Origin: Suillus spraguei | Taxonomy: Eukaryota; Basidiomycota; Agaricomycetes; Boletales; Suillaceae | Assembly (NCBI GenBank): GCA_016800925.1 | Contig: JABCPU010000008.1 | Coordinates: 372,001-436,000, forward strand | Length of the DNA: 64,000 nucleotides | Direction: 5' to 3' | Shown: positions 1-64,000 of the stretch, piece after piece | Position numbering within the stretch: the first letter of the stretch is position 1 | Layout: every line of letters starts with the position of its first letter | Position numbers and translations under genes: made by a program | Notes under the pieces: model-generated | Seen by the model: the letters and a program-made list of their open reading frames with translations, nothing else | Told to the model about the DNA's origin: nothing | The model's database searches: none

Positions 1-772
1 TAAGATCCTCGGCGGGAGATGTAGATTTAACAACACGGCTTGGCTTCGGAACCCTTGGGTCTTCCCTCCGCCGGTTTGTGCGCATTTCTGCTGGTGCTGA
101 CCTAGTCACCGCAGGAAGAGGCCGTTTCAGACGAGGGTGAGCTGCAATCTGCGGGTTTCGGGGTCCATCATTGGAATGTGTATTTCCATCTTTTGGGAGT
201 CTTTGAGACTTTCTAGGTAGGCGAGCGGCAGTCTGCGTGTTTGAAGGTTCATCACTGGAAAGTCTCTCCCCATCTTTCGGGAGGATTTGAGATCTTCTGG
301 ATAGGTGAGGGACAGTCTGCGTGTTTGAGGGTCCATCACCGGAAAGTCTCTCCTCATCTTTCGCAAGGCTTTGGGACCTTCTAGATAGCAGAGAACCTGT
401 AACAGGCCTGGTTGGCTTCGGTGTGTTTACAACTTTAGCCTCGATCCGTTTTGGCGCAGCTTCAGCCAGCTGCCTCTTCTGCCTCTGAGCAGCACGTGCA
501 GCAAACAGAGACGTGGTGGATGATGGAATAATAGACGCTTAAATCATTGCTTGAGGTCAGATATCGCGGACAAAGTAAGGTTACGCACGAATCTCTATGT
601 CTCCCAATGAACTAAGTCTTGGGGCACTCCGACGCGTCTCTTCTATTGACTCTGGAATCTTTACATCGGAAATAAAAGATGCAAATGGACTGTTCGTGGA
701 GTATAATCGGGCTCCCTGCTTGTAGCAGCGTGCTGGATTGCAGAGCCCAGCAAGAGCCCTTGAGTGCTGCAT
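1..772 (-). CDS. Hypothetical mitochondrial-type protein, 3' end outside the window
   Basis: I do not recognise the family. The ATG at 772 opens an exon (772 to 589) whose product starts MQHSRALAGLCNPARCYK and continues with RLYST, a basic, Arg/Ser-rich N-terminus that looks like a mitochondrial presequence. A 51-nt intron (588 to 538, donor GTGCGT, acceptor TTAAG) joins it in phase to a second exon that stays open to base 1, so the gene is cut by the window edge. The second exon is rich in Arg, Lys, Ser and Pro and contains three 28-residue tandem repeats. It lies divergently from the palmitoyltransferase gene with 133 bp between the start codons. Targeting is inferred from composition only; the function is unknown. 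Confidence 0.55.
134..385 (-). repeat. Three tandem 84-bp coding repeats (28 residues each)
   Basis: On the minus strand, three consecutive 84-bp units begin at 385, 301 and 217. In the open frame each starts with a LSRRSQ or LPRKSQ block, followed by a KDGERLS-like block and a SNTQT-like block. The spacing is exactly 84 bp in both steps, so the array stays in frame. The third unit is the most diverged, which suggests an older duplication. Confidence 0.75.
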
Positions 773-905
773 GATGAAAGAGCAAAAGCAGCGAAACTAC
801 AGATACACCAAATTTCCTTTGTCGGAAATTAACCCTGGCTTCGCACAGCCTGAGCGGTAGCCCACACTCGTCTTACCTGAATTTCGTTCGACCTCACACC
901 AAGAC

Positions 906-2834
906 ATGCACCCCATCCTGGGGCGTATTGCCATTTGCTTCGTGCTATTTCTTATTATCTTCCCTGCCTTGACTTGTCAGATCTACATCATATGGCCTTG
1001 GTATGGGCGCGAGCTGTCCGTAGAGCTCATAACTCTGCTCTTGCCATTCAAGTGAGCTTCATCAATCCAATATACTTTGAAATTTATGCTCCAATAGTGT
1101 CCTTGTTGTATCACTGCTATGGAACTACTACCTATGCATAGTTACTGATCCAGGAGAGGTTCCAGATGGTTGGGTACGCCCAAGGCTCACCCGCAGTCAT
1201 TCTGATTGATCACACTATCCCCCCAGAAACCAGACACGCAATCAGGCGAAGGGTACGAGGTTAAAAGACTGACGGGTTGCCCTCGATTCTGCCGTACCTG
1301 CGACAAGTTCAAGCCTCCAAGGTCTCATCATTGCAGGCAATGCAACAGGTAAGTAGGAGCTGTCAGTGAATTGCTGCGATGCTGACTGCTCAAAAGATGC
1401 GTGCTGAGAATGGGTAAGCACTTTTAGGTATCCTTCTCTTCACAGTCTGACTACTACAGACCATCATTGTCCTTGGACAAATAACTGCATCGGCCATTTC
1501 AATTATGGGCACTTTATTCGTTTTCTATTTTACGTGGACGTCACTTGCTCATATCACCTCGCTATGGTCTCATACAGAGTCATGGCTGCATCCAGGGCAC
1601 GGTATTATGTGAGTCGTGTCCCGAAGTATTGAACCTGCAACTGAACGCAAAGCCACTCAGGACGAGCCAACGGGTGCCGAACTTATCTTCATCATATTGA
1701 ACTACGTTTTCGTCGTCCCCGTGATCCTTGTAGTTGGAGCTTTCAGGTATTGCGTACCATTTCAAGCAGAATTACAGGTTGCTCACCGTGACACAGTATT
1801 TATCACTTTCATAGTCTGTTAGGCAATACCACGACTATCGAAGGCTGGGAGAAAGATAAAGCTGCAATGTTACGACGACATGGCAAAATTGAAGAGGTAA
1901 ACATTTCCTATGTAAGCTACAGCGAATCAACTGACTGTGTCGTCCACAGGTCAAGTTCCCATATGCAAGTATTTGATTCGTGTCGACAAACAAATTACTA
2001 ATGTATCGCAGAACCTTGGCGTGAGGCGTAATATTGCCTCAATTCTCGGAAACAATCCATTTTTGTGGTGTTGTCCAACTGTTCCTCCTGGAACTGGTCT
2101 AAGTACCAGCTTTCAGTTGCCGATGGTGAGTGGAATGGGCAGGCTGCAGCACAGAAGCGCCGAAGGAGAGTGGACGATTTGGAATCATGACTGCTACACC
2201 TGGTAGCTGTCATTTTCCTCTTACGTCCTCGTTCTGTCGTGTCAGTACGCTCATTGCAGCTGCGTCATCACGCTTGATATGGCGCCTCACTGATTAATCT
2301 GTTGATATAGGACATCATAACTGGCCTCCTCGAGACCCGACTTTGGCTAATCAGACACCCTTCAAGCTCCCCGATAGTCCATGGACATATGAGAATGGAA
2401 ACGTTAATCCCAATTTACGTCCAACAAATGGTCAACTACGTGGTGTCAATGGTAACCACTATAAATCCACGCAAGATCCTATCTCTGTTTTACCACCTTA
2501 CCATCCAGATTACACGGATCCTGGAGTTGATGCCCATCCTGGACGACCGTATTCTCCCGATAGTGTGTCGGATCATTCAGAAGAGGGATACTCCGAAGTT
2601 GTTAGGGTGCGTCGGGGCTCGGAGGGGTACGAGGTGCGCCCCGTAACTCGGGAGCAGTTGTTTCAAGAATATGTGCAGGACCAGATTAATGAGGCTGGCC
2701 GATACCAAGTGTATGAACCCGAACACACTCTAGAGAGTGATGAGGATCTCGAGGAGGATATCGATGAGTTATCTGGGGAGGCTGGAGATGCTAGCACAAT
2801 CTCGGACGATGAGGTACCTCTCGCATTACAGTGA
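906..2834 (+). CDS. PFA4: DHHC palmitoyltransferase, PFA4-like
   Basis: Integral membrane protein S-acyltransferase that moves palmitate to cysteines of substrate proteins (PFA4 works at the ER in yeast). The ATG at 906 begins a first membrane segment followed by PWYGRELS. Later exons give a second segment ending in [10 protein letters not shown], then the zinc/Cys-rich core [15 protein letters not shown] and the catalytic [15 protein letters not shown], then further membrane segments and the [10 protein letters not shown] block typical of PFA4. The tail from 2343 is acidic and Ser/Pro-rich. I read exons 906-1051, 1099-1173, 1227-1348, a 17-nt micro-exon 1397-1413, 1460-1608, 1661-1746 and 1797-1896, then later ones to the TGA at 2834. 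Near 2101 the frame only continues with a weak donor (GTACCA at 2103) or one extra base; see findings. Confidence 0.88.
1397..1413 (+). other. 17-nt internal micro-exon of the palmitoyltransferase
   Basis: Introns 1349-1396 (GTAAGT...AAAAG) and 1414-1459 (GTAAGC...CTACAG) leave a 17-base exon. It supplies exactly the residues CVLRM needed between SHHCRQCNR and DHHCPW. The flanking phases agree, so it is needed to keep the catalytic motif in frame. Confidence 0.8.
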
Positions 2835-2963
2835 TCGGTATTAGACTTCTGTAATCACTGGACTCTGGGAACGAACTGTGTATTGTATTACAAGCGCGAT
2901 TAATAGAGAGAATATAGCTAGATAAGGGCCGAAATCTGAAGTGGGGGTCGACAAGTACCACCA

Positions 2964-5309
2964 CTATATGATGGAAACCCTCTCAAAGTACACTTTCCAC
3001 ACGTGTCCACTTTTCTCACCAACTTCCAAAACGTTTGAACCAACCTGAAGATCCATATTCCACACGCCATCTTCGAGCTTTTCGTTCATAGCAGTACCGT
3101 TGAGGTTGATCAATATGCTCTCCTTCTGAGGCGTAGGCGCGTTCTGAGATTTCTTCTGTTCAGCTTTCTTTGCTAGTGCAGCCGCCTTAGCTTTCGCTTT
3201 CGGATTCTTGGGTGGACGGCCACGACCACGCTTTCTGGGACTGGGCTCCTCCTCCTCCTCTTCATCGTCTGGTTGTTCATCGTTCCCATCACCTTCCTCA
3301 TCTCCAGTTTCATCATCATCTCCGAAGAATCTGATCTCTGCAATAGAGATCGATTTCTCGCCCTGGCCAAGTCGTATCGCCCAGGATTTGACTCCATCAC
3401 GATGATCAAGCCAAAAGGGTCTGCCACGAGGCTTGGTTATTAAGAAAACGCCCTTGAGTGGTCGATGTCCAGCCAATACAGGTGGAGGTGATCTTGAAAC
3501 CGATTGAGATGTCTGAACCTGAGGCGCTGGCTGTGTTCGTATTGTGGAAGATGGTATTGCAGGTGTCGGAGGAGCCGGAGCCGGGTGGGTGTATTGGTGA
3601 TAGGTAGCATTAGGATAATACTGAGGCTTAGCTGCTGCTGCTGGCTGATACTGCGATGGCTGTGCCGAGACTTGTGGTGATGGCGCGGCTTTTGTTTGTG
3701 TTACTTGCACTACTGGTGTTGGTAAAGGAGTAGGGATCTGAGAAGGAGGAGCTGCAGCAACAAATGGTTGAGGTGTGGGGGCAGGTTTAGGTACAGGTGC
3801 AGCGATGGTTTTGAGCCTTGCACAGGTGTAGTCGTTGGAATAGGCACTCCAGCTCCTGGTGGTAGCTGATTGATCGAGGATTGAGCTGAACTCTTGGCAT
3901 TTCCGCCACTTGCAGGAAGGCGTAACGTCAGTGATCCTCCAGTAGCGCCCTCTTTTTCTTGTGGTTTGGTTGACGAAGAAGCGATGGTCGTAGAGGGTCC
4001 GGCAGTAGCCGCCGCCACCCCCGGAACTTTCAATTTGATCTTTGCTGGAGGCTTCGAGTACTGTGATAGCGCGTACGGTTCTGGCATGTCAGACATGAGT
4101 TGACGGAAGTAATCCTGTTGACGTATGAATGAGAATACTGCTCGGGGTATGCGATACTTACTCGAAGAATGATCGCATCCTCCCAGATCTGGCTGTGGTC
4201 CTGGTTGAACTCAAGAGCGTTAGAGAACACGAGCTCGACATCAGTTGCAAAATCCAGGGAGGTTTGATATTCCTTGCGCTTCAAGTGTTTCTGGTGATGT
4301 TGTGAACACATGCTGAAGAGTCAATGTGTATGACTTACAAAAATGGTTTCTATGCACATTGGACGTTTGATTTGTGTATAATACATTGGATAGTCCTTCT
4401 TCGACGGCATCTCCATAAAAACGTTGGAGAGTACACGATGTCTGCAACCATAATCAAAAAAAACAAGTTGTAGTCGAGAAGGAAGACGAACTCACGTCTC
4501 TTCGTCAGCCTTATCGACAAGCTTCTGTAATCTAGTCTTCAAGAGGCGAGTCAAGTTAGGCTGTTTGCTCTTCTTCTCGCTGTCTCCACCGTCAGCAGGC
4601 TTGTCCTCGTCGTCGTCTCCATCGCCATTCTTCTTGACTTTCTTTCCCGTCATCTTTGTATACTCCTTATTTACGAATTTCTGCCCCAGGGTGAATGAAT
4701 ATCAGTGTGAACATAAGACAAAGGACAATCTCACCAGCATGAATTTGGCGTCAAGCCAGATTGGACTGTTCTTCTGATTGTACTTTTTGGCGTTTGAAAA
4801 GCAGAGGTCGAAATCTTGTCTGATATCATCGAGAGAGTTGTATAAGCCACCATCTATTTTCTGCTTGATATCGTCCAAGCAAATTGGTTGTTGAATGAAG
4901 ACATAATAATCAGGATAATGGCGCTTTGAGGGCAAGCGCATGAATGCTGGAGAGCATATGAAACCTCTGTGTGATATACGGAAGAAATGTTAGCGAGATC
5001 AGAAAGGAAAATAGCTTCAGGCGGCTGTGATTGCGTCTGAGCTCAAGTTGGGTTTGTTACTCACTCTTTATTGACCACGTCCTTCAACATCTGCCACAAC
5101 TTTGTTCCCTGCTCCTTCAACCCAGCTACACCAGAATTACTACTTTCTGCAGTATCCATCTGAGTGTCTTCATTAGCCGTATTTCCTATGGCGGTTCCTG
5201 TAGCGGCTTGGCCAGATGATGCTCCAACTTGCTTTTGTCGCTTTGTTCGAGAGCCGTCCACGTCGTCATAATTCGACAAATGTCCAATCTCTCTCTTCAT
5301 CATTGTCAT
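2964..5309 (-). CDS. RSC4: Double-bromodomain chromatin-remodelling subunit, RSC4-like
   Basis: Probable acetyl-lysine reader of the RSC/SWI-SNF class remodeller. The N-terminus is MTMMKREIGHLSNYDD (ATG at 5309). Bromodomain 1 contains KRHYPDYYVFIQQPICLDDI and a CFSNAKKYNQ helix. Bromodomain 2 contains KKDYPMYYTQIKRPMCIETI and SNALEFNQDHSQIWEDA. A long Pro/Ala/Gln-rich linker follows, then an acidic stretch with an AT-hook-like KRGRGRPPKNPK, and a C-terminal beta-rich domain beginning near HRPLKGVF. Two bromodomains plus this C-terminus fit RSC4 of basidiomycetes; assignment to RSC rather than another remodeller is by family resemblance. Around 3812 the linker switches frame. This needs either an unusual 86-nt intron (GTGCAA...TCTCAG) or one missing A in a run of four. 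A CACGTG lies about 115 bp upstream of the start. Confidence 0.85.
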
Positions 5310-6523
5310 ACAGTCGTGGGCGTTAGTTCTGGCTAAGAAAAAACGGATACCGAAGGAAATAGCAACGAACTTCAGCTTGTATTAGGTCTCGGACGCTCAA
5401 CGAAGACGAAAATGGCTAGAGTCACGTGATTAGTGAAGGAGTGGTAACGGGGATCTACCAACGGATAAACTTGAAGATGTTCAATCACTACACTATCTAG
5501 CTGCAAAATGTACCTTTGTTGCTAATTCTTGTAACTCACAACTCGCGCATCTGACGCTTCGCGGCATGTCCGTGGTTGTTCAGCCCACCTCAAGAAGCCC
5601 GCAAAGAATCTCTCGATCTCTCCTTCCCATTGTCGTCTATGCCTGTTCTCGAGTAGTCTCGAAGTAACATTGCTTCCCCTGTCTGGCAAAGTTGCTTGAG
5701 AAACAATTTCGTGAGATTGCTATATGTAATCCACTCACGTGTTCTCTGTCACATCAACAAAGAAACCATCGATAACGAGTTGACAAGAGCATAGTCGCTC
5801 GGCAACATATTTGTTTGTAACTCATGCCTCCACAAACCACTCATCGTTATTATCACAATCCGTAATAACATGGTGAGTCTTCTGATGGATGTATGGTCGA
5901 TACCTTGCGGCCTAGTCCGTCAAACGCTTTTTATGAATCTCAAACGTGAAGAGCAGCGATGATCCATTTTGAAAGATTCAAATCCAGTCGAGAAGGGCTA
6001 GAACGATAGTCATGAGGAATTGTGTACTACATCAACAACTATTAGGACGTTATATGCTATGTCATAAGGACGGGGCGCATACATGCTACAAGCCAATCAT
6101 CCACGAATTCGTAATATAGTCCATACAAAGTCATAATTTCCCTCCCTACCAGTCAGGGTGGCCAACACTTGGCCAAGTCAAAAAGGACTTGTGCTACAAG
6201 GACACGCGCACACAAGATTACCCTAGACGTATCCCCGTCTGAGTATGGTTGTAGCCCATCCCAGTGGGCCAGTCTAATCCCTGTTCAGCCTATCCGCTTG
6301 AAGAAATCAAAGAGATCGCATGAGTTCACAGGGAACGTGTAGTGTCAAACTATAACGGCATCGGGCCATATGTATTCTTATCGAGTCTGCATCACCTACT
6401 GGCAACTTAGTGACTAGGCCACCGTATACGAAGGCACCCACTGGATCACTCCAAAGAGGTCCAAGGGCAACGGGAACTATGTATACCCGAAAAAATTTGC
6501 GAGAGCTGTAGGAATGCTTCACC
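5310..6523. other. Gene-free interval after the RSC4-like start
   Basis: I see no convincing exon chain on either strand. The 5' part is the RSC4-like promoter, with CACGTG at 5423-5428. An ATG followed directly by GTGAGT occurs near 5870 but I could not find a matching downstream exon. The rest holds only short unrelated open frames. Confidence 0.5.
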
Positions 6524-7140
6524 AAACATTATACATAATTTCCTGCCTTAAGTGCCTCGCCATAGTATTCGCGCTGGAACCTCATGACACATTGGTTGTT
6601 TTGATATGATTATACGCACGACTCACTGGGGTCACGTTCTAGATCTTCGCAATCAACCAACATGACGCGCTCATACACGGTCTTGAACCTGAAGAAGATC
6701 CAGCCCATGTGAGAATATAACAAGCTACTCGTGGCCACATATTCAAAGATGCATCAATTAATCTCCTGCTCGTAAATTAGCCTTCAGTCGTGAACAATTG
6801 ACTTACGAGTCGTACTGAAGATCATCGATCATCCGTGAAGCGCTGTGGAATTTAGACCCATGTCCCAAAAAAGTCGGCAAGTGACCTACATGATGTAGTC
6901 CATGTCAGAGGCACCTGAATTCGTTGAGATGATCAAAACGTCGTGTACAACATTCATATAGACACACCACCACCACCACGCCCATTTATTGAGATCATCA
7001 ATTTCAACGGAGCTCTCATCTTGATTGAGCTTGGAATGCACTGCACCCGAGAGCAGCCGAAATGACACGTACATACATATTTGCTTTAAACGCGCGACGT
7101 GACCAGAGTCTATGATGGTCAATTGTAATGCTTGGCAGAA
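6524..7140 (-). CDS. Unrecognised spliced ORF, 5' end unresolved
   Basis: A chain of short exons can be read on the minus strand: LTIIDSGHVARLKQI, then SVEIDDLNKWAWWWW and VHDVLIISTN, then ASRMIDDLQYDS, then FKTVYERVMLVDCEDLERD, and a last piece FQREYYGEALKAGNYV ending at a stop near 6524-6540. Intervening sequences have GTAAGT/GTAGGT donors and CAG acceptors in compatible phase, except for the final join, which is uncertain. I could not identify the family or find a start codon. It may be a real small gene or a decayed one. It lies downstream of CutC on the same strand. Confidence 0.3.
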
Positions 7141-7467
7141 TCGTAAGTTTGTTTCTACAAAGCCAGAGGCAGAGTGATCTTGTCAAACATCAGCAAGTTG
7201 CCAGTAGAAGAATGCCACGAGCAAGGTCTCAGGTAGACACACTTGACCGCCGCAATGTGAGCAAAAAAAAGAATACAGCATTACTCCTGCTGTGACCAAG
7301 ATATCTTGTCAGAGAACGTCTTGGGAGTGAGCTCAAGGTTCAAGAATCTAAGAAAAGTTTCCATCTAAGTCTGGCAGGTCGACTCCTTTTTGACTTCGTA
7401 TACCGAAAAAACTCCATTGATTGGATGAAGACCGTTAATTTGTTCTGATCCCCTACACAAGGAAAAG

Positions 7468-8591
7468 TCATGCCTCTCGAAGGGAATCGATGGCATCTTT
7501 GACTGCACGGACTGCCCTTGCGCTTGTCCGCCAAATTCCCCATTCACCGGCTCCGCCAATGCCCATGCCCATTCCATCTCGACGCCAAATAGAGGCTCCA
7601 TCGGTCCAATATCCACCGCTCATATGCACTTCGCGCAGCCCATGGGGCAGCAGCGCCTTGCATAAAGCACCGATGGTAGATGAATTGATGCCAGATCCCG
7701 GAAGAATTTCGATGCGTGGATCCTGACAATCTGCAAGGTCTAATAGATCCTTCAAAACATCGAGAGAATTAGCCGATGTGGCGGTCGTGCCCTGACCGCT
7801 TGAAAGAAGTGCCCAACGTTGACTTGGAGCCAGCTACTTTGTATAATTGTAACGCTTACCTCGTCAGGATGCGAGTTAGTCCATCAATTTCGGACAACTG
7901 GCGCCATGCTACAGTAAACAATCAGTACAAGCTTAACAACTAAAACTATATTTTGCCTTGCCCTTCCTCGTGTCACGAGTCATGTCAAACGCTCGATGAA
8001 AACAGACTACGTCAATGAGGCCGTGAACAAAAATGAATGATAAACAGTTGAGATTACCTTGTAGAGGCAAAGCTTCTGAGACAAGACTAGACTGAATGTT
8101 GGCGTTCTAGGGCTTCAGGGGCACAATAGGAAGGTCTACCTCTGAGTGCGGGTCACGTCCACATCTCCTTCAGAAGTGAGAATGCCAAACACGACGCCTT
8201 GGACGCCATTCTCTCTAAAGCAACGTATATCCTCCATCATCACGTCGAATTCAGCCTGAGTGTATACAAAGTCACCAGTCCGAGGTCTGATCATAACCTA
8301 GTGGGGCAAACTCGTCAGTAGCAAGAAAGAATCCAGATAACGGTAATTTAAGCCACCATGATGGGGACTGTAGGTACTGCCTTTCGAATAGCTTTCAACA
8401 GTCCAAAGCTGGGAGTAGTTCCTCCGCCAAGACCTAGATTGCTACAAAGTTCAAGACGATCTGCTCCTGCTTCAACGGCTCTGAAAGTGACTTGTAGTAA
8501 CTGGTTGCTCTTGTAATAAAAATGTAAGGATTCACACTCACGCCAAAGCAGACTCGATGGAGTCAACGCAAACTTCAAGAATTAAGGGCAT
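7468..8591 (-). CDS. CUTC: CutC-family copper homeostasis protein
   Basis: TIM-barrel protein of the CutC family, linked to copper handling in bacteria and animals; the biochemical role in fungi is not settled. The ATG at 8591 gives MPLILEVCVDSIESALA. This is followed after an intron by AVEAGADRLELCSNLGLGGG, the family signature, then TPSFGLLKAIRK, PIMVMIRPRTGDFVYT, GVQGVVFGILT, a CFHRAFD block, LTRILTSGQG and a C-terminus with EILPGSGINSSTI and REVHMSGG. All are in the order and spacing expected of the family and length is normal. At least four introns are present. The start codon is only about 67 bp from the proposed start of the divergent phosphatase gene. Confidence 0.9.
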
Positions 8592-8658
8592 GAACAGGAA
8601 AGCAATATGACTGACTGGTAAGTAGCAGTTATATGTACCCGAAAAGGAACTTTGTCCA

Positions 8659-11621
8659 ATGTCAGCTGAGTGCTTTTTCTCAGGCTGTTTACGCGTACGG
8701 TCCGACCACAACGTACTATAACTGCATCTAGACAATCACATAGAAGAAAGACAGTTTAGTGCGACGACATCGAGTTCTAATACTAACAGATTGATGGAGT
8801 CAAAGCCAGACATGAGGCTGGCTCAAAAGCAAAATACGGCGCATATGACGACGTACTTGCTGAGCCAGAACGCGAATTACTCCTGCCTACAGAATCAAAC
8901 TCACCCACAACTAGTATTTTCAACACGCCACGATACAGCCTTGTGCACCTTTTATATGCCTTTGTTGGAGGTGCCGCTTTGTGCATCGGTGCACGCTTCC
9001 TGCTGGACGTGTCAGGAATTGCTGGACCCCCTCCACTGGGAGACGACGTGAGGGTACAAGCACCACCGTACGTAGGTTCGACGGAAGTGCACCATTTCCC
9101 GCCTGTAGCCCCAACAAATGCTTTCCCTGACTCTTTCCAACAAGGTACGCTCCGTTTAAGTTAGTTGGACAAAAACTAACTTAACCTGCAGCGTTGGGTA
9201 CCCAGGCGGTACTCCTACTGGCGCAGAGCCCGGCCTCATTGCAACTGCGCCCTCCCTCCCTTTGCAGACTGGTGCAGCCCAACTTGTCGCACCTCCAAAG
9301 ATTTACAAGCACATCCACTCTACGCATGATGACGACGCGGAAGAAGAAGAGGAAGAATCTCTCAAACATTATCAATCCGACCGTCCTTTCAACCTTTTCC
9401 GAAGTTGGGGCAACCTTTCTCCGTGGTACAGTGTCCCACGTGGAGCGTTCGGCGTCAATGACACCGCAGAACCCCCTGCTGGATGTGTTGTTACTGGCCT
9501 CCATTTACTTCACCGTCATGGTGCCCGTTATCCGACCGCATGGTGTGCGTGTTTTCTCTCCATCGTAACACTGATAATAATTCACTACTATCAACAGCGA
9601 ATTTCGGTGGTCCTGCCAAGTTCGCTACCCGTCTGCACGAGAGCGCATCGCAATGGGAGGCAACTGGGCAACTAGCATTCTTGAACGAATGGTAAGGTGT
9701 CCTGCTCCATTTTTTGATGTGTATCTCATGAAGGCGTGTGTAGGACTTACAAGCTAGGCGAGGAAGGTATGAATTTTACAAGTACAGCAACATGCGATGT
9801 TCACTTTTCAATCAGTGCTCACTCCCTTTGGCCGACAACAACTATGTTTGTCCATTTTCTCCTCCCCTGAAAAGCTCTCATCGTGCACATATAGACGACC
9901 TTGGCGTATCTATGCGTCTCAAGTACGGTTTCCTACTCAAGGTTTATCTGCTTTTCTCGTGTCACTAAATCCGCATGATAACATCGATGAAATGCTAGAA
10001 CTTCACGGAGACGAATACAATTCCTGTATTCCGGACAGAGTCTCAGTAAGTGGTCTGGTTTATTTTATCTGGTTATGTACCATAACACCATAAACCCGCA
10101 GGAACCGCATGCTTGCTTCGGCACTCAACTTTGCAATTGGATTCTTTGGCTACCCTTTTGAAGGGCAGTACCAACAGTTGATTACAATCGAAGCTGGCGG
10201 AGTGAGTTCTTCGTTTTCTCGTATCTTGTTTTACTTGTTTCGTTACCCTACGCTATTTAACAATTCGAATGTCGTCTGTCCTCTTCCTGTACCTTTTCTT
10301 ATATGCCCCTTTCCTTGCGCACAACACCTTCCTCAAAAGACACAGTGCTCACTCTGATATAATTTGCCAGTTTAACAACACCTTCGCCCCCTACGATACC
10401 TGCCCGAATGCCAATACCGCTGGTAAATCGGATCGCTCGCTGCCCTATGTCAAAGAATGGGTTTCCCACTTCCTGGTGGAAGCCCGGGAACGACTATCAA
10501 GGGCAATGATAGGAAAGGACGGTCTGCAGGGTGAGTTCAATTGGACCGGAGAAGAAGTGTACGAAATGATGCAGACGTGTGCCTATGAGGTACGCCCACT
10601 TGTGGTGGAACGTTCTGTCCGTTGTGGCTGACTGTATCATCGATAGACCGTTGCTCTTGGTTACTCCAAATTCTGTGATCTCTTCACGGAAGAAGAGTGG
10701 GAAGGATTCAATTATGCGTATGTCCCGTTTCTTCCCTTTTTGTCCCTGTAGTACCATATACATACTGACCGGTTACCCGTTATTATAGACTCGATTTGAC
10801 ATTCTGGTCAGCACACGTGCTTGCATCTGTAGGTTTTTTGCTGACCATGTTCTTTCTCCGATTGCTCGGACTGTGACCTACCCGAAACTCGTAGGTACGA
10901 CTCTGCTTTTGGTTCACCTGTTGCTCGCGTCCAGGGTGTCGGATACCTTCAAGAGCTCGTCGCGCGACTTACCCATACTCCGATCGCGACCCACAACAGT
11001 AGCACTAACGCCACACTTCACACGCCTGAGACTTTCCCGCTAGATCATGCTCTCTATGTAGATGCTACGCATGAAGTTGTTGTCCTCAATAGTACGTGGT
11101 CTTACGACATATTGCTCGCCCATATGATAGCTGATCGGTTACCGGCACGCAGTTATCACAGCGCTCAACCTGAGCACGCTCGCAGCAAGCGGTCCTCTCC
11201 CTGCAGACCATATCCCTCAAGACCGTTCATTCCGTTCCGCAGATCTTGCTCCCTTCGCAACTAACATGCAGTTCCAGCGTAAGCAGTTTGTGATCTGTTC
11301 TTTTTTTGCAGTTTTACTGAGATGTATTTTATTTTTTCATACGATGTTCCTACGCTCGATACCTACTTTTCAGTCCTCTCCTGCGCATCCACCCCGGAAC
11401 CCCAAATCCGGATCATCATTAACGATGGCGTCGTTCCTCTCCATGGAATTCGTACCTGCCCGTATGATGACAAGCACGGAATGTGCCCACTTCCCGCGTT
11501 CGTTGAAGCTCAGCAGGAGACGATCCAGAAGACAGACTGGGTATGGGGATGTCATGGAGACTGGGAAGTACCTCAAGGCAGTGCATGGAATTCAACAACA
11601 GGGGACGCGCCTCAGGCATAG
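8659..11621 (+). CDS. Membrane-anchored histidine acid phosphatase (phytase-like)
   Basis: Two-step acid phosphatase of branch 2 of the histidine phosphatase superfamily. The catalytic motif RHGARYPT follows GCVVTGLHLLH. The C-terminal proton-donor motif is DATHE, with Glu where classic fungal phytases have Asp. Other blocks are TPFGRQQL, FRTESQNRMLASALNFAIGF, GFFGYPFEGQYQQ, NTFAPYDTCPN and PQIRIIINDGVVPL. Near the N-terminus a hydrophobic stretch (LVHLLYAFVGGAALCIGARF) suggests a type II membrane anchor rather than a cleaved signal peptide. An acidic run of Glu follows. The main 5' exon begins after a TACTAACAG acceptor at 8789. The ATG at 8659 joins it in phase over a 95-nt intron but is a tentative choice. 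About ten introns interrupt the gene. Confidence 0.88.
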
Positions 11622-11741
11622 ATGGAAGGACATATCGAAGCAAAACAGCTTCCCCGCTGTGTGTCCATAATATTATTCATGCCTAATACACACCGTTGAT
11701 TGTCTCTGATAACATGAAGAACACAAAATAACAAATAAAGT

Positions 11742-12589
11742 TCAGTGTCCCAAGTTTTCATAAAACTTCACCATCCTACGCACATCTGGGCATAACGCCA
11801 GGCGTACCCGTTCACAATCCTGTACAACACCTTGCCCTTTTAACTCAATCCAAGCACTCAAGCTTCCGTTCAACGGTAGTGCTGAGTTCCCCAACCCCAG
11901 GGCACTCAAACCTCGCACCTCGTTGGCCAGTTTGTCTCGCTGGATGGACCACTTGAGCTTTCTAACCACAGGTAACAAAGACCGCGAAAAAGAGAGCAAG
12001 GACGATTCGACGTCAGGCAGAATATGAGAGTGATACAACAACTTGAGGCCAACAGGTGCAGGCGCACGTCTTCGAAGATGAGAAGCAATAATATGACCAG
12101 TGCGTTCGCGTTGTAGTCGCAGGCCGCTGTCATACTGATCAACAGACTGCACGTGGTTGTCAGCGGTTGGGACTATCACCGAACAAGAGTCTATACGCGT
12201 TCTTACGTGTTCTGTGTAGATGTACAAGCCCATGCGCAATCTCCTTTCCATGTTATGTCCACGGATGACGTGTCTATGCACGAGGTCCGTGATGGTTGGT
12301 CTTAGTAAGGCACCGTGAGGGCTTCGCGCGAATAGGGAATGGCCGACGCGTGATGGGGCGACTACCCGGAGTCGTATGAGATGCAGCACTGGGTCAGCTG
12401 CCAAAAGGGCGAGATATTCATGAAGTTTGGAGAGTGTTGCGAGGTCGGGTAGATCCAGAAATGACACTATGATTCATGACAACAGTTAAGTATTAGGAGA
12501 GTTGCAGTAATGACTTACGATGACTTACGAATATGAAGAATTATCTCTTGCGGCAGGTCAAGCAAATTTAATACGCGAACACTATTCAT
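11742..12589 (-). CDS. F-box protein
   Basis: Probable substrate adaptor of an SCF ubiquitin ligase. The ATG at 12589 gives MNSVRVLNLLDLPQEIILHI, and across an intron with donor GTAAGT and acceptor CATAG the F-box continues LSFLDLPDLATLSKL. The remainder (about 230 residues) has no repeat I recognise and is typical of basidiomycete F-box proteins with a short F-box and a variable tail. The substrate cannot be inferred. Upstream in-frame codons to 12718 are open but MNSVRV is the natural start because the F-box normally begins within about 10 residues of it. Confidence 0.8.
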
Positions 12590-13088
12590 CGTTCGCACTG
12601 TTGTACAAGTTATACATGAGGGAAAGTAACAACTGCGGATCCGAACTTGCGGAGGAAGCGTGCCCCATGTAAATCGGGTGCAATCTGACTCAGCAACTAT
12701 AGGGGCTCTTAGGTTCACGCCGCCAGGTTTGGGTCAGACAGGCTGTTCGCCGGTCACAAAAATACATGGTATAGACAGAACGAGTATCAAAAAACGGGGA
12801 ACAGGTATAAAACCCGAGGATTTTTTATGTATGTACTTGAAAACCTTGGGCAGTCCGGGACCGGGAGAAGCTAGAAGTACATGATTAAACGTTGATGTAT
12901 GTACGCGCTGCACGGATTCCGAGGGACAGCATGGCGTAGTCTAGTGAATGCAAGTGCAGAATGCACAAACCGTCCTCTGCGTGGATATCAATGAGAATTT
13001 GGAATCAATGCAATGCGATCCGGAGCAGAAATGGGAACTTGAATGGAAGAGCGCAGGGCCGGCTGGTGCTCATCTGGATATATAGTCC
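12590..13088. other. Intergenic interval between two minus-strand genes
   Basis: About 500 bp containing the promoter side of the F-box gene and the downstream side of the DUF6533 gene. No exon chain, repeat or RNA gene was seen. Confidence 0.5.
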
Positions 13089-15077
13089 TCACATCGTGGA
13101 CATCGTCTTCTCTATTTCAATCCTAATCCCTGAGACGGCCGACATGCCAGCTGCTCCACTTTCGTCAGTCGCGCTCCCTGGCCGAGCATTGAACCCCATC
13201 TCGATCGAGTTGTAAGCGGGTGCTGGTGTGGCGTTTTCCACCGAACCCAATGAGCGTGTGCTATCTCCACCATAGCCCATGCCGAGCTCAAAGTTCATCT
13301 CGTCAAGCTCCACCTCAGCTGCTTCAAGATCGGGCGGAATGCTTCCTATAGTGCTCAACATCACGTTTGAAGTGATCGTTGAGCCTGGGCCGCGGTGACG
13401 TCCGCGTCCAGGCTTTCCGCGGTAACCAGTATTGGAGGTAAGCACACCAGATTTAGTTGCAAATGCGCTAACGCCTGTTCCTTCTGAATGGGAAACGGTC
13501 TCCGCGCCCCGTTCACGAAGATCAAGGATCTGAGAAAAACGAATGAGGTCGCTTTTGATAACACATATTGGCATTGAGCATACCAAACGACATGCCAACA
13601 CTGGCGCCATCATAACGCTGAGTGGGATGTTGAGCGCGGATATCACTTGACGAGGTCTGTGAATAAACATAAACAACAATAAAGCGCACTATCACCATGC
13701 CACTGACTGAAGATAGAAAATCCCATTGATCTGGAGTAATGATTAGTTTACGAGAGCAAGTCTCAAATGAAAATCCTGCATACCAAGTTGGCAATAGAGA
13801 TCAAAATATAGTAGAAGACGCCTGACTTTGAGTTAGGAGTTATATGCATACATGGAGGTCACGGCGAACCTTCTCGAAGGAAAGTTTGAATGAGTTTGCT
13901 ACTTGGTCCGCCACTGCGGCGGCGAATTGCAAATGCTTTCCAGACCGTGATAGCAGTGACGATAGTGTCGAACAGAAGTGGGGCAATCTACGAATGTTGT
14001 AGATTAATCAAAGGTTGACAAGAGTGAAACTCACGAAGAAACCTGGAAGTTAGATAAGTACAAATAAATACAAGTTAGCCACGAATGAGAGCTCACCGAG
14101 CAAGTGAGCTGAATGAGGCCTTGAAATGGGGAAACATGGCCCCTCCGTCTATACCAGCGGTTTTAGATTTTCCTCCCGAGCTGCGAGAGTGACTCACAAA
14201 GGGAGGGGTGACAAACGGAAGAACTGGTAGTTGTTAGAGTGAAATTGAAACCATCATTGCTTAGAAACATACGCATCATTTCAGAAGTATCGACGAAAAG
14301 TTGATACCCGACAACACCAGCTAGCGCACATACGAGTGCTGCTAGTAGGTAGTTATTGCGGTTGAAAAACGCATAAGTACGAATAAGCAGAACAGCTGGC
14401 GTATACGACCGGAAATCAATATGTGAACTGGGAGAACAGTAGGGAAAGACAGACACTCGGATCCGACTTGGTTCCACATAGCCAATGCGACAGGAATCTT
14501 ACGGCGTGGTGTGAGTGATAATTTGCAGGGTATATGCGTCTCACTGACCTTGTAAATTCGCTGGCACTCTGCTTCGGTGTGGTTGGTGACAAAAGCATAT
14601 AAAAGATACGGAACGACGGCAATAACCCAGTAACTAAAGAACGCGACGGTGAATTGTGTTCAAAATTGCATAAAAATCAATACTTACCGACAGAAGAGAT
14701 ATGCAGTCTTAACGGGCGTCCAATTAGTCTTCCAGATCTTTGATGAGCTTGTCAGTGGAATACGGAGGTGAGCAATTATTAAATATTACAAAGTGCCATT
14801 CTCTAGGCAAGCTGATGGCCCAATCCCAAACAACGACAGCATCTGCGGATTACTGATGAGGACTTGTTGATGAAGAGCGTCTATCTATTTAAATACGTAC
14901 ACATGCCTAGTGGACGGGGGGGAGCGAGGTCAGCAAAAACAGGGTTTCATACAATGTTGAGAGTCCTTACAGCAGAAGTAGACTTGTGTACTGCAGAAAA
15001 CGGGTTAGAAGAAGCTTTCTGGTCAGGAAAGTTGCCTACATGTAAATGAAGTGTTGAGCTGTTTCCAGTTCCCCCAT
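13089..15077 (-). CDS. DUF6533-type multi-pass membrane protein
   Basis: Member of a family abundant in Agaricomycetes; no biochemical function is known. A likely first exon starts at 15077 (MGELETAQHFIYM). Next comes AVVVWDWAISLPREW, the usual DUF6533 start after the first helix, then IWKTNWTPVKTAYLFCRYW, LLYAFVTNHTEAECQ, and TPAVLLIRTYAFFNRNNYLL. Further helices follow, including GFFIAPLLFDTIVTAITVWK and the SVMMAPVLACRLVLDLRER block. The cytosolic tail (13089-13520) is Gly/Ser-rich. At least six introns are present. The join between exon 1 and the exon ending at 14842 is not resolved. Confidence 0.75.
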
Positions 15078-15826
15078 CGTGCGCTGAAGTGAAAAGACGG
15101 AAAATGAGGATGCTAGACAACGGTAAAGAAAGAAAGAAAGAATTTAGGAAAACTTGAATGAAGATTGCAATGACAACGGGAAGGACGAGTAGTAAGCTAG
15201 TACTACGGGGGCGACAAGTGCGACGCCACGGAAAGGTAGAAGGAAGCCTATTTCAATATTTGAAGAAAACTCAAACTAGGCCGGCATTTTCCATGTTCAG
15301 GATATTCAGTTGGTGAACACAGCACCTAGGGAGTCCCGAATCTGATCATCGGCTTCGCGAAGCGTCACAGAAGTATGCGCGCTGGAACCGACGATGGCTG
15401 CGAATCAGCCTTTACTAAGTTATTGATCACCCTTGCATGCATCCCTCGACTCTATCAGGCTTTCATCTTGCCACTACCAGATGTATATCGTAGATCTGGC
15501 GGTCCTCTTCAGTACGGCAACAGGGATCCCTACCGCTTAATGGAGCAACTTTGCCGAATTGTGCGATTTCTAATTCCAGAAAACAAGACGAGAGAATCAT
15601 CGCAGGTCAGCTCGACGACGCGCGAACGATGCTGGGAGTCCGAGAATCGATACATGAAGTTGGTCTAGTAGTAGGTGCACCTAGTACAAGTACGAGTCAC
15701 ATGATTCAAGTCAAAGCCACGGAGTTATTGTCCCACCTTACGTAAATGTTCTAACGCACCAGTCGCACGCACATGTTAACCTTCAACCTCGCCGCTTTCT
15801 GCTTCTGAGAGAAAAGTCAGGTCTTC
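15078..15826. other. Intergenic interval upstream of ALG9
   Basis: The 750 bp between divergent genes contain a small open frame on the plus strand (15375-15668) that has no family resemblance and lacks any supporting splice pattern. I treat this as promoter and spacer sequence. A TCACATGA-like element occurs at about 15697, some 130 bp before the ALG9 start. Confidence 0.5.
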
Positions 15827-18252
15827 ATGGCCTCAAACGTTCAAAATTTACGCTTGAGACGCAAAGAGGACAAAAAACCATCTGTTCCATCCGTTGTACG
15901 GCATTCCGGCATTCTACAAGATCAACTTCGCAGGTAATTTACTTCGTCTTATCCATTTATGACTTCTCATCGATGATTTCCCCAGGTCCGCTCGTAAACC
16001 ATGGAATCCAGACTTTTTAACAGCAGTACGCATTCTATTGCTCGTCCGAGTAGCAGCGGCCATGTATACCAATATACAAGACTGTGATGAGGGTAAGTAA
16101 TACAGAAACTTGTATTTGTTAATTCTCCAAGTTACATGTCACGTCAGTGTTTAATTTTTGGGAGCCACTACACTACATCGATCATGGTCATGGCTTCCAG
16201 ACATGGGAAGTCACCCCGATGTATGCTATTCGAAGTTGGGCATATGTCTTGTTACACCTCATACCTGCACGCCTCCCCCTAGCTCTTAACCTTGGAAAGG
16301 CGAGTCTTCGTAACAAGATCCAATTTATTATCGCATTGAACTTACCAATGTAGCGTCCTGCATTCTTCGCAGTCCGCATAACTTTAGCCGTTGTATCTAC
16401 GCTTTGCGAAGCTAAATTATGCCGCACTGTAGTTGAGAAAATCAATGAACGAGTTGGTCGTTACTTGTTTTTTATGCTGCTGTTCAGTGCAGGCATGTGG
16501 AACGCCGCCCCAGGTATGATCCTTTATCCATGTTTTCGTCAAAATCTTCGTTCTGGCTGAGTACCCACATAGCCCTCCTACCTTCTTCTTTCTCAATGTA
16601 CGCAACCACAATTGCATTTGCGTACTCACTCGAACCATCGAGCATCAAGAACAAGCGAAGAACTTTATTTGCGACAATGCTTTTCGCTATAGGAGCTATT
16701 GTTGGATGGCCTTTTGCACTTGCTCTCTCATTGCCTTTTGTGTTTGAGGAATTGCTCGTTTTTGGTGGAGATCGAGTCAATCCGAGCTCACGCAGATCAT
16801 GGATGATTTCTCGCTGGAAACGCCTCTTCATTGCCGGTCTTGTATCCGCTCTGATATTTGTAGGCATTCGCTATGCATGATTCGCTTATACCCAATAATT
16901 GCTTTTGTCGCAGGTTCCCGTCATAGCGATTGACAGTGTTGCGTATGGCGGGTGGACCATCGTGCCTTGGAACATTGTCCGCTACAATGTCTTTGGTGGA
17001 TCCGAACGTGGTCCTGATCTATACGGCACAGCCCCCTGGTACTTCTACATCCTCAACCTCCTCCTGAACTTTAATGTCCTCGTGCCTCTCGCTTTTATTT
17101 CCCTGCCTTGTCTTGCAGTTACCTATAAGATCGATCACAAGCGGCTCGGGATGTTCAAACCTGGCCCAGACCAGAGTTCTCCGTTCACGCTACTTGCCCT
17201 TCGTTTAGCACCACTATATGTCTGGACGGCCGTCTTAACAGCACAAGCGCACAAGGAGGAACGTTTCATGTTCCCTGCATATCCCCTCATTTGTTTTAAT
17301 GCAGCCGTGGCCTTGTACCTCATCCGCGGATGGATGGAAGTCGCATATATTTCCGCCACCAAGTCCTCATATAGGGTATATTTATGCTTGTTGTCCACAC
17401 ATGCATTTGCTTACGTTTGCTTTGCCTTACTGTCACGATAGGCTTCAAGATCTATCATATTTGGTGCAATAACGTGCATTGTGATCGCCGTGACGGGGCT
17501 TATTTCTCTGTCTCGCGTCCTTGCCTTGTGGCATTACTACCACGCGCCGCTTTCCACGTTCAGTCACCTCGAGGCCGTCGAGCTTCCACGGCTGCTGAAT
17601 GCTACTGGGCTTCTCCCACCTCTTCTTCCCGGGGTGGAAGAGATTGACAGGCCTTCCATCGATTTAGCACCGATAAGGGCATTTGATCTGAGGCTTTGTC
17701 TAGGAAAAGAGTGGTATCGCTTCCCAGGACACTACCTTGTTCCCAATGGCGTGAAAGTCGACTTTGTGAAGAGCGAATTTGGGGGGCTGCTTCCTGCGCA
17801 CTTTGCAGAAGGTCATGCAAAATTAATCTTCAATGGATGGTGGAATAGGTCGGGTTCCAAGATCACCCCAACAAGTTTGAACGACCTCAATAAGGAGGCA
17901 CCAGAATTTTATGTCAGTAAACGACTATTCTACCCGAGGCATTTCGTTGACTTTCTTTTAGGTGCCCATTGAGTCTTGCGACTACCTTGTAGACCTAGAC
18001 TTTCCCAAGCACCCGGTGTCGTCACTTCTAGAACCGCGATACGCAGTCGACAACGAGACCTGGGAACGGGTATCATGTCTCCCATTCCTTGACGCGTCAC
18101 ATTCATCACTTCTCACCCGCACGCTCTGGCTCCCCGGTTCATGGTGGCAAGACAAGAACGAGTTCGGAGATTACTGCCTGCTGAAAAATATGGGGAAGGT
18201 GTACAATAAAGAGGTCGAGGTTGCGTCGCGTGTGCAGGAGGGAAAGCTGTAA
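15827..18252 (+). CDS. ALG9: ALG9 alpha-1,2-mannosyltransferase
   Basis: ER-membrane GT22 enzyme that adds the seventh and ninth mannoses from dolichol-P-mannose to the lipid-linked N-glycan precursor. The ATG at 15827 gives a basic cytosolic N-terminus. The luminal catalytic loop reads VFNFWEPLHYIDHGHGFQTW, with the acidic residue and FNFWEP typical of GT22, followed by EVTPMYAIRSWAYVLLH. Downstream blocks include SAGMWNAAPALLPSSFSMY, IVGWPFALALSLPF, YGGWTIVPWNIVRYNVFGG, GTAPWYFYILNLLLNFN, AHKEERFMFPAYPLICF, and the C-terminal CLGKEWYRFPGHYLVP. About ten membrane helices can be counted. Six or more short introns keep phase without any frame break. Length is normal for ALG9. Confidence 0.95.
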
Positions 18253-18413
18253 AATGTTGTGCGTGGCGACGCCACATAGATATGAGTGCAATAATGATTA
18301 TTGTCAGCCACCATGAACATGGGATCTGAGAATGTGGCTGACGTTTAGAGAAGAATGGTGCTGCCATAGTTATTTTATCTTCCTTCTTGTTGGGCCACTC
18401 ATTTGCAGATAGT

Positions 18414-20443
18414 ATGTTGTCCTCAACGCACGTCCGTCTGACCCGCACGTCTTCTGATCTGCGCTTGCTTGCCACTATGCTTGGCCCTCCGTCGCCTACC
18501 CTCAAATCAAGTGACCTACTATCACCAAGCACGTCTGGTGAAATACCGCTCATTATCGACCTCGTGATTGACAAATTTTCTACGCCCTTGAACTCGCCTC
18601 TCAGGTTTGGATATGACATCGACGTATGCACCCCGTCAAAATCAAGTAGACTTGAAATAGACGTAACAGCTGCACAGGGAAGAGTCTCGAAGTTGCCTAG
18701 GTCCCAGATGACACCCTCACTGGCGGCACTGTCCTCTAACCTAGCAAGTCCTCGCAGTGTCGACGAATCGCTGCTTGACGAAGTTTTTTTCACTCCGAAG
18801 TCATCTCAGTCGTCCCAGTCGCTCATTTCTACCCCCTCTCCTTCCCCAAGCCCCCTCTCCAAATCTCTGTTCCAGTTGACACATGTCCGTAGCCTGGCTG
18901 TATCGGACTCAGTCAGCTCGTCGCTATCAGAAACCCCTAGCGCTAGGACTGTTCTCGGAGGCGCAAATCGACAAGCTTGGGTTTTCAACTCGAGAATGAC
19001 TTCCAATTTAGCTATGGTTGTTCATGCAGAGGACAAAGAGAACGAACAAATTGTATACCTTGGCACATCAGCGACGTTCTCAACACTGCCAACACCTTGC
19101 TTTGCTCCTCCGTCGCCATCGCCTAGTGTAGATGTGATTTCCCCAATATCGTTTACATACTCTAGGAGAGATCGCAGACCACTGGAACGCTCTGGAGCCA
19201 TTCATCACTTGAAGACCCCTCGCTCAATCCCAAGGACCTCTCGGCTGCGTCTACATGCCCGTGAGCCCCAGTCACCGGTCATCACACCTGTACGCACAAC
19301 TCGCTGGCAGCTCACTGACTCCCCTTCGGCAAGCTCCATACATTCGTGTCCTTCTGCAACTACTACCTCGAACGATTCGGGTGTCTCTAGCATCCCTATC
19401 TTCCACGTGATCTCGCATGGCTCGGAGGGACCGAAGTTGAACTCTGGATCGACCAGGAAGGCTTCCGCGCGATCCGGCCCATGATGCGACTGATGGGGTA
19501 TTCCCCACGCTCCCGTTCACTACTCCCATATGGCGAGCGCGGCGTCTCCTCCGACGTGAGCGGAGGCGTTGCGGAGTTCATGCCAGTCAAGCGCGAGAGC
19601 TTCGCATTCCACTATGCGACTCTCGATGGTCCGCCGATGCTACGGCGCGTCACTGTTGGTGGGGACGAGTCGCGTGACTATCTCTCCCGGCATGCGGCGC
19701 TGAACATCAAGACGAACGGTGTATATACCGTTCTAGGAAGCGAGAGCATGGCGCTGGGAAACTCCCAGGAACAAGTGAAGATGCAGTGGAAGTTCGATTA
19801 CCTCGTGGACGACCGTTACACAGACGGCTCGCGGCGGGTCCTCCCCGGCGAGAAAATCATCACGCCACTGACGTTTTCGTGTTCTCCATTCCTGCTGCAC
19901 CCAATGCAGGGTAAGAAGGTCGGGTTCGTGCATCTCATGAAGAAGAGCGTCGTACCGAAGCTCTCCGCGGAGAAGCTGGAGCCGCCTGAGCGTCCCAAGA
20001 ATGTCGGGCAGCTGAACCAAGTACAACAAATGGCGAGTCCGACTCGCACTGGGTGTATGCGCAGGCATGGGCCGTCCAGGTCGGATGTCCATGCGAACCC
20101 GGGAGGCGTTCTTACATCGGCAACCAGTGCCCTGGTTGGCAGCTCTCCCTTGGGACCGTCAAAGGGCGGTAGATTACTACTCGAAGGCACCAGACAGATA
20201 CAATACACTCGGAGGCGGAGGGCCTCATCAGCTGGAGAACACGGTTACGTCACATCAAGTTTGCATGAACTCATGTCTGCCCAACCAGTTACTATCGCCG
20301 AGCATGCAACGGCCGAGCCACCGAAGATGACCGCACTCATGAACGAAGACCCACCCAGAGCTTGCCTGAATACAACACTGCGGTCTAGACAACATCATGG
20401 ATGCCTGAAAGGATGCCAAGATGATAAACGGTCGGCCAGATAA
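18414..20443 (+). CDS. Conserved hypothetical protein with a WIDQEGFR-type domain
   Basis: Two abutting frames are best joined by an intron at 19290-19390 (GTACGC...CTCTAG). The splice turns ...SPVITP into HPYLPRDLAWLGG and then TEVELWIDQEGFRAIRP, without which the second frame would start inside the conserved block. The N-terminal 290 residues are Ser/Pro-rich and probably disordered. The conserved part contains GVAEFMPVKRESFAFHYAT, LDGPPMLRRVTV, GDESRDYLSRHAALNIKTNG, VYTVLGSES, KFDYLVDDR and LTPLTFSCSP-like segments. I recall this as a recurrent basidiomycete domain of unknown function but can give no domain name. The start at 18414 is the first ATG after a possible acceptor. A decayed copy of the conserved part lies at 21241-21700. 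Confidence 0.6.
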
Positions 20444-20506
20444 GAGTGAGAGAGATATTGATATTTAAGGCACTACTGATACATACTACGTATACAATGG
20501 AATAGG

Positions 20507-20964
<458 letters not shown>

Positions 20965-21240
20965 GTTGTATGCGATGAGTTATGTGTTTTGACGATTGAT
21001 AGAAAACGCGGATAGGACTTGCAGTATCGACCACGATGGTGGTAAAAGAAGAAAGGTAAAAGTACAGTCAACATTCACCGGTCCGTCAATTATACGCGTG
21101 TGGTCGTGTTTGTGACCATCACGTGGCGTCTAGCTGTTCTTGCCAGAGACTCGGGCCTTCAGTCACTCCTGTAGGCCTTGAAATGGGCCAAAGAGTTCAT
21201 TGTTTACTCGTACACTCTCGCAACTGTCAACTGGATTGTT

Positions 21241-21700
21241 ACTTGCAATGACAGGGAATGGCTACTAGTAATGATCAATCACCTTCAGTGCCTATTACAG
21301 CCCACGCGCGCATCGTGCACTACACGACTGCGATCTTCGATGGTCCATTCATTCTACGCCGCGTCAATGTGTGCGGGTACAACTGTCTCTCACGGCACGC
21401 GGTGCTGAACATCAAGACAGTAGTGTTCATATCTTTCTCGGGAGCGAGAGCATGGCGATCGAAAGCTCGCACCGGGAGTACATGTGAAGACGCCACGGAA
21501 ATTCGACTACCTGAGACCTCATAGAGTCGATGTATTTCATAAAGAATATCGTACTGAAGCTCTTTGCGTAGACATTGGAACCACTTGTGCGTTCCAAGCA
21601 TGTTGATTATCTGCACCAGCTGCAACGAATAATGATAGGTGCATCGGAGCAGACATGGGTATCCAGTTCAGATTTCTACATTGGCAAGTAGTGCTACAAT
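21241..21700 (+). pseudogene. Decayed partial copy of the WIDQEGFR-domain gene
   Basis: The translation of 21258-21524 contains VHYTTAIFDGPFILRRVNV and LSRHAVLNIKT, matching HYATLDGPPMLRRVTV and LSRHAALNIKT of the gene at 18414-20443. The nucleotide match continues out of frame: GCGAGAGCATGGCG, GTACTGAAGCTCTTTGCG and CATGGGTATCCAGTTC correspond in order to parts of 19740-20090. Several frame changes and a stop inside the homologous stretch indicate a pseudogene. The 5' and 3' limits are approximate. Confidence 0.7.
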
Positions 21701-21980
21701 GAAAGAACCTTCGCTGAACATCTTGACAGTATTCACGCGTCCGTTTTTGTGTAAAGATGCTCTAACCTTAGGCAGAAGCTTAGGGGGAAACCTGACATTC
21801 CTTATCAACGCTAATGACAAGGAAACGAGTAGCGGGAACAAAACAATTGCACGAAAACCAGTGTGAGCGGCTCCACCCACATGCTTCCTTGAGGTAGTCT
21901 ACTAATTGGGGAAAACTCGAGCAAGATAAATGGCAGCAAGCAACAAGGCGAATGCAGTACACGATTGTTCGCATTTTGAG

Positions 21981-23861
21981 TCATACTTCCTCCAGGTCCG
22001 ACGAAGCTTGGTCAGAATGAGCTAAATATTCATATTCACACTCTGTTCCGTTTTCCTCCTCGGAACCCTCTCCACCACCAGCGTCCACTTCCATATCTTC
22101 GGTTTCCTGTGCTGGCTGCGCGACCTTGCAGCGGTCTTCATCGGTCCCTGTACCTCCGGCATTTAGCACCATTCTCCTCCCCTGTTCGCGAACCACGGAG
22201 AAGGACTTGATCAAAAGGTGGACAAGATGCCACCTTGAGAAGTATTTGTCGAAGCCTCGATACTCCTCGTACATATCAATGTCCCATGCCTCAACTGATT
22301 TCATATTAGGTGCGATGGCTGAGATGAAAGCAGCAATCCTTGTTGGATGGCAAATTTTTGATGTACTGAAGAATGCACGAGATAGCGTCTTGTGTACAAA
22401 TCCATGGTAAGGAACATCGGGGGATATGCTGTGTTTGTCTATAGCAGACCAGTTTACGGCAATGCCAACCGAGACTAAACATGGGCAATGTTGCAACAGC
22501 GAGATGAAGGTATCTGAGGTGATATGATGTCTCATGCGTGTTTTATTGAAGTGCAATTCTTCCAGAAACGGCCAGGCCTTGACCATCTGCAAGAGGGCAG
22601 CATCATCCAATTGCAGACAGGGATCTAATTCGAAGCTGAGCTTGCGAAGATTGCGAAAAGCGGTGAGTGGTTGAAAGGATGTAATTCTGATTGTATTGCC
22701 GTGATCAAGAGACCAGTCGGCGATGCTGAATTCCACCTGTTGCAATGAGCTGTGCGCGCATATATTGGGCAGACGGGAAATGAAAGACGGCAGGGTTAGT
22801 GTGGTGGACGTTTGGTCGGTGATGGTAAAAGATAACACTTTCGGAGCAACGGAAAGCGTTCCGAAGAATGCATCTAAGACTTCCAGTGTTTCTGTCTCTA
22901 TATCCAGTTCTTGCAGCGCACGGAATGCAGGCAGCTGCAGGTGCTTTTGTGTAGCCACGAATAGGGGCGTTGAGGGTAAGCGACATTTGAGAAATCGGAG
23001 TGAGGCCAAGTTGGACAGGTATAGTATGGCCGCCTCGGAAACTTCTCCAGTGCTTACCGAGGTCAGATGAGACCAGCACTGTAACGTGGTCGATATGTCT
23101 CCTACTTCTATCTCCCGATGAATACTGAAGTTTGAGACAGAAGGGCACAGCATCGGGATACATAACAAGATAGATTGTTCGGAAAGACCAAATATGATCT
23201 TATTGGCGATATCAAGTGTCGTCAATTTCGGGGTCACAAACAACCGGATATATGGAAAAACTTCACTGGTGGTCTCACCCCAAACTAGGGAAACCAAGTT
23301 AGGGAGCAATGGGAAGGGGAAAGGAGGACAATTAAGGGTACGCCAAATTCCAGTACAGAATGTATTAGCTGTTGTGTCGAGTGAACGGACACGGTGGTTG
23401 TATTTGCAAAAAATAGACCAGTCGTCGATGGTCATAGTCCTTTGAAATTTCTGGCGAATGGGGTGAATTGATGAACCACCCTGAGCATGAGTCAGTGTTT
23501 GACTTACCAGGTTTCCATCGATATCTTTCCATAGGTTCCGAGGTAAACATCTGACAAGTGGTGAAAGTCCAGATAGGTCTTGCCATAGAAAGTCCAATGC
23601 CAGTCCAGTAAATGACTTGCATGTCAAAGCAAGCGCCAGGAGTGCCTTATTTCTCCAGCGCTCCGTAAAGGCGTCATGGACCAACTGGAAGATTTTCCAC
23701 TGAAGGTCAGGTATGATCATGCAGCGAATAGACGCGGACGACGAAGTGGCAGGATCATCACTAGTCATATTGTCCCTTTGGCCGGCATAATTGACCTTTT
23801 GAGGTGAGCGAGTTTCTCGTTGATCAGCGATTTCTACAGAATACTGAGCATCCATGCACAT
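21981..23861 (-). CDS. F-box/leucine-rich protein, single exon
   Basis: An uninterrupted 626-codon frame starts MCMDAQYSVEIADQRE. Near residue 45 an F-box-like segment (IRCMIIPDLQWKIFQLVHDA, ALLALALTCKSFTGLALDFL) is followed by WQDLSGLSPLVRCLP, a combination typical of Agaricomycete F-box proteins. Irregular Leu-rich repeats run through about residues 150-520 (for example LSNLASLRFLKC, FRALQELDIET, FRNLRKLSFELD, WPFLEELHFNKTR). The tail is strongly acidic (EETEDMEVDAGGGEGSEEEN-like). It probably recruits an unknown target to an SCF ligase. The lack of introns contrasts with all neighbours and is common in this expanded family. Confidence 0.8.
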   Translation of the reverse strand: MCMDAQYSVEIADQRETRSPQKVNYAGQRDNMTSDDPATSSSASIRCMIIPDLQWKIFQLVHDAFTERWRNKALLALALTCKSFTGLALDFLWQDLSGLSPLVRCLPRNLWKDIDGNLVSQTLTHAQGGSSIHPIRQKFQRTMTIDDWSIFCKYNHRVRSLDTTANTFCTGIWRTLNCPPFPFPLLPNLVSLVWGETTSEVFPYIRLFVTPKLTTLDIANKIIFGLSEQSILLCIPMLCPSVSNFSIHREIEVGDISTTLQCWSHLTSVSTGEVSEAAILYLSNLASLRFLKCRLPSTPLFVATQKHLQLPAFRALQELDIETETLEVLDAFFGTLSVAPKVLSFTITDQTSTTLTLPSFISRLPNICAHSSLQQVEFSIADWSLDHGNTIRITSFQPLTAFRNLRKLSFELDPCLQLDDAALLQMVKAWPFLEELHFNKTRMRHHITSDTFISLLQHCPCLVSVGIAVNWSAIDKHSISPDVPYHGFVHKTLSRAFFSTSKICHPTRIAAFISAIAPNMKSVEAWDIDMYEEYRGFDKYFSRWHLVHLLIKSFSVVREQGRRMVLNAGGTGTDEDRCKVAQPAQETEDMEVDAGGGEGSEEENGTECEYEYLAHSDQASSDLEEV

Positions 23862-24543
23862 GTTCGAGTAGCTACGTAGGAGGACGAGATTAGGATTGAC
23901 TTGCGAGCGCTAGTTCGACTACTCAATTGCCGGCACGGCTCCGAATTTCAAATAAACTTCAAACTAATTTCTTCAATTCCGAGCAAGAGTTTAATGTTCA
24001 CCTTGTCAATGACGTAAATCGGGTTTCGTCCTCAGTCTCTATCCTTTTATATATAATTAATTCCAGGGCTTGAGCCTCTGGGTGTACTCTAGTGTTTCAA
24101 GTTTACCTTTCAGATTTATTCAAAGCCTGAGGCTACTAGTGCGCAAGGGTACACCATCCATATTTTTGTTGGCCTGTATTATCATGACTGATGGCTCAGG
24201 CTCGAGAAGACATGACGCCTCAAGAAAATGATTTTTCCATTGCATTTTTGCTGGAGACCCCTTGGGATTCCACCGAGAAAGCTTGTGAGTAGTTTCAAGG
24301 TGGCCTAGGCAACTGCTTTAGACCTGGTTCGTGCCAAGCAAAATCAGGATTTGGCACTGCATCGAGCTTGTGGCTTATTCGTGATTTGTGGTACATTGCT
24401 GGACACTTCAACTTTCACCGGATAGTTACACGCCGCTAATCATGCTTAAAAAAATCACTATATCACCCTCAAGATATTGAACGGATATGCCAATCAGCTA
24501 AATAGGGAGGTCAAACCTCAGGAAATCAACAATGGAATCCCCC
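23862..24543. other. Intergenic interval
   Basis: About 680 bp between two minus-strand genes, forming the F-box promoter and the transporter 3' flank. I see no exon chain or RNA gene. Confidence 0.5.
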
Positions 24544-26407
24544 CTAGCAAACGAAGGGTCTCCCAACTTGGCCACTAGCATATGCTTCAACGATGAGCTA
24601 TCATCAATCGCATACAGTGAGACGAGTGTCAGATGCAAAGACACGAACACTGACCTTCATTGATACATAAGTCCCAGCGACACAAATAAAAGCCCGGCAA
24701 TGATGGTCAGCACTGCGATCGTAGTCCCAACTGGTCGTTGTTTGAGCCCGTCCACGCCACCCTTGAGATGGTATGCGTCATGCAACCAGAAAAATCCAGC
24801 CAAACCGTACGTATACCATGCAGCAAAGAGGGCCGCCGCAATGCCGATTAGGTAGGAGAATATCGGAACTGCGATGGCGAGAATTGTGGCAATAGCTACA
24901 CCTGCAAAACACAGCAGAGTCCAAACCGTCCATCCGAATAAGGTATGCGAATAGACGTGCTCTGAATGACGAAATATGCGAACAAACACTAGCTTTGCAG
25001 CTGTATGAACATATAGCCCGGAAGAGCTTCCCGAAAAAGATTTAGTGGGGACTAGACCAAACAGCAAGGCATCACTGACAACAGGAAATTTGGGAGGGCA
25101 ATGGCAAATGCCGCCTTTGCCCATATCGGAGGAAGAGAAAAGAGGCCGGAGACTGCACCGTGTTTCCGATGTAGACATACATGACTATGCTGAAAACAGC
25201 ATAAAATACTGTAGCGAAGCCCTGCAGACACCAGGCTGCCTGAAAATCGCTATTAGCTACAACATTGAGTATAGGAACATTTTGACCTTCATAGCGTCCT
25301 CGGGTCGATGCATCTCAGATATTAGAATAAAGAACCTATCAGAGGTCAGTTTTAGCAGAAATACCATGCATGAAACCATACATGAAGTGTCCTAGTAAGG
25401 TATTTATGAGTGTCGGTTAACATCACAAAATTCCGTACCTGAATATGCAAAAACCTAGGGACTAGATAAGCAACACTAAGTTACTCGAAGATACACGATG
25501 GTACACACAGGATTTGTGACAGCCAAGAAAGCATCGAGAAAGTTACTGGAGGCAGTCACTGTCAAAGACCGTCCGGGAACTGGGTTTACCCCTGCTCCAA
25601 CCATTGCGACGAAACCAGCGAGGGTAATGACTGCTGCACTAAGAAGACCCATCCATGCCAAGCGATCCAATGTCCGCGGTAGTGAAATCAAGAAAGCGAC
25701 GGCGCCAGTGATGATAACTAGATACATGCTACACATGCCTTGATTGGAAAGTGTTGACAGTGCTTGCTGGCTGGAAAGTAGTCCAGAGCCCTGTTTGGTA
25801 TAATTCAGTTGCGACATATTCGAGTTGACTCAATGACGCACAGAACCAAACACAGCGAAAGCGACGGTTCCAAAGGCAAGCACCTCCCGAGCTACAGGTC
25901 CAAACATAATATATCCAGCGTCACCTAGAACATCTCAAGTATTGGAAACCCATTTGCGACAGAATTTATTACCCATGGTATGCACGTTAGGATGATTCAG
26001 CTTGAAGTCGATGAGCAACTTGGCAGTGTACAGGCCAAAAATACCGAGAAACACAATTAGAATGACAGCGGGTACAATGCCTGAAGATTTGTAAAAACGA
26101 TGCTCTTCGTGGGATTTACAGGACAGCGGGCTTACCAACGACTGCCAGTGAACTTGGGAGAGACAGGATACCATTGCTGACGATTTCGGCTATCATGAGG
26201 AAGCTGACAGCCTATGTCGATCAATATTTTATTGTGTACAATCTCGCATAGACGCACCTGCCAGCTGAGTGTCTTGTACTGAATCTGGTGGACGTCATCT
26301 TCAGCGAAAACATCTCTGAAACCTCCCGAATCTTGCTCTTTGGCGGTTATGGACGCTTGTTTTTCATAGGGTTGTCCGTATACTTCATACGTCGGATGGG
26401 ACGCCAT
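24544..26407 (-). CDS. AAAP-family amino-acid transporter (two apparent -1 frameshifts)
   Basis: Proton-coupled amino-acid permease of the auxin/amino-acid permease family, similar to fungal neutral amino-acid transporters of the MTR type. The ATG at 26407 starts a cytosolic N-terminus, then helix 1 AVSFLMIAEIVSNGILSLPS, IVPAVILIVFLGIFGLYTAK, a GDAGYIMFGPVAREVLAFG block, QQALSTLSNQGMCS, DRLAWMGLLSAAVITLAGFV, NPVFAYSGHFMFFILISEM, WCLQGFATVFYAVFSIVMYV and later helices. The protein ends LIVEAYASGQVGRPFVC (TAG at 24544), the usual family tail. About nine introns. Two places need one extra base to keep the family sequence: a run of four A at 25138 and a run of three C at 24693 (plus strand). Without these the gene would be truncated. 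Confidence 0.85.
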
Positions 26408-27189
26408 TCAATGAGGGGAATAAGGTCAAGTTTACAAGAGCACTCACATTCTATAAGTAATATAAGGTCGACATGATAAGGACTTGTGGCTTATCCACTC
26501 GATTAAGTTTAAGTGTCAGCCACCACACAAAGAACAGGCAACATTGTGCAACGGTTGCAGTCACCGCTGATAGCATACTTCACAAGACTCCGTGACCGTT
26601 ATAATGTTAGTTCGGCACCCCGGAAAGTCCATGAAGCACAAGGCGGATTCGAATTAGCCCTCCACGGCGCTAAGAAAAAAATATGATATGATACAGCCGT
26701 AGTTCTTGATTACGGGTACTTAGAACGCAAAACTTACTGTATGGTTCAAACATCCAACTAATCCGAATCGGACTCGAATGATTCGATTCGGGTAGTTAAC
26801 ATCTTTGCAATTTTCCCTTATCTCGTACGTTCCCATGACAGCTCGCAGCACCACGTCTCGATAGTTTCCGTCGTGTGTTGCTGCGGCATGAACGAACGAT
26901 ATGTATGTAATTGGCTGATACTACGTCCATTCTGGGCTACCTCGTGCGGAGTTTAAATCATATATGGTGGACGATAGGTTAGGTATAACTAATGTTATAG
27001 CGGTTCTATCTACAACGTCTCTTAGTTTCTTTCCATTAGCAATTTTATGTTTTTTTCTTATTTTACTATATGTCACAAAATAGCTTCGTGGCCCCAAATT
27101 TGGTGTGACTGTCACTTCAAATAGCTTCGATTCGCCAGGGGGTGGGACGTACGTGTGACGAAGTTGTGGTCGTAACTCTACAGTACTCC
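26408..27189. other. Intergenic interval with a transposon-terminus fragment
   Basis: Contains an inverted repeat CCGAATCG...CGATTCGG at 26763-26791. A 19-bp block at 26962-26980 is identical to the left terminus of the element at 49373, so this is probably a solo terminus or deletion remnant. Short open frames here have no family resemblance. Confidence 0.45.
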
Positions 27190-27453
27190 CTAACCATTTT
27201 TCCGGTAGTCGTCTCGCTCCGATTCCCAGAGTGGAGGCCATGGACGTGCTGGTTGGCGGGATGGCTTTACAATGGAAGACCTCTTTGGAAAAACTCCTCT
27301 AGTCGCCCAAGGTTTGGTAATACCACGCTTTATATCAACTACCTCTACCCATAGTTCTTGGCAGAGGGAAATATGAACGGAGGCCATCACCTCCCACTCA
27401 TCGTACTCGCCGCGCTCATCTGCAACTTGGTTCTGCATGAAAAAGTTCCTCAT
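27190..27453 (-). CDS. Small unrecognised ORF
   Basis: An 87-codon frame, MRNFFMQNQVADERGEYDEW to RPWPPLWESERDDYRKNG, directly preceded by a possible acceptor (TTGTAG). Its composition is protein-like (acidic start, basic Pro/Arg/Trp end) but I recognise no family. Further open frame lies upstream at 27460-27600. It may be the 3' end of a separate gene or a remnant left downstream of the RNase III-like pair. Confidence 0.2.
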   Translation of the reverse strand: MRNFFMQNQVADERGEYDEWEVMASVHISLCQELWVEVVDIKRGITKPWATRGVFPKRSSIVKPSRQPARPWPPLWESERDDYRKNG

Positions 27454-27689
27454 CTACAATCACACTTGACTTGGTGTTGTAGCTCCTCGACACCAGTTGA
27501 TGACTTTGTTGACGATCTTCCAGTCGCTTTTGTGCTCGTTCGATGTATACACCCGTTGCGATCATGACCGTGAATTTAAACTGCGGATATGAACTCTGGT
27601 GAATGAAACAATACCTATATACAAGGGAGATGATACAATCAAGAACACAAAAGTACTGATGAATGCATGAACAAGGACGAGCCCGAGGT

Positions 27690-28737
27690 CTACGCAGTCG
27701 CTTCCGGCTGTGGCACTTGTGTTGACAGTAAGGAAAACGCAGGAACGATAGTGTCTGGAACTCACAAGTCCAACCAATACCTTGCATATACAGGTACGCC
27801 TCATAGGCCGCTAATTCCTTCGCCACTTTCTGGCTTCTACCGAGACCACAACCCCGCTCAACATCGTTCACTACAAAAATCAATACGTCATTCGCGACTG
27901 GAACCAAGTTGTCTTACCTCTACATTTCACTTCCCATCTCGGATCATGCTGCGGACCATTTGCGGAAGCGATCCATTCAACAGAAAATCCCCGTTGATGA
28001 CAAGTTTGATTGAACAGAGCAAGTGTACCCTGGGGAACTCCTGAAGGTATTGTTGATGCTTGAGGGGGAGTAGGATAATATGGAGGTGGGGCAGCTTGTG
28101 ACGTACCCGCCTGAGTGGGAGCTGGAAGTGATGCACTGGTAGGCGACGCCGTTGACAGAATGCGGTTTTGCGGGTCATCCACCAAAGCCGGTGGTTGGCC
28201 CTCGGGCTTCACAAGTTTACTGACCCAGTCGGTGGTCGCTTGTAAGCCATCTTGGACACAAAGAGCTCCAACGTAGCTGTTGAAAAGGAAGCGACCTTCC
28301 TACAGAAAGATGGTCATGGGGTGTATATATCATATGTATGGACAATCTTCCGTACCTCGGGGTCGTCGAGAACGCCTTTTGCTCCTCTCATGCGTTTCTT
28401 CATTTCGGTATCATACGCAGTAAGCCAGGCAGCTATGCTTTCGTCGCTTAGGATTTGCTCCTGTTTTGTCTAGCCCCATCATAGCGATTAAGTACGAGCG
28501 AGTACCAGAATTACGATATCACGAGTATACCTTCAGTTCTTCGCCAGACAACATAGGTCTTTCTGCGAATAGTATGTACGTCACGATGGTGTTTAACACC
28601 GATTTTCCGAGTTGTGCAAGTCTATCACTACTTCCATGTAGCGTGTGGTCATTGATGACACCTTGAGTTGAAGCGCGATGTGTGAAAACATCGAGCAACA
28701 GATCTGGGTCGTGCAGCCGAAGAAGTGGAGGAACCAT
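27690..28737 (-). CDS. Pseudo-RNase III plus dsRBD protein, copy B
   Basis: ATG at 28737: MVPPLLRLHDPDLLLDVFTH, then HGSSDRLAQLGKSVL, aligned with the RNase III signature (consensus ERLEFLGD), with Glu to Ala and Asp to Lys. The second helix region FLFNSYVGALCVQDG also lacks the Glu and Asp of the active site. A Pro/Ser-rich linker follows. The C-terminal dsRBD begins LALFNQTCHQRGFSVEW and ends with VERGCGLGRSQKVAKELAAY and EAYLYMQGIGW, containing the Lys/Ala-rich RNA-contact helix. The likely end after a short last intron is a TAG at 27690. Expected to bind double-stranded RNA without cutting it. It is the tandem paralogue of copy A, same strand, about 480 bp downstream. Confidence 0.75.
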
Positions 28738-29213
28738 ATTGCGAAGTCAGTCTAGCAGTTCTAATCGCTCAGGGCAAGGGATGTTTCGACGAGCTCAAGA
28801 TCAGTGGCGAAACTCGAGGTATTTATCTATCATGATATAGCGAAGATCAGGGAAAAGCACAAAGGCGGAGGGCGTAATAGGAGCTTCCAAAGAGGGACTT
28901 GTCACTGATCTCACCGCGTGTCAAAGAATGATCATATTCAGAACAAAAATGTATCGAGCCTATTCAGCAGTTCTAGTAGTAGTGACTCCGGTATCCAGAC
29001 CAATAAAAAGATAGTTAAATTGCCCAACCAGTAGAAATCAGGAAGCTTTGAAAAGAAAAGGCAGTTGCATAAAAAATCATAGGAATACAGAACACTCAGA
29101 TAACATACTGATACATTCCGCTGATACAAGTCCGAATGTTGCCTCTTGGTGGGCTCCTATTGCTAGAGGACTAGAAGAAAGGTAAGAAGTCTGGGCGCGC
29201 TTGCAATTTCCGG
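28738..29213. other. Spacer between the tandem RNase III-like genes
   Basis: About 475 bp, AT-rich, with no exon chain; probably the 3' flank of copy A and promoter of copy B. Confidence 0.5.
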
Positions 29214-30140
29214 CTACTTACGACCCCAGCCTGTAGCCTGCATATACTGATACGCCTCTGTGGCTGCTTGTTCCTTTGCCTGCTTCTGGTTTCTACCTGC
29301 TCCAGTTCCACGATGTTGTCCGCTCACTTTCAAGTTGCTCAGATAACCAAGCACATAAAATAAGGCTAAAATCTTACCAATACACTTCACTTCCCACCTC
29401 GGGTTGTGCGGTGGCCCCGTCATCTCTGGTTTCCACTCTACTGTAAGTCCTCTTTGCATACATGTCTGATTGAATATTGCAAGTACACCCTGAGAGGGCG
29501 CAGGCGGCGGCATAGATGGCATTGGAGGAGGCGCAGTGCTTGGCGGAGGCGGGGGTGGGGGCTGAGAGTAATACGTTGGAGGTGGTGGAGGCGGCGTTGC
29601 AGCGGGCTGGTTGTTGGATGTATCTCCTGGGACTGCTGGAGGTTCCGAGGAAGGGTTTACAAGGCGTCCGATCCAGTTCATGACTTCTTGCAATCCCTTC
29701 TGAGTGTACACAGCACCGACGTAAGAATTAAAGAGGAAACGAGCTTCTTCAGGCCTGTCAAGCACACTTCTGTCTGTACAACGAATTTTAGCTTTTAATC
29801 CGTAAAGAGAAAGCCAGTCTCCGATGTTCTTGTCGCTTAGTATGTCAGATTGGCGTATCTATGGTGCCACCTCAGCAATGCACAAAAAGTATATTTCTTG
29901 ACAATTACGAACCTTGAGATCAGGGGCGGGAAGCATCGGTTTCTCTGAGTACAACGTGTACACGACGAGCATACTGAGCACCGAGTTACCTAGCTCAGCC
30001 AATCGCTCGGTATTTCCATGCACGGTATTCTCGTCGATGTCTTTACTCAGCATAGACCGATGCGTATATACATCGAGCATGAGCTCTCCTTGGATGGGAG
30101 GGAGCGGTGGCAGTGAGTGCTTTAAGTTGTTCATGGCCAT
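29214..30140 (-). CDS. Pseudo-RNase III plus dsRBD protein, copy A
   Basis: ATG at 30140: MAMNNLKHSLPPLPPIQGEL, then MLDVYTHRSML and HGNTERLAELGNSVL, the RNase III signature with Glu to Ala and Asp to Asn. The second site reads EARFLFNSYVGAVYTQKG, where active enzymes have Asp/Glu before GA and Asp after it. A linker with poly-Pro runs follows, then a complete dsRBD: VLAIFNQTCMQRGLTVEW, NPRWEVKC, VSGQHRGTGAGRNQKQAKEQ and AATEAYQYMQATGW. Three introns; the one inside the dsRBD is in frame. The stop is TAG at 29214, or a GTAAGT donor at the same place leads to another stop a few codons later. A dsRNA-binding, non-catalytic role is inferred. RNase III-like plus dsRBD also occurs in mitoribosomal mL44, but no presequence is seen here. 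Confidence 0.78.
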
Positions 30141-30606
30141 CGCGGTATGGACAAGACAAGACAGGACTCCCTTGTTATCGCTTGATAAACCTGCTGAGGT
30201 CCCAGAGAACTGTGTTCGGCGTTCAATACGTGGGAGTGTTTGATGCGTTATGTTGGTACTCACAATGATGGAGTGTGATTATAACTCACAAGCCTGGCAA
30301 ACGACTGTAACTGGGATCAAGATGAATAATCGCAACCTAAAAAAATCTGGCCACGTAGTACGGCGTCTGTCTGTCTGTTGGTGGAGCGTTTCGTATGAAA
30401 TCAAAATACCGGTGAGACAGATCAGCTGCTTGTAGAAGGTTGGGTTCAAGGCGCTTCGGACCCACATCACCCCAGTTGCCTTTTTTGACCGAACAATCCA
30501 CGACGGTCACGTGTATTCGTCTGTCCTCCAGACTTGTTAGTCGGTGACTGCAATTTCTTAATACTTGGTGTTTATCTGACCATAATATAGTAAGCTAGCG
30601 TTTTAT
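30141..30606. other. Divergent promoter region, RNase III-like copy A and POM152
   Basis: 466 bp between divergent starts. CACGTG at 30508-30513 is about 94 bp before the POM152 ATG. No coding signal. Confidence 0.5.
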
Positions 30607-33600
30607 ATGCCTGGCGAACCAACGCCGCCTACAGGCGAACAGCCACTCATACCAGAGCGGCTCCTCGATGTACCCTCTCAGCGTTTATATTACTTGAGTT
30701 TGGGCTTGCTGCTGCAGGTGAGTGGCTTTAAAACAGTTTCAAGTTCCTTTTGCGTCTGGTCTCATTTCATATTCTATGCCTTGTGCGTACTACGAAACAT
30801 CATGTCTGATGCGTTTCTATTCTTGGCAGGCCATCAAGGTGTTCGACCTCCTCCAAAACATCTTCGCGTCCGACACAACGACATACTATGGCAGAAAATG
30901 GCTGATAGTTGATTTTGCATACATCGCAACGCTCTCTCGGCTCCGAATACCGCGTTTGAAGTACAGCAGGGCTGTCGTCTTGCTCCAAATTCTTTCCATT
31001 TGGTTCCTCGATGGCATGTTGTTCGGAGGAATTAGCTTAAATCTTGGGTTAATGGGATCCTCCGAAGTAAGTAGCGTACCCTCTGGAATTCCAAGTAAGT
31101 TTGCCACAAATTCATGTCTTTGACTGAGCTCATGATATTATACAAGATCGACCAGACCTTCCATCTACTCCGGAACCGTTCCGTCTCTCTGACATCTTTG
31201 CACCACTAACATTCGGTCTCTTTTCGTTCGACACAAATTCCAAAGATGCCCGTCTGCTTGGCCAACATACGGTTCGCATGTCTCCCATCAGCACTGCTCA
31301 TTTCAATCCACAATCCCATACTTTCTGCCTCCCGCCTGTCTCACCTGCCCACGTGCTCGTCCCAATCCTCGTGAACAACACGATACCGACCAATGTGCGT
31401 TATTCTTTTATTCCACTTGGCTCAGGGCGCGTGGAGTACCTTGAATTGGGAGCGAAGGAGCTGAAGGCGATCGAACAAGCTAGAGTAGAGGGACTGCAGG
31501 TTGTGCGAAACAAGGATGTAGGCGGCTATGATGAGTACGATGACGAGGATGATGAAGAAACCGATGCCAGCACCCGCCTCCAAAAAACACAAAGCTTGGT
31601 GCATCTTCGTTTTTCCAAGCCAGGGACCATAAGGCTTGACCGGGTGCTTGACAGTTCAAATGTTGCGGCACGTCTTGTTCACCCGGTCGAAGTGACTGTT
31701 GTACCTTGTCCAACTGCCCAGTACGTTGATGATACTGTGCAAGATGTTCGCTGTGCTGGTGAAACATCCGGTGTGGACCTTACCATCGACATACGAGGCG
31801 TTCCTCCGCTGAGCCTACAGTGGTCAAAGGATGTTAACGGGAGAAAAGAATATCTTCTTGTTGAAGGCATCGAAGATAGCAGCCACTCGCATACCGCACA
31901 AGAGGTCGCTCGCGCTCGTATACCTCAGAAACTGAAAGTTCCATTGTCTTTGTCATTGGATGTTCTCGGCAAGCATACGTATAACCTGGAGAGTGTTATC
32001 GATGGCATGGGAAACGTTGTGCACCTCAACGAAGAGCATCGTGACGCGAAAATGACACGGTCACTTTCTGTTCTGCGCCGTCCAAGCGTGTCCTTCAAAG
32101 CATGTGGTCCAGGAAATCCGACTTCACTCCTGATTGGCTCAGAGGCTCCGGTAGCATTGACAGTATCCAACGCAGACCCCATGGATGGGCCATGGGACAT
32201 CGATGTGAGGTTTGAGCCCGCCAGTGGGGATGGCAAGCGCATGAAGCCTTGGGAAAAGAAACTACAGACCCAGGAAAATGAGAATGACGTCGTGCTAAAG
32301 GCAAGCGTCCCGGGTGAGTATGTTGTTACCGGTATCAGAGGCAAGGTAGGCGATGCGCAGATCCTTTTCATGACGATTCTAACCATGTAATACTAGTATT
32401 GCGATGGCGATGTACTTGCTCCTGAAACCTGCAAGGTTGTTGAGAAGGCAACACCCACCGCAGAAATAGAGTGGAAGAGGATTCATGAATGGTATGGACA
32501 CTCATTCTAGAAAGCCTTCCTTTCTAAAGTCTACTCAGTTCTGGTGACACAGGTGTTTCTGCATCCCTTGTCATGCACGGCACACCTCCATTCCAGGTCT
32601 ACTACCGCACACAGCGTGATGCAGAGCCCCCACGTGAACTTTTCAAGACATTTTCGTCGTCCCGTGGGGAGCTCACTCTGCAGCCGGACCACAGCGGTCA
32701 CTACTATTACACCTTTGTACAACTCAGTGATGCGTATTACAAAAAGGTCGCGCTCGATGGCCCGAGCATTGATCAAATCGTACATCCTCTAGCAGCAGCA
32801 GACTTTGTAGGCGGTCGCGGAAAGAGAGTCGTCAGCAGTTGTGAGGGTGTGACAGTGGGCATCGAGGTCGATTTGAAAGTGAGCAGCTCGTTGTGTTTAA
32901 TAGGGTGATGCTAATGCGTATTCAGGGCACGCCTCCTTGGAACTTGGAGTTGCAGGTTGTGGGTCCACGCAAGACAGATACACTAGAAATAACCGACATT
33001 AAAACGTCACCCACGAGGATATTAGTACCCATACCCAGTGTAATTGACAAAGAGGGTGGAACATTTGACGTTGAATTAGGTAGGCTCGGGAGTTGTAGTT
33101 CGATGAAGCGAAGCTAATCCGTTCACTCAGTGAGTGTCGTGGATAGCTACGGATGCAAACGATCGATATCAGTTCCTGGCGTCTCTGTGAATGTCAGGAG
33201 AGTGAAGGTAAGTTATTATGACTGATATATGGGTCAAGTTTTGACTTCGTGTTCAGCCAACCGTCAAGTTCTACACCAAGCATGGCCAACGAGATATCAC
33301 TATTCTAGAAGATGATGGTGCTGATCTGCCACTTCGGCTGACAGGTGACGGGGTAAGCCAAATTATTGAATTCTACCGAGCAGAACTCACGTTCGCCTAC
33401 CTCAGCCATGGAAAGTCAAGTACCGCCACCTGGATAACCCGGATCAACTATTCACTGCTGTGCTGAAGTCACCCAATGATTATATCCATGTCATACAAAA
33501 GGGTGTCTACGAAATTCTCGAGGTAGTAGTCCATCGCATAGCCACGGGATGTCTTGTTCACATAACATGTTTATTCTAGGTGACAGATTCTCAATGTCCT

Positions 33601-35124
33601 GGATCCGTGATCGAAAATGAGAGCACCTATACTGTTGACTGGGTGCCACGACCATCAGCTCGACTGGATCCTGCAACTGTTTCCACTTTCGAGCCATTTA
33701 ATAGGTCACACATCCTTCCTCCGATTTGCAAAGGCCAGGATGCTCACGTTGATCTTGAGCTCACGGGTGTGTCCTCTCAAATAAAGTTTATTGCATTGGC
33801 TAACGTTTCCAAGGTCGACCTCCCTTCCAGATCATGTACAACATTGCACGCAATGATGAAGCAGGGGGTACAATAGTTCTCGACCAACCAACATTCAGCA
33901 GCATCCAGCCTCATACGCGTTTCCAGCTGCATACGTCCATCGTCGGGCGCAAGTATTATGAAGTCAAGCAAATCGGGGACAGCGCATATCCTCTTGCGAA
34001 GCACAAAAATGCGGTCATTCCTCGTTCAGACCGCCTTCTTTTCGAGCAAGAGGTCATGGCAAGGCCGTCAGCAAAGTTCAAGAACGACAACAGAATCCTT
34101 TTCTGCTTGAATGATGCACTTACTTCTCGCGAAGCGATTTCAAATGATGGTGGTGTTATTCATCTAGACGGGACACCGCCTTTCCAGCTGGCGCTGTCGA
34201 TCAGGAACCTTGCCGCGAGTCAGGTGTACAAGGAAACAGTCGAGGTACACGATAAGACCTGGATACTTGATCTTCCCTCTTATTACTTCACGTCCATTGG
34301 CCCGCACCAAATCACAATCGAGTCCGTCCAGGACTCGTCGCACTGCGAACAGAAAGAGCTCCATCCCTTACGTCGCTCTATATGGGTTGACGTTGCAGAA
34401 TCCGCTGCGATCACTCCCGTCGACAAGAGAGTAGATTTCTGTGTCGGTGATGTGGCTCAATTCCAGCTCGAAGGCACGCCGCCTTGGTCCATCGGGTACG
34501 TTCGGTGACTTGTTACATTTCGACATATTGATGAGAACGATGCTATAGGTATCGGATCAATGGCAAGTCTTACACTCAAGAAGCCAAAAAATCCCCATTT
34601 TCCCTCATGCATCAACAAGCGGGGGAATTCACGGTCACATCCGTGTCGCAGCAGCAGAAGTTATGCAAGGCTACAGTCACTGACTTGCAGTTTAGCGTCC
34701 ATCCTCTCCCAGCTGCCCAGGTCGGTCACGGGAAGCGGATATTCCAGGACATTCATGAAGGTAATTGCGGTTTCGATGCATGATGATTGTGCTGTGCTGA
34801 CATACATGCAGGTGACCAAGCAGAGATAGTCTTCACGCTGATCGGAGAACCACCATTTACGTTCACTTACCAACGGGCCGAGCCAATACCCAAGAAAGGA
34901 GGCAAGCCAGGAAAAGTCCTGGAGACGCATACCGTATCGGGTGTCACTACACGTGAATACTCTATATTCTCCGCGCTTGAAGGTCTGTGTTTACTTGGTT
35001 ACGCAACTTCAGATATAGCTAACTCTCGTTTGTTGCAGGGACTTGGACAGTAACATCTATCTCCGATCGTTACTGCCGATACCCCACACAGTCAGATGGC
35101 GTGGTAGAAAAGACACGACACTAG
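30607..35124 (+). CDS. POM152: Nucleoporin POM152
   Basis: Pore-membrane protein of the nuclear pore complex ring. The ATG at 30607 starts a short nucleoplasmic N-terminus, then membrane segments (LYYLSLGLLLQ, AVVLLQILSIWFLDGMLFGG). The luminal part carries a chain of Ig-like repeats. Each repeat has a GxPPxxL/V-type strand: RGVPPLSLQW, HGTPPFQVYY, KGTPPWNLEL, TGDGPWKVKY, TGRPPFQIMY, DGTPPFQLAL, EGTPPWSIGY and GEPPFTFTY. At least eight such strands are visible, matching the repeat domain of POM152. An acidic loop (DEYDDEDDEE) follows residue 200. More than ten introns all keep phase and there is no frame break. The stop TAG is at 35122. The length of about 1,250 residues fits the family. Confidence 0.94.
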
Positions 35125-35409
35125 GCTTTGGGATATGGGTGTCATCTGATTTTAGTATATCGCATGCCAGTAGCCACTGTAACTTTAGACTAATAGCATA
35201 GCATCAGACATTTCGGTCGCGTACATGGCTAGTCCTTGTGACCCGCCATGTAATGTTGGTAAGGGTTGATTTGCAAAATTTACCCGCCACTTGGCAAAGG
35301 ATATGCAGTCATCAGGAGTCCAAGTACATCAAATATACATTTACTTCTGTCCTTCCTCTACACCTGGACGGATGAGATATAGAACCACTTTGAGACTGAG
35401 ACACAGGAG

Positions 35410-36573
35410 TTATGCTATGCAAGACGAAGGGAAGAAACAAGTACGTACTGGAAGGATCGATGGGTGCAGGAGGTTGCCTGGAGTCGGTAGGAAGGTTAGT
35501 GTACGTGGGGTCGCTACGGGTAACGAAACCTGGCGAGTTCGAGTTGATAACGTTACGGCTGTAAATTTTTGGGTTTTTTTCTCAGCAATCATGACAAAAC
35601 AAGGAAAGTTGACGGACATAGAGAGATCATAGGTAGGGGTCTTGGCCGGACTTTCACCGGTAATAAGACGGCGCCATGCCTCGTTACATTCGTGGATGAT
35701 CTCTGTAGCATATTTCTTGTTCTTGGCCTCACCAGAGAAAGCAAAGGCGTTCTCGCCCTTGCCATCGGGAATCTTGTAGATCCTAGCAGAGGCTGTAGCT
35801 CCTTCTTAGGCTAATAAGATACAGCACATACCTGAACCACTCATTGGTGGCCCTGATCAACCCAGGAAGGTGGCGCTCCACATCCTCAATGTCGTTAAGC
35901 TTTGATGCAAGGGGGTCGTGTACATCAACAACGATGACTTTCCAATCAGTCTCACCCTCATCGAGTAAAGCCATGATACCGAGAACCTTAACTTGCTTAA
36001 CCTGACCGACGTAGCCGACCTGTTCACCGATCTCACAGACATCCAATGGGTCATTGTCACCCTTGGCTTTAGTCTCAGGATGGAGGGCAGCCGGGTCCTC
36101 CCAAGTCTTACGATAATAAATGGCGCTCAGCCAACCGAATAAGAGCGAGGAACGAATCAGCCCACCTGAGGGAAAGCACCGTAGTTCCAGATGTACCCAT
36201 GATGGGGGAAGCAGTTACGGACGAAACGCAAGCGACCCTTCTTAATATCCTGTTTGATGGGATTGAACGGCTCCTCCTTGGAGATCTCCATCTTTGCGTT
36301 AGTCCAACGAGGGACCTCGACGATCATGTTGAGGATGCCATTGCTCTGATCAGCAAAAAGAGGGACGTCGTGAAAGGAGGACACGACGGAACCATTATGC
36401 TCGATAAACACCCGGTGTTCTGATGGTGTGCGATTTGATCAACTAGCAAGATAATTGTGGTATGATCGCACTCACCGAGGGTGTTTGGCGCGCCGATAAG
36501 ACGAGTACCAAATGCTAGAAGCGCTTTAGTAAAAATTGCAAGGTTAGAAGACCAAAAGCGCACTGGAAACCAT
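35410..36573 (-). CDS. IPP1: Inorganic pyrophosphatase (soluble, family I)
   Basis: Cytosolic/nuclear enzyme that hydrolyses pyrophosphate. The ATG at 36573 begins MVS and joins [13 protein letters not shown], then [52 protein letters not shown] (the D-x-D-P-x-D metal-binding signature) and [19 protein letters not shown]. It continues [18 protein letters not shown] and [19 protein letters not shown]. The C-terminal exon reads [15 protein letters not shown] to QPPAPIDPS, the fungal extension. Five introns. The last two splice joins (donor GTCCGT, and GTACGT with TAG acceptor giving a stop at 35410) are inferred from the family pattern. Confidence 0.93.
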
Positions 36574-36932
36574 CGATGGACGCGATGAAGAAAATAGTCG
36601 AACTTGTTGGGAGAGACGGCGAACTGCTATCGATCCTCCGGTCATATCCGTCAACTTAAATTTACCTGAAGTAAAAGGTCGGTTTGTGCTATTAATTACG
36701 AAATCATGTGAAGCCACGTCGTGGGATCCACTTGGACCCGACCTGCTGTGCAGTAAGATAATTTATACAGATTACCTGACAGGACCAACGAATCACGATG
36801 TTGTTGGGAGGCTGCCAGCGATTTGCCAGCAGGAGGTAGAGGATGAATTCGGAGACTAGATAAGGTGGAATAAGTATCTTGATCTTGACGCCCACGAAGT
36901 GCATAATTTTATCTATTCAAGAATTACAAATA
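36574..36932. other. Spacer between GCP4 and pyrophosphatase genes
   Basis: About 360 bp, the pyrophosphatase promoter and GCP4 3' flank. No exon or RNA gene seen. Confidence 0.5.
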
Positions 36933-39300
36933 TTAAAGGATATCTATACCATCTTCCCATTGGTTTTGTTTGCTGGCACCAGCTCTGGGCTTCGAAAATG
37001 CCCCGTTGAAGTCCAGCCGAAGTAATAGCCTTTCAACATGCCGGCGGACTTCTCCCTCTCCCTCAAAACCCTTGTTCCCCTTTCCTCGGATGGACGTGCG
37101 TTGTAATGTTGTTGCATTTGCCACGCTAGCGTTCATCAAGATAGACTTTGATGCATCACCAGTAGCCGTGAAGGGCTGCTGAGAAGTTGAGAGCGACAGC
37201 TGCTCATAGAACAAATCAAGCAGTTTATGAAGGCTCTGTTATATGAGACAGTCAGTGTTAACGGCTAATGCTAAAAATACAAAATAGCACCTCATTGATA
37301 TCTGACACCACCTGAAACCGTTCCTGTACCATAGCACCCACCTTATCATCCCCACCAGGTGCTAAACTCCCCTCAAACAACAACGCAGGCAGGACGTCTC
37401 CGCCCCATCTCTCGACCTGCGCGACAAATCGTTCGCACACCTCGAAAATCGGCCGAAGGATCGCAGTAAGAGCGGGATTAGACAGTAAGCACCCCGTCAG
37501 CAATCGTTCGAGGTACGTCGTATGGATATTTCGCAGCGTTGTGAAATCAAGGTAAGTTGAGGGGTCTGTACTTGCTTGACTGGCAATATTCTGTGAACAG
37601 GGGTGCTTGCCCATGCTTTCTGCACGTCCACGACTTGGGTTCCCCAAGAGATCCTTCAGTCTTCTGAACTCAACATCTACGACGTCGACCATGACATAAC
37701 CAAGAAGTGTGTCAAAAAACCATCCCATATCCCTCACGACGCCCCACCCGCAGCGTAACAGTTCTCTACGCGCTTCGAGGTCTTCGGCAGTACCACCTTC
37801 ACCAAGACCTGTCCATCGCCGTCGTGCACGTTGTGCGTTGGAGAGTGAGGTCCAGCAAGTGTGAATTTGAGTGTGGGTCTTGCGCAACGAAGAAAGGTAG
37901 TTGAAAAGAGCTGCATATATCTGGAGATCCGAAGGGTGCAGAAATAGATCCAGAGGCCAGGTGACATTGTACGATAGTATGAGATTTGTGCCTAAAAGGA
38001 GATCATCAAAGGATGTGACTTCGGGTGAGTTACTAGCGACGGATGAAGATAGTGCTTTGGAATTTGCCAACGAGGGCAAGAGAGGCCTGAGGGGCCCGGA
38101 AGGGAGCTCAAAATGGAGATGTAAGAGTGACGGATCATGTTGGGCCGTTGTGCCAAGTGACGCTCGGAGGAGCGCTAGATTTAAATCTTGTTCTCGAATC
38201 ATTGACGCCGCTCCTGATCGTGTCGTGAGCCGTGATATCTTCAAGCGCTCGATCTCACGGATGAGCGCCAAGCTGAATTCCCCATTGCGCAGAAGGAAAT
38301 AGCTTGCCCTACCGGTCAATTGTTAGCCTACCAGATTCAAATAAAATAAAATAAAACAAAAGCAAAAAGCAAAAAGCAAAAAGCAAAAAGCAAAAAGCAA
38401 AAAAGGAGATCTCGGAAGGATCACGTACAGTGATATAACGGCGTCTTCGACGTCCTTCCGCGTCAGAACGTTGAGCCATAGCCATTCGCTGACATTTGTT
38501 CTGATCTGTGAGATCACGAGGTCAAATTTGTATTGATCCTCGGGCAACACGGTCTCCAGCAGGTTGGCGTATTCAAGCGCCTGCTCGCGCGGCAGTTGAT
38601 TCTGCCACCTCTTGGCTTTTATGGTCGCAATGGCCCGACCTACATAAACGATGGATTCTTTCGTTTGAGGAGAGACGCAAGAGGGTATAGTACCATCCAA
38701 AAGCGTGAAATCTTCCGATGCTAAAGGATCAGAAGAAGCAAGGGACCCATGAACCAGGAAAGCAGACAGCTGGCTCCGCCAGACACGTTGGACGGCGACA
38801 GAAAGGCGTGATATGATATCGGCAATCCGATAGACACCAGTCTTTGAACGGGCGAGCAACATGTCAATTAGGGGACCGGGCTGCCAGTGCTTCTGAGCTT
38901 GTAGCTGATTCATCAAGGTTTCTAGCGCTGTGAGTGGAGAGTCCCATTCTGCAAAAGTCGCTCGTACAGCTGAAAGCGGAACGAAAGATCCGTTTGCAAC
39001 TAGATCAGGATCGCGTTTCAAGACCTTGGCTTCTGTATCTACCACCAGTTTTTCGTACTCGTCCTTTAGGATCTGGTTTAATGTCGCACAGAGCGCGCAG
39101 ACATAACGCGACTTGGACCTGGAGAGAGTTGCACACGCCTTCTTTATGTTGCGGTATCTGGAAGCTATGTGTCCAAGGGCCTCAAGACATTGCTCTTCGC
39201 CTGGATGTAGTAATGGTCTGAAAGCAGGATGTAAATTGTGATCTGTTGGGAACAATGACGAAGAGTGGCCTGCGAGGACTAGCAATACTTCTGCAATCAT
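36933..39300 (-). CDS. GCP4: Gamma-tubulin complex component 4 (Spc97/Spc98 family)
   Basis: Subunit of the gamma-tubulin ring complex that nucleates microtubules at the spindle pole body. The ATG at 39300 gives MIAEVLLVLAGHSSSLFPTD, the usual GCP4-type start, then HPGEEQCLEALGHIASRYRN. Helical bundles follow, including LLARSKTGVYRIADIISRLS, AFLVHGSLASSDPL and SYFLLRNGEFSLALIREIER. The C-terminal gamma-tubulin-binding part has FELPSGPLRPLLP, ILSYNVTWPLDLFLHPSDL, YAALFNYLSSLRKTH and DFTTLRNIHTTYLERLLTGC. Only two introns, one with an AAAAAGC microsatellite. The last exon ends at 36933. Length near 740 residues fits GCP4 rather than the longer GCP5/6. Confidence 0.9.
38361..38405. repeat. Heptanucleotide microsatellite (AAAAAGC)n in a GCP4 intron
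   Basis: Five perfect tandem copies of AAAAAGC followed by an A-run on the plus strand, inside the GCP4 intron (about 38320-38430). The intron's GTACGT donor and GGTAG acceptor are intact. On the coding strand the repeat gives a pyrimidine-rich tract upstream of the acceptor. Confidence 0.9.
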
Positions 39301-39496
39301 GTCAAGATATTCCTAGACGTCAGTTTGGCTGAGAGATGAGCAAGTAAAGCAACCAAAACCCACTTGAACGAGGACCTAAAATCTAAGACTTGGCAGTGGT
39401 TGACTACTGATATTAAAGGCTATTTCTGGACATGTAAGATTATCAGACCACGTGGTCATCAATACCGGTCCATCTGTAACTTAAAACGTACCCACC

Positions 39497-41660
39497 ATGG
39501 CAGACGACGAGCACGAAATTGTAGAACGTCAAGTAGGCAAGGGATTCAAAGCCCGCTTCAACCTCGATGATGCATTCTCAGATGGTGATGGTGAGGATGC
39601 TGATTATGACCTGGAGTTCAGCTCTGCAGCTATCAGGAAACATCTCGCCGAGAACCCGAGTTGGGTGGGAAATGATATCCGAGAAGATGACGGGGAGACA
39701 GAGAATAGCTCTGCGTACGACCATGACACGTCGATATCAACGTTTTATCTTGATGGGGGCTCAAACTCATATTCAGAGTCTAGATCTTCCTCGTCACCAC
39801 CACCGCTGACTGCGGTGCAACCTGATGAGCGGGAGGTTACTCAGGACTTCTCTGATATCACACTCTCAGAAGAACCGAGTGCAAACGGACACTCGACTAG
39901 CCATGAAGATACCCAAGAGGGGGATGGCTCTCCTCCGTGGGATACTTCGTATCCCGCCGTTCATATCGACGTCAGTAGATCACCGCCAAGTCGCGTAATG
40001 GTGAATGGGGGCACAGAAACCAATGGAAAGGATCATCAGGAACACGAGGTGGTACATCCGGTCTCGAATGCATCTTCTTCCCACCTCCCTGCACCTAGTC
40101 ATGATATTCTACCACTACCTCCATCACCATCTTCTCCGTTACCCAACAGCCCAACAGCTCCGGCCGCCATAAGTTCTAGAAGACAAACGTATTCAGCGGG
40201 ACCGAGCGCCTTCCAGAGAGTAATGAGCCAGACACGCCCTCATTTCTTACCTCCGAAGAACCGTCAAGAAGACCAGAAACATATGGCGGACTGGCAGGCC
40301 ATGATGAAACAAAGTCGCGTTGCAGGTCATTTTCTGGTCACATAGATCGTGGTCATATGCTAACTTGATATCAGAGGAGAAACGGCGGAAAGCACTACAA
40401 GAACGACGCTTAGCTCGCGAGCTCAAGATCGAGCAATCCATGTACAAGTGGGAGAAGGAGATACTCCCTGATTGGCGAGTCGTTTATAAGAATCCAAATC
40501 TCCGAAAACTTTGGTGGAACGGTATACCTACGAAACTACGCGCTTCTATGTGGCAACAAGCTGTCGGTAACGCACTCGCTCTAAGCAAAGGTAGGCACAC
40601 GCACATCTTTCTCAGTATGTGGCCTTCATTGTGTTTCAAGATAACTTCAGGAGCTGTCTCAGTAGAGCTACCCGCGCACTTTCGTCCGGCTCATTTCCTG
40701 CCGAAACATTACAGGCCGTCGAGCAAGATATCTTGTCCACCCTTCCCGCCCTGCACATCTTCCACCCCAAAACTGGGCCACTGTACCAGGACCTCAGAGA
40801 TATGTTATGCGCATGGGTTGTTGCTCGTGCAGACGAGGGTCTGGGATATGTGCACGGGACCGCCAAGGTCGCCGGGATGATATTAATCAACATGAAGCCA
40901 CAGCAAGGCTTCGTAGTGATGAGAAATCTCTTGGAGAGACATTGCATGAGGTCATTATATGGTAGCGTTGCTGCTAAAGATGACGTGAGTGCCGCAGATT
41001 GGCTTAGATCAGAATCTGACTGAATCACAGTGTTTTAGGTTGAAGCCTATTATCGGTAAGCATAAGGACATGAGTGAAAGCATTTATGTTTATACTGCTG
41101 TTCAGGATATTCGACACGCTCTTAGCTGACTGCATGCCAAAAAGTAAGGCTCTATTTACCATCTTTCACCCGTTCGGCTTAACTCATTTTTCTCTAGTAT
41201 ACTTCAATTTCAAGCAGCACCAGATATCACCTGGTGCATATCTCCCTGACTGGCTTATCCCGCTATTCCTGGACCACTTGCCCTTCGAAGCATGCGCACG
41301 CCTATGGGATATTCTCTTACTAGAAGGGGATTCCTTTCTTTTTCGCGCTGCTCTAGCTGTTCTGGCGGTCCTTGAACCTCGATTATTCTTCCCCGACCGA
41401 CAGGAGCTTCTAGACCTCCTCCGGTGGGTACTCATTAGTTTTGTTATTACATAGCTCAAATTCAATGTTACCATTACAGAGGTGAAAATAAAGCTGCGCT
41501 AGAAGTAGCCAAACGGGAGGGGCGTTTACTGGATGGTGCAAAATATGACATCTACGGCGTTGACGAAGAGACGCTTTGGGAACGTATTGATAGCATGGAG
41601 GACTGGTGGAAGGAGTCTACATGGAAACGTCTGACACAACGAGAACTGCCAGATTTGTAG
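39497..41660 (+). CDS. TBC-domain protein with degenerate catalytic fingers
   Basis: Rab GTPase-activating-protein family member. The ATG at 39497 starts MADDEHEIVERQVGKGFKAR. About 270 acidic, Ser/Pro-rich residues come first. After a coiled basic segment (EEKRRKALQERRLARELK) the TBC domain opens with PNLRKLWWNGIPTKLRASMW. The arginine-finger motif (IxxDxxR) reads VEQDILSTLPALHIF, without Arg, and the glutamine-finger motif (YxQG) reads YVHG. The rest, KVAGMILINMKPQQGFVVM, PDWLIPLFLDHLP and RLWDILLLEGDSFLFRAALA, is a normal TBC C-half. Family knowledge says both fingers drive GTP hydrolysis, so GAP activity is doubtful; a Rab-binding role is possible. Six or more introns in phase. The TAG is at 41658. 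Confidence 0.88.
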
Positions 41661-41937
41661 ATTGAAGAATGCACATCGTGCTCGAGTCATCATGAGGAGA
41701 AAAGTTATTGCCAGTATACTACAAGGATGTGCAGAGCAGGCAGCTCAAGTGACAGACACATGTAATGCAGATATAAAATAGGATCAACGAACTGTTTCTA
41801 ACCAGCGAGGTTAACTGATTCTCTGTAATCAGTCAATCCATCAGCTGAGCAGCGGGAACAAGCTAGGTTTGCAGCTTCATCGAAGATAGTGTATTTGTAG
41901 CGCGTCATGAAAGTATTACTACAGGTACCGCATGAAT

Positions 41938-43084
41938 TTATCCAGCACTATCTTCATCCTCATCATCTTCCACCGCATCCTTGTAGAATGCGTACATTCT
42001 CCGTCGATTTGCGTCCCGAGTTTCTGTTTCGCTTGCTACGTCGAATATTTTTTGTAATATTGACTTACGCACAGCATCTACATCCGTTGCTTGATCACTA
42101 TCTGAGCTAGGGGTGCAGGCGTTGAGCAGTAGTTTCGAGTAATCAGGAGATGATGTGCGCGCTTTCTTGCGGCTTGGAGGACCCGAAGACAATTTCAGTG
42201 AATTACGCAATGGCTCGAACAATGACGATTGAATATGTTTGTAAGTCGTGTTTGTGGGCGTTCGTGCAGCGAGGACGATGAAAGGCGACAGCAGCGTAGA
42301 CAGTGGAGCTGGAGGTGGTGATTCCGAGTTCATTAGTGCTTTGTCAAGCTCCTCGAGGTATATCTCCGATAAGTGGAATGCAAGACTGGCTGGTATGCGT
42401 ATATCGTTTGGACTGCAAGAATAGCTGTAGTCTGCTTTCTGATATTTGTACGAGGACTTCTCACCATATCGGCCCATTGGGGCCAGCTAATATCGAGTTG
42501 TACTCCTCGACGGTGGCGCTATCCCATTTTGTCCGCAAGAGAAATCTGAAGCTCGCATTCACGAACTTCCTGACGAGCATATAATATTTGTCCATCCTTG
42601 AAGCCAAAATTAGTATGTGAAACATAACGGTGTAAAATCACCGCACCCACCGAAGACGATCAATCCCATTCCATTCTCTAATCGTCATTGTCCAAAATCC
42701 CCGCAGAAAATTGAGTGACGAAGGTACGTCAGTGATCGTAAGTATGAGCTCCGCTAGCTCCCCTGCTAGTGCCTGCTGTACGAGTGGTTTGTCTGACATC
42801 CAGAAACCTGGAATATGGCATCAGATATGACGCGGACGATCGAGGATGGATGTGGAGACATACAATAGAATATTCCCTTCCATAGCTTAGCCATTTCAAG
42901 ATCAGGCAATACATTTTCGGAGTCACTGGACAGGAAAACAGCAAGGTTTTTTACGGCTTTATCCCGTGTTTTCTTATCTGCATGAAGTCAGCGAAGAAGG
43001 ATAAGTATCTATGCCTTTTGGCACACCTGAGGATGCAAGGTATTTGCCCAGAGGCGGAACGACAGGAGTGGATGCAGCAGACAT
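41938..43084 (-). CDS. RRP1: RRP1 / Nop52 ribosomal RNA processing protein
   Basis: Nucleolar factor for 27S pre-rRNA processing and 60S maturation. The ATG at 43084 gives MSAASTPVVPPLGKYLASS. After an intron it continues DKKTRDKAVKNLAVFLSSD, MAKLWKGIFYCFWMSDKPL, LVQQALAGELAELILT, FLRGFWTMTIREWNGIDRLR, MDKYYMLVRKFVNASFRFLL and ILAGPNGP, all hallmarks of Nop52. Then come NDIRIPASLAFHLSEIYLEEL and STLLSPFIVLAARTPTN. The tail is charged and acidic (DAVEDDEDEDSAG). Five or so introns, all in phase. The divergent 5-hydroxyisourate hydrolase starts 240 bp away. CACGTG lies about 47 bp upstream of the ATG. Confidence 0.92.
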
Positions 43085-43324
43085 GAACATTCGATGTCAA
43101 AATCTTGACGGATTCTCATTGCCAAAAGAGCACGTGATTTTACGCCAAAGAGGAGTAGCACCCATTCTGAGCCAACAGGAGAGGAGCAGGTGATCATCAA
43201 TCACGACGACGACGAGCGGTGGATTTTCTCCGCATTTTGGAGCTCTTTCACGTGGCTTTTGGAGCTCAGAGACTACATATAAAGGGCCTTGCAGGCAGGA
43301 CTCCCACTGGCAGTGATCGTCGTC

Positions 43325-43879
43325 ATGTCAAAGGGACCCATCACATGCCACGGTGAGCACTTGCGACAAGGAGATACTGCTGGTGTTCATTGACATTATA
43401 AAGTCCTTGATGTCTCTCTTGGAAGACCAGCAGAGGGGGTGGAGGTTAGCATCCAGACCTACCATAAAGGACAAAGAAATGTCGACATCTTCAATCCATT
43501 TGCACATGGGTACGTCGGTCATCTTGAATACCCACTCACCGGTCGACCATCGCACTTTTGCAGCGCTACAGATGCTGATGGGCGATGCTTGAACCTTTTG
43601 CCTCCACGAGGATCCGATGAGGCGAGGTTGCAGGATAAACAAGTGGGTGCTGGGACTTACAAGATCGTCTTCAAGACGAAGGAGTATTTTGAAAAGACAG
43701 GCAGGAAATGTTTCTATCCCTGGGTGGAGGTGAGATTGGTTTACTAGTCAGACGGTACTTGTTCCAAGTCATCTTACTCATGCACACAGATCACTTTCGA
43801 GATCGAAAATCCCGAAGAACATTACCACATCCCACTTTTGATTAGCCCGTATTCCTTCACCACTTATAGGGGAAGTTGA
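43325..43879 (+). CDS. 5-hydroxyisourate hydrolase (transthyretin-like)
   Basis: Hydrolyses 5-hydroxyisourate, the urate oxidase product, in purine degradation. The ATG at 43325 gives MSKGPITCH, and across a 49-nt intron VLDVSLGRPAEGVEV follows. Next come FNPFAHG, TDADGRCLNLLPP, GAGTYKIVFKTKEYFEKTGR and the C-terminal signature YHIPLLISPYSFTTYRGS, ending at the TGA at 43877. The N-terminal His, central Arg and C-terminal YRGS are the active-site elements of the family. An internal 54-nt segment (GTACGT...TGCAG) starting near 43512 is a likely intron. It is a multiple of three with no stop, so a retained form would read through. I see no peroxisomal signal. Confidence 0.92.
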
Positions 43880-44068
43880 GTGTATGTGAACTGAAATGAT
43901 TGAGGAAAGCCGTGATCCAGACAGACATTGTATTACATCGTTACCTTGTTATAATAATGATCCCCCACAAATACAATGACCATGATGATCTTCGAATACA
44001 AAATAATGCCAGTGGAAAACAAGGATCATGGTGAACAGATGAGAACGTCTACACGCATCTAACAAACA

Positions 44069-44876
44069 TCATACAAGGACCTTGTGATATGTCACACCCT
44101 TGATATTACCACCGCGCATGGATGTCTTAACATTGTACAGGAATTGTTCGCGATTCTTTCGTAGTTCTTCTGCTGCCTCTGTAAAACGTAGTCAGACAAG
44201 CTCATGCATCTGGAAGCAAATCTAGCGAACCCTTGTTCAATGGATCATCTGCATTAGGCTCCAAGAAAAGGTACTGCAAGCCAACCATGACCGAGTTCAA
44301 GTTTAAGACAGGTTTCCAGTCTTCTCGGAGAATATTCAAACACACATTTCCCTCGAGGTCGACGTTTGGATGGTATATCTATGTCAAACAGACTTAAAAT
44401 AGCCTAGCTTTTTAGGCAAAGAAAACACACCGTTTGCATGCACTTGACCTTGGGTGGCTCGTGTGGATAGTTGGTGTTGATGGTGAAAGAGAAAGAGAAA
44501 GCACCACCCTTATACATTCCTGGCGAGTTTGGTAAGTAAGGCAGGTATTTTCAGTATTCAACAGAAACACCTTCATCAGGGGTGATGGTGAGAGTGAAGT
44601 TCAGGAGGTCGGTGGGGTCCGGGAAGTCAGTCTTCATGGTGGGTGGGAGGTCAAGTTCGGTCAGATCTGACATCGTGTACATTCGACTCATGAATTCATG
44701 AAACACAAAACAGGAAAGCTGGTACGAACCTTTCTGCACTCGTATCTGTGCAGCACTTGTTTTCGGTCTCTTCTTGGTTGCAGCGTCCTCATTCTTCTTC
44801 ATACTCCATATCTAAGCTCATTAGGATCGTGAGCTAACTGTATAGAACTCTGGTACGATTTACAGACCTTGATCAT
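44069..44876 (-). CDS. UBC12: NEDD8-conjugating enzyme UBC12
   Basis: E2 enzyme that transfers NEDD8/Rub1 to cullins, which activates SCF ligases. The ATG at 44876 starts [18 protein letters not shown], the UBC12-type N-terminal extension that docks to the NEDD8 E1. It continues [57 protein letters not shown], and [20 protein letters not shown] with the catalytic Cys in [25 protein letters not shown] follows to the stop at 44069. Six introns, all phase-consistent; the first exon is only ATG plus two codons. Confidence 0.95.
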
Positions 44877-45397
44877 GATAACAGCAGTCTAAAGGGAGTG
44901 TACAAGTGATAGTTGTGGCGAAAAGTGTCTACTTTACAATGGGAGGTGGAAGGGCGAACTAGTACGGAATGTGCCGAAACAGCGGCTGCCTTCCACTGCC
45001 TTTGACGTGCTTGCAAGCCTCCTCGAGGAGGCCTCGTGCGCATTTTTGACGGCTTTCATGTTCGGGCGGTATAAATGTCATATCGGAAGAGATTGTCTCT
45101 GACATCAAGAAGTTTCGCTACCAAATTCACGTTGCCTTGCTCGGTCGTCGGAACGGTTCAGCCCACAGACTATTTACATGGAAAGTCGGCTACATATGTA
45201 TTCTAGCCGTTAGCGCCAGGAGCTGCGCACACCTTGAATTGGGGATCTTGGCTGGACGAAGGTATCCTCTGATGGGTTCTACCCTTGAACTTGCTCTTCT
45301 TGAGAGTAGCTGAGAGCAAGAGCTGAGCTGTCTACGATTAGAACCTGTGACTTGTTTTATAAAGATCTGATTATCATTACATTCACCGACTTCCACC
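44877..45397. other. Divergent promoter region, UBC12 and Fe/2OG oxygenase
   Basis: About 520 bp without coding signal. Contains a perfect 16-bp GC-rich palindrome at 45017-45032. Confidence 0.5.
45017..45032. promoter_or_regulatory. 16-bp perfect palindrome with central CTCGAG
   Basis: GCCTCCTCGAGGAGGC is identical to its own reverse complement. It lies between divergent genes, about 140 bp upstream of the UBC12 start and 365 bp upstream of the oxygenase start. Symmetry suggests a dimeric factor site, but no factor is known. Confidence 0.4.
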
Positions 45398-46794
45398 ATG
45401 TCGACGCTATCAGAAACCCTTCCAGTCATTGACCTCGATGTTTTCTTATCTCAACCTACACAATCGATCAGAGTGCAAGAGGAATGCAACAAGGTTTGCC
45501 TCTTAGTACCATACCAGCCATGATCTGGCTTGTCCTGATCACTCAAGTTACAGGCTGCTGATGCATTGATCACATACGGGGCGCTCCTTGTTCATGATTC
45601 TCGCGTATCAGAGAAAGACAATGACACTTTCCTTGATCTCATCGAGGACTATTTCGCGCAGCCTATCGAGGACTTGCAGAAGGATGAGCGACCAGAGATT
45701 CATTATCAGGTTGGAGTCACCCTTGAGAATACAGAGAAGCCAAAATGTGCTGTGGATGAGCCGTGCTTGGATATTATCGCCAACTTGGACCCAGCCGAAC
45801 GGCCATTAGATATCTCGGGGCACCATCCTGACCCCAAGTGCAGGTTCTTCTGGAAAATGGGAACTCCCCCTCCATATGAGACCGAATACCCGGCGCTTAA
45901 TGCTCCAAATGTCGTGCCGCAGACACCTGGCGTCAGTGAGAAGTGGGAATTCACCATGAGAAATGGGGACATTCCATGAAGAATGCGTGAGTCTTACAGA
46001 CGTGTTATTTATAGGCTGTAGCTTACACAAACAACAGTGTCGAGAATATCGCAGAAATGACAGCGATCGGTCTCGGACTTCCTCGAGAGTTTATCAAGGA
46101 CGCAGGGAAATATGGGTCAGTATTTCGTACATCATTCCACGGAATATTACATTGATGCGATGGATAGCCCTCATCTACTTGGCCCAACGGCTTCTGATTT
46201 GGTGAAGTATGGGATAAAGGATACCATACTTGCCGGCTTTCACACAGACCTCAATTGCTTAACGATCCACGGTCGTTCACGGTATCCTGGACTCAACATC
46301 TGGGCGCGTAATACCGGAAAGCGCATCCCCGTTAGGTTCCCACCCACTGGTCGTTACCTACTCGTGCAAGCAGGAAAACAAATCGAACATTTAACTGGAG
46401 GCCTTATCAAAGCTGGGTTTCATGAGGTGGTCGTAAACGAAGCTACACTACAGGTTATACACTACAAAATTCTATGGTGAAAGTGGAAGCTGACTATATT
46501 TTTCCAGACTGTCGAGCGACGTAAAGAGAGTCATCCTGATCGGCCAAATATTCGCATATCATCAACATTTTTTTGGCATCTCTCGTCCGATTATGAACTC
46601 GTTCCGATCCCTAAGCTATCTGAGCGTGCAAATGCGTTCAATTCGAGCCAGACAGCTAATAAGCATATGACTTATGAGCGGATGAAGGTTGGACAGCAGG
46701 TTCAAAAGTGAGTGCCAAATGTTACCACCCCGAAGCTTCTGACACCTTACTAATATCTTGCAGTGAACTCAAACATATTGCTCTCATGGCATAA
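45398..46794 (+). CDS. 2-oxoglutarate/Fe(II) oxygenase, isopenicillin-N-synthase-like (one apparent -1 frameshift)
   Basis: Non-heme iron oxygenase of unknown substrate. The ATG at 45398 gives MSTLSETLPVIDLDVFLSQP, the N-terminal DIOX_N start. The iron ligands are His and Asp in GFHTDLNCLTIHG and the distal His in LTGGLIKAGFHEVVV; the 2OG-binding Arg/Ser is in NIRISSTFFWHL. The C-terminus is ELKHIALMA with TAA at 46792. Near 45961 the frame ...EFTMRN runs into a stop. One extra A gives EFTMRKWGHSMKNA, joining VENIAEMTAIGLGLPREFIK as the family expects. Five introns. The stop codon is immediately followed by the first direct repeat of the foldback region. Confidence 0.85.
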
Positions 46795-46798
46795 ACAC

Positions 46799-47070
46799 TT
46801 GATCATTGTATGTATAGGGTATGTCCGACGTGTGCATGGAAAGGTATCTAACTTCATCCAAGTATTATACTTGGTAGTTCTTCTCCCTCTATTGCAATGC
46901 ATGAAACTATGATATTGTCCATAGGGTTGTCCTCTGAAGCAATATCCGATGTCTGGAGCTCCCCCTTCTTGTTGCTCAGAGTGAATATAGCAAGAATCGG
47001 GGGATCCCGCGCCAAGGCCCCACTCCAAGTGCACTGGATGGATCCTGCAAGAACATCCAGTGAGAAAATT
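46799..47070. repeat. Direct repeat 1 flanking the foldback element
   Basis: About 272 bp aligned, with scattered substitutions and small indels, to 47758-48038. Shared blocks include TTGATCATT, AGGGTATGTCCG, ATACTTGGTAGTTCT, TGCAATGCATGAAAC, GTCTGGAGCTCCCCCTTCTT and AACATCCAGTGAG. It starts five bases after the oxygenase stop codon and so forms its 3' UTR. Confidence 0.8.
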
Positions 47071-47098
47071 GAATTGAATAAAATACTACAGTAAATAC

Positions 47099-47753
47099 TA
47101 TCAAGATATGTTCCTCTTATCTATCATTACATACTTATCATACACGTTTCATCCACGTTCATTTTTCGTTCTCCGTTCAAACGATCCTCTAATATTCAGC
47201 GTCCATAGAATTCTTTTCCCTCAGTCTTTCCAACTAAGACTGAGGTGAGCTACTTACTACGACTTGAACATCATACTTAGTACAACGATGTATAGTTCTC
47301 ACTCTCTCGTTTTAGTATAACCTTCATATGTATTTTCCAACTAGACTGATTCTCACTATCTCGTTTCTAGTTCGGAAAGAATCGGAAGGCTCAGATGTAG
47401 GATGGGTAGAAGGGAAAACAAATGAAAGTCCTAGTCTGAGCCAGGGCTCATAACCTGTGAGAGAACGGAGGCGGTCGAACTAGAAACGAGAGAGTGAGAC
47501 TCAACTAGTGGAAGAACACTATGACAGGTCATACTAGAAACGAGAGAGTGAGAACTATACATCATTAGTACTAAGTATGATGTTCAAGTCGTAGTAAGTA
47601 GCTCACCTCAGTCTTAGTTGGAAAGACTGAGGGAAAAGACTTCTATGGATGCTGAATATTAGAGGATCGTTTGAACGGAGAACGAAAATATGAACGTGGA
47701 TGAAACGTGTATGATAAGTATGTAATGATAGATAAGAGGAACATATCTTGATA
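47099..47753. mobile_element. Foldback (long inverted repeat) element
   Basis: Left arm 47099-47374 and right arm 47475-47753 are near-perfect inverted copies (about 276 bp; highly similar over the outer 215 bp and looser inside) around a 100-bp centre. Each arm contains its own 27-nt hairpin (left arm 47219-47245, arms CCTCAGTCTT and AAGACTGAGG) and two copies of a CTCACTCTCTCGTTT-like motif. No transposase frame exists, so it is non-autonomous. Flanks (AAATAC on the left, AATATT on the right) are not an exact target duplication. Confidence 0.85.
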
Positions 47754-47757
47754 AATA

Positions 47758-48038
47758 TTGATCATTTTATATGTGTAGGGTATGTCCGGTGTATGCATGG
47801 CAAGGTATCTGACTTCACCTAAGTATCATACTTGGTAGTTCTATTTCTCTCTGTTGCAATGCATGAAACCACGATATCGTCTATATAGGGTCGTCCCTTC
47901 GGAGTGATATCCAATGTCTGGAGCTCCCCCTTCTTTTTGCTCGGAATGAATGTAGCAAGAATCGGAGGATTCTTCTCCCCGCTCCGGGTGCACTGGATAG
48001 ATATCACCTATCTTCCAGAAACATCCAGTGAGTAAATT
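47758..48038. repeat. Direct repeat 2 flanking the foldback element
   Basis: Second copy of the 272-bp direct repeat, starting four bases after the foldback. It differs from copy 1 at many positions and has a short insertion near 48000. Confidence 0.8.
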
Positions 48039-48191
48039 CTCATTCGCACCATAGCAAGAAGTCGTACTTTTTTTCCCGACCAATTTGTTTGCCACAAGAG
48101 AGGCATCTTCTTGTTAAGGCGCCACACAGACTGAAACTGTCAGGTTCAGGGATATTATATGAAATTCATGTTGATCTAATGGGGCAGCACC

Positions 48192-48886
48192 TTACCTTCT
48201 CGCACTTTCCCGATTGAATATGTATATCGTCAAGATAGGCCACCTTGGGCTGCCTTGACCCTTTGTATTCAACAGTCCCACGGTATCCGTCGTCGTGTAA
48301 TATGGACTGTCTATGTTATATGGAGGTGGATTAGCAGATGATAGTCGAGGGAAATTCGGAAGACCAAACTGAATTTCTGCGATAACCTGGCCTTGCTCTG
48401 TTCCTCTGCGAATAGTTGTAGTGTATATCTGAGGCCTGAAACAGTCATTCGAGACAGAGATGTGGTATAGAGGACGTGAATTTGAAGAGAGCGCATGAGG
48501 TAAAAGTAGCATAGCGTTTGGACCAAAGGGTGAAAATGTGAATGGACCTCTCGCTTCCATGTTAGATGAGGATGGCCTTCTTGCTAAGTCAGCTGAATGG
48601 TGTTTCCGTTGACATGCAAGGCTAAGCTCGTGGCAGGGGATGCTAAATAAGACCTCGCGGTGGCTTCGACGAGAGTATCAGTCGATAAATTGGTCTGGGG
48701 TGTTAATACCACCAATGGCGCTTCCGGTGCAACTATTGGGGGTTCTTCTTCTTCCGGTATTGGATGTTGAAGCGCGGTACTGTAACTAGAAGTCAAGGGT
48801 CAGGATTATAGCAAGAATTAATTGAATGAAGAGACAAACCTTGGAGGTGCACTACGTGTAGACCTGATGGAGAGAGTGTCCGACAT
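48192..48886 (-). CDS. DUF6593-type protein
   Basis: Family of small basidiomycete proteins without known function. The ATG at 48886 gives MSDTLSIRSTRSAPP. An intron (about 48785-48838) leads to SYSTALQHPIPEEEEPPI, then ALHVNGNTIQL. The domain core FTFSPFGPNAMLLLPHALSS, RPLYHISVSNDCFRP and TTTIRRGTEQGQVIAEI matches DUF6593. To join NGNTIQL to ARRPSSSNMEARGPF one base is missing near 48590 (GTC AGC), giving a premature stop as written. The 3' end near 48192 is uncertain because a GTAAGG donor overlaps the last codons. Confidence 0.6.
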
Positions 48887-49372
48887 AATGTCTTTGAAAA
48901 CCAAGGTCGCACAACCTGTGTACCAAGCGCGAGCTATTTATCTCATCTATACCAGTGCACAGATAACAGGCACTGAATTCTATATATGAATCAAGCTGTA
49001 GAGTCCAAGAAATGATTTGATAACCATAAAAGCACTCCCACCTACATCTAAGACTACAGCAAGGCTGCATCCGCGTTGATATAGCGCGGAGCGGCAGACT
49101 AGATCCGCCACTCATATATAAATGATGGGTATAGCAATCGGAGCTGCACATAGACTTCAAACTACCAGTTTGATGAGTTCTGGATTTTGTAGCCGTGCGA
49201 ACTGTAGAAGGATGCAATTCTGTTCCTGCCAAATATGATCAACCACATACTTACATAACCCGTAAACACGAGTAGTGCACGACAATGTTGCAGCGAGGGG
49301 CGGTAGCTTACTTGTACTGAGCATTGTCATTTTTTTGCATTATGATTTGCATTACAACCTCAGATCTATGGT
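48887..49372. other. Intergenic interval
   Basis: DUF6593 promoter and spacer up to the inverted-terminus element. I see no exon chain or RNA gene. Confidence 0.45.
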
Positions 49373-49506
49373 GGACGATAGGTTACGGTTCGATTTGCCG
49401 ATTTACCGCGACGTATTTTGAAGTCCGATCAATGTTTGTTCTAGTCTTGAACTATTTGTTGGTAGACCTATAATTTTGTGTCACAAAAAGTCACAAGTGC
49501 AGTTAC
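49373..49506 (+). repeat. Left inverted terminus
   Basis: Begins near GGTGGACGATAGGTTACGG and is inverted relative to 52215-52343. The internal block GACGTATTTTGAAGTCCGAT aligns with ATATTTTGAAGTCCGACC on the opposite strand at the right end. Confidence 0.65.
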
Positions 49507-50052
49507 TTACTACTATCGGTAATGGTCGGACTCGCGCCAATCCCCGACCCCGGAGCTCCGTGTCTTGAGCTGCATAATGATGAATTCCGGCACGGCTTCA
49601 AAGGTTCGTGCATAAGACATAAGTATCTTAGACGCGGGTCACACGGATACAATCTCGCTGTCAGTTCAGTTACGTTGGCAAAGGGAAGCAGTGTGAGCAC
49701 GTTATTAACCAATACACTTGTCCCACAGACAAAGAATTATGAAGCTCAGAGCCTGCAGGCCTTGCGATTTGGCCGAGAACCTATCAATGTACGAGCCCCT
49801 TGAAGCTGCTCAGGAATACACGAAGAAACAACCAACGGAGGCTGAGTTTGAAGTTTGCGAGTCAGTTCATAGATATCCAAGGCAGTGTAACGCCAAGGAA
49901 GCTTCACCAGCTACGCGATCTACTGCAATCAAGGTAGTGAGAGGACTCAGAGGAGGGGGTTTACGCAGAGCACAAGATAATTAGTGTTTCAAACGTGTCC
50001 GAAGGCACGACTCGCCATGGAGTAAATATCAATGTTGCATCAACAGTTTGCA

Positions 50053-50800
50053 CAGGGGCTAAGGTCAGTGAAGGACCTAAGATCCATCCATGAGTGGATG
50101 TTCTGATAAAAAAATGCTGTCATTAGCAGGTTTTGAACCTACACAGGAAAGAGAAACAGATTTTGATTCTGTTGTGGTAACCATCAGGCTAAGACTAGTT
50201 GCAATGAACTGCCAAAGAAACCATCACGGGTGAATATTAAGGTGTGCTCCGATAGAAAAAACCTTGTCGTCGGCAGGTTTTGAACCTGCACAGTCCAAGA
50301 GAAACAGATTTTGATTCTGTCGTGGCAACCACCAGGCTAACACCAGCTACGGTGAACTTTCAAAGAACCCGTCCACGAGTGAACATCAATGTGTGTTCTG
50401 ATAGAAAAAACCTTGTCATCGGCAGGTTTTGAACCCGCACAGTTCAGGATAAACAGATTTTGATTCTGTTGTGGCAACCGCTTAGCTAAGACCAGTTACG
50501 ATGAACATCTAAAGAAGCCAGCCATGAGTGAATGTCAAGGTGTGTTTCAATAGAAAAAACCTTGTCATCAGCAGGTTTTGAACCTGCACAGTCCAACAGA
50601 AACAGATTTTGATTCTGTTGTGGCAACCACCTGACTAAGACCAGTTGCAGTGAACTTCTGAAGAAACCGTCCATGAGTGAATGTCAAAGTGCGTTCTGAT
50701 AGAAAAAAATCGTAGTTCAGCAGGTTTCGAACGTAGTCCAAGGGAAACAGATTTCGATTCTGTTGTGGTAACCACACTAGCCAGGCTAAAGTCTTTGATT
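50053..50800 (-). repeat. Tandem array of five 149-bp units with tRNA-Ser-like Pol III modules
   Basis: Units start at plus positions 50105, 50251, 50400, 50549 and 50698 (periods 146, 149, 149, 149), with a partial unit before the first. On the minus strand each unit holds, in order, a box A-like stretch (best copy TAGCTAAGCGG), a 5-bp anticodon stem ACAGA/TCTGT with a 7-base loop, a 14-15-nt variable region, a T-arm of about 5 bp (GCAGG/CCTGC in the best copies) with loop TTCAAAA (box B GGTTCAAAACC) and a run of six or more T. Layout and 3' sequence (CCTGCTAATGACA in unit 1) resemble type II tRNA-Ser. The D-arm and acceptor stem pair poorly, so intact tRNAs are unlikely. Confidence 0.8.
50710..50793 (-). 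pseudogene. tRNA-Ser(CGA)-like unit (least CpG-decayed copy)
   Basis: The rightmost unit has anticodon loop ATCGAAA (anticodon CGA, Ser) and T-loop TTCGAAA. The other four units have ATCAAAA and TTCAAAA at the same places. The variable region TTCCCTTGGACTACG fits a type II tRNA. The acceptor stem and the outer T-stem pairs are broken, so I call it a tRNA-derived pseudogene. It ends in a T7 run. Confidence 0.5.
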
Positions 50801-52214
50801 CCCACTTGACGACTCATCCTGAGTTGAAAACCTATGGGGCCCCTGATTGACACTGCCCGAAAAGATGACATGGACAGTAAAGTTCGAGTCTGAACGTCTA
50901 TGAGACAATAGAATTGCCCCGACAAGGGACGAAGACTAGTATAATTCTAATTCACCATCATTAGCAGCAAGTTCAATGTGATTGACATTACCACTATACC
51001 ACTAAGTATACATGGAGTTTCTGGAAACACAGAAGGAAATGAGCAGATACTAGAAAACGAGGATAGTGAAACACTGTCACCACCTTGAAAGCCAGACATG
51101 GAGAATTGGAGACGGGAGTCTCATCTTCCCACAAAACGGTGGCCACGCAGCAATGCAATTCATCTCAAACATAACATCGAGACCTCACGCGACCTCGAAC
51201 TCGACATCGGTAGTGAGAGCACGGCAATAAATCACGGAGGCCATGGGGATTTCAGCGAAACGCGAACTTGGGCCCAAATGGCTGAGCGAACGAGCAATCG
51301 AAGAAGACGAGAGAAGAATACCATTCAAGGACAAGAGCAACAGACGCAGGAAGATAATTGATTTGAATGATGTCCCAGTGGTAAAACACGATATAACCCA
51401 CTCCCTTATGGTAGCGGGAATAAATCTACATGACACATTAGCACAGGGTGTTCGGAAACCAATGCAAGCACTGACCTTACTAGGAAGGTTCTGAGAAGTG
51501 GAAGCCTTGGAAGTAGAGCACGGTGGCCTGGCTTTCCATAGAGCAGCAGTCTTCGTACGAATTTCTGCTCTCTTCTGCACACAACGGGGGCAACAAGGTC
51601 AGTACAGATACGGACAGAGTTTGCAAGCTGTCGTGATAATATTGATCGTCGTAATCAGACCATACATGATTGTCATGCTCAAAGCCATACGGGATGCGGC
51701 AGAAGGAGAAAAGACAGTGGGAATATACTTCAGGCTAGATAGACCGGTCGAAATGTCTGTTAAGAATTATACCAACTGTCGTAGTAGGAATGCACGCAGG
51801 ACCAGATGTCAACTCCACAGTGACCCCATCATCATTGAAAACAAACCGCAGCACAATGCAGTCATGCAGAAAAGACGATAGCACGGAGAAATCTCAACTC
51901 ATCATTAACATAAATAACAGTAGGAATATCATGAAGGGTCCAATGACTTGATAACAACTAAAGGCATAGTCGACAATTAAGATCAACATACGCAGTGAGA
52001 AATACAACACCAACTACTGTCATAGCGGGAATGAAGCACTGCGCAGCCTGAGTGAGTCGCATATCCTGGAGGGTGAGGGCTGCTCAGTGAGCTCAGGGAA
52101 GAAACCCGAAGGATAGATTCATTCGCCACTAATGTTGTGATATTAATAGTAATGCTTGCCAGCAGCTGGGGATCTACCTCAGTGAGCACGGCGCGCAGAG
52201 TCGCCGCAGACTGG

Positions 52215-52343
52215 CGTAGAACTGATTTGTGATTCATGTGACAGGACCATAGCGTGAATAAGTGCATACCAATAAAGTTCGGAACAAACATTGGTCGGAC
52301 TTCAAAATATATCGGCAAATCGAACCGTAACCATACTATCTAG
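52215..52343 (-). repeat. Right inverted terminus
   Basis: Reverse complement aligns with 49373-49506 over its whole length, with small gaps. Confidence 0.65.
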
Positions 52344-53588
52344 TTGAAGACGTCGGTTTAATGTATGCGCTAGTCCTTTAATTATACGTGCACAGCGCAG
52401 GGTCCATATAAGGTAGGCTGATTCTGATAATATTATTCTTAGGAGGCGCGTTGCTGATTGATGCCGCGTTATTCGGGGGCCTGTCTTGATGGCTCGGGCC
52501 AGGGGCTATGTTTCCATTAGGTTCCATATCTGTGGGTTATTGCATTGTGTTAGTATGTGTTCCATGGATTCTCGCTATTTCTAACATATAGAGTCGGCAT
52601 CTTTCTGACAGTATCATTTTAGCATATTTATCTCTTCTGTGAACTGGAGCTCCATTCTGACACATGTAGCTACAGTTCCATATATTTTTCTCATCTTCAT
52701 GTGTAGCAAACAATGAGGTATGAAAATGAGATCGTCAGATTTCGCAACTCTGGCGGCTGGCCCAACGATAGTATGTCTAGAAAAAAAGTTAGATACATCC
52801 ATTAGATAAAGCTAAACCTTTTGATAAAATCTGGTCAAATACCTGATGCAGGCCGTAACTGGAAATGACTTGGCGTGGAGTGCTCGACGTACTACAGTTG
52901 AGCCAGCAACAACATTATGGCACGCTTTACCGACAATCAAGCATGTGACACCGTAGCTTCGTGTGATCTTGTCGTTATATGCCTTCGCTCATTGGTGCTT
53001 GCACAGAAAAACATGAGAGTATGAGCCTGGATGAGAAGTCCTATCAATCCAAAAGCCATAGCGTTTATGTGACAAATAAAATATAAGTATAGTATACACC
53101 ACACGGTAAACTTCACGTCAGAAATTGGAGCGTCTCTTGTCACCCTCATATCCAGACACTGCTTAATTCCGTGCTGCGATAGCATAGATACAGAAATCAG
53201 CACGAGGGTACGCAATCGGTGGATGGGTTAACCTTCGGGTGTAATAGCTAGGGTCAATGGCCGCCGGGCTGACACTGATGTGCGTATGACACGTGAGACG
53301 CTCAGATCTCCCTGAATAAATCCTGCAACTAGAGATGGAGCACCGGCTTATACAAATGGGCCACACGCTCCTTCGGCAATGACCAAAGTTTCGGACTTAC
53401 GACCACGACGACTTGATGTTGAAGAAAGATAAAAGACTGCATCTCATACAAACTCACCCATGAAGCTAATCATGACTGCGATTCTTCAGCGGCTGAAAAA
53501 AGGCGGTGAAGTTGAATTCAGTAATTAGTGTGTAAGACAATGCAGACCGGCGATGTAGCAGGTAGCCGTCAAAGTAGATAAAATTCCA
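52344..53588. other. Gene-free interval of about 1.2 kb
   Basis: Between the inverted-terminus element and the aminodeoxychorismate synthase 3' end. Only short scattered frames; no family resemblance, repeat or RNA gene recognised. It may contain eroded transposon sequence. Confidence 0.4.
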
Positions 53589-56022
53589 CTAATGCCCGCG
53601 AGGAACGGCTGCGCCAAAAACGCGGAGAACCGACTGAAGTTTTGCCAACATCTCATCCCACTCCGCATCAGGGTTGGACAGGGCAGTGATAGCCCCTCCA
53701 GCGCCAATTACCCAGTGCTCTGGCTCGTGAACGCCAGGGTAGAAATCGGGGTTATTGAATTTCGTCCACGAATGAGCATCGCATTCGTATCGGTCATCGT
53801 ATTTGAAGCAACTTCGGATGGTAACAGACCAGTCACCACCACCTCCAGCGCACCAGTAACCAAAGACACCGGAATAAACATTGCGTTCCTCGTCTTCCAG
53901 TGTTCGGAGGATCTCAACACTGCGCTTTTTCGGGGCTCCAGTCATGCTACCTATGAAGTATATTAATTAATAACAGTTGAATCAAGAACAACTCCACGAG
54001 ACATACCCGGGGGCAAGCTGCGTCTGAGAAGCTCCCACCCCAGTGCGCCGTTAGCATAGTGGCTGGCAGTTTCATCGACACTGTCTGCCGATTGGCCTTC
54101 AATGACGCTAACAAGCTGCCACACTGTCTTGCACTCCTCTACAGTGCAGAACTGTTTGACTTCCACATTCTCTCCAACAACTCCATGCATATCATGCCGA
54201 ATAAGATCGACAATCATGAGGTTTTCGGCAACCTCTTTCCGGCTACCTCTGAGCGCTTGCTCAGCAACAGCACGGGTGATTTGAGGGCCCTTCCGTATGG
54301 TACCCTTGACGGGACATAGTTTATACGTAGTCCCAGGTGGACGAGTGTAAGAAAGAAACCGCTCTGGTGATGAGGCCAGTAGGGTGGTTGGATGCAACCG
54401 AAGGTACGCAGCGTGAGGGGCGGGGTTGAGCTCGCGAAGGTGTTTATAACGCTGCCAGGATGGGGAGTGCGTTGATGAAGCCTTGGGTGCCAGCGGGTCG
54501 TTCAGAGTAATACGAGTATTAGCTGTAAGACACAGTTCATATGATTCTCCGGCGAAGAGATGCTCCTTCGCAATATTAATGCGGGATCTATAGAGGTCCC
54601 GATCTGGTAAAATAACAGTAGACGTATTTGGTCGCGCCTTGGTTGAATAAGGCGTAGTATTATATGAAGAATATGTTGAATAATTACGGGCAGCAGAGTG
54701 AAGCTGTCCGGCCATTTCCATCAGCCATTCGTTGTCGTCTTCCATGATAGATTGGAGATAAATGTGTCCAGAAGTTGAGTCGAGAATTATGCTGCGCTCT
54801 ACGAACACGAGGTTGACATCGGGGTGTCGAGTTTGGTTACATACCCCCGGGCCGTCGGCTGATACTTTGAGGGAGTCAGTGCCGAGTTCGTAGCTCAGGT
54901 AGCCAATGAGGCCACCCCAGAATGGTATTTCTGATGAACCACCAGTGACCTTCCGCTCGTTCATAAAAGAAGTAAGCCAAGACCACACGTCTCGAGATTC
55001 CAGATCTATTTGATCGCACGACTCCCCATTTGCCAAATGAATATAACTATCTCCAATAGTGTATGTGATTCGGAGGGACGTTGAAGTCAAACAACCGATG
55101 ATAGTGAACTGGCCTGGATGCGCAGCAGATTCCAGCATAACGAAGGGAGATGAATCGTCGTCGACACCCAAGACCTCGCATATGTCGGGAGCAGACAGGC
55201 CTGGGATACTCAACTTTATGGTAGAAACGGATGGTGATATGTTGATATGAGGGGTGCCTGGTAATAAGCGAACGTATGGCCACGGAACGCCAAATATTTC
55301 ATCAGCTTTCTGATCCCATGGGCGTGTGACTCGCCCATGAGAAGAACTCCAAGTCCGTGCTAAACGCCAGAAGTTTAACATGACTTCGATACCTCCACCC
55401 CGCGTGAGAACTGATTCAGGATGATACTGAACAGCCCAGAAGGGTCGAGTGCAATGTCTAAGGGCCATTACTACCCTCCCATTCACCTCGTCATGTGTCG
55501 ATGCGAGTTCTTCGATGTTCTTCGCACCACTCAGCTCAACGTGGAGGGAGTGGTAACGAACGGCATCCACAGTACCGACGCCTTTAAATATATCTGTGCC
55601 AGTGTGCTCGACAGCAGATACATGGCCGTGCTTGACGACAGAGAGCCTGCGTAGATTAGCCCCGTATTCAAGAGCTAAACTCTGAAGACCCAAGCAAACG
55701 CCAAAAATTGGCAAAAGATGTGCATCATCAATCTTCCATAGGTCTTTGACGAGACCAATGTCCTCTGGAATATTAGGAGATCCTGGGCCTGGACCGACGA
55801 CGATGCCAGAGAAGTAGGGCAGATATGATAATAGATCTTTAAGTTTCATTTCATCATTCTTGATTATATGGACGTAGCAGGTTGGGATGGCCCGGCGACA
55901 CAACGCTGCTAAGCTATTGAAAATGGTTGAGTTGCATTTCTCGGAAAGAATATGAGGACTAACTTGTAGGTGAATGAGTCATATGAGTCGACCAGCAGAA
56001 TCCTTGGGGGTTCAGGACTCAT
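53589..56022 (-). CDS. ABZ1: Aminodeoxychorismate synthase (fused PabA-PabB)
   Basis: Makes 4-amino-4-deoxychorismate from chorismate and glutamine, the first step to p-aminobenzoate and folate. The ATG at 56022 gives MSPEPPRILLVDSYDSFTYN, then LAALCRRAIPTCYVH after a 48-nt intron. The glutaminase half has VVGPGPGSPNIPEDIG, FGVCLGLQSLALEYG (nucleophile Cys) and AVQYHPESVLTRGG (catalytic His). The chorismate-binding half has WGGLIGYLSYELG, SYELCLTANTRI, SSPERFLSY, KLCPVKGTIRKG, ENLMIVDLIRHD and MTGAPKKRSVEIL, ending GVFGYWCAGGGGDWSVTIRS. A single 58-nt intron splits the last exon. Length near 790 residues fits the fused fungal enzyme. No frame break. Confidence 0.95.
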
Positions 56023-57036
56023 TGAGAACAGAAAGGAGATAAGGAAAGAGCACGCTTGGGGCCAAACTTATTTAAGATAATGAATGATAAGGAGAGAAAA
56101 TCGAACAGATGATGCTCATGAGTAAATAAGCTGCTACGCAGTCACTGATACCTGTGAAGAAGTGAAACTGGATGACTTTCCGTACGATCAAACCTTCTTG
56201 TGCCGACAAGCCGATGTTATTTTTACACTCCGCCTGTCAAACTCTCTAATGCTTGTTTCGTGCTTCACGGTTTGAAGATCTTAGCGCTTCAGCCCCAGTG
56301 AAAATCGACAAGTTAGAGGTAGATAGATATTTAAAAAGATAAGTCCCCATGAAATCTATCGATGAGTTTCGACGTGTTTAGCCAAATGAGACTTTTCGAG
56401 ACGGAAAAAGAAAGACATCGAGAGAAAATTTGGACGTTTAGATGCGATTCTCGTTGTGTTTAGACCTACCAATACACATTTACACACGAATTATCAATCG
56501 ATTTGATCCAAAAACACATCGAGATACATCTAATGCAGACAAATGAGATTATCTATAGGTTTAGGGTGGTATCGCTATCATTAGGTGAGGTAGGGTATCG
56601 CTGCTCGCTGTGCCTCGTCCGCCGTCCAATACTCCTCGTCCGCATCATTGCCGGTGGTACTGATTCCAGCCGAATTGATATTGAAAGCTCTAAAGATGTA
56701 TTTGTGCGAAGAGATGCTTAGAATCAGCCCGGCCTTATAGATAGATTCATATTTTCAAGAGGAATACCGTGACAGATCGAGCACGGTGTACAAGGTCAGA
56801 CCGTAGTCCATCGATAAAACAAATTTTGATTCGTTCAAGAGTTCCGAGTGCGAGAGCAACCTGTAAAACATTACGGGAAGTCAGTACTCATTAATGCAAA
56901 CCAGTGGTTGTAATGAGCGTGTTGGTACAAGCATAGCCACAGATTCCGTTAATAAGTAGTCTGTGAACTGAGCGCTGATTCTAATTTCTGACGAAAGGCT
57001 AATGAACACACAACTAAACGATAGTCTATCACAGCA
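56023..57036. other. Divergent promoter region, aminodeoxychorismate synthase and TTI1
   Basis: About 1 kb, AT-rich, with no convincing exon. It holds only a short plus-strand frame at 56503-56721. Confidence 0.5.
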
Positions 57037-60000
57037 ATGGTTCACGAAGGTGTGTGCAACACAGATCCTTACCAGACTGAGTTGACCATTGATTTAGTTC
57101 AAATACATATGCGTTCCACTACTGGAGAAGTCACAGCTATCTGCAGGGACCGTAGCATCTGTCTTGCCTCTGCTGTCCAATCTTGAAAGTGCATTACTCG
57201 ATGCGGGTGGAACTGGCTTTGCCCTATCTCAGTCCTTGGTTTCATACATATTTTTCCCGCTATCTACAATCCTCCGCCGGAATGAGTCGTCTGCCATCCC
57301 GAACCAAATTCTGGAGAAGATATTTAGTGTTCTTGCCATTCTATGTGAAACATGGTGGTGGTACTGCGACATACAGATATGGGATCAGATATTCAAGCTA
57401 TCCAGCTCCATCATCGGGGGTATCGAAGGCAAGGGCAAGGGCAAAGTCAGGGATGATGAAACCAAGGAAGCAGCCGCACGATGTCTGTGGGCCATTCTTC
57501 GGGAACGTCGCGCAGAGGAAGCACCACAAAACTCTCCCGAGGAGCTCTTACATGCCCGTGTTTCTCAGCTGCAAGCACATTCTCAGAGCTTGCAATTCAT
57601 GCCTATTCTCGGGCAGACTGTCAATACACTCCTCCTCACCGCGAAGTCTCCCCACCTTCCATTACAGCGCATTTCGTTGAAGATTCTACGTGAACTCATC
57701 AGCGTATATGCTTCAGAGCAATTTTTACCTTCCATCTTACCCGGTGTCGTGAGCAGCATGACTAGAATTGCTCTTGGGATGTCAAGCAAGAAGGGATGGG
57801 TCAATGGAGACATCGTCGCCCTGAGCCTTGGAACTTTGGAACCTGTAATCGTGAAGTCGTTAGGAGATGATATATGCATCCGAGAGGGTGTCGTTCGGAG
57901 TGTCGTGGACCTTGAAGACTTCATCAACCTCACAGACGCTCCTGCGGTGGACCCAAAACCACCTGAGTTACCTCCTTACCTGACTCCACGATCTTCGAGT
58001 TGGTTGCATGCGTCGGCATCTCAACTACACATTGCGATAAATTCTTTGACACCTCTCGTGAATCATCCAACTACCCTTGCTTTGGTTGCATTGTCATCTT
58101 TCTCGAGGACCATCCTTGCCTCCACATATTTAACTCTCCCCCAATCTCGGCCTCTCCTATTGTCTTGGTTGTTGTCACTATCAAACTGTTCTTTCCCGGA
58201 TGTTTCGCAAGCCGCTCATCACGCCCTATCGAGCTGCTAGCAGCCGCCTCGCATGCGAGACTACCGTTACTCCAAGCACTTCTAGAAATATCGAAAGAGA
58301 ACCTTAGTTCTTTGCCTCGATCCATCGTTTCTCAGGATGACACGAAGGTGGAACATATCGCAGGCCAGATAGAGGCTATCTGCCAGTTGGCTATGTCTAG
58401 TAGCACGTCCTCTACAGGCCTTGGTCTGACGTCAATCTCTTTGGGAATCGACACGCTATTAGGGCCAACCGGCGGAATCGAGAAGTGGGGTTTTACTCTG
58501 CTTTCTGTCTTGGAGTTCACAAGTCCACAAATGAGTGTCAGCCAGGGTTCCGTCGCTCAACTCTTTCTAGAGGACAATGCAGACAACCTGGATACAGTTA
58601 ATTTCCCTGAGGTTATGTTAAAAAATGTTCTCGCAAGGTCCGCACGCGATGCTCTGGCTCGCATGCTACGCGCTTTGGGGAGAAGCAGCGGCGAAAATAG
58701 CATCTACGCTGTTGAATGGTTCGTAAGTACAGGACGTTATTCACGAACCAACAATGCTATTGCGGCATTATGGTGTGCTGCTCGTCTTCTTGAGGGGATC
58801 AGCGGCTTTAGTCTGGACGAAGGTGGCATGGCTACTTCGAATGGGCCCCGCAGCAGGAAACTGGAGCGGTTTGCAAGAGGCTTAGCCCGTGACCTAGCTG
58901 AGTTGTGGGACGAAGAGCCAGATTTCGATACCCAAACTGATACTGCCCGCACGGATCGTCAGACGGATGACTCGTTACTGAAGACGGAGTTTACAAAGGG
59001 GTTCAAAACTATCCGTGCTACCCTGCAGATTGCAGAGCCAAGAGCTACACTGCCTACTCTATCCGAGGATCAACCCATGCTGCACAAGATATTTCGCTTG
59101 CAGTTACTTTCGATCAGCGCGGGAATTTTGCAGGCTCGCTATGCCTCCGTTCTCATCCAGGTCCTATATCCAGTTTTACATTCGATCGTATCACCTATAC
59201 CCCATCTTTCCCTGACCGGGCTTGCGACACTGCATTTTATGTCAGCTGTCATGCCATATGCTTCTCCCGCCAATCTCTTACTGTCGAACTTTGACTACGC
59301 ATTGGACTCTGTTTCCCGCCGCCTTAGCCGCAGATGGCTTGATGTTGATGCAACGAAAGTGATGGTTGTCCTTGTTCGCCTCGTAGGGGCTGATGTGGTT
59401 CAGAAGGCCGGTGATGTTGTTGAAGAATGTTTTGACCGTTTGGATGAGTATCATGGGTATGAAGTCATTGTTCAAGGCCTGGTGGAAGTATTAGGAGAAG
59501 TGATTAAGGTTATCGAAGCTGATGAGCCTCCCACCCAAAAGGAATGTCAGGACGAAATGCAGTCGCCGATGATAACCAGTTCATTGGAGCCACTCTTCGA
59601 ATGGCTTTCTCATCGGAAGGATCCCCCACCTCATGAAGACGCCACTGACTACGGTCCTGCCCCCCATAAGGCATGGGGTGCCACCAAGACAGAGGAAGAA
59701 TCTGTTGAAAATCAGTCAGATGGTCTTACGACACATCCCAAAGTCGCCGAGGACGCCGAGCCTCCGCCCACGCCGGGACAAGCCTTGACCAAGCAGATGG
59801 TTTCACGATCTATCTATTTTCTCACACACGCTTCACCCGTCATTCGCGCTCGGATCCTGACCTTGCTAAGCTCAGCCACCCCGGTTCTCCCTGAGTCGGC
59901 CTTGTTGCCATCTATCCATCTCGCTTGGCCATTCATCTTGAATCGTCTCAATGACCCAGAGCCATTTGTGGTCAGCGCGGCTGCTGGTCTTGTGGAATCA

Positions 60001-60459
60001 CTCGTGACCCACGTTGGCAGTTTCATGGGTAGGCGAGTGTGGGACGATATCTGGCCCCGTTTTAGCAACATTTTGAAAAAGCTAGATGCATCCGACAATC
60101 AGAATGCCCTTGCACGCCGCGGTTATGGAGCGGTTGGAACGGAATCGGCATATACTCACTCTCATCGCTTATACCGCTCCATTTTGCGAACGATGACAGC
60201 TGCCGTAGCTGGTGTCCATATGCAAGATGCATCCGGCTGGCAGGTCATCCTCGCATTTAGGCGCTTCTTGCATAAACAGGCACATGAAGAACTGCAGGCC
60301 TGTGCAAGAGAGTTGTATATTGCTCTTGGGAAGGGCAATAAAGATGCCGTATGGCTAGCGCTTTGGGCAACGTGTGGGCATTTGACCGGGGAAGTCGCTC
60401 ACTTAAGGGAATACAGGTGGGATATACAAGACAATGTACGCGTAATCCTCGACAAGTAA
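57037..60459 (+). CDS. TTI1: TTI1, subunit of the TTT complex (one apparent -1 frameshift)
   Basis: HEAT-repeat scaffold that with TEL2 and TTI2 matures PIK-related kinases (TOR, ATM, ATR). The main frame opens after a TTTAG acceptor at 57097 with FKYICVPLLEKSQLSAGT, then VSYIFFPLSTILRRN, ETWWWYCDIQIWDQIFKLSS, CLWAILRERR and ILPGVVSSMTRIALGMSSKK. The last exon carries HEAT-like helices to AYTHSHRLYRSILRTMTAAV, WQVILAFRRFLHK, ARELYIALGKGNKDAVWLAL and the TAA at 60457. At 58234 the first frame (SQAAHHALSS) meets a stop while the second (LLAAASHARLPLLQALLE) continues one base out of register; an extra C in AGCTG restores it and no intron fits. The first exon (ATG at 57037) is tentative. Confidence 0.87.
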
Positions 60460-60509
60460 AGCATGTCTTCGCGATATCTTATCTTACTATCAAGCTTCTG
60501 TGACCAATC

Positions 60510-61953
60510 TTATGAATCAGGGGGTGGAACGTGTCGGAAGATGTCTACTCCTGCCTCTTGGAACAATCGTGCAGAAGCGTCATCTCTGTAACAATTTGAG
60601 AAACGTTGCATAATAGGTTGACACACTTACACCTTATAGCTCAAATTATAGACTACTCTTTTGACACCGCTTTGGATGATCTTGATGGTGCATTTCAAGC
60701 ACGGACATCTGGCCCAGAATGAAGCCCAATACTTGATAAGATAGTAATGTTGTACCCACGTATTGCAATACATAGTGGCATTGGCGCCAACCCGATCCCT
60801 TCCTGCTTCCAAAAGCGCATTTTCTTCGGCATGTAAACAAAGACATTCGGTACCATTAGTCATTAATGTGCGATTGCAATGTCCGCACCCCCCTATATTA
60901 TTATTAGCAGGCAACAGAGGAGAAGGAAAGATAAATACCCTCGTTGCAATTCTTGACGCCCCGAGGAGTACCGTTATAGCTATAGGCCGAGATAACAGCT
61001 TCAATGCCCGAAGTGCGACTTGGACGTACCCTGTGGAAACAATACGGTTTTCACGTACAAGGATGGCGCCTACGCGGCGTTTCATACAGTTAGAACGTTG
61101 CGAAGCAAGATCTGCGAGTGTCTAAAGCTCATCTTAGTTCATTTAAATCCATCAATCACGTAGAATAACGTTCATACCATGAAATAGGTATCCCATTGAG
61201 GTCTAAGTCGATTTGTATTCGTGATATCTAAAGAATCCAGGTGATGATAGAGTTCTCCGATGGAATCGAAGGAATTGACGATTTTGAGTTTGACCTGCGG
61301 GCTTGCGCGGCGGAGCAGTGAAAAACCTCCGCGAGAATCTGGCTCTGCGTTGTCTCCAAACACCTCGCGGTCATGTTCCCGTACGAAGTCTTCGAGAGTT
61401 GCTATGTCTATCATACTAGTTTGTTGTTTAGCTAAATATTCACACAAGCTGACGAGATAAATACCGGCGACAGCGGTAATAACGTTGCAAGATGGGGGCG
61501 TCTATGCTAATTAGCATGAAGAAAGGGCGCCTGATGAAGTAGTTCACCAGTCTATCTGAGTCGAGGTCGGTCGTAACGAAATTTGACCGCCAATGCTGTG
61601 TGACATGATCCAGCAACAGGGCTGGTGAGCTAAAGGAAAGAGCTTTCACATTTGAGTTTTGGGGGGAGGTGGGCGAGTCCAATGTCAAAAGGCGACCATG
61701 CTCATCACCGACGATATTATTGGTTCGCACTGGAAGTAGGGGTAATGCCGGCGAGATGACCGAATCTTTAACGCTTTTTGTGATCTGAGGGAATCATGTT
61801 GGTCTTCTGAATTCATGGAACAGGGTGTTTAGCAGGACCTGCCTCTAGTATATCCTTATCGCGTAAGTGAACAGACGTGAAGCCTTTGGTAATCAGGTAA
61901 TTTTCGACAGTAGACTTCCCCGAAAAACGTAAACCGATGATGGCAATAAACAT
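60510..61953 (-). CDS. DCD1: Deoxycytidylate (dCMP) deaminase with N-terminal P-loop-like domain
   Basis: Converts dCMP to dUMP, the thymidylate synthase substrate. The ATG at 61953 gives MFIAIIGLRFSGKSTVENYL (GxxxxGKS-like P-loop), as in fungal DCD1 proteins. It continues DHVTQHWRSNFVTTDLDS, FFMLISIDAPILQRYYR and DTYFMTLADLASQRSNCMKR, then RVGAILVRENRIVSTGY, CNEGGCGHCNRT, LHAEENALLEAG (zinc His and proton-shuttling Glu) and CPCLKCTIKIIQSGVKRVVY (zinc Cys pair). The last exon is DDASARLFQEAGVDIFRHV and ends at 60510. Six or so introns. It is convergent with TTI1, with only 50 bp between stop codons. CACGTG at 62021 is about 68 bp upstream of the start. Confidence 0.93.
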
Positions 61954-63300
61954 GAGGACACGATGTACATGAAAGATAAAGTAGATCAAGGTGCTATCAG
62001 AATTCAAGAATCATGGAAGTCACGTGATTTGTGACAATGTGAAAAGTACAAAGTCATCATGCTTCGTCAAGAGTATGGAACGTAACGCGTGTTCGTGGTG
62101 TGCCTGGTGACGCTAGTCAGTCAATTTTTAGTTCCAGTTCCTTTCGGTCTTCCGGACTGCAGATTTTTGCTACTGCAAAGGGTGCAGTGGCGATGTTGAT
62201 GCGAAATTTGAATGGGAATCAAGGATCTCGGTGGGGCTAGTAGGGCATATTGTACGTGTACTGATGGCAGATGCTAGGCACGGATTGAAGTACGCCGTAC
62301 AAATTGAGTCAATGCGGAGTATCGTCTTGATCATCATCACGACACAGAAGAGTGCGGTTTTTGACATCTTGAGTGGTCACATGAATATTACAGCGTCTCG
62401 TCTCAGGCCAAGACTCTCGGTAAATGCGGGTTCAGCTGAGGCCTAGATGCCGACTCGGAGCTCCGATAATAGTACTGGGATTCAACTTGAAGCTTCCTCC
62501 ATTTCGTTGACGAGTCACGACCCGATGTAGTTGGCTGATCGAAAGGCAGTATATGCTCATTAAGATATGACAAAGAAGCGGAATTTCAGAATACTTATGC
62601 GGATGTTTTGCACTCCTCAGATAAGGGACGCAACTGGAATAACAAACGCCTACGTTGACATCTTCCGTGCTGTTCATGGCTATGCTAGCCATGCGTTGCG
62701 TGTTTAGGGCCTCGCTAAAAGGCCAAGCGCGCGAGTTAGGTGGAGATCAGATTGCCGTTGAAATCGTTTCCGTTCTGCCAGTGGTGGAACGGAATGGAAG
62801 GGGTACTGTATTTGGCCCACATTTGGTATTGTATGCATCCCAGGACATTGGTAAACAATTGCAGCAGCTTGCTTAAAGCTTTACAGTCCACTCCGACAGG
62901 CGGCTTTGAACACAACCCTGTGGCAGATTGCAATGATGATATGTCCTACAGCCTCTTTTTCCTCCACGCATGTCCAATCAAAAAAATTTATAACATGCTG
63001 TACGGGCGTCTATCATATCCATCCAGGCAGATATGGTGACATCTTTCACTCCCCACTGGCGCACATACCAGTCAATCGGCATCTTAGTTCCCTTATCTGC
63101 AGTGGGTCCTTATTCATATTAACGCACTAATCCTGCCGCGAGTCAATCGGTGTAAACTTCATTCATAGCCTGATCCAGAATTTCGTGATTCATTTCTGAC
63201 CTGCGTGATTTCATATTCATGCTACGTATAAAGAGGTGAGCCGTTATCGGCTGCTGAAAATTTATCAAGGGCGCTTCGACTACCGGTCCATCAATTTACG
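61954..63300. other. Gene-free interval between DCD1 and the amidase
   Basis: About 1.35 kb. Apart from the DCD1 promoter CACGTG at 62021-62026 and the amidase promoter side, only short frames are present (for example 62655-62876), none with a family signal. Confidence 0.45.
62021..62026. promoter_or_regulatory. E-box (TCACGTGA) upstream of DCD1
   Basis: GTCACGTGAT about 68 bp upstream of the DCD1 ATG. CACGTG is the site of bHLH factors such as Cbf1; the assignment here is by sequence only. Similar sites sit at 5423, 21120, 30508, 39449, 43131 and 43249 near other start codons. Confidence 0.35.
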
Positions 63301-64000
63301 ATGGTCAATATCCACGATGTAGCCGCTCGAAAACGGCAGGAGCGCGAGGCAAAGCTGTCCACATATCGCAAAGGGCGTATTCATGTTCCAAGTGATGCCG
63401 TCGACCTCTCACAGTACCCGCTTAGCAAGCTCACAGAGACAGAGCGTATCATCGTTCACTGTGATGCAACGGCGATCGTAGATTTGATTCGCAAGAGAGT
63501 CTATACTGCGCAGGACGTTCTGCGGGCCTTCGTCAAAGTAGCGGTGGCTGCACAAGATGTCACCAACTGTCTTTCAGAAGTTTTGCTCGATGAGGCATTC
63601 CTGCAAGCCAGCAAGCTTGACCAATATCTGGAGGAAACCGGTCACGTCATAGGACCACTACACGGTCTACCAGTCTCCATCAAAGATCACATCAAAATCA
63701 AAGGCCTGGATACTTCGTCTGGGTATCTTGGTGAGAAACGTGTTTTTTCTGCCAAAACAGTCATTTATCGGCTTTTTTTTAATCAAGGTTGGGCATACAA
63801 GACTGTTGCGGACAGTGACGCTCTGGTGGTAGAAATTCTGCGCAACGCCGGTGCAATTCTATACGTCAAAACACAGACTCCGCAAACTTTGCTCGTAAGT
63901 AATATCATGTGCATCTTCGTGCATTCGCTTACCTGAATTTTAGTCACTCGAGACGGACAACAACATGTTCGGCAAGACTGTCAATCCGTTTAATCGCAAT
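63301..64000 (+). CDS. Amidase (amidase-signature family), 3' end outside the window
   Basis: Serine amidase that hydrolyses amides such as acetamide or fatty-acid amides; the substrate is not predictable. The ATG at 63301 gives MVNIHDVAARKRQEREAKLS. Then come LTETERIIVHCDATAIVDLI, FVKVAVAAQDVTNCLSEVL, and IGPLHGLPVSIKDHIKIKGL, which contains the catalytic Lys of the Ser-cisSer-Lys triad. A first intron (about 63731-63787, GTGAGA...TCAAG) leads to WAYKTVADSDALVVEILRNA and YVKTQTPQTLL. A second (about 63894-63943) leads to SLETDNNMFGKTVNPFNRN. The nucleophile Ser region lies beyond base 64000. Confidence 0.92.

Follow-up and report, generated by a model that had tools for sequence, protein, structure and literature searches.

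The stretch of DNA analyzed here, a window of 64,000 nucleotides from Suillus spraguei, raises the question of where a tandem array of tRNA-Ser-like units comes from, whether these units still act as genes or Pol III cassettes, and by what means they have multiplied within an assembly of 86.2 Mb and 1,256 contigs. An earlier note had read the array, five units at a near-constant 149-bp period, as an amplified tRNA-derived Pol III cassette carried inside a mobile segment. Both the period and the tandem amplification are recovered: Tandem Repeats Finder reports 50099-50775 with a period of 149, 4.6 copies, 81% matches, and a score of 813, and cutting at the T-runs delimits five head-to-tail units on the minus strand at about 50108-50849. 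The start, previously placed at 50053, lies instead near 50099-50108. The units are as follows.

50110 to 50255, minus strand: array unit 1, the last when read along the minus strand, made up of a tRNA-Ser-like part and a spacer, nhmmer 135.1 bits
50256 to 50404, minus strand: array unit 2, nhmmer 154.7 bits; Rfam tRNA model 18.8 bits, below the cut-off of 29
50406 to 50553, minus strand: array unit 3, with an exact box A private to the window copy, nhmmer 147.4 bits
50555 to 50702, minus strand: array unit 4, nhmmer 156.6 bits
50703 to 50849, minus strand: array unit 5, the first when read along the minus strand, with a diverged spacer, anticodon loop ATCGAAA, and a 4-base loss in the T arm, nhmmer 114.0 bits

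The anticodon stem ACAGA/TCTGT and a minus-strand run of at least six T had been claimed for every unit, and both are present in all five (runs of 7, 6, 6, 6, and 7 T for units 1 to 5). A T arm in each unit is correct for four of them but not for unit 5, where four bases of the 5' strand are gone from the window copy and present in the majority unit 5. Similarly, the one exact box A does exist in unit 3, yet it is not a common feature, its adenine being G in the majority unit 3 (21 copies). The anticodon loop reads ATCAAAA (anticodon CAA) in units 1 to 4 and ATCGAAA (CGA, a Ser anticodon) in unit 5, and since unit 5 keeps the latter, the CAA of the other units may stem from CpG decay. A recoding tRNA with the Leu anticodon CAA was considered and rejected, because the acceptor, D, and variable stems are gone and unit 5 has a Ser anticodon.

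When placed against 20 tRNA genes fetched from the same genome, the five window units match only tRNA-Ser genes (E up to 1), with the AGA isoacceptors best. Single units score up to 56.8 bits against the tRNA-Ser(AGA) genes, whereas the maximum over 1,000 dinucleotide-shuffled versions of the units is 28.3 bits. The consensus of 41 units from a related transposon family, described below as family B, scores 64.0 bits (77% over 79 nt) and 62.5 bits (76% over 82 nt) against two tRNA-Ser(AGA) genes, compared with 25.4 bits for the best other Ser gene and 21.1 bits for the best non-Ser gene among those fetched. The alignment between unit and tRNA-Ser(AGA) is collinear and spans nearly the entire gene. 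It could be argued that the resemblance to tRNA is due to chance, as the window's best Rfam score remains below the cut-off and ARAGORN calls no tRNA there, but a collinear match over nearly all of the gene, far above 1,000 shuffles, already refutes this reading, to which we assign a negligible probability. The alignments thus bear out the suspected tRNA-Ser ancestry of the array units, the closest of the fetched genes being the tRNA-Ser(AGA) genes of this genome.

The units are tRNA relics and not tRNA genes, having lost the acceptor, D, and variable stems. A covariance-model search, suggested in the earlier note, returns no unit at the Rfam tRNA threshold: the best score in the window is 18.8 bits against the 29 required, and seven other loci show no tRNA match up to E 10. 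ARAGORN likewise reports 0 tRNA in the window. The extent of decay was assessed in 41 of 53 family B unit matches, leaving out the 12 with less than 75% of columns. In this sample, paired cells number 179/194 in the anticodon stem and 174/191 in the T stem, 130/270 in the acceptor stem, 31/121 in the D stem, and 40/104 in the variable arm, so the type II variable arm read into a 14-15-nt region is not kept. Box A is intact in 2/41 units and box B (GGTTCRANNCC) in 15/41, or 25/41 under a looser pattern, with T replacing the C of GGTTC in 10 units beyond those 15; runs of five T occur in 27/41. With no unit reaching the Rfam cut-off, a working Pol III cassette is not supported, and conservation of boxes A and B across other genomic copies, by which the cassette was to be judged, is not observed. 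Pairing in the anticodon and T stems of the 41 units equals the shuffled expectation, with double-sided change in one cell per stem, and selection on RNA structure was accordingly rejected. A sub-threshold Rfam match to Vault RNA (16.3 of 34 bits) was taken as the common box A/box B layout.

The second half of the earlier reading, carriage inside a mobile segment, holds well. The array lies within an element with terminal inverted repeats (TIRs), here called family A, which itself contains part of a second family, B. The features of this element are the following.

49367 to 52335, no strand assigned: family A element, a non-autonomous, IS3EU-like DNA transposon, TIR to TIR, about 2.97 kb; homology to other loci from about 49363 to 52333
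49367 to 49441, plus strand: left TIR, beginning TATGGTGGACGATAGGTTACGG; its inner core is found at 183 genome sites
50007 to 51795, no strand assigned: core common to loci L020 and L026 in other flanks, by homology; up to 51540 homologous to family B
51437 to 51540, minus strand: right end (TIR) of an embedded, left-truncated B element; the 32-bp B terminus is found, at 1 mismatch, up to position 51540
52282 to 52335, minus strand: right TIR; its core ends at 52331

The 183 sites of the A TIR core were counted at up to 3 mismatches, with a reversed control of 0. The A-type sample comprises 20 loci chosen as the best matches to window unit 2, and in these an exact 6-bp target duplication is found in 6 of the 14 A copies with both ends readable (13 of the 20 loci and the window); 5 of 6 bases match in two more copies, L021 and L025. 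We place the right end of the window element at position 52335 (..CCATA); some 10 bp of the outer TIR are absent there, and this copy, its right end cut, shows no 6-bp target duplication. As none of its 12 ORFs of at least 58 amino acids has a Pfam match, the window element is non-autonomous. Loci L020 and L026 are near-identical over 6.3 kb and carry the same core in other flanks; in L020 the core has on either side, at 1602-4506 and 6852-9809, a direct repeat made up of some 2.3 kb and 0.7 kb (80% and 73%). The higher conservation of the core (50007-51795) relative to its flanks was dropped as evidence, because L020 and L026 lack those flanks and several copies are truncated, which makes it partly an alignment effect.

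To the right of the transposon, an anthranilate synthase gene whose product fuses GATase and chorismate-binding parts (Pfam) lies at 53963-55903 on the minus strand, about 1.6 kb from the transposon end, and a TTI1 (TELO2-interacting protein 1) gene lies at 57164-60459 on the plus strand. Elsewhere in the window, an 84-bp unit is repeated three times in tandem at 139-388 (80% matches), and a seven-base AAAAGCA repeat of 6.6 copies at 100% lies at 38358-38403, in a gamma-tubulin complex gene region.

The array itself appears, from sequence comparison, to originate from the older family B. The B terminus TATGGAAAGCCAG occurs at 383 genome sites, some of them within A elements. Five loci chosen from the first 100 of these sites, away from listed A sites, and fetched by the B terminus alone, contain the array without exception, at 4 to 9 unit matches per locus (partials counted). 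L060 holds a complete B element (5527-8617) that is flanked on either side by the duplication TGCCTC, has 104-bp TIRs at 91%, and gives three unit matches; at L059 the target duplication of the B element matches in 5 of 6 bases. Window positions 51440-51544 align inverted to the left TIR of the complete L060 element. With a B right end at 51540 and B homology stopping on the left at about 49971-50007, the window A element contains a left-truncated B.

Unit number and unit divergence give this relationship an order in time. Five units are present in all 20 fetched A-type cores, whereas B copies hold 3 to 11 matches each (partials counted), which argues that unit number became fixed on uptake of the array by A. 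Among the 40 best copies, same-position units are 94-98% alike and other units about 79-90%, indicating that the array predates the spread of A. L025 and L014 contain an additional array of greater age that belongs to family B and resembles the window array at about 78%. In L025 (4231-7066, adjoining 7071) and in L014 (near 4405-4444), A elements are found at or inside the same B-element end, and it is conceivable that A insertions at this end reflect a target preference.

Both families end in TATGG..CCATA, within the published IS3EU pattern TAYGG..CCRTA. Fungal IS3EU transposons are described as having 6-bp duplications, TIRs over 30 bp, and those ends (PMC12730594), and IS3EU families more generally as having TA..TA ends and usually 6-bp duplications (PMC10045372). 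In the parts of these accounts drawn on here, the A and B elements find their likeness in the 6-bp duplications, TIRs above 30 bp, and matching ends, and differ from the elements described in carrying no transposase, alpha-kinase, or TET/JBP gene (PMC12730594, PMC10045372). Their interior is filled instead by a tRNA-derived tandem array. Judged by their termini alone, A and B would be IS3EU-type DNA transposons.

The rva_4 integrase-core family, which we take to be connected to IS3EU, is matched at 8 genomic sites, most of the matches being interrupted. One of them, an interrupted gene at L060 3148-4760 on the minus strand, adjoins the complete B element. At this locus, the one examined, the rva_4 pieces lie outside the B element and have no TATGG TIR pair of their own. 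The rva_4 genome search, with that one locus examined, gave no autonomous partner bearing A or B TIRs.

The scale of the amplification is seen from a search for other copies of the unit, as had been proposed: the anticodon arm plus seven bases gives 1,504 genome matches at up to 3 mismatches in 24, a count of matches, with a reversed control of 0. Divergence is unevenly distributed along the unit. In A copies, at A/T sites outside CpG-like contexts, the anticodon and T arms diverge by 0.011, the spacer by 0.040, and the remainder by 0.047 (one-sided p 1.4e-5 over columns), and CpG-like sites show no clear difference between arms and rest (p 0.06); in B units, A/T sites give 0.042 and 0.045 for the arms against 0.099 and 0.139 (p 0.0034) and the other two site classes p 0.079 and 0.065, all of these p values being optimistic because the copies are related and the columns are not independent of that relatedness. 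At G/C sites of A copies, the anticodon and T arms give 0.029 and 0.016 against 0.062 and 0.059. At A/T sites, then, divergence in the two arms is 2-4 times lower than in the rest of the unit; covariation is not seen, and a residual role for the arms is possible.

What such a role might be can be considered from several sides. If the arrays formed TFIIIC/Pol III platforms, with box B drawing in TFIIIC and the T-runs terminating short transcripts, they could give the transposon a boundary or an anti-silencing promoter. Box B lies in the T arm, one of the two least diverged parts of the unit, and runs of five T in 27/41 B units and of 6-7 T in the window units would suit such a platform; however, box A survives in 2/41 and box B in 15/41 units, 10 others having T in place of the C of GGTTC, the anticodon arm is equally conserved yet part of neither box, and covariation does not exceed shuffles, which leaves this a decidedly improbable reading. 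The near-palindromic arms (ACAGA..TCTGT and GCAGG..CCTGC) might alternatively offer repeated sites to which the transposase or a host protein would bind, forming an internal transposition enhancer. Such sites would agree with the lower divergence of both arms, with an array in every fetched B locus (5/5), and with pairing changes that show no bias to RNA pairing, but tRNA descent already explains the motifs, and the number of units varies among B copies from about 3 to 11 matches; we see only a slender chance that the arms work in this way. It is likewise quite doubtful that the captured tRNA-Ser became a mobile multi-unit platform whose anticodon and T arms are selected in more than 1,000 units, as DNA sites or RNA hairpins, for transposition or escape from silencing.

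A different origin of the unit is also to be weighed, namely, that it began as a tRNA-Ser-derived SINE inserted into a transposon and then amplified, and not as a captured tRNA gene. Unit 1 matches a tRNA-Ser gene weakly over 10 bases past its 3' end, no source came to light for the spacer, and many tRNA-derived retroelements are described in rust fungi in the part of the literature consulted (PMC10886601). Against this, the homology spans the tRNA with no tail, and the hallmarks of SINEs (solitary retroposed copies, a tail, target duplications flanking units) are absent from the loci read, where units occur in arrays within TIR elements; a SINE origin is unlikely. Helenus, or a TRIM with a Pol III promoter, was rejected as the carrier, as the ends of the element are inverted and not direct repeats.

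We consider it probable that an IS3EU-type element captured a tRNA-Ser gene, that the gene was amplified head to tail, and that the array then spread as a passenger. One gene would have been captured, likely once, by a non-autonomous element of family B and multiplied there by unequal exchange or slippage; the units would then have decayed, losing the acceptor, D, and variable stems. B would have spread the array passively, with transposase supplied in trans and with no Pol III role for the units. The second TIR family, A, would then have taken up a left-truncated B with five units and carried it to new sites. Homology to tRNA-Ser(AGA), the place of the units in TIR elements, the 6-bp duplications, the contrast in unit number, and the stem loss are the observations underlying this passenger history. 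Counting against it are the failure of the rva_4 search to yield an autonomous partner with A or B TIRs and the window copy without a target duplication, and the slower change of the anticodon and T arms at matched A/T sites is not predicted by passive decay alone.

Parallels to parts of this passenger history are known from other systems. Helenus elements of rust fungi and animals are described, in the portion of the source used here, as short LTR retrotransposons with tRNA-like sequences in their LTRs, including tRNA-Ser-AGA types (PMC10886601), and they share with the Suillus arrays the multiplication of a tRNA-derived sequence by a mobile element to hundreds of basidiomycete copies. As described there, however, Helenus is a retroelement in which each LTR holds a single tRNA-like sequence and boxes A and B are conserved, whereas the Suillus case is a DNA transposon with 3-11 tandem units and a decayed box A (PMC10886601). 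The Tetris foldback transposon of Drosophila virilis is likewise a DNA transposon with tandem repeats that multiply satellite-like, but its repeats have no tRNA origin stated in the part of the account consulted (PMC4079207), in contrast to those of Suillus. Plant tRNA gene clusters, e.g., Arabidopsis tRNA-Cys, also consist of tandem units with one tRNA sequence each, although those, as far as the excerpt used describes them, are tRNA genes at fixed places (PMC10701932), and the Suillus units are decayed relics that move with transposons. In the literature consulted, tRNA-derived repeats in fungi are tied to retroelements (PMC10886601), and a literature search, mostly at the level of listings, found no tRNA array in a DNA transposon.

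In conclusion, a tRNA-Ser relic now numbers about 1,500 units in the genome of one ectomycorrhizal mushroom, multiplied there by a lineage of DNA transposons. This offers a route by which tRNA-like sequences may inflate in fungal genomes without retrotransposition, and is a caution for annotators of tRNAs and satellites. If the slow change of the arms is due to selection, these elements would be a case, open to testing, of a transposon that has retained a tRNA fold as one of its parts.
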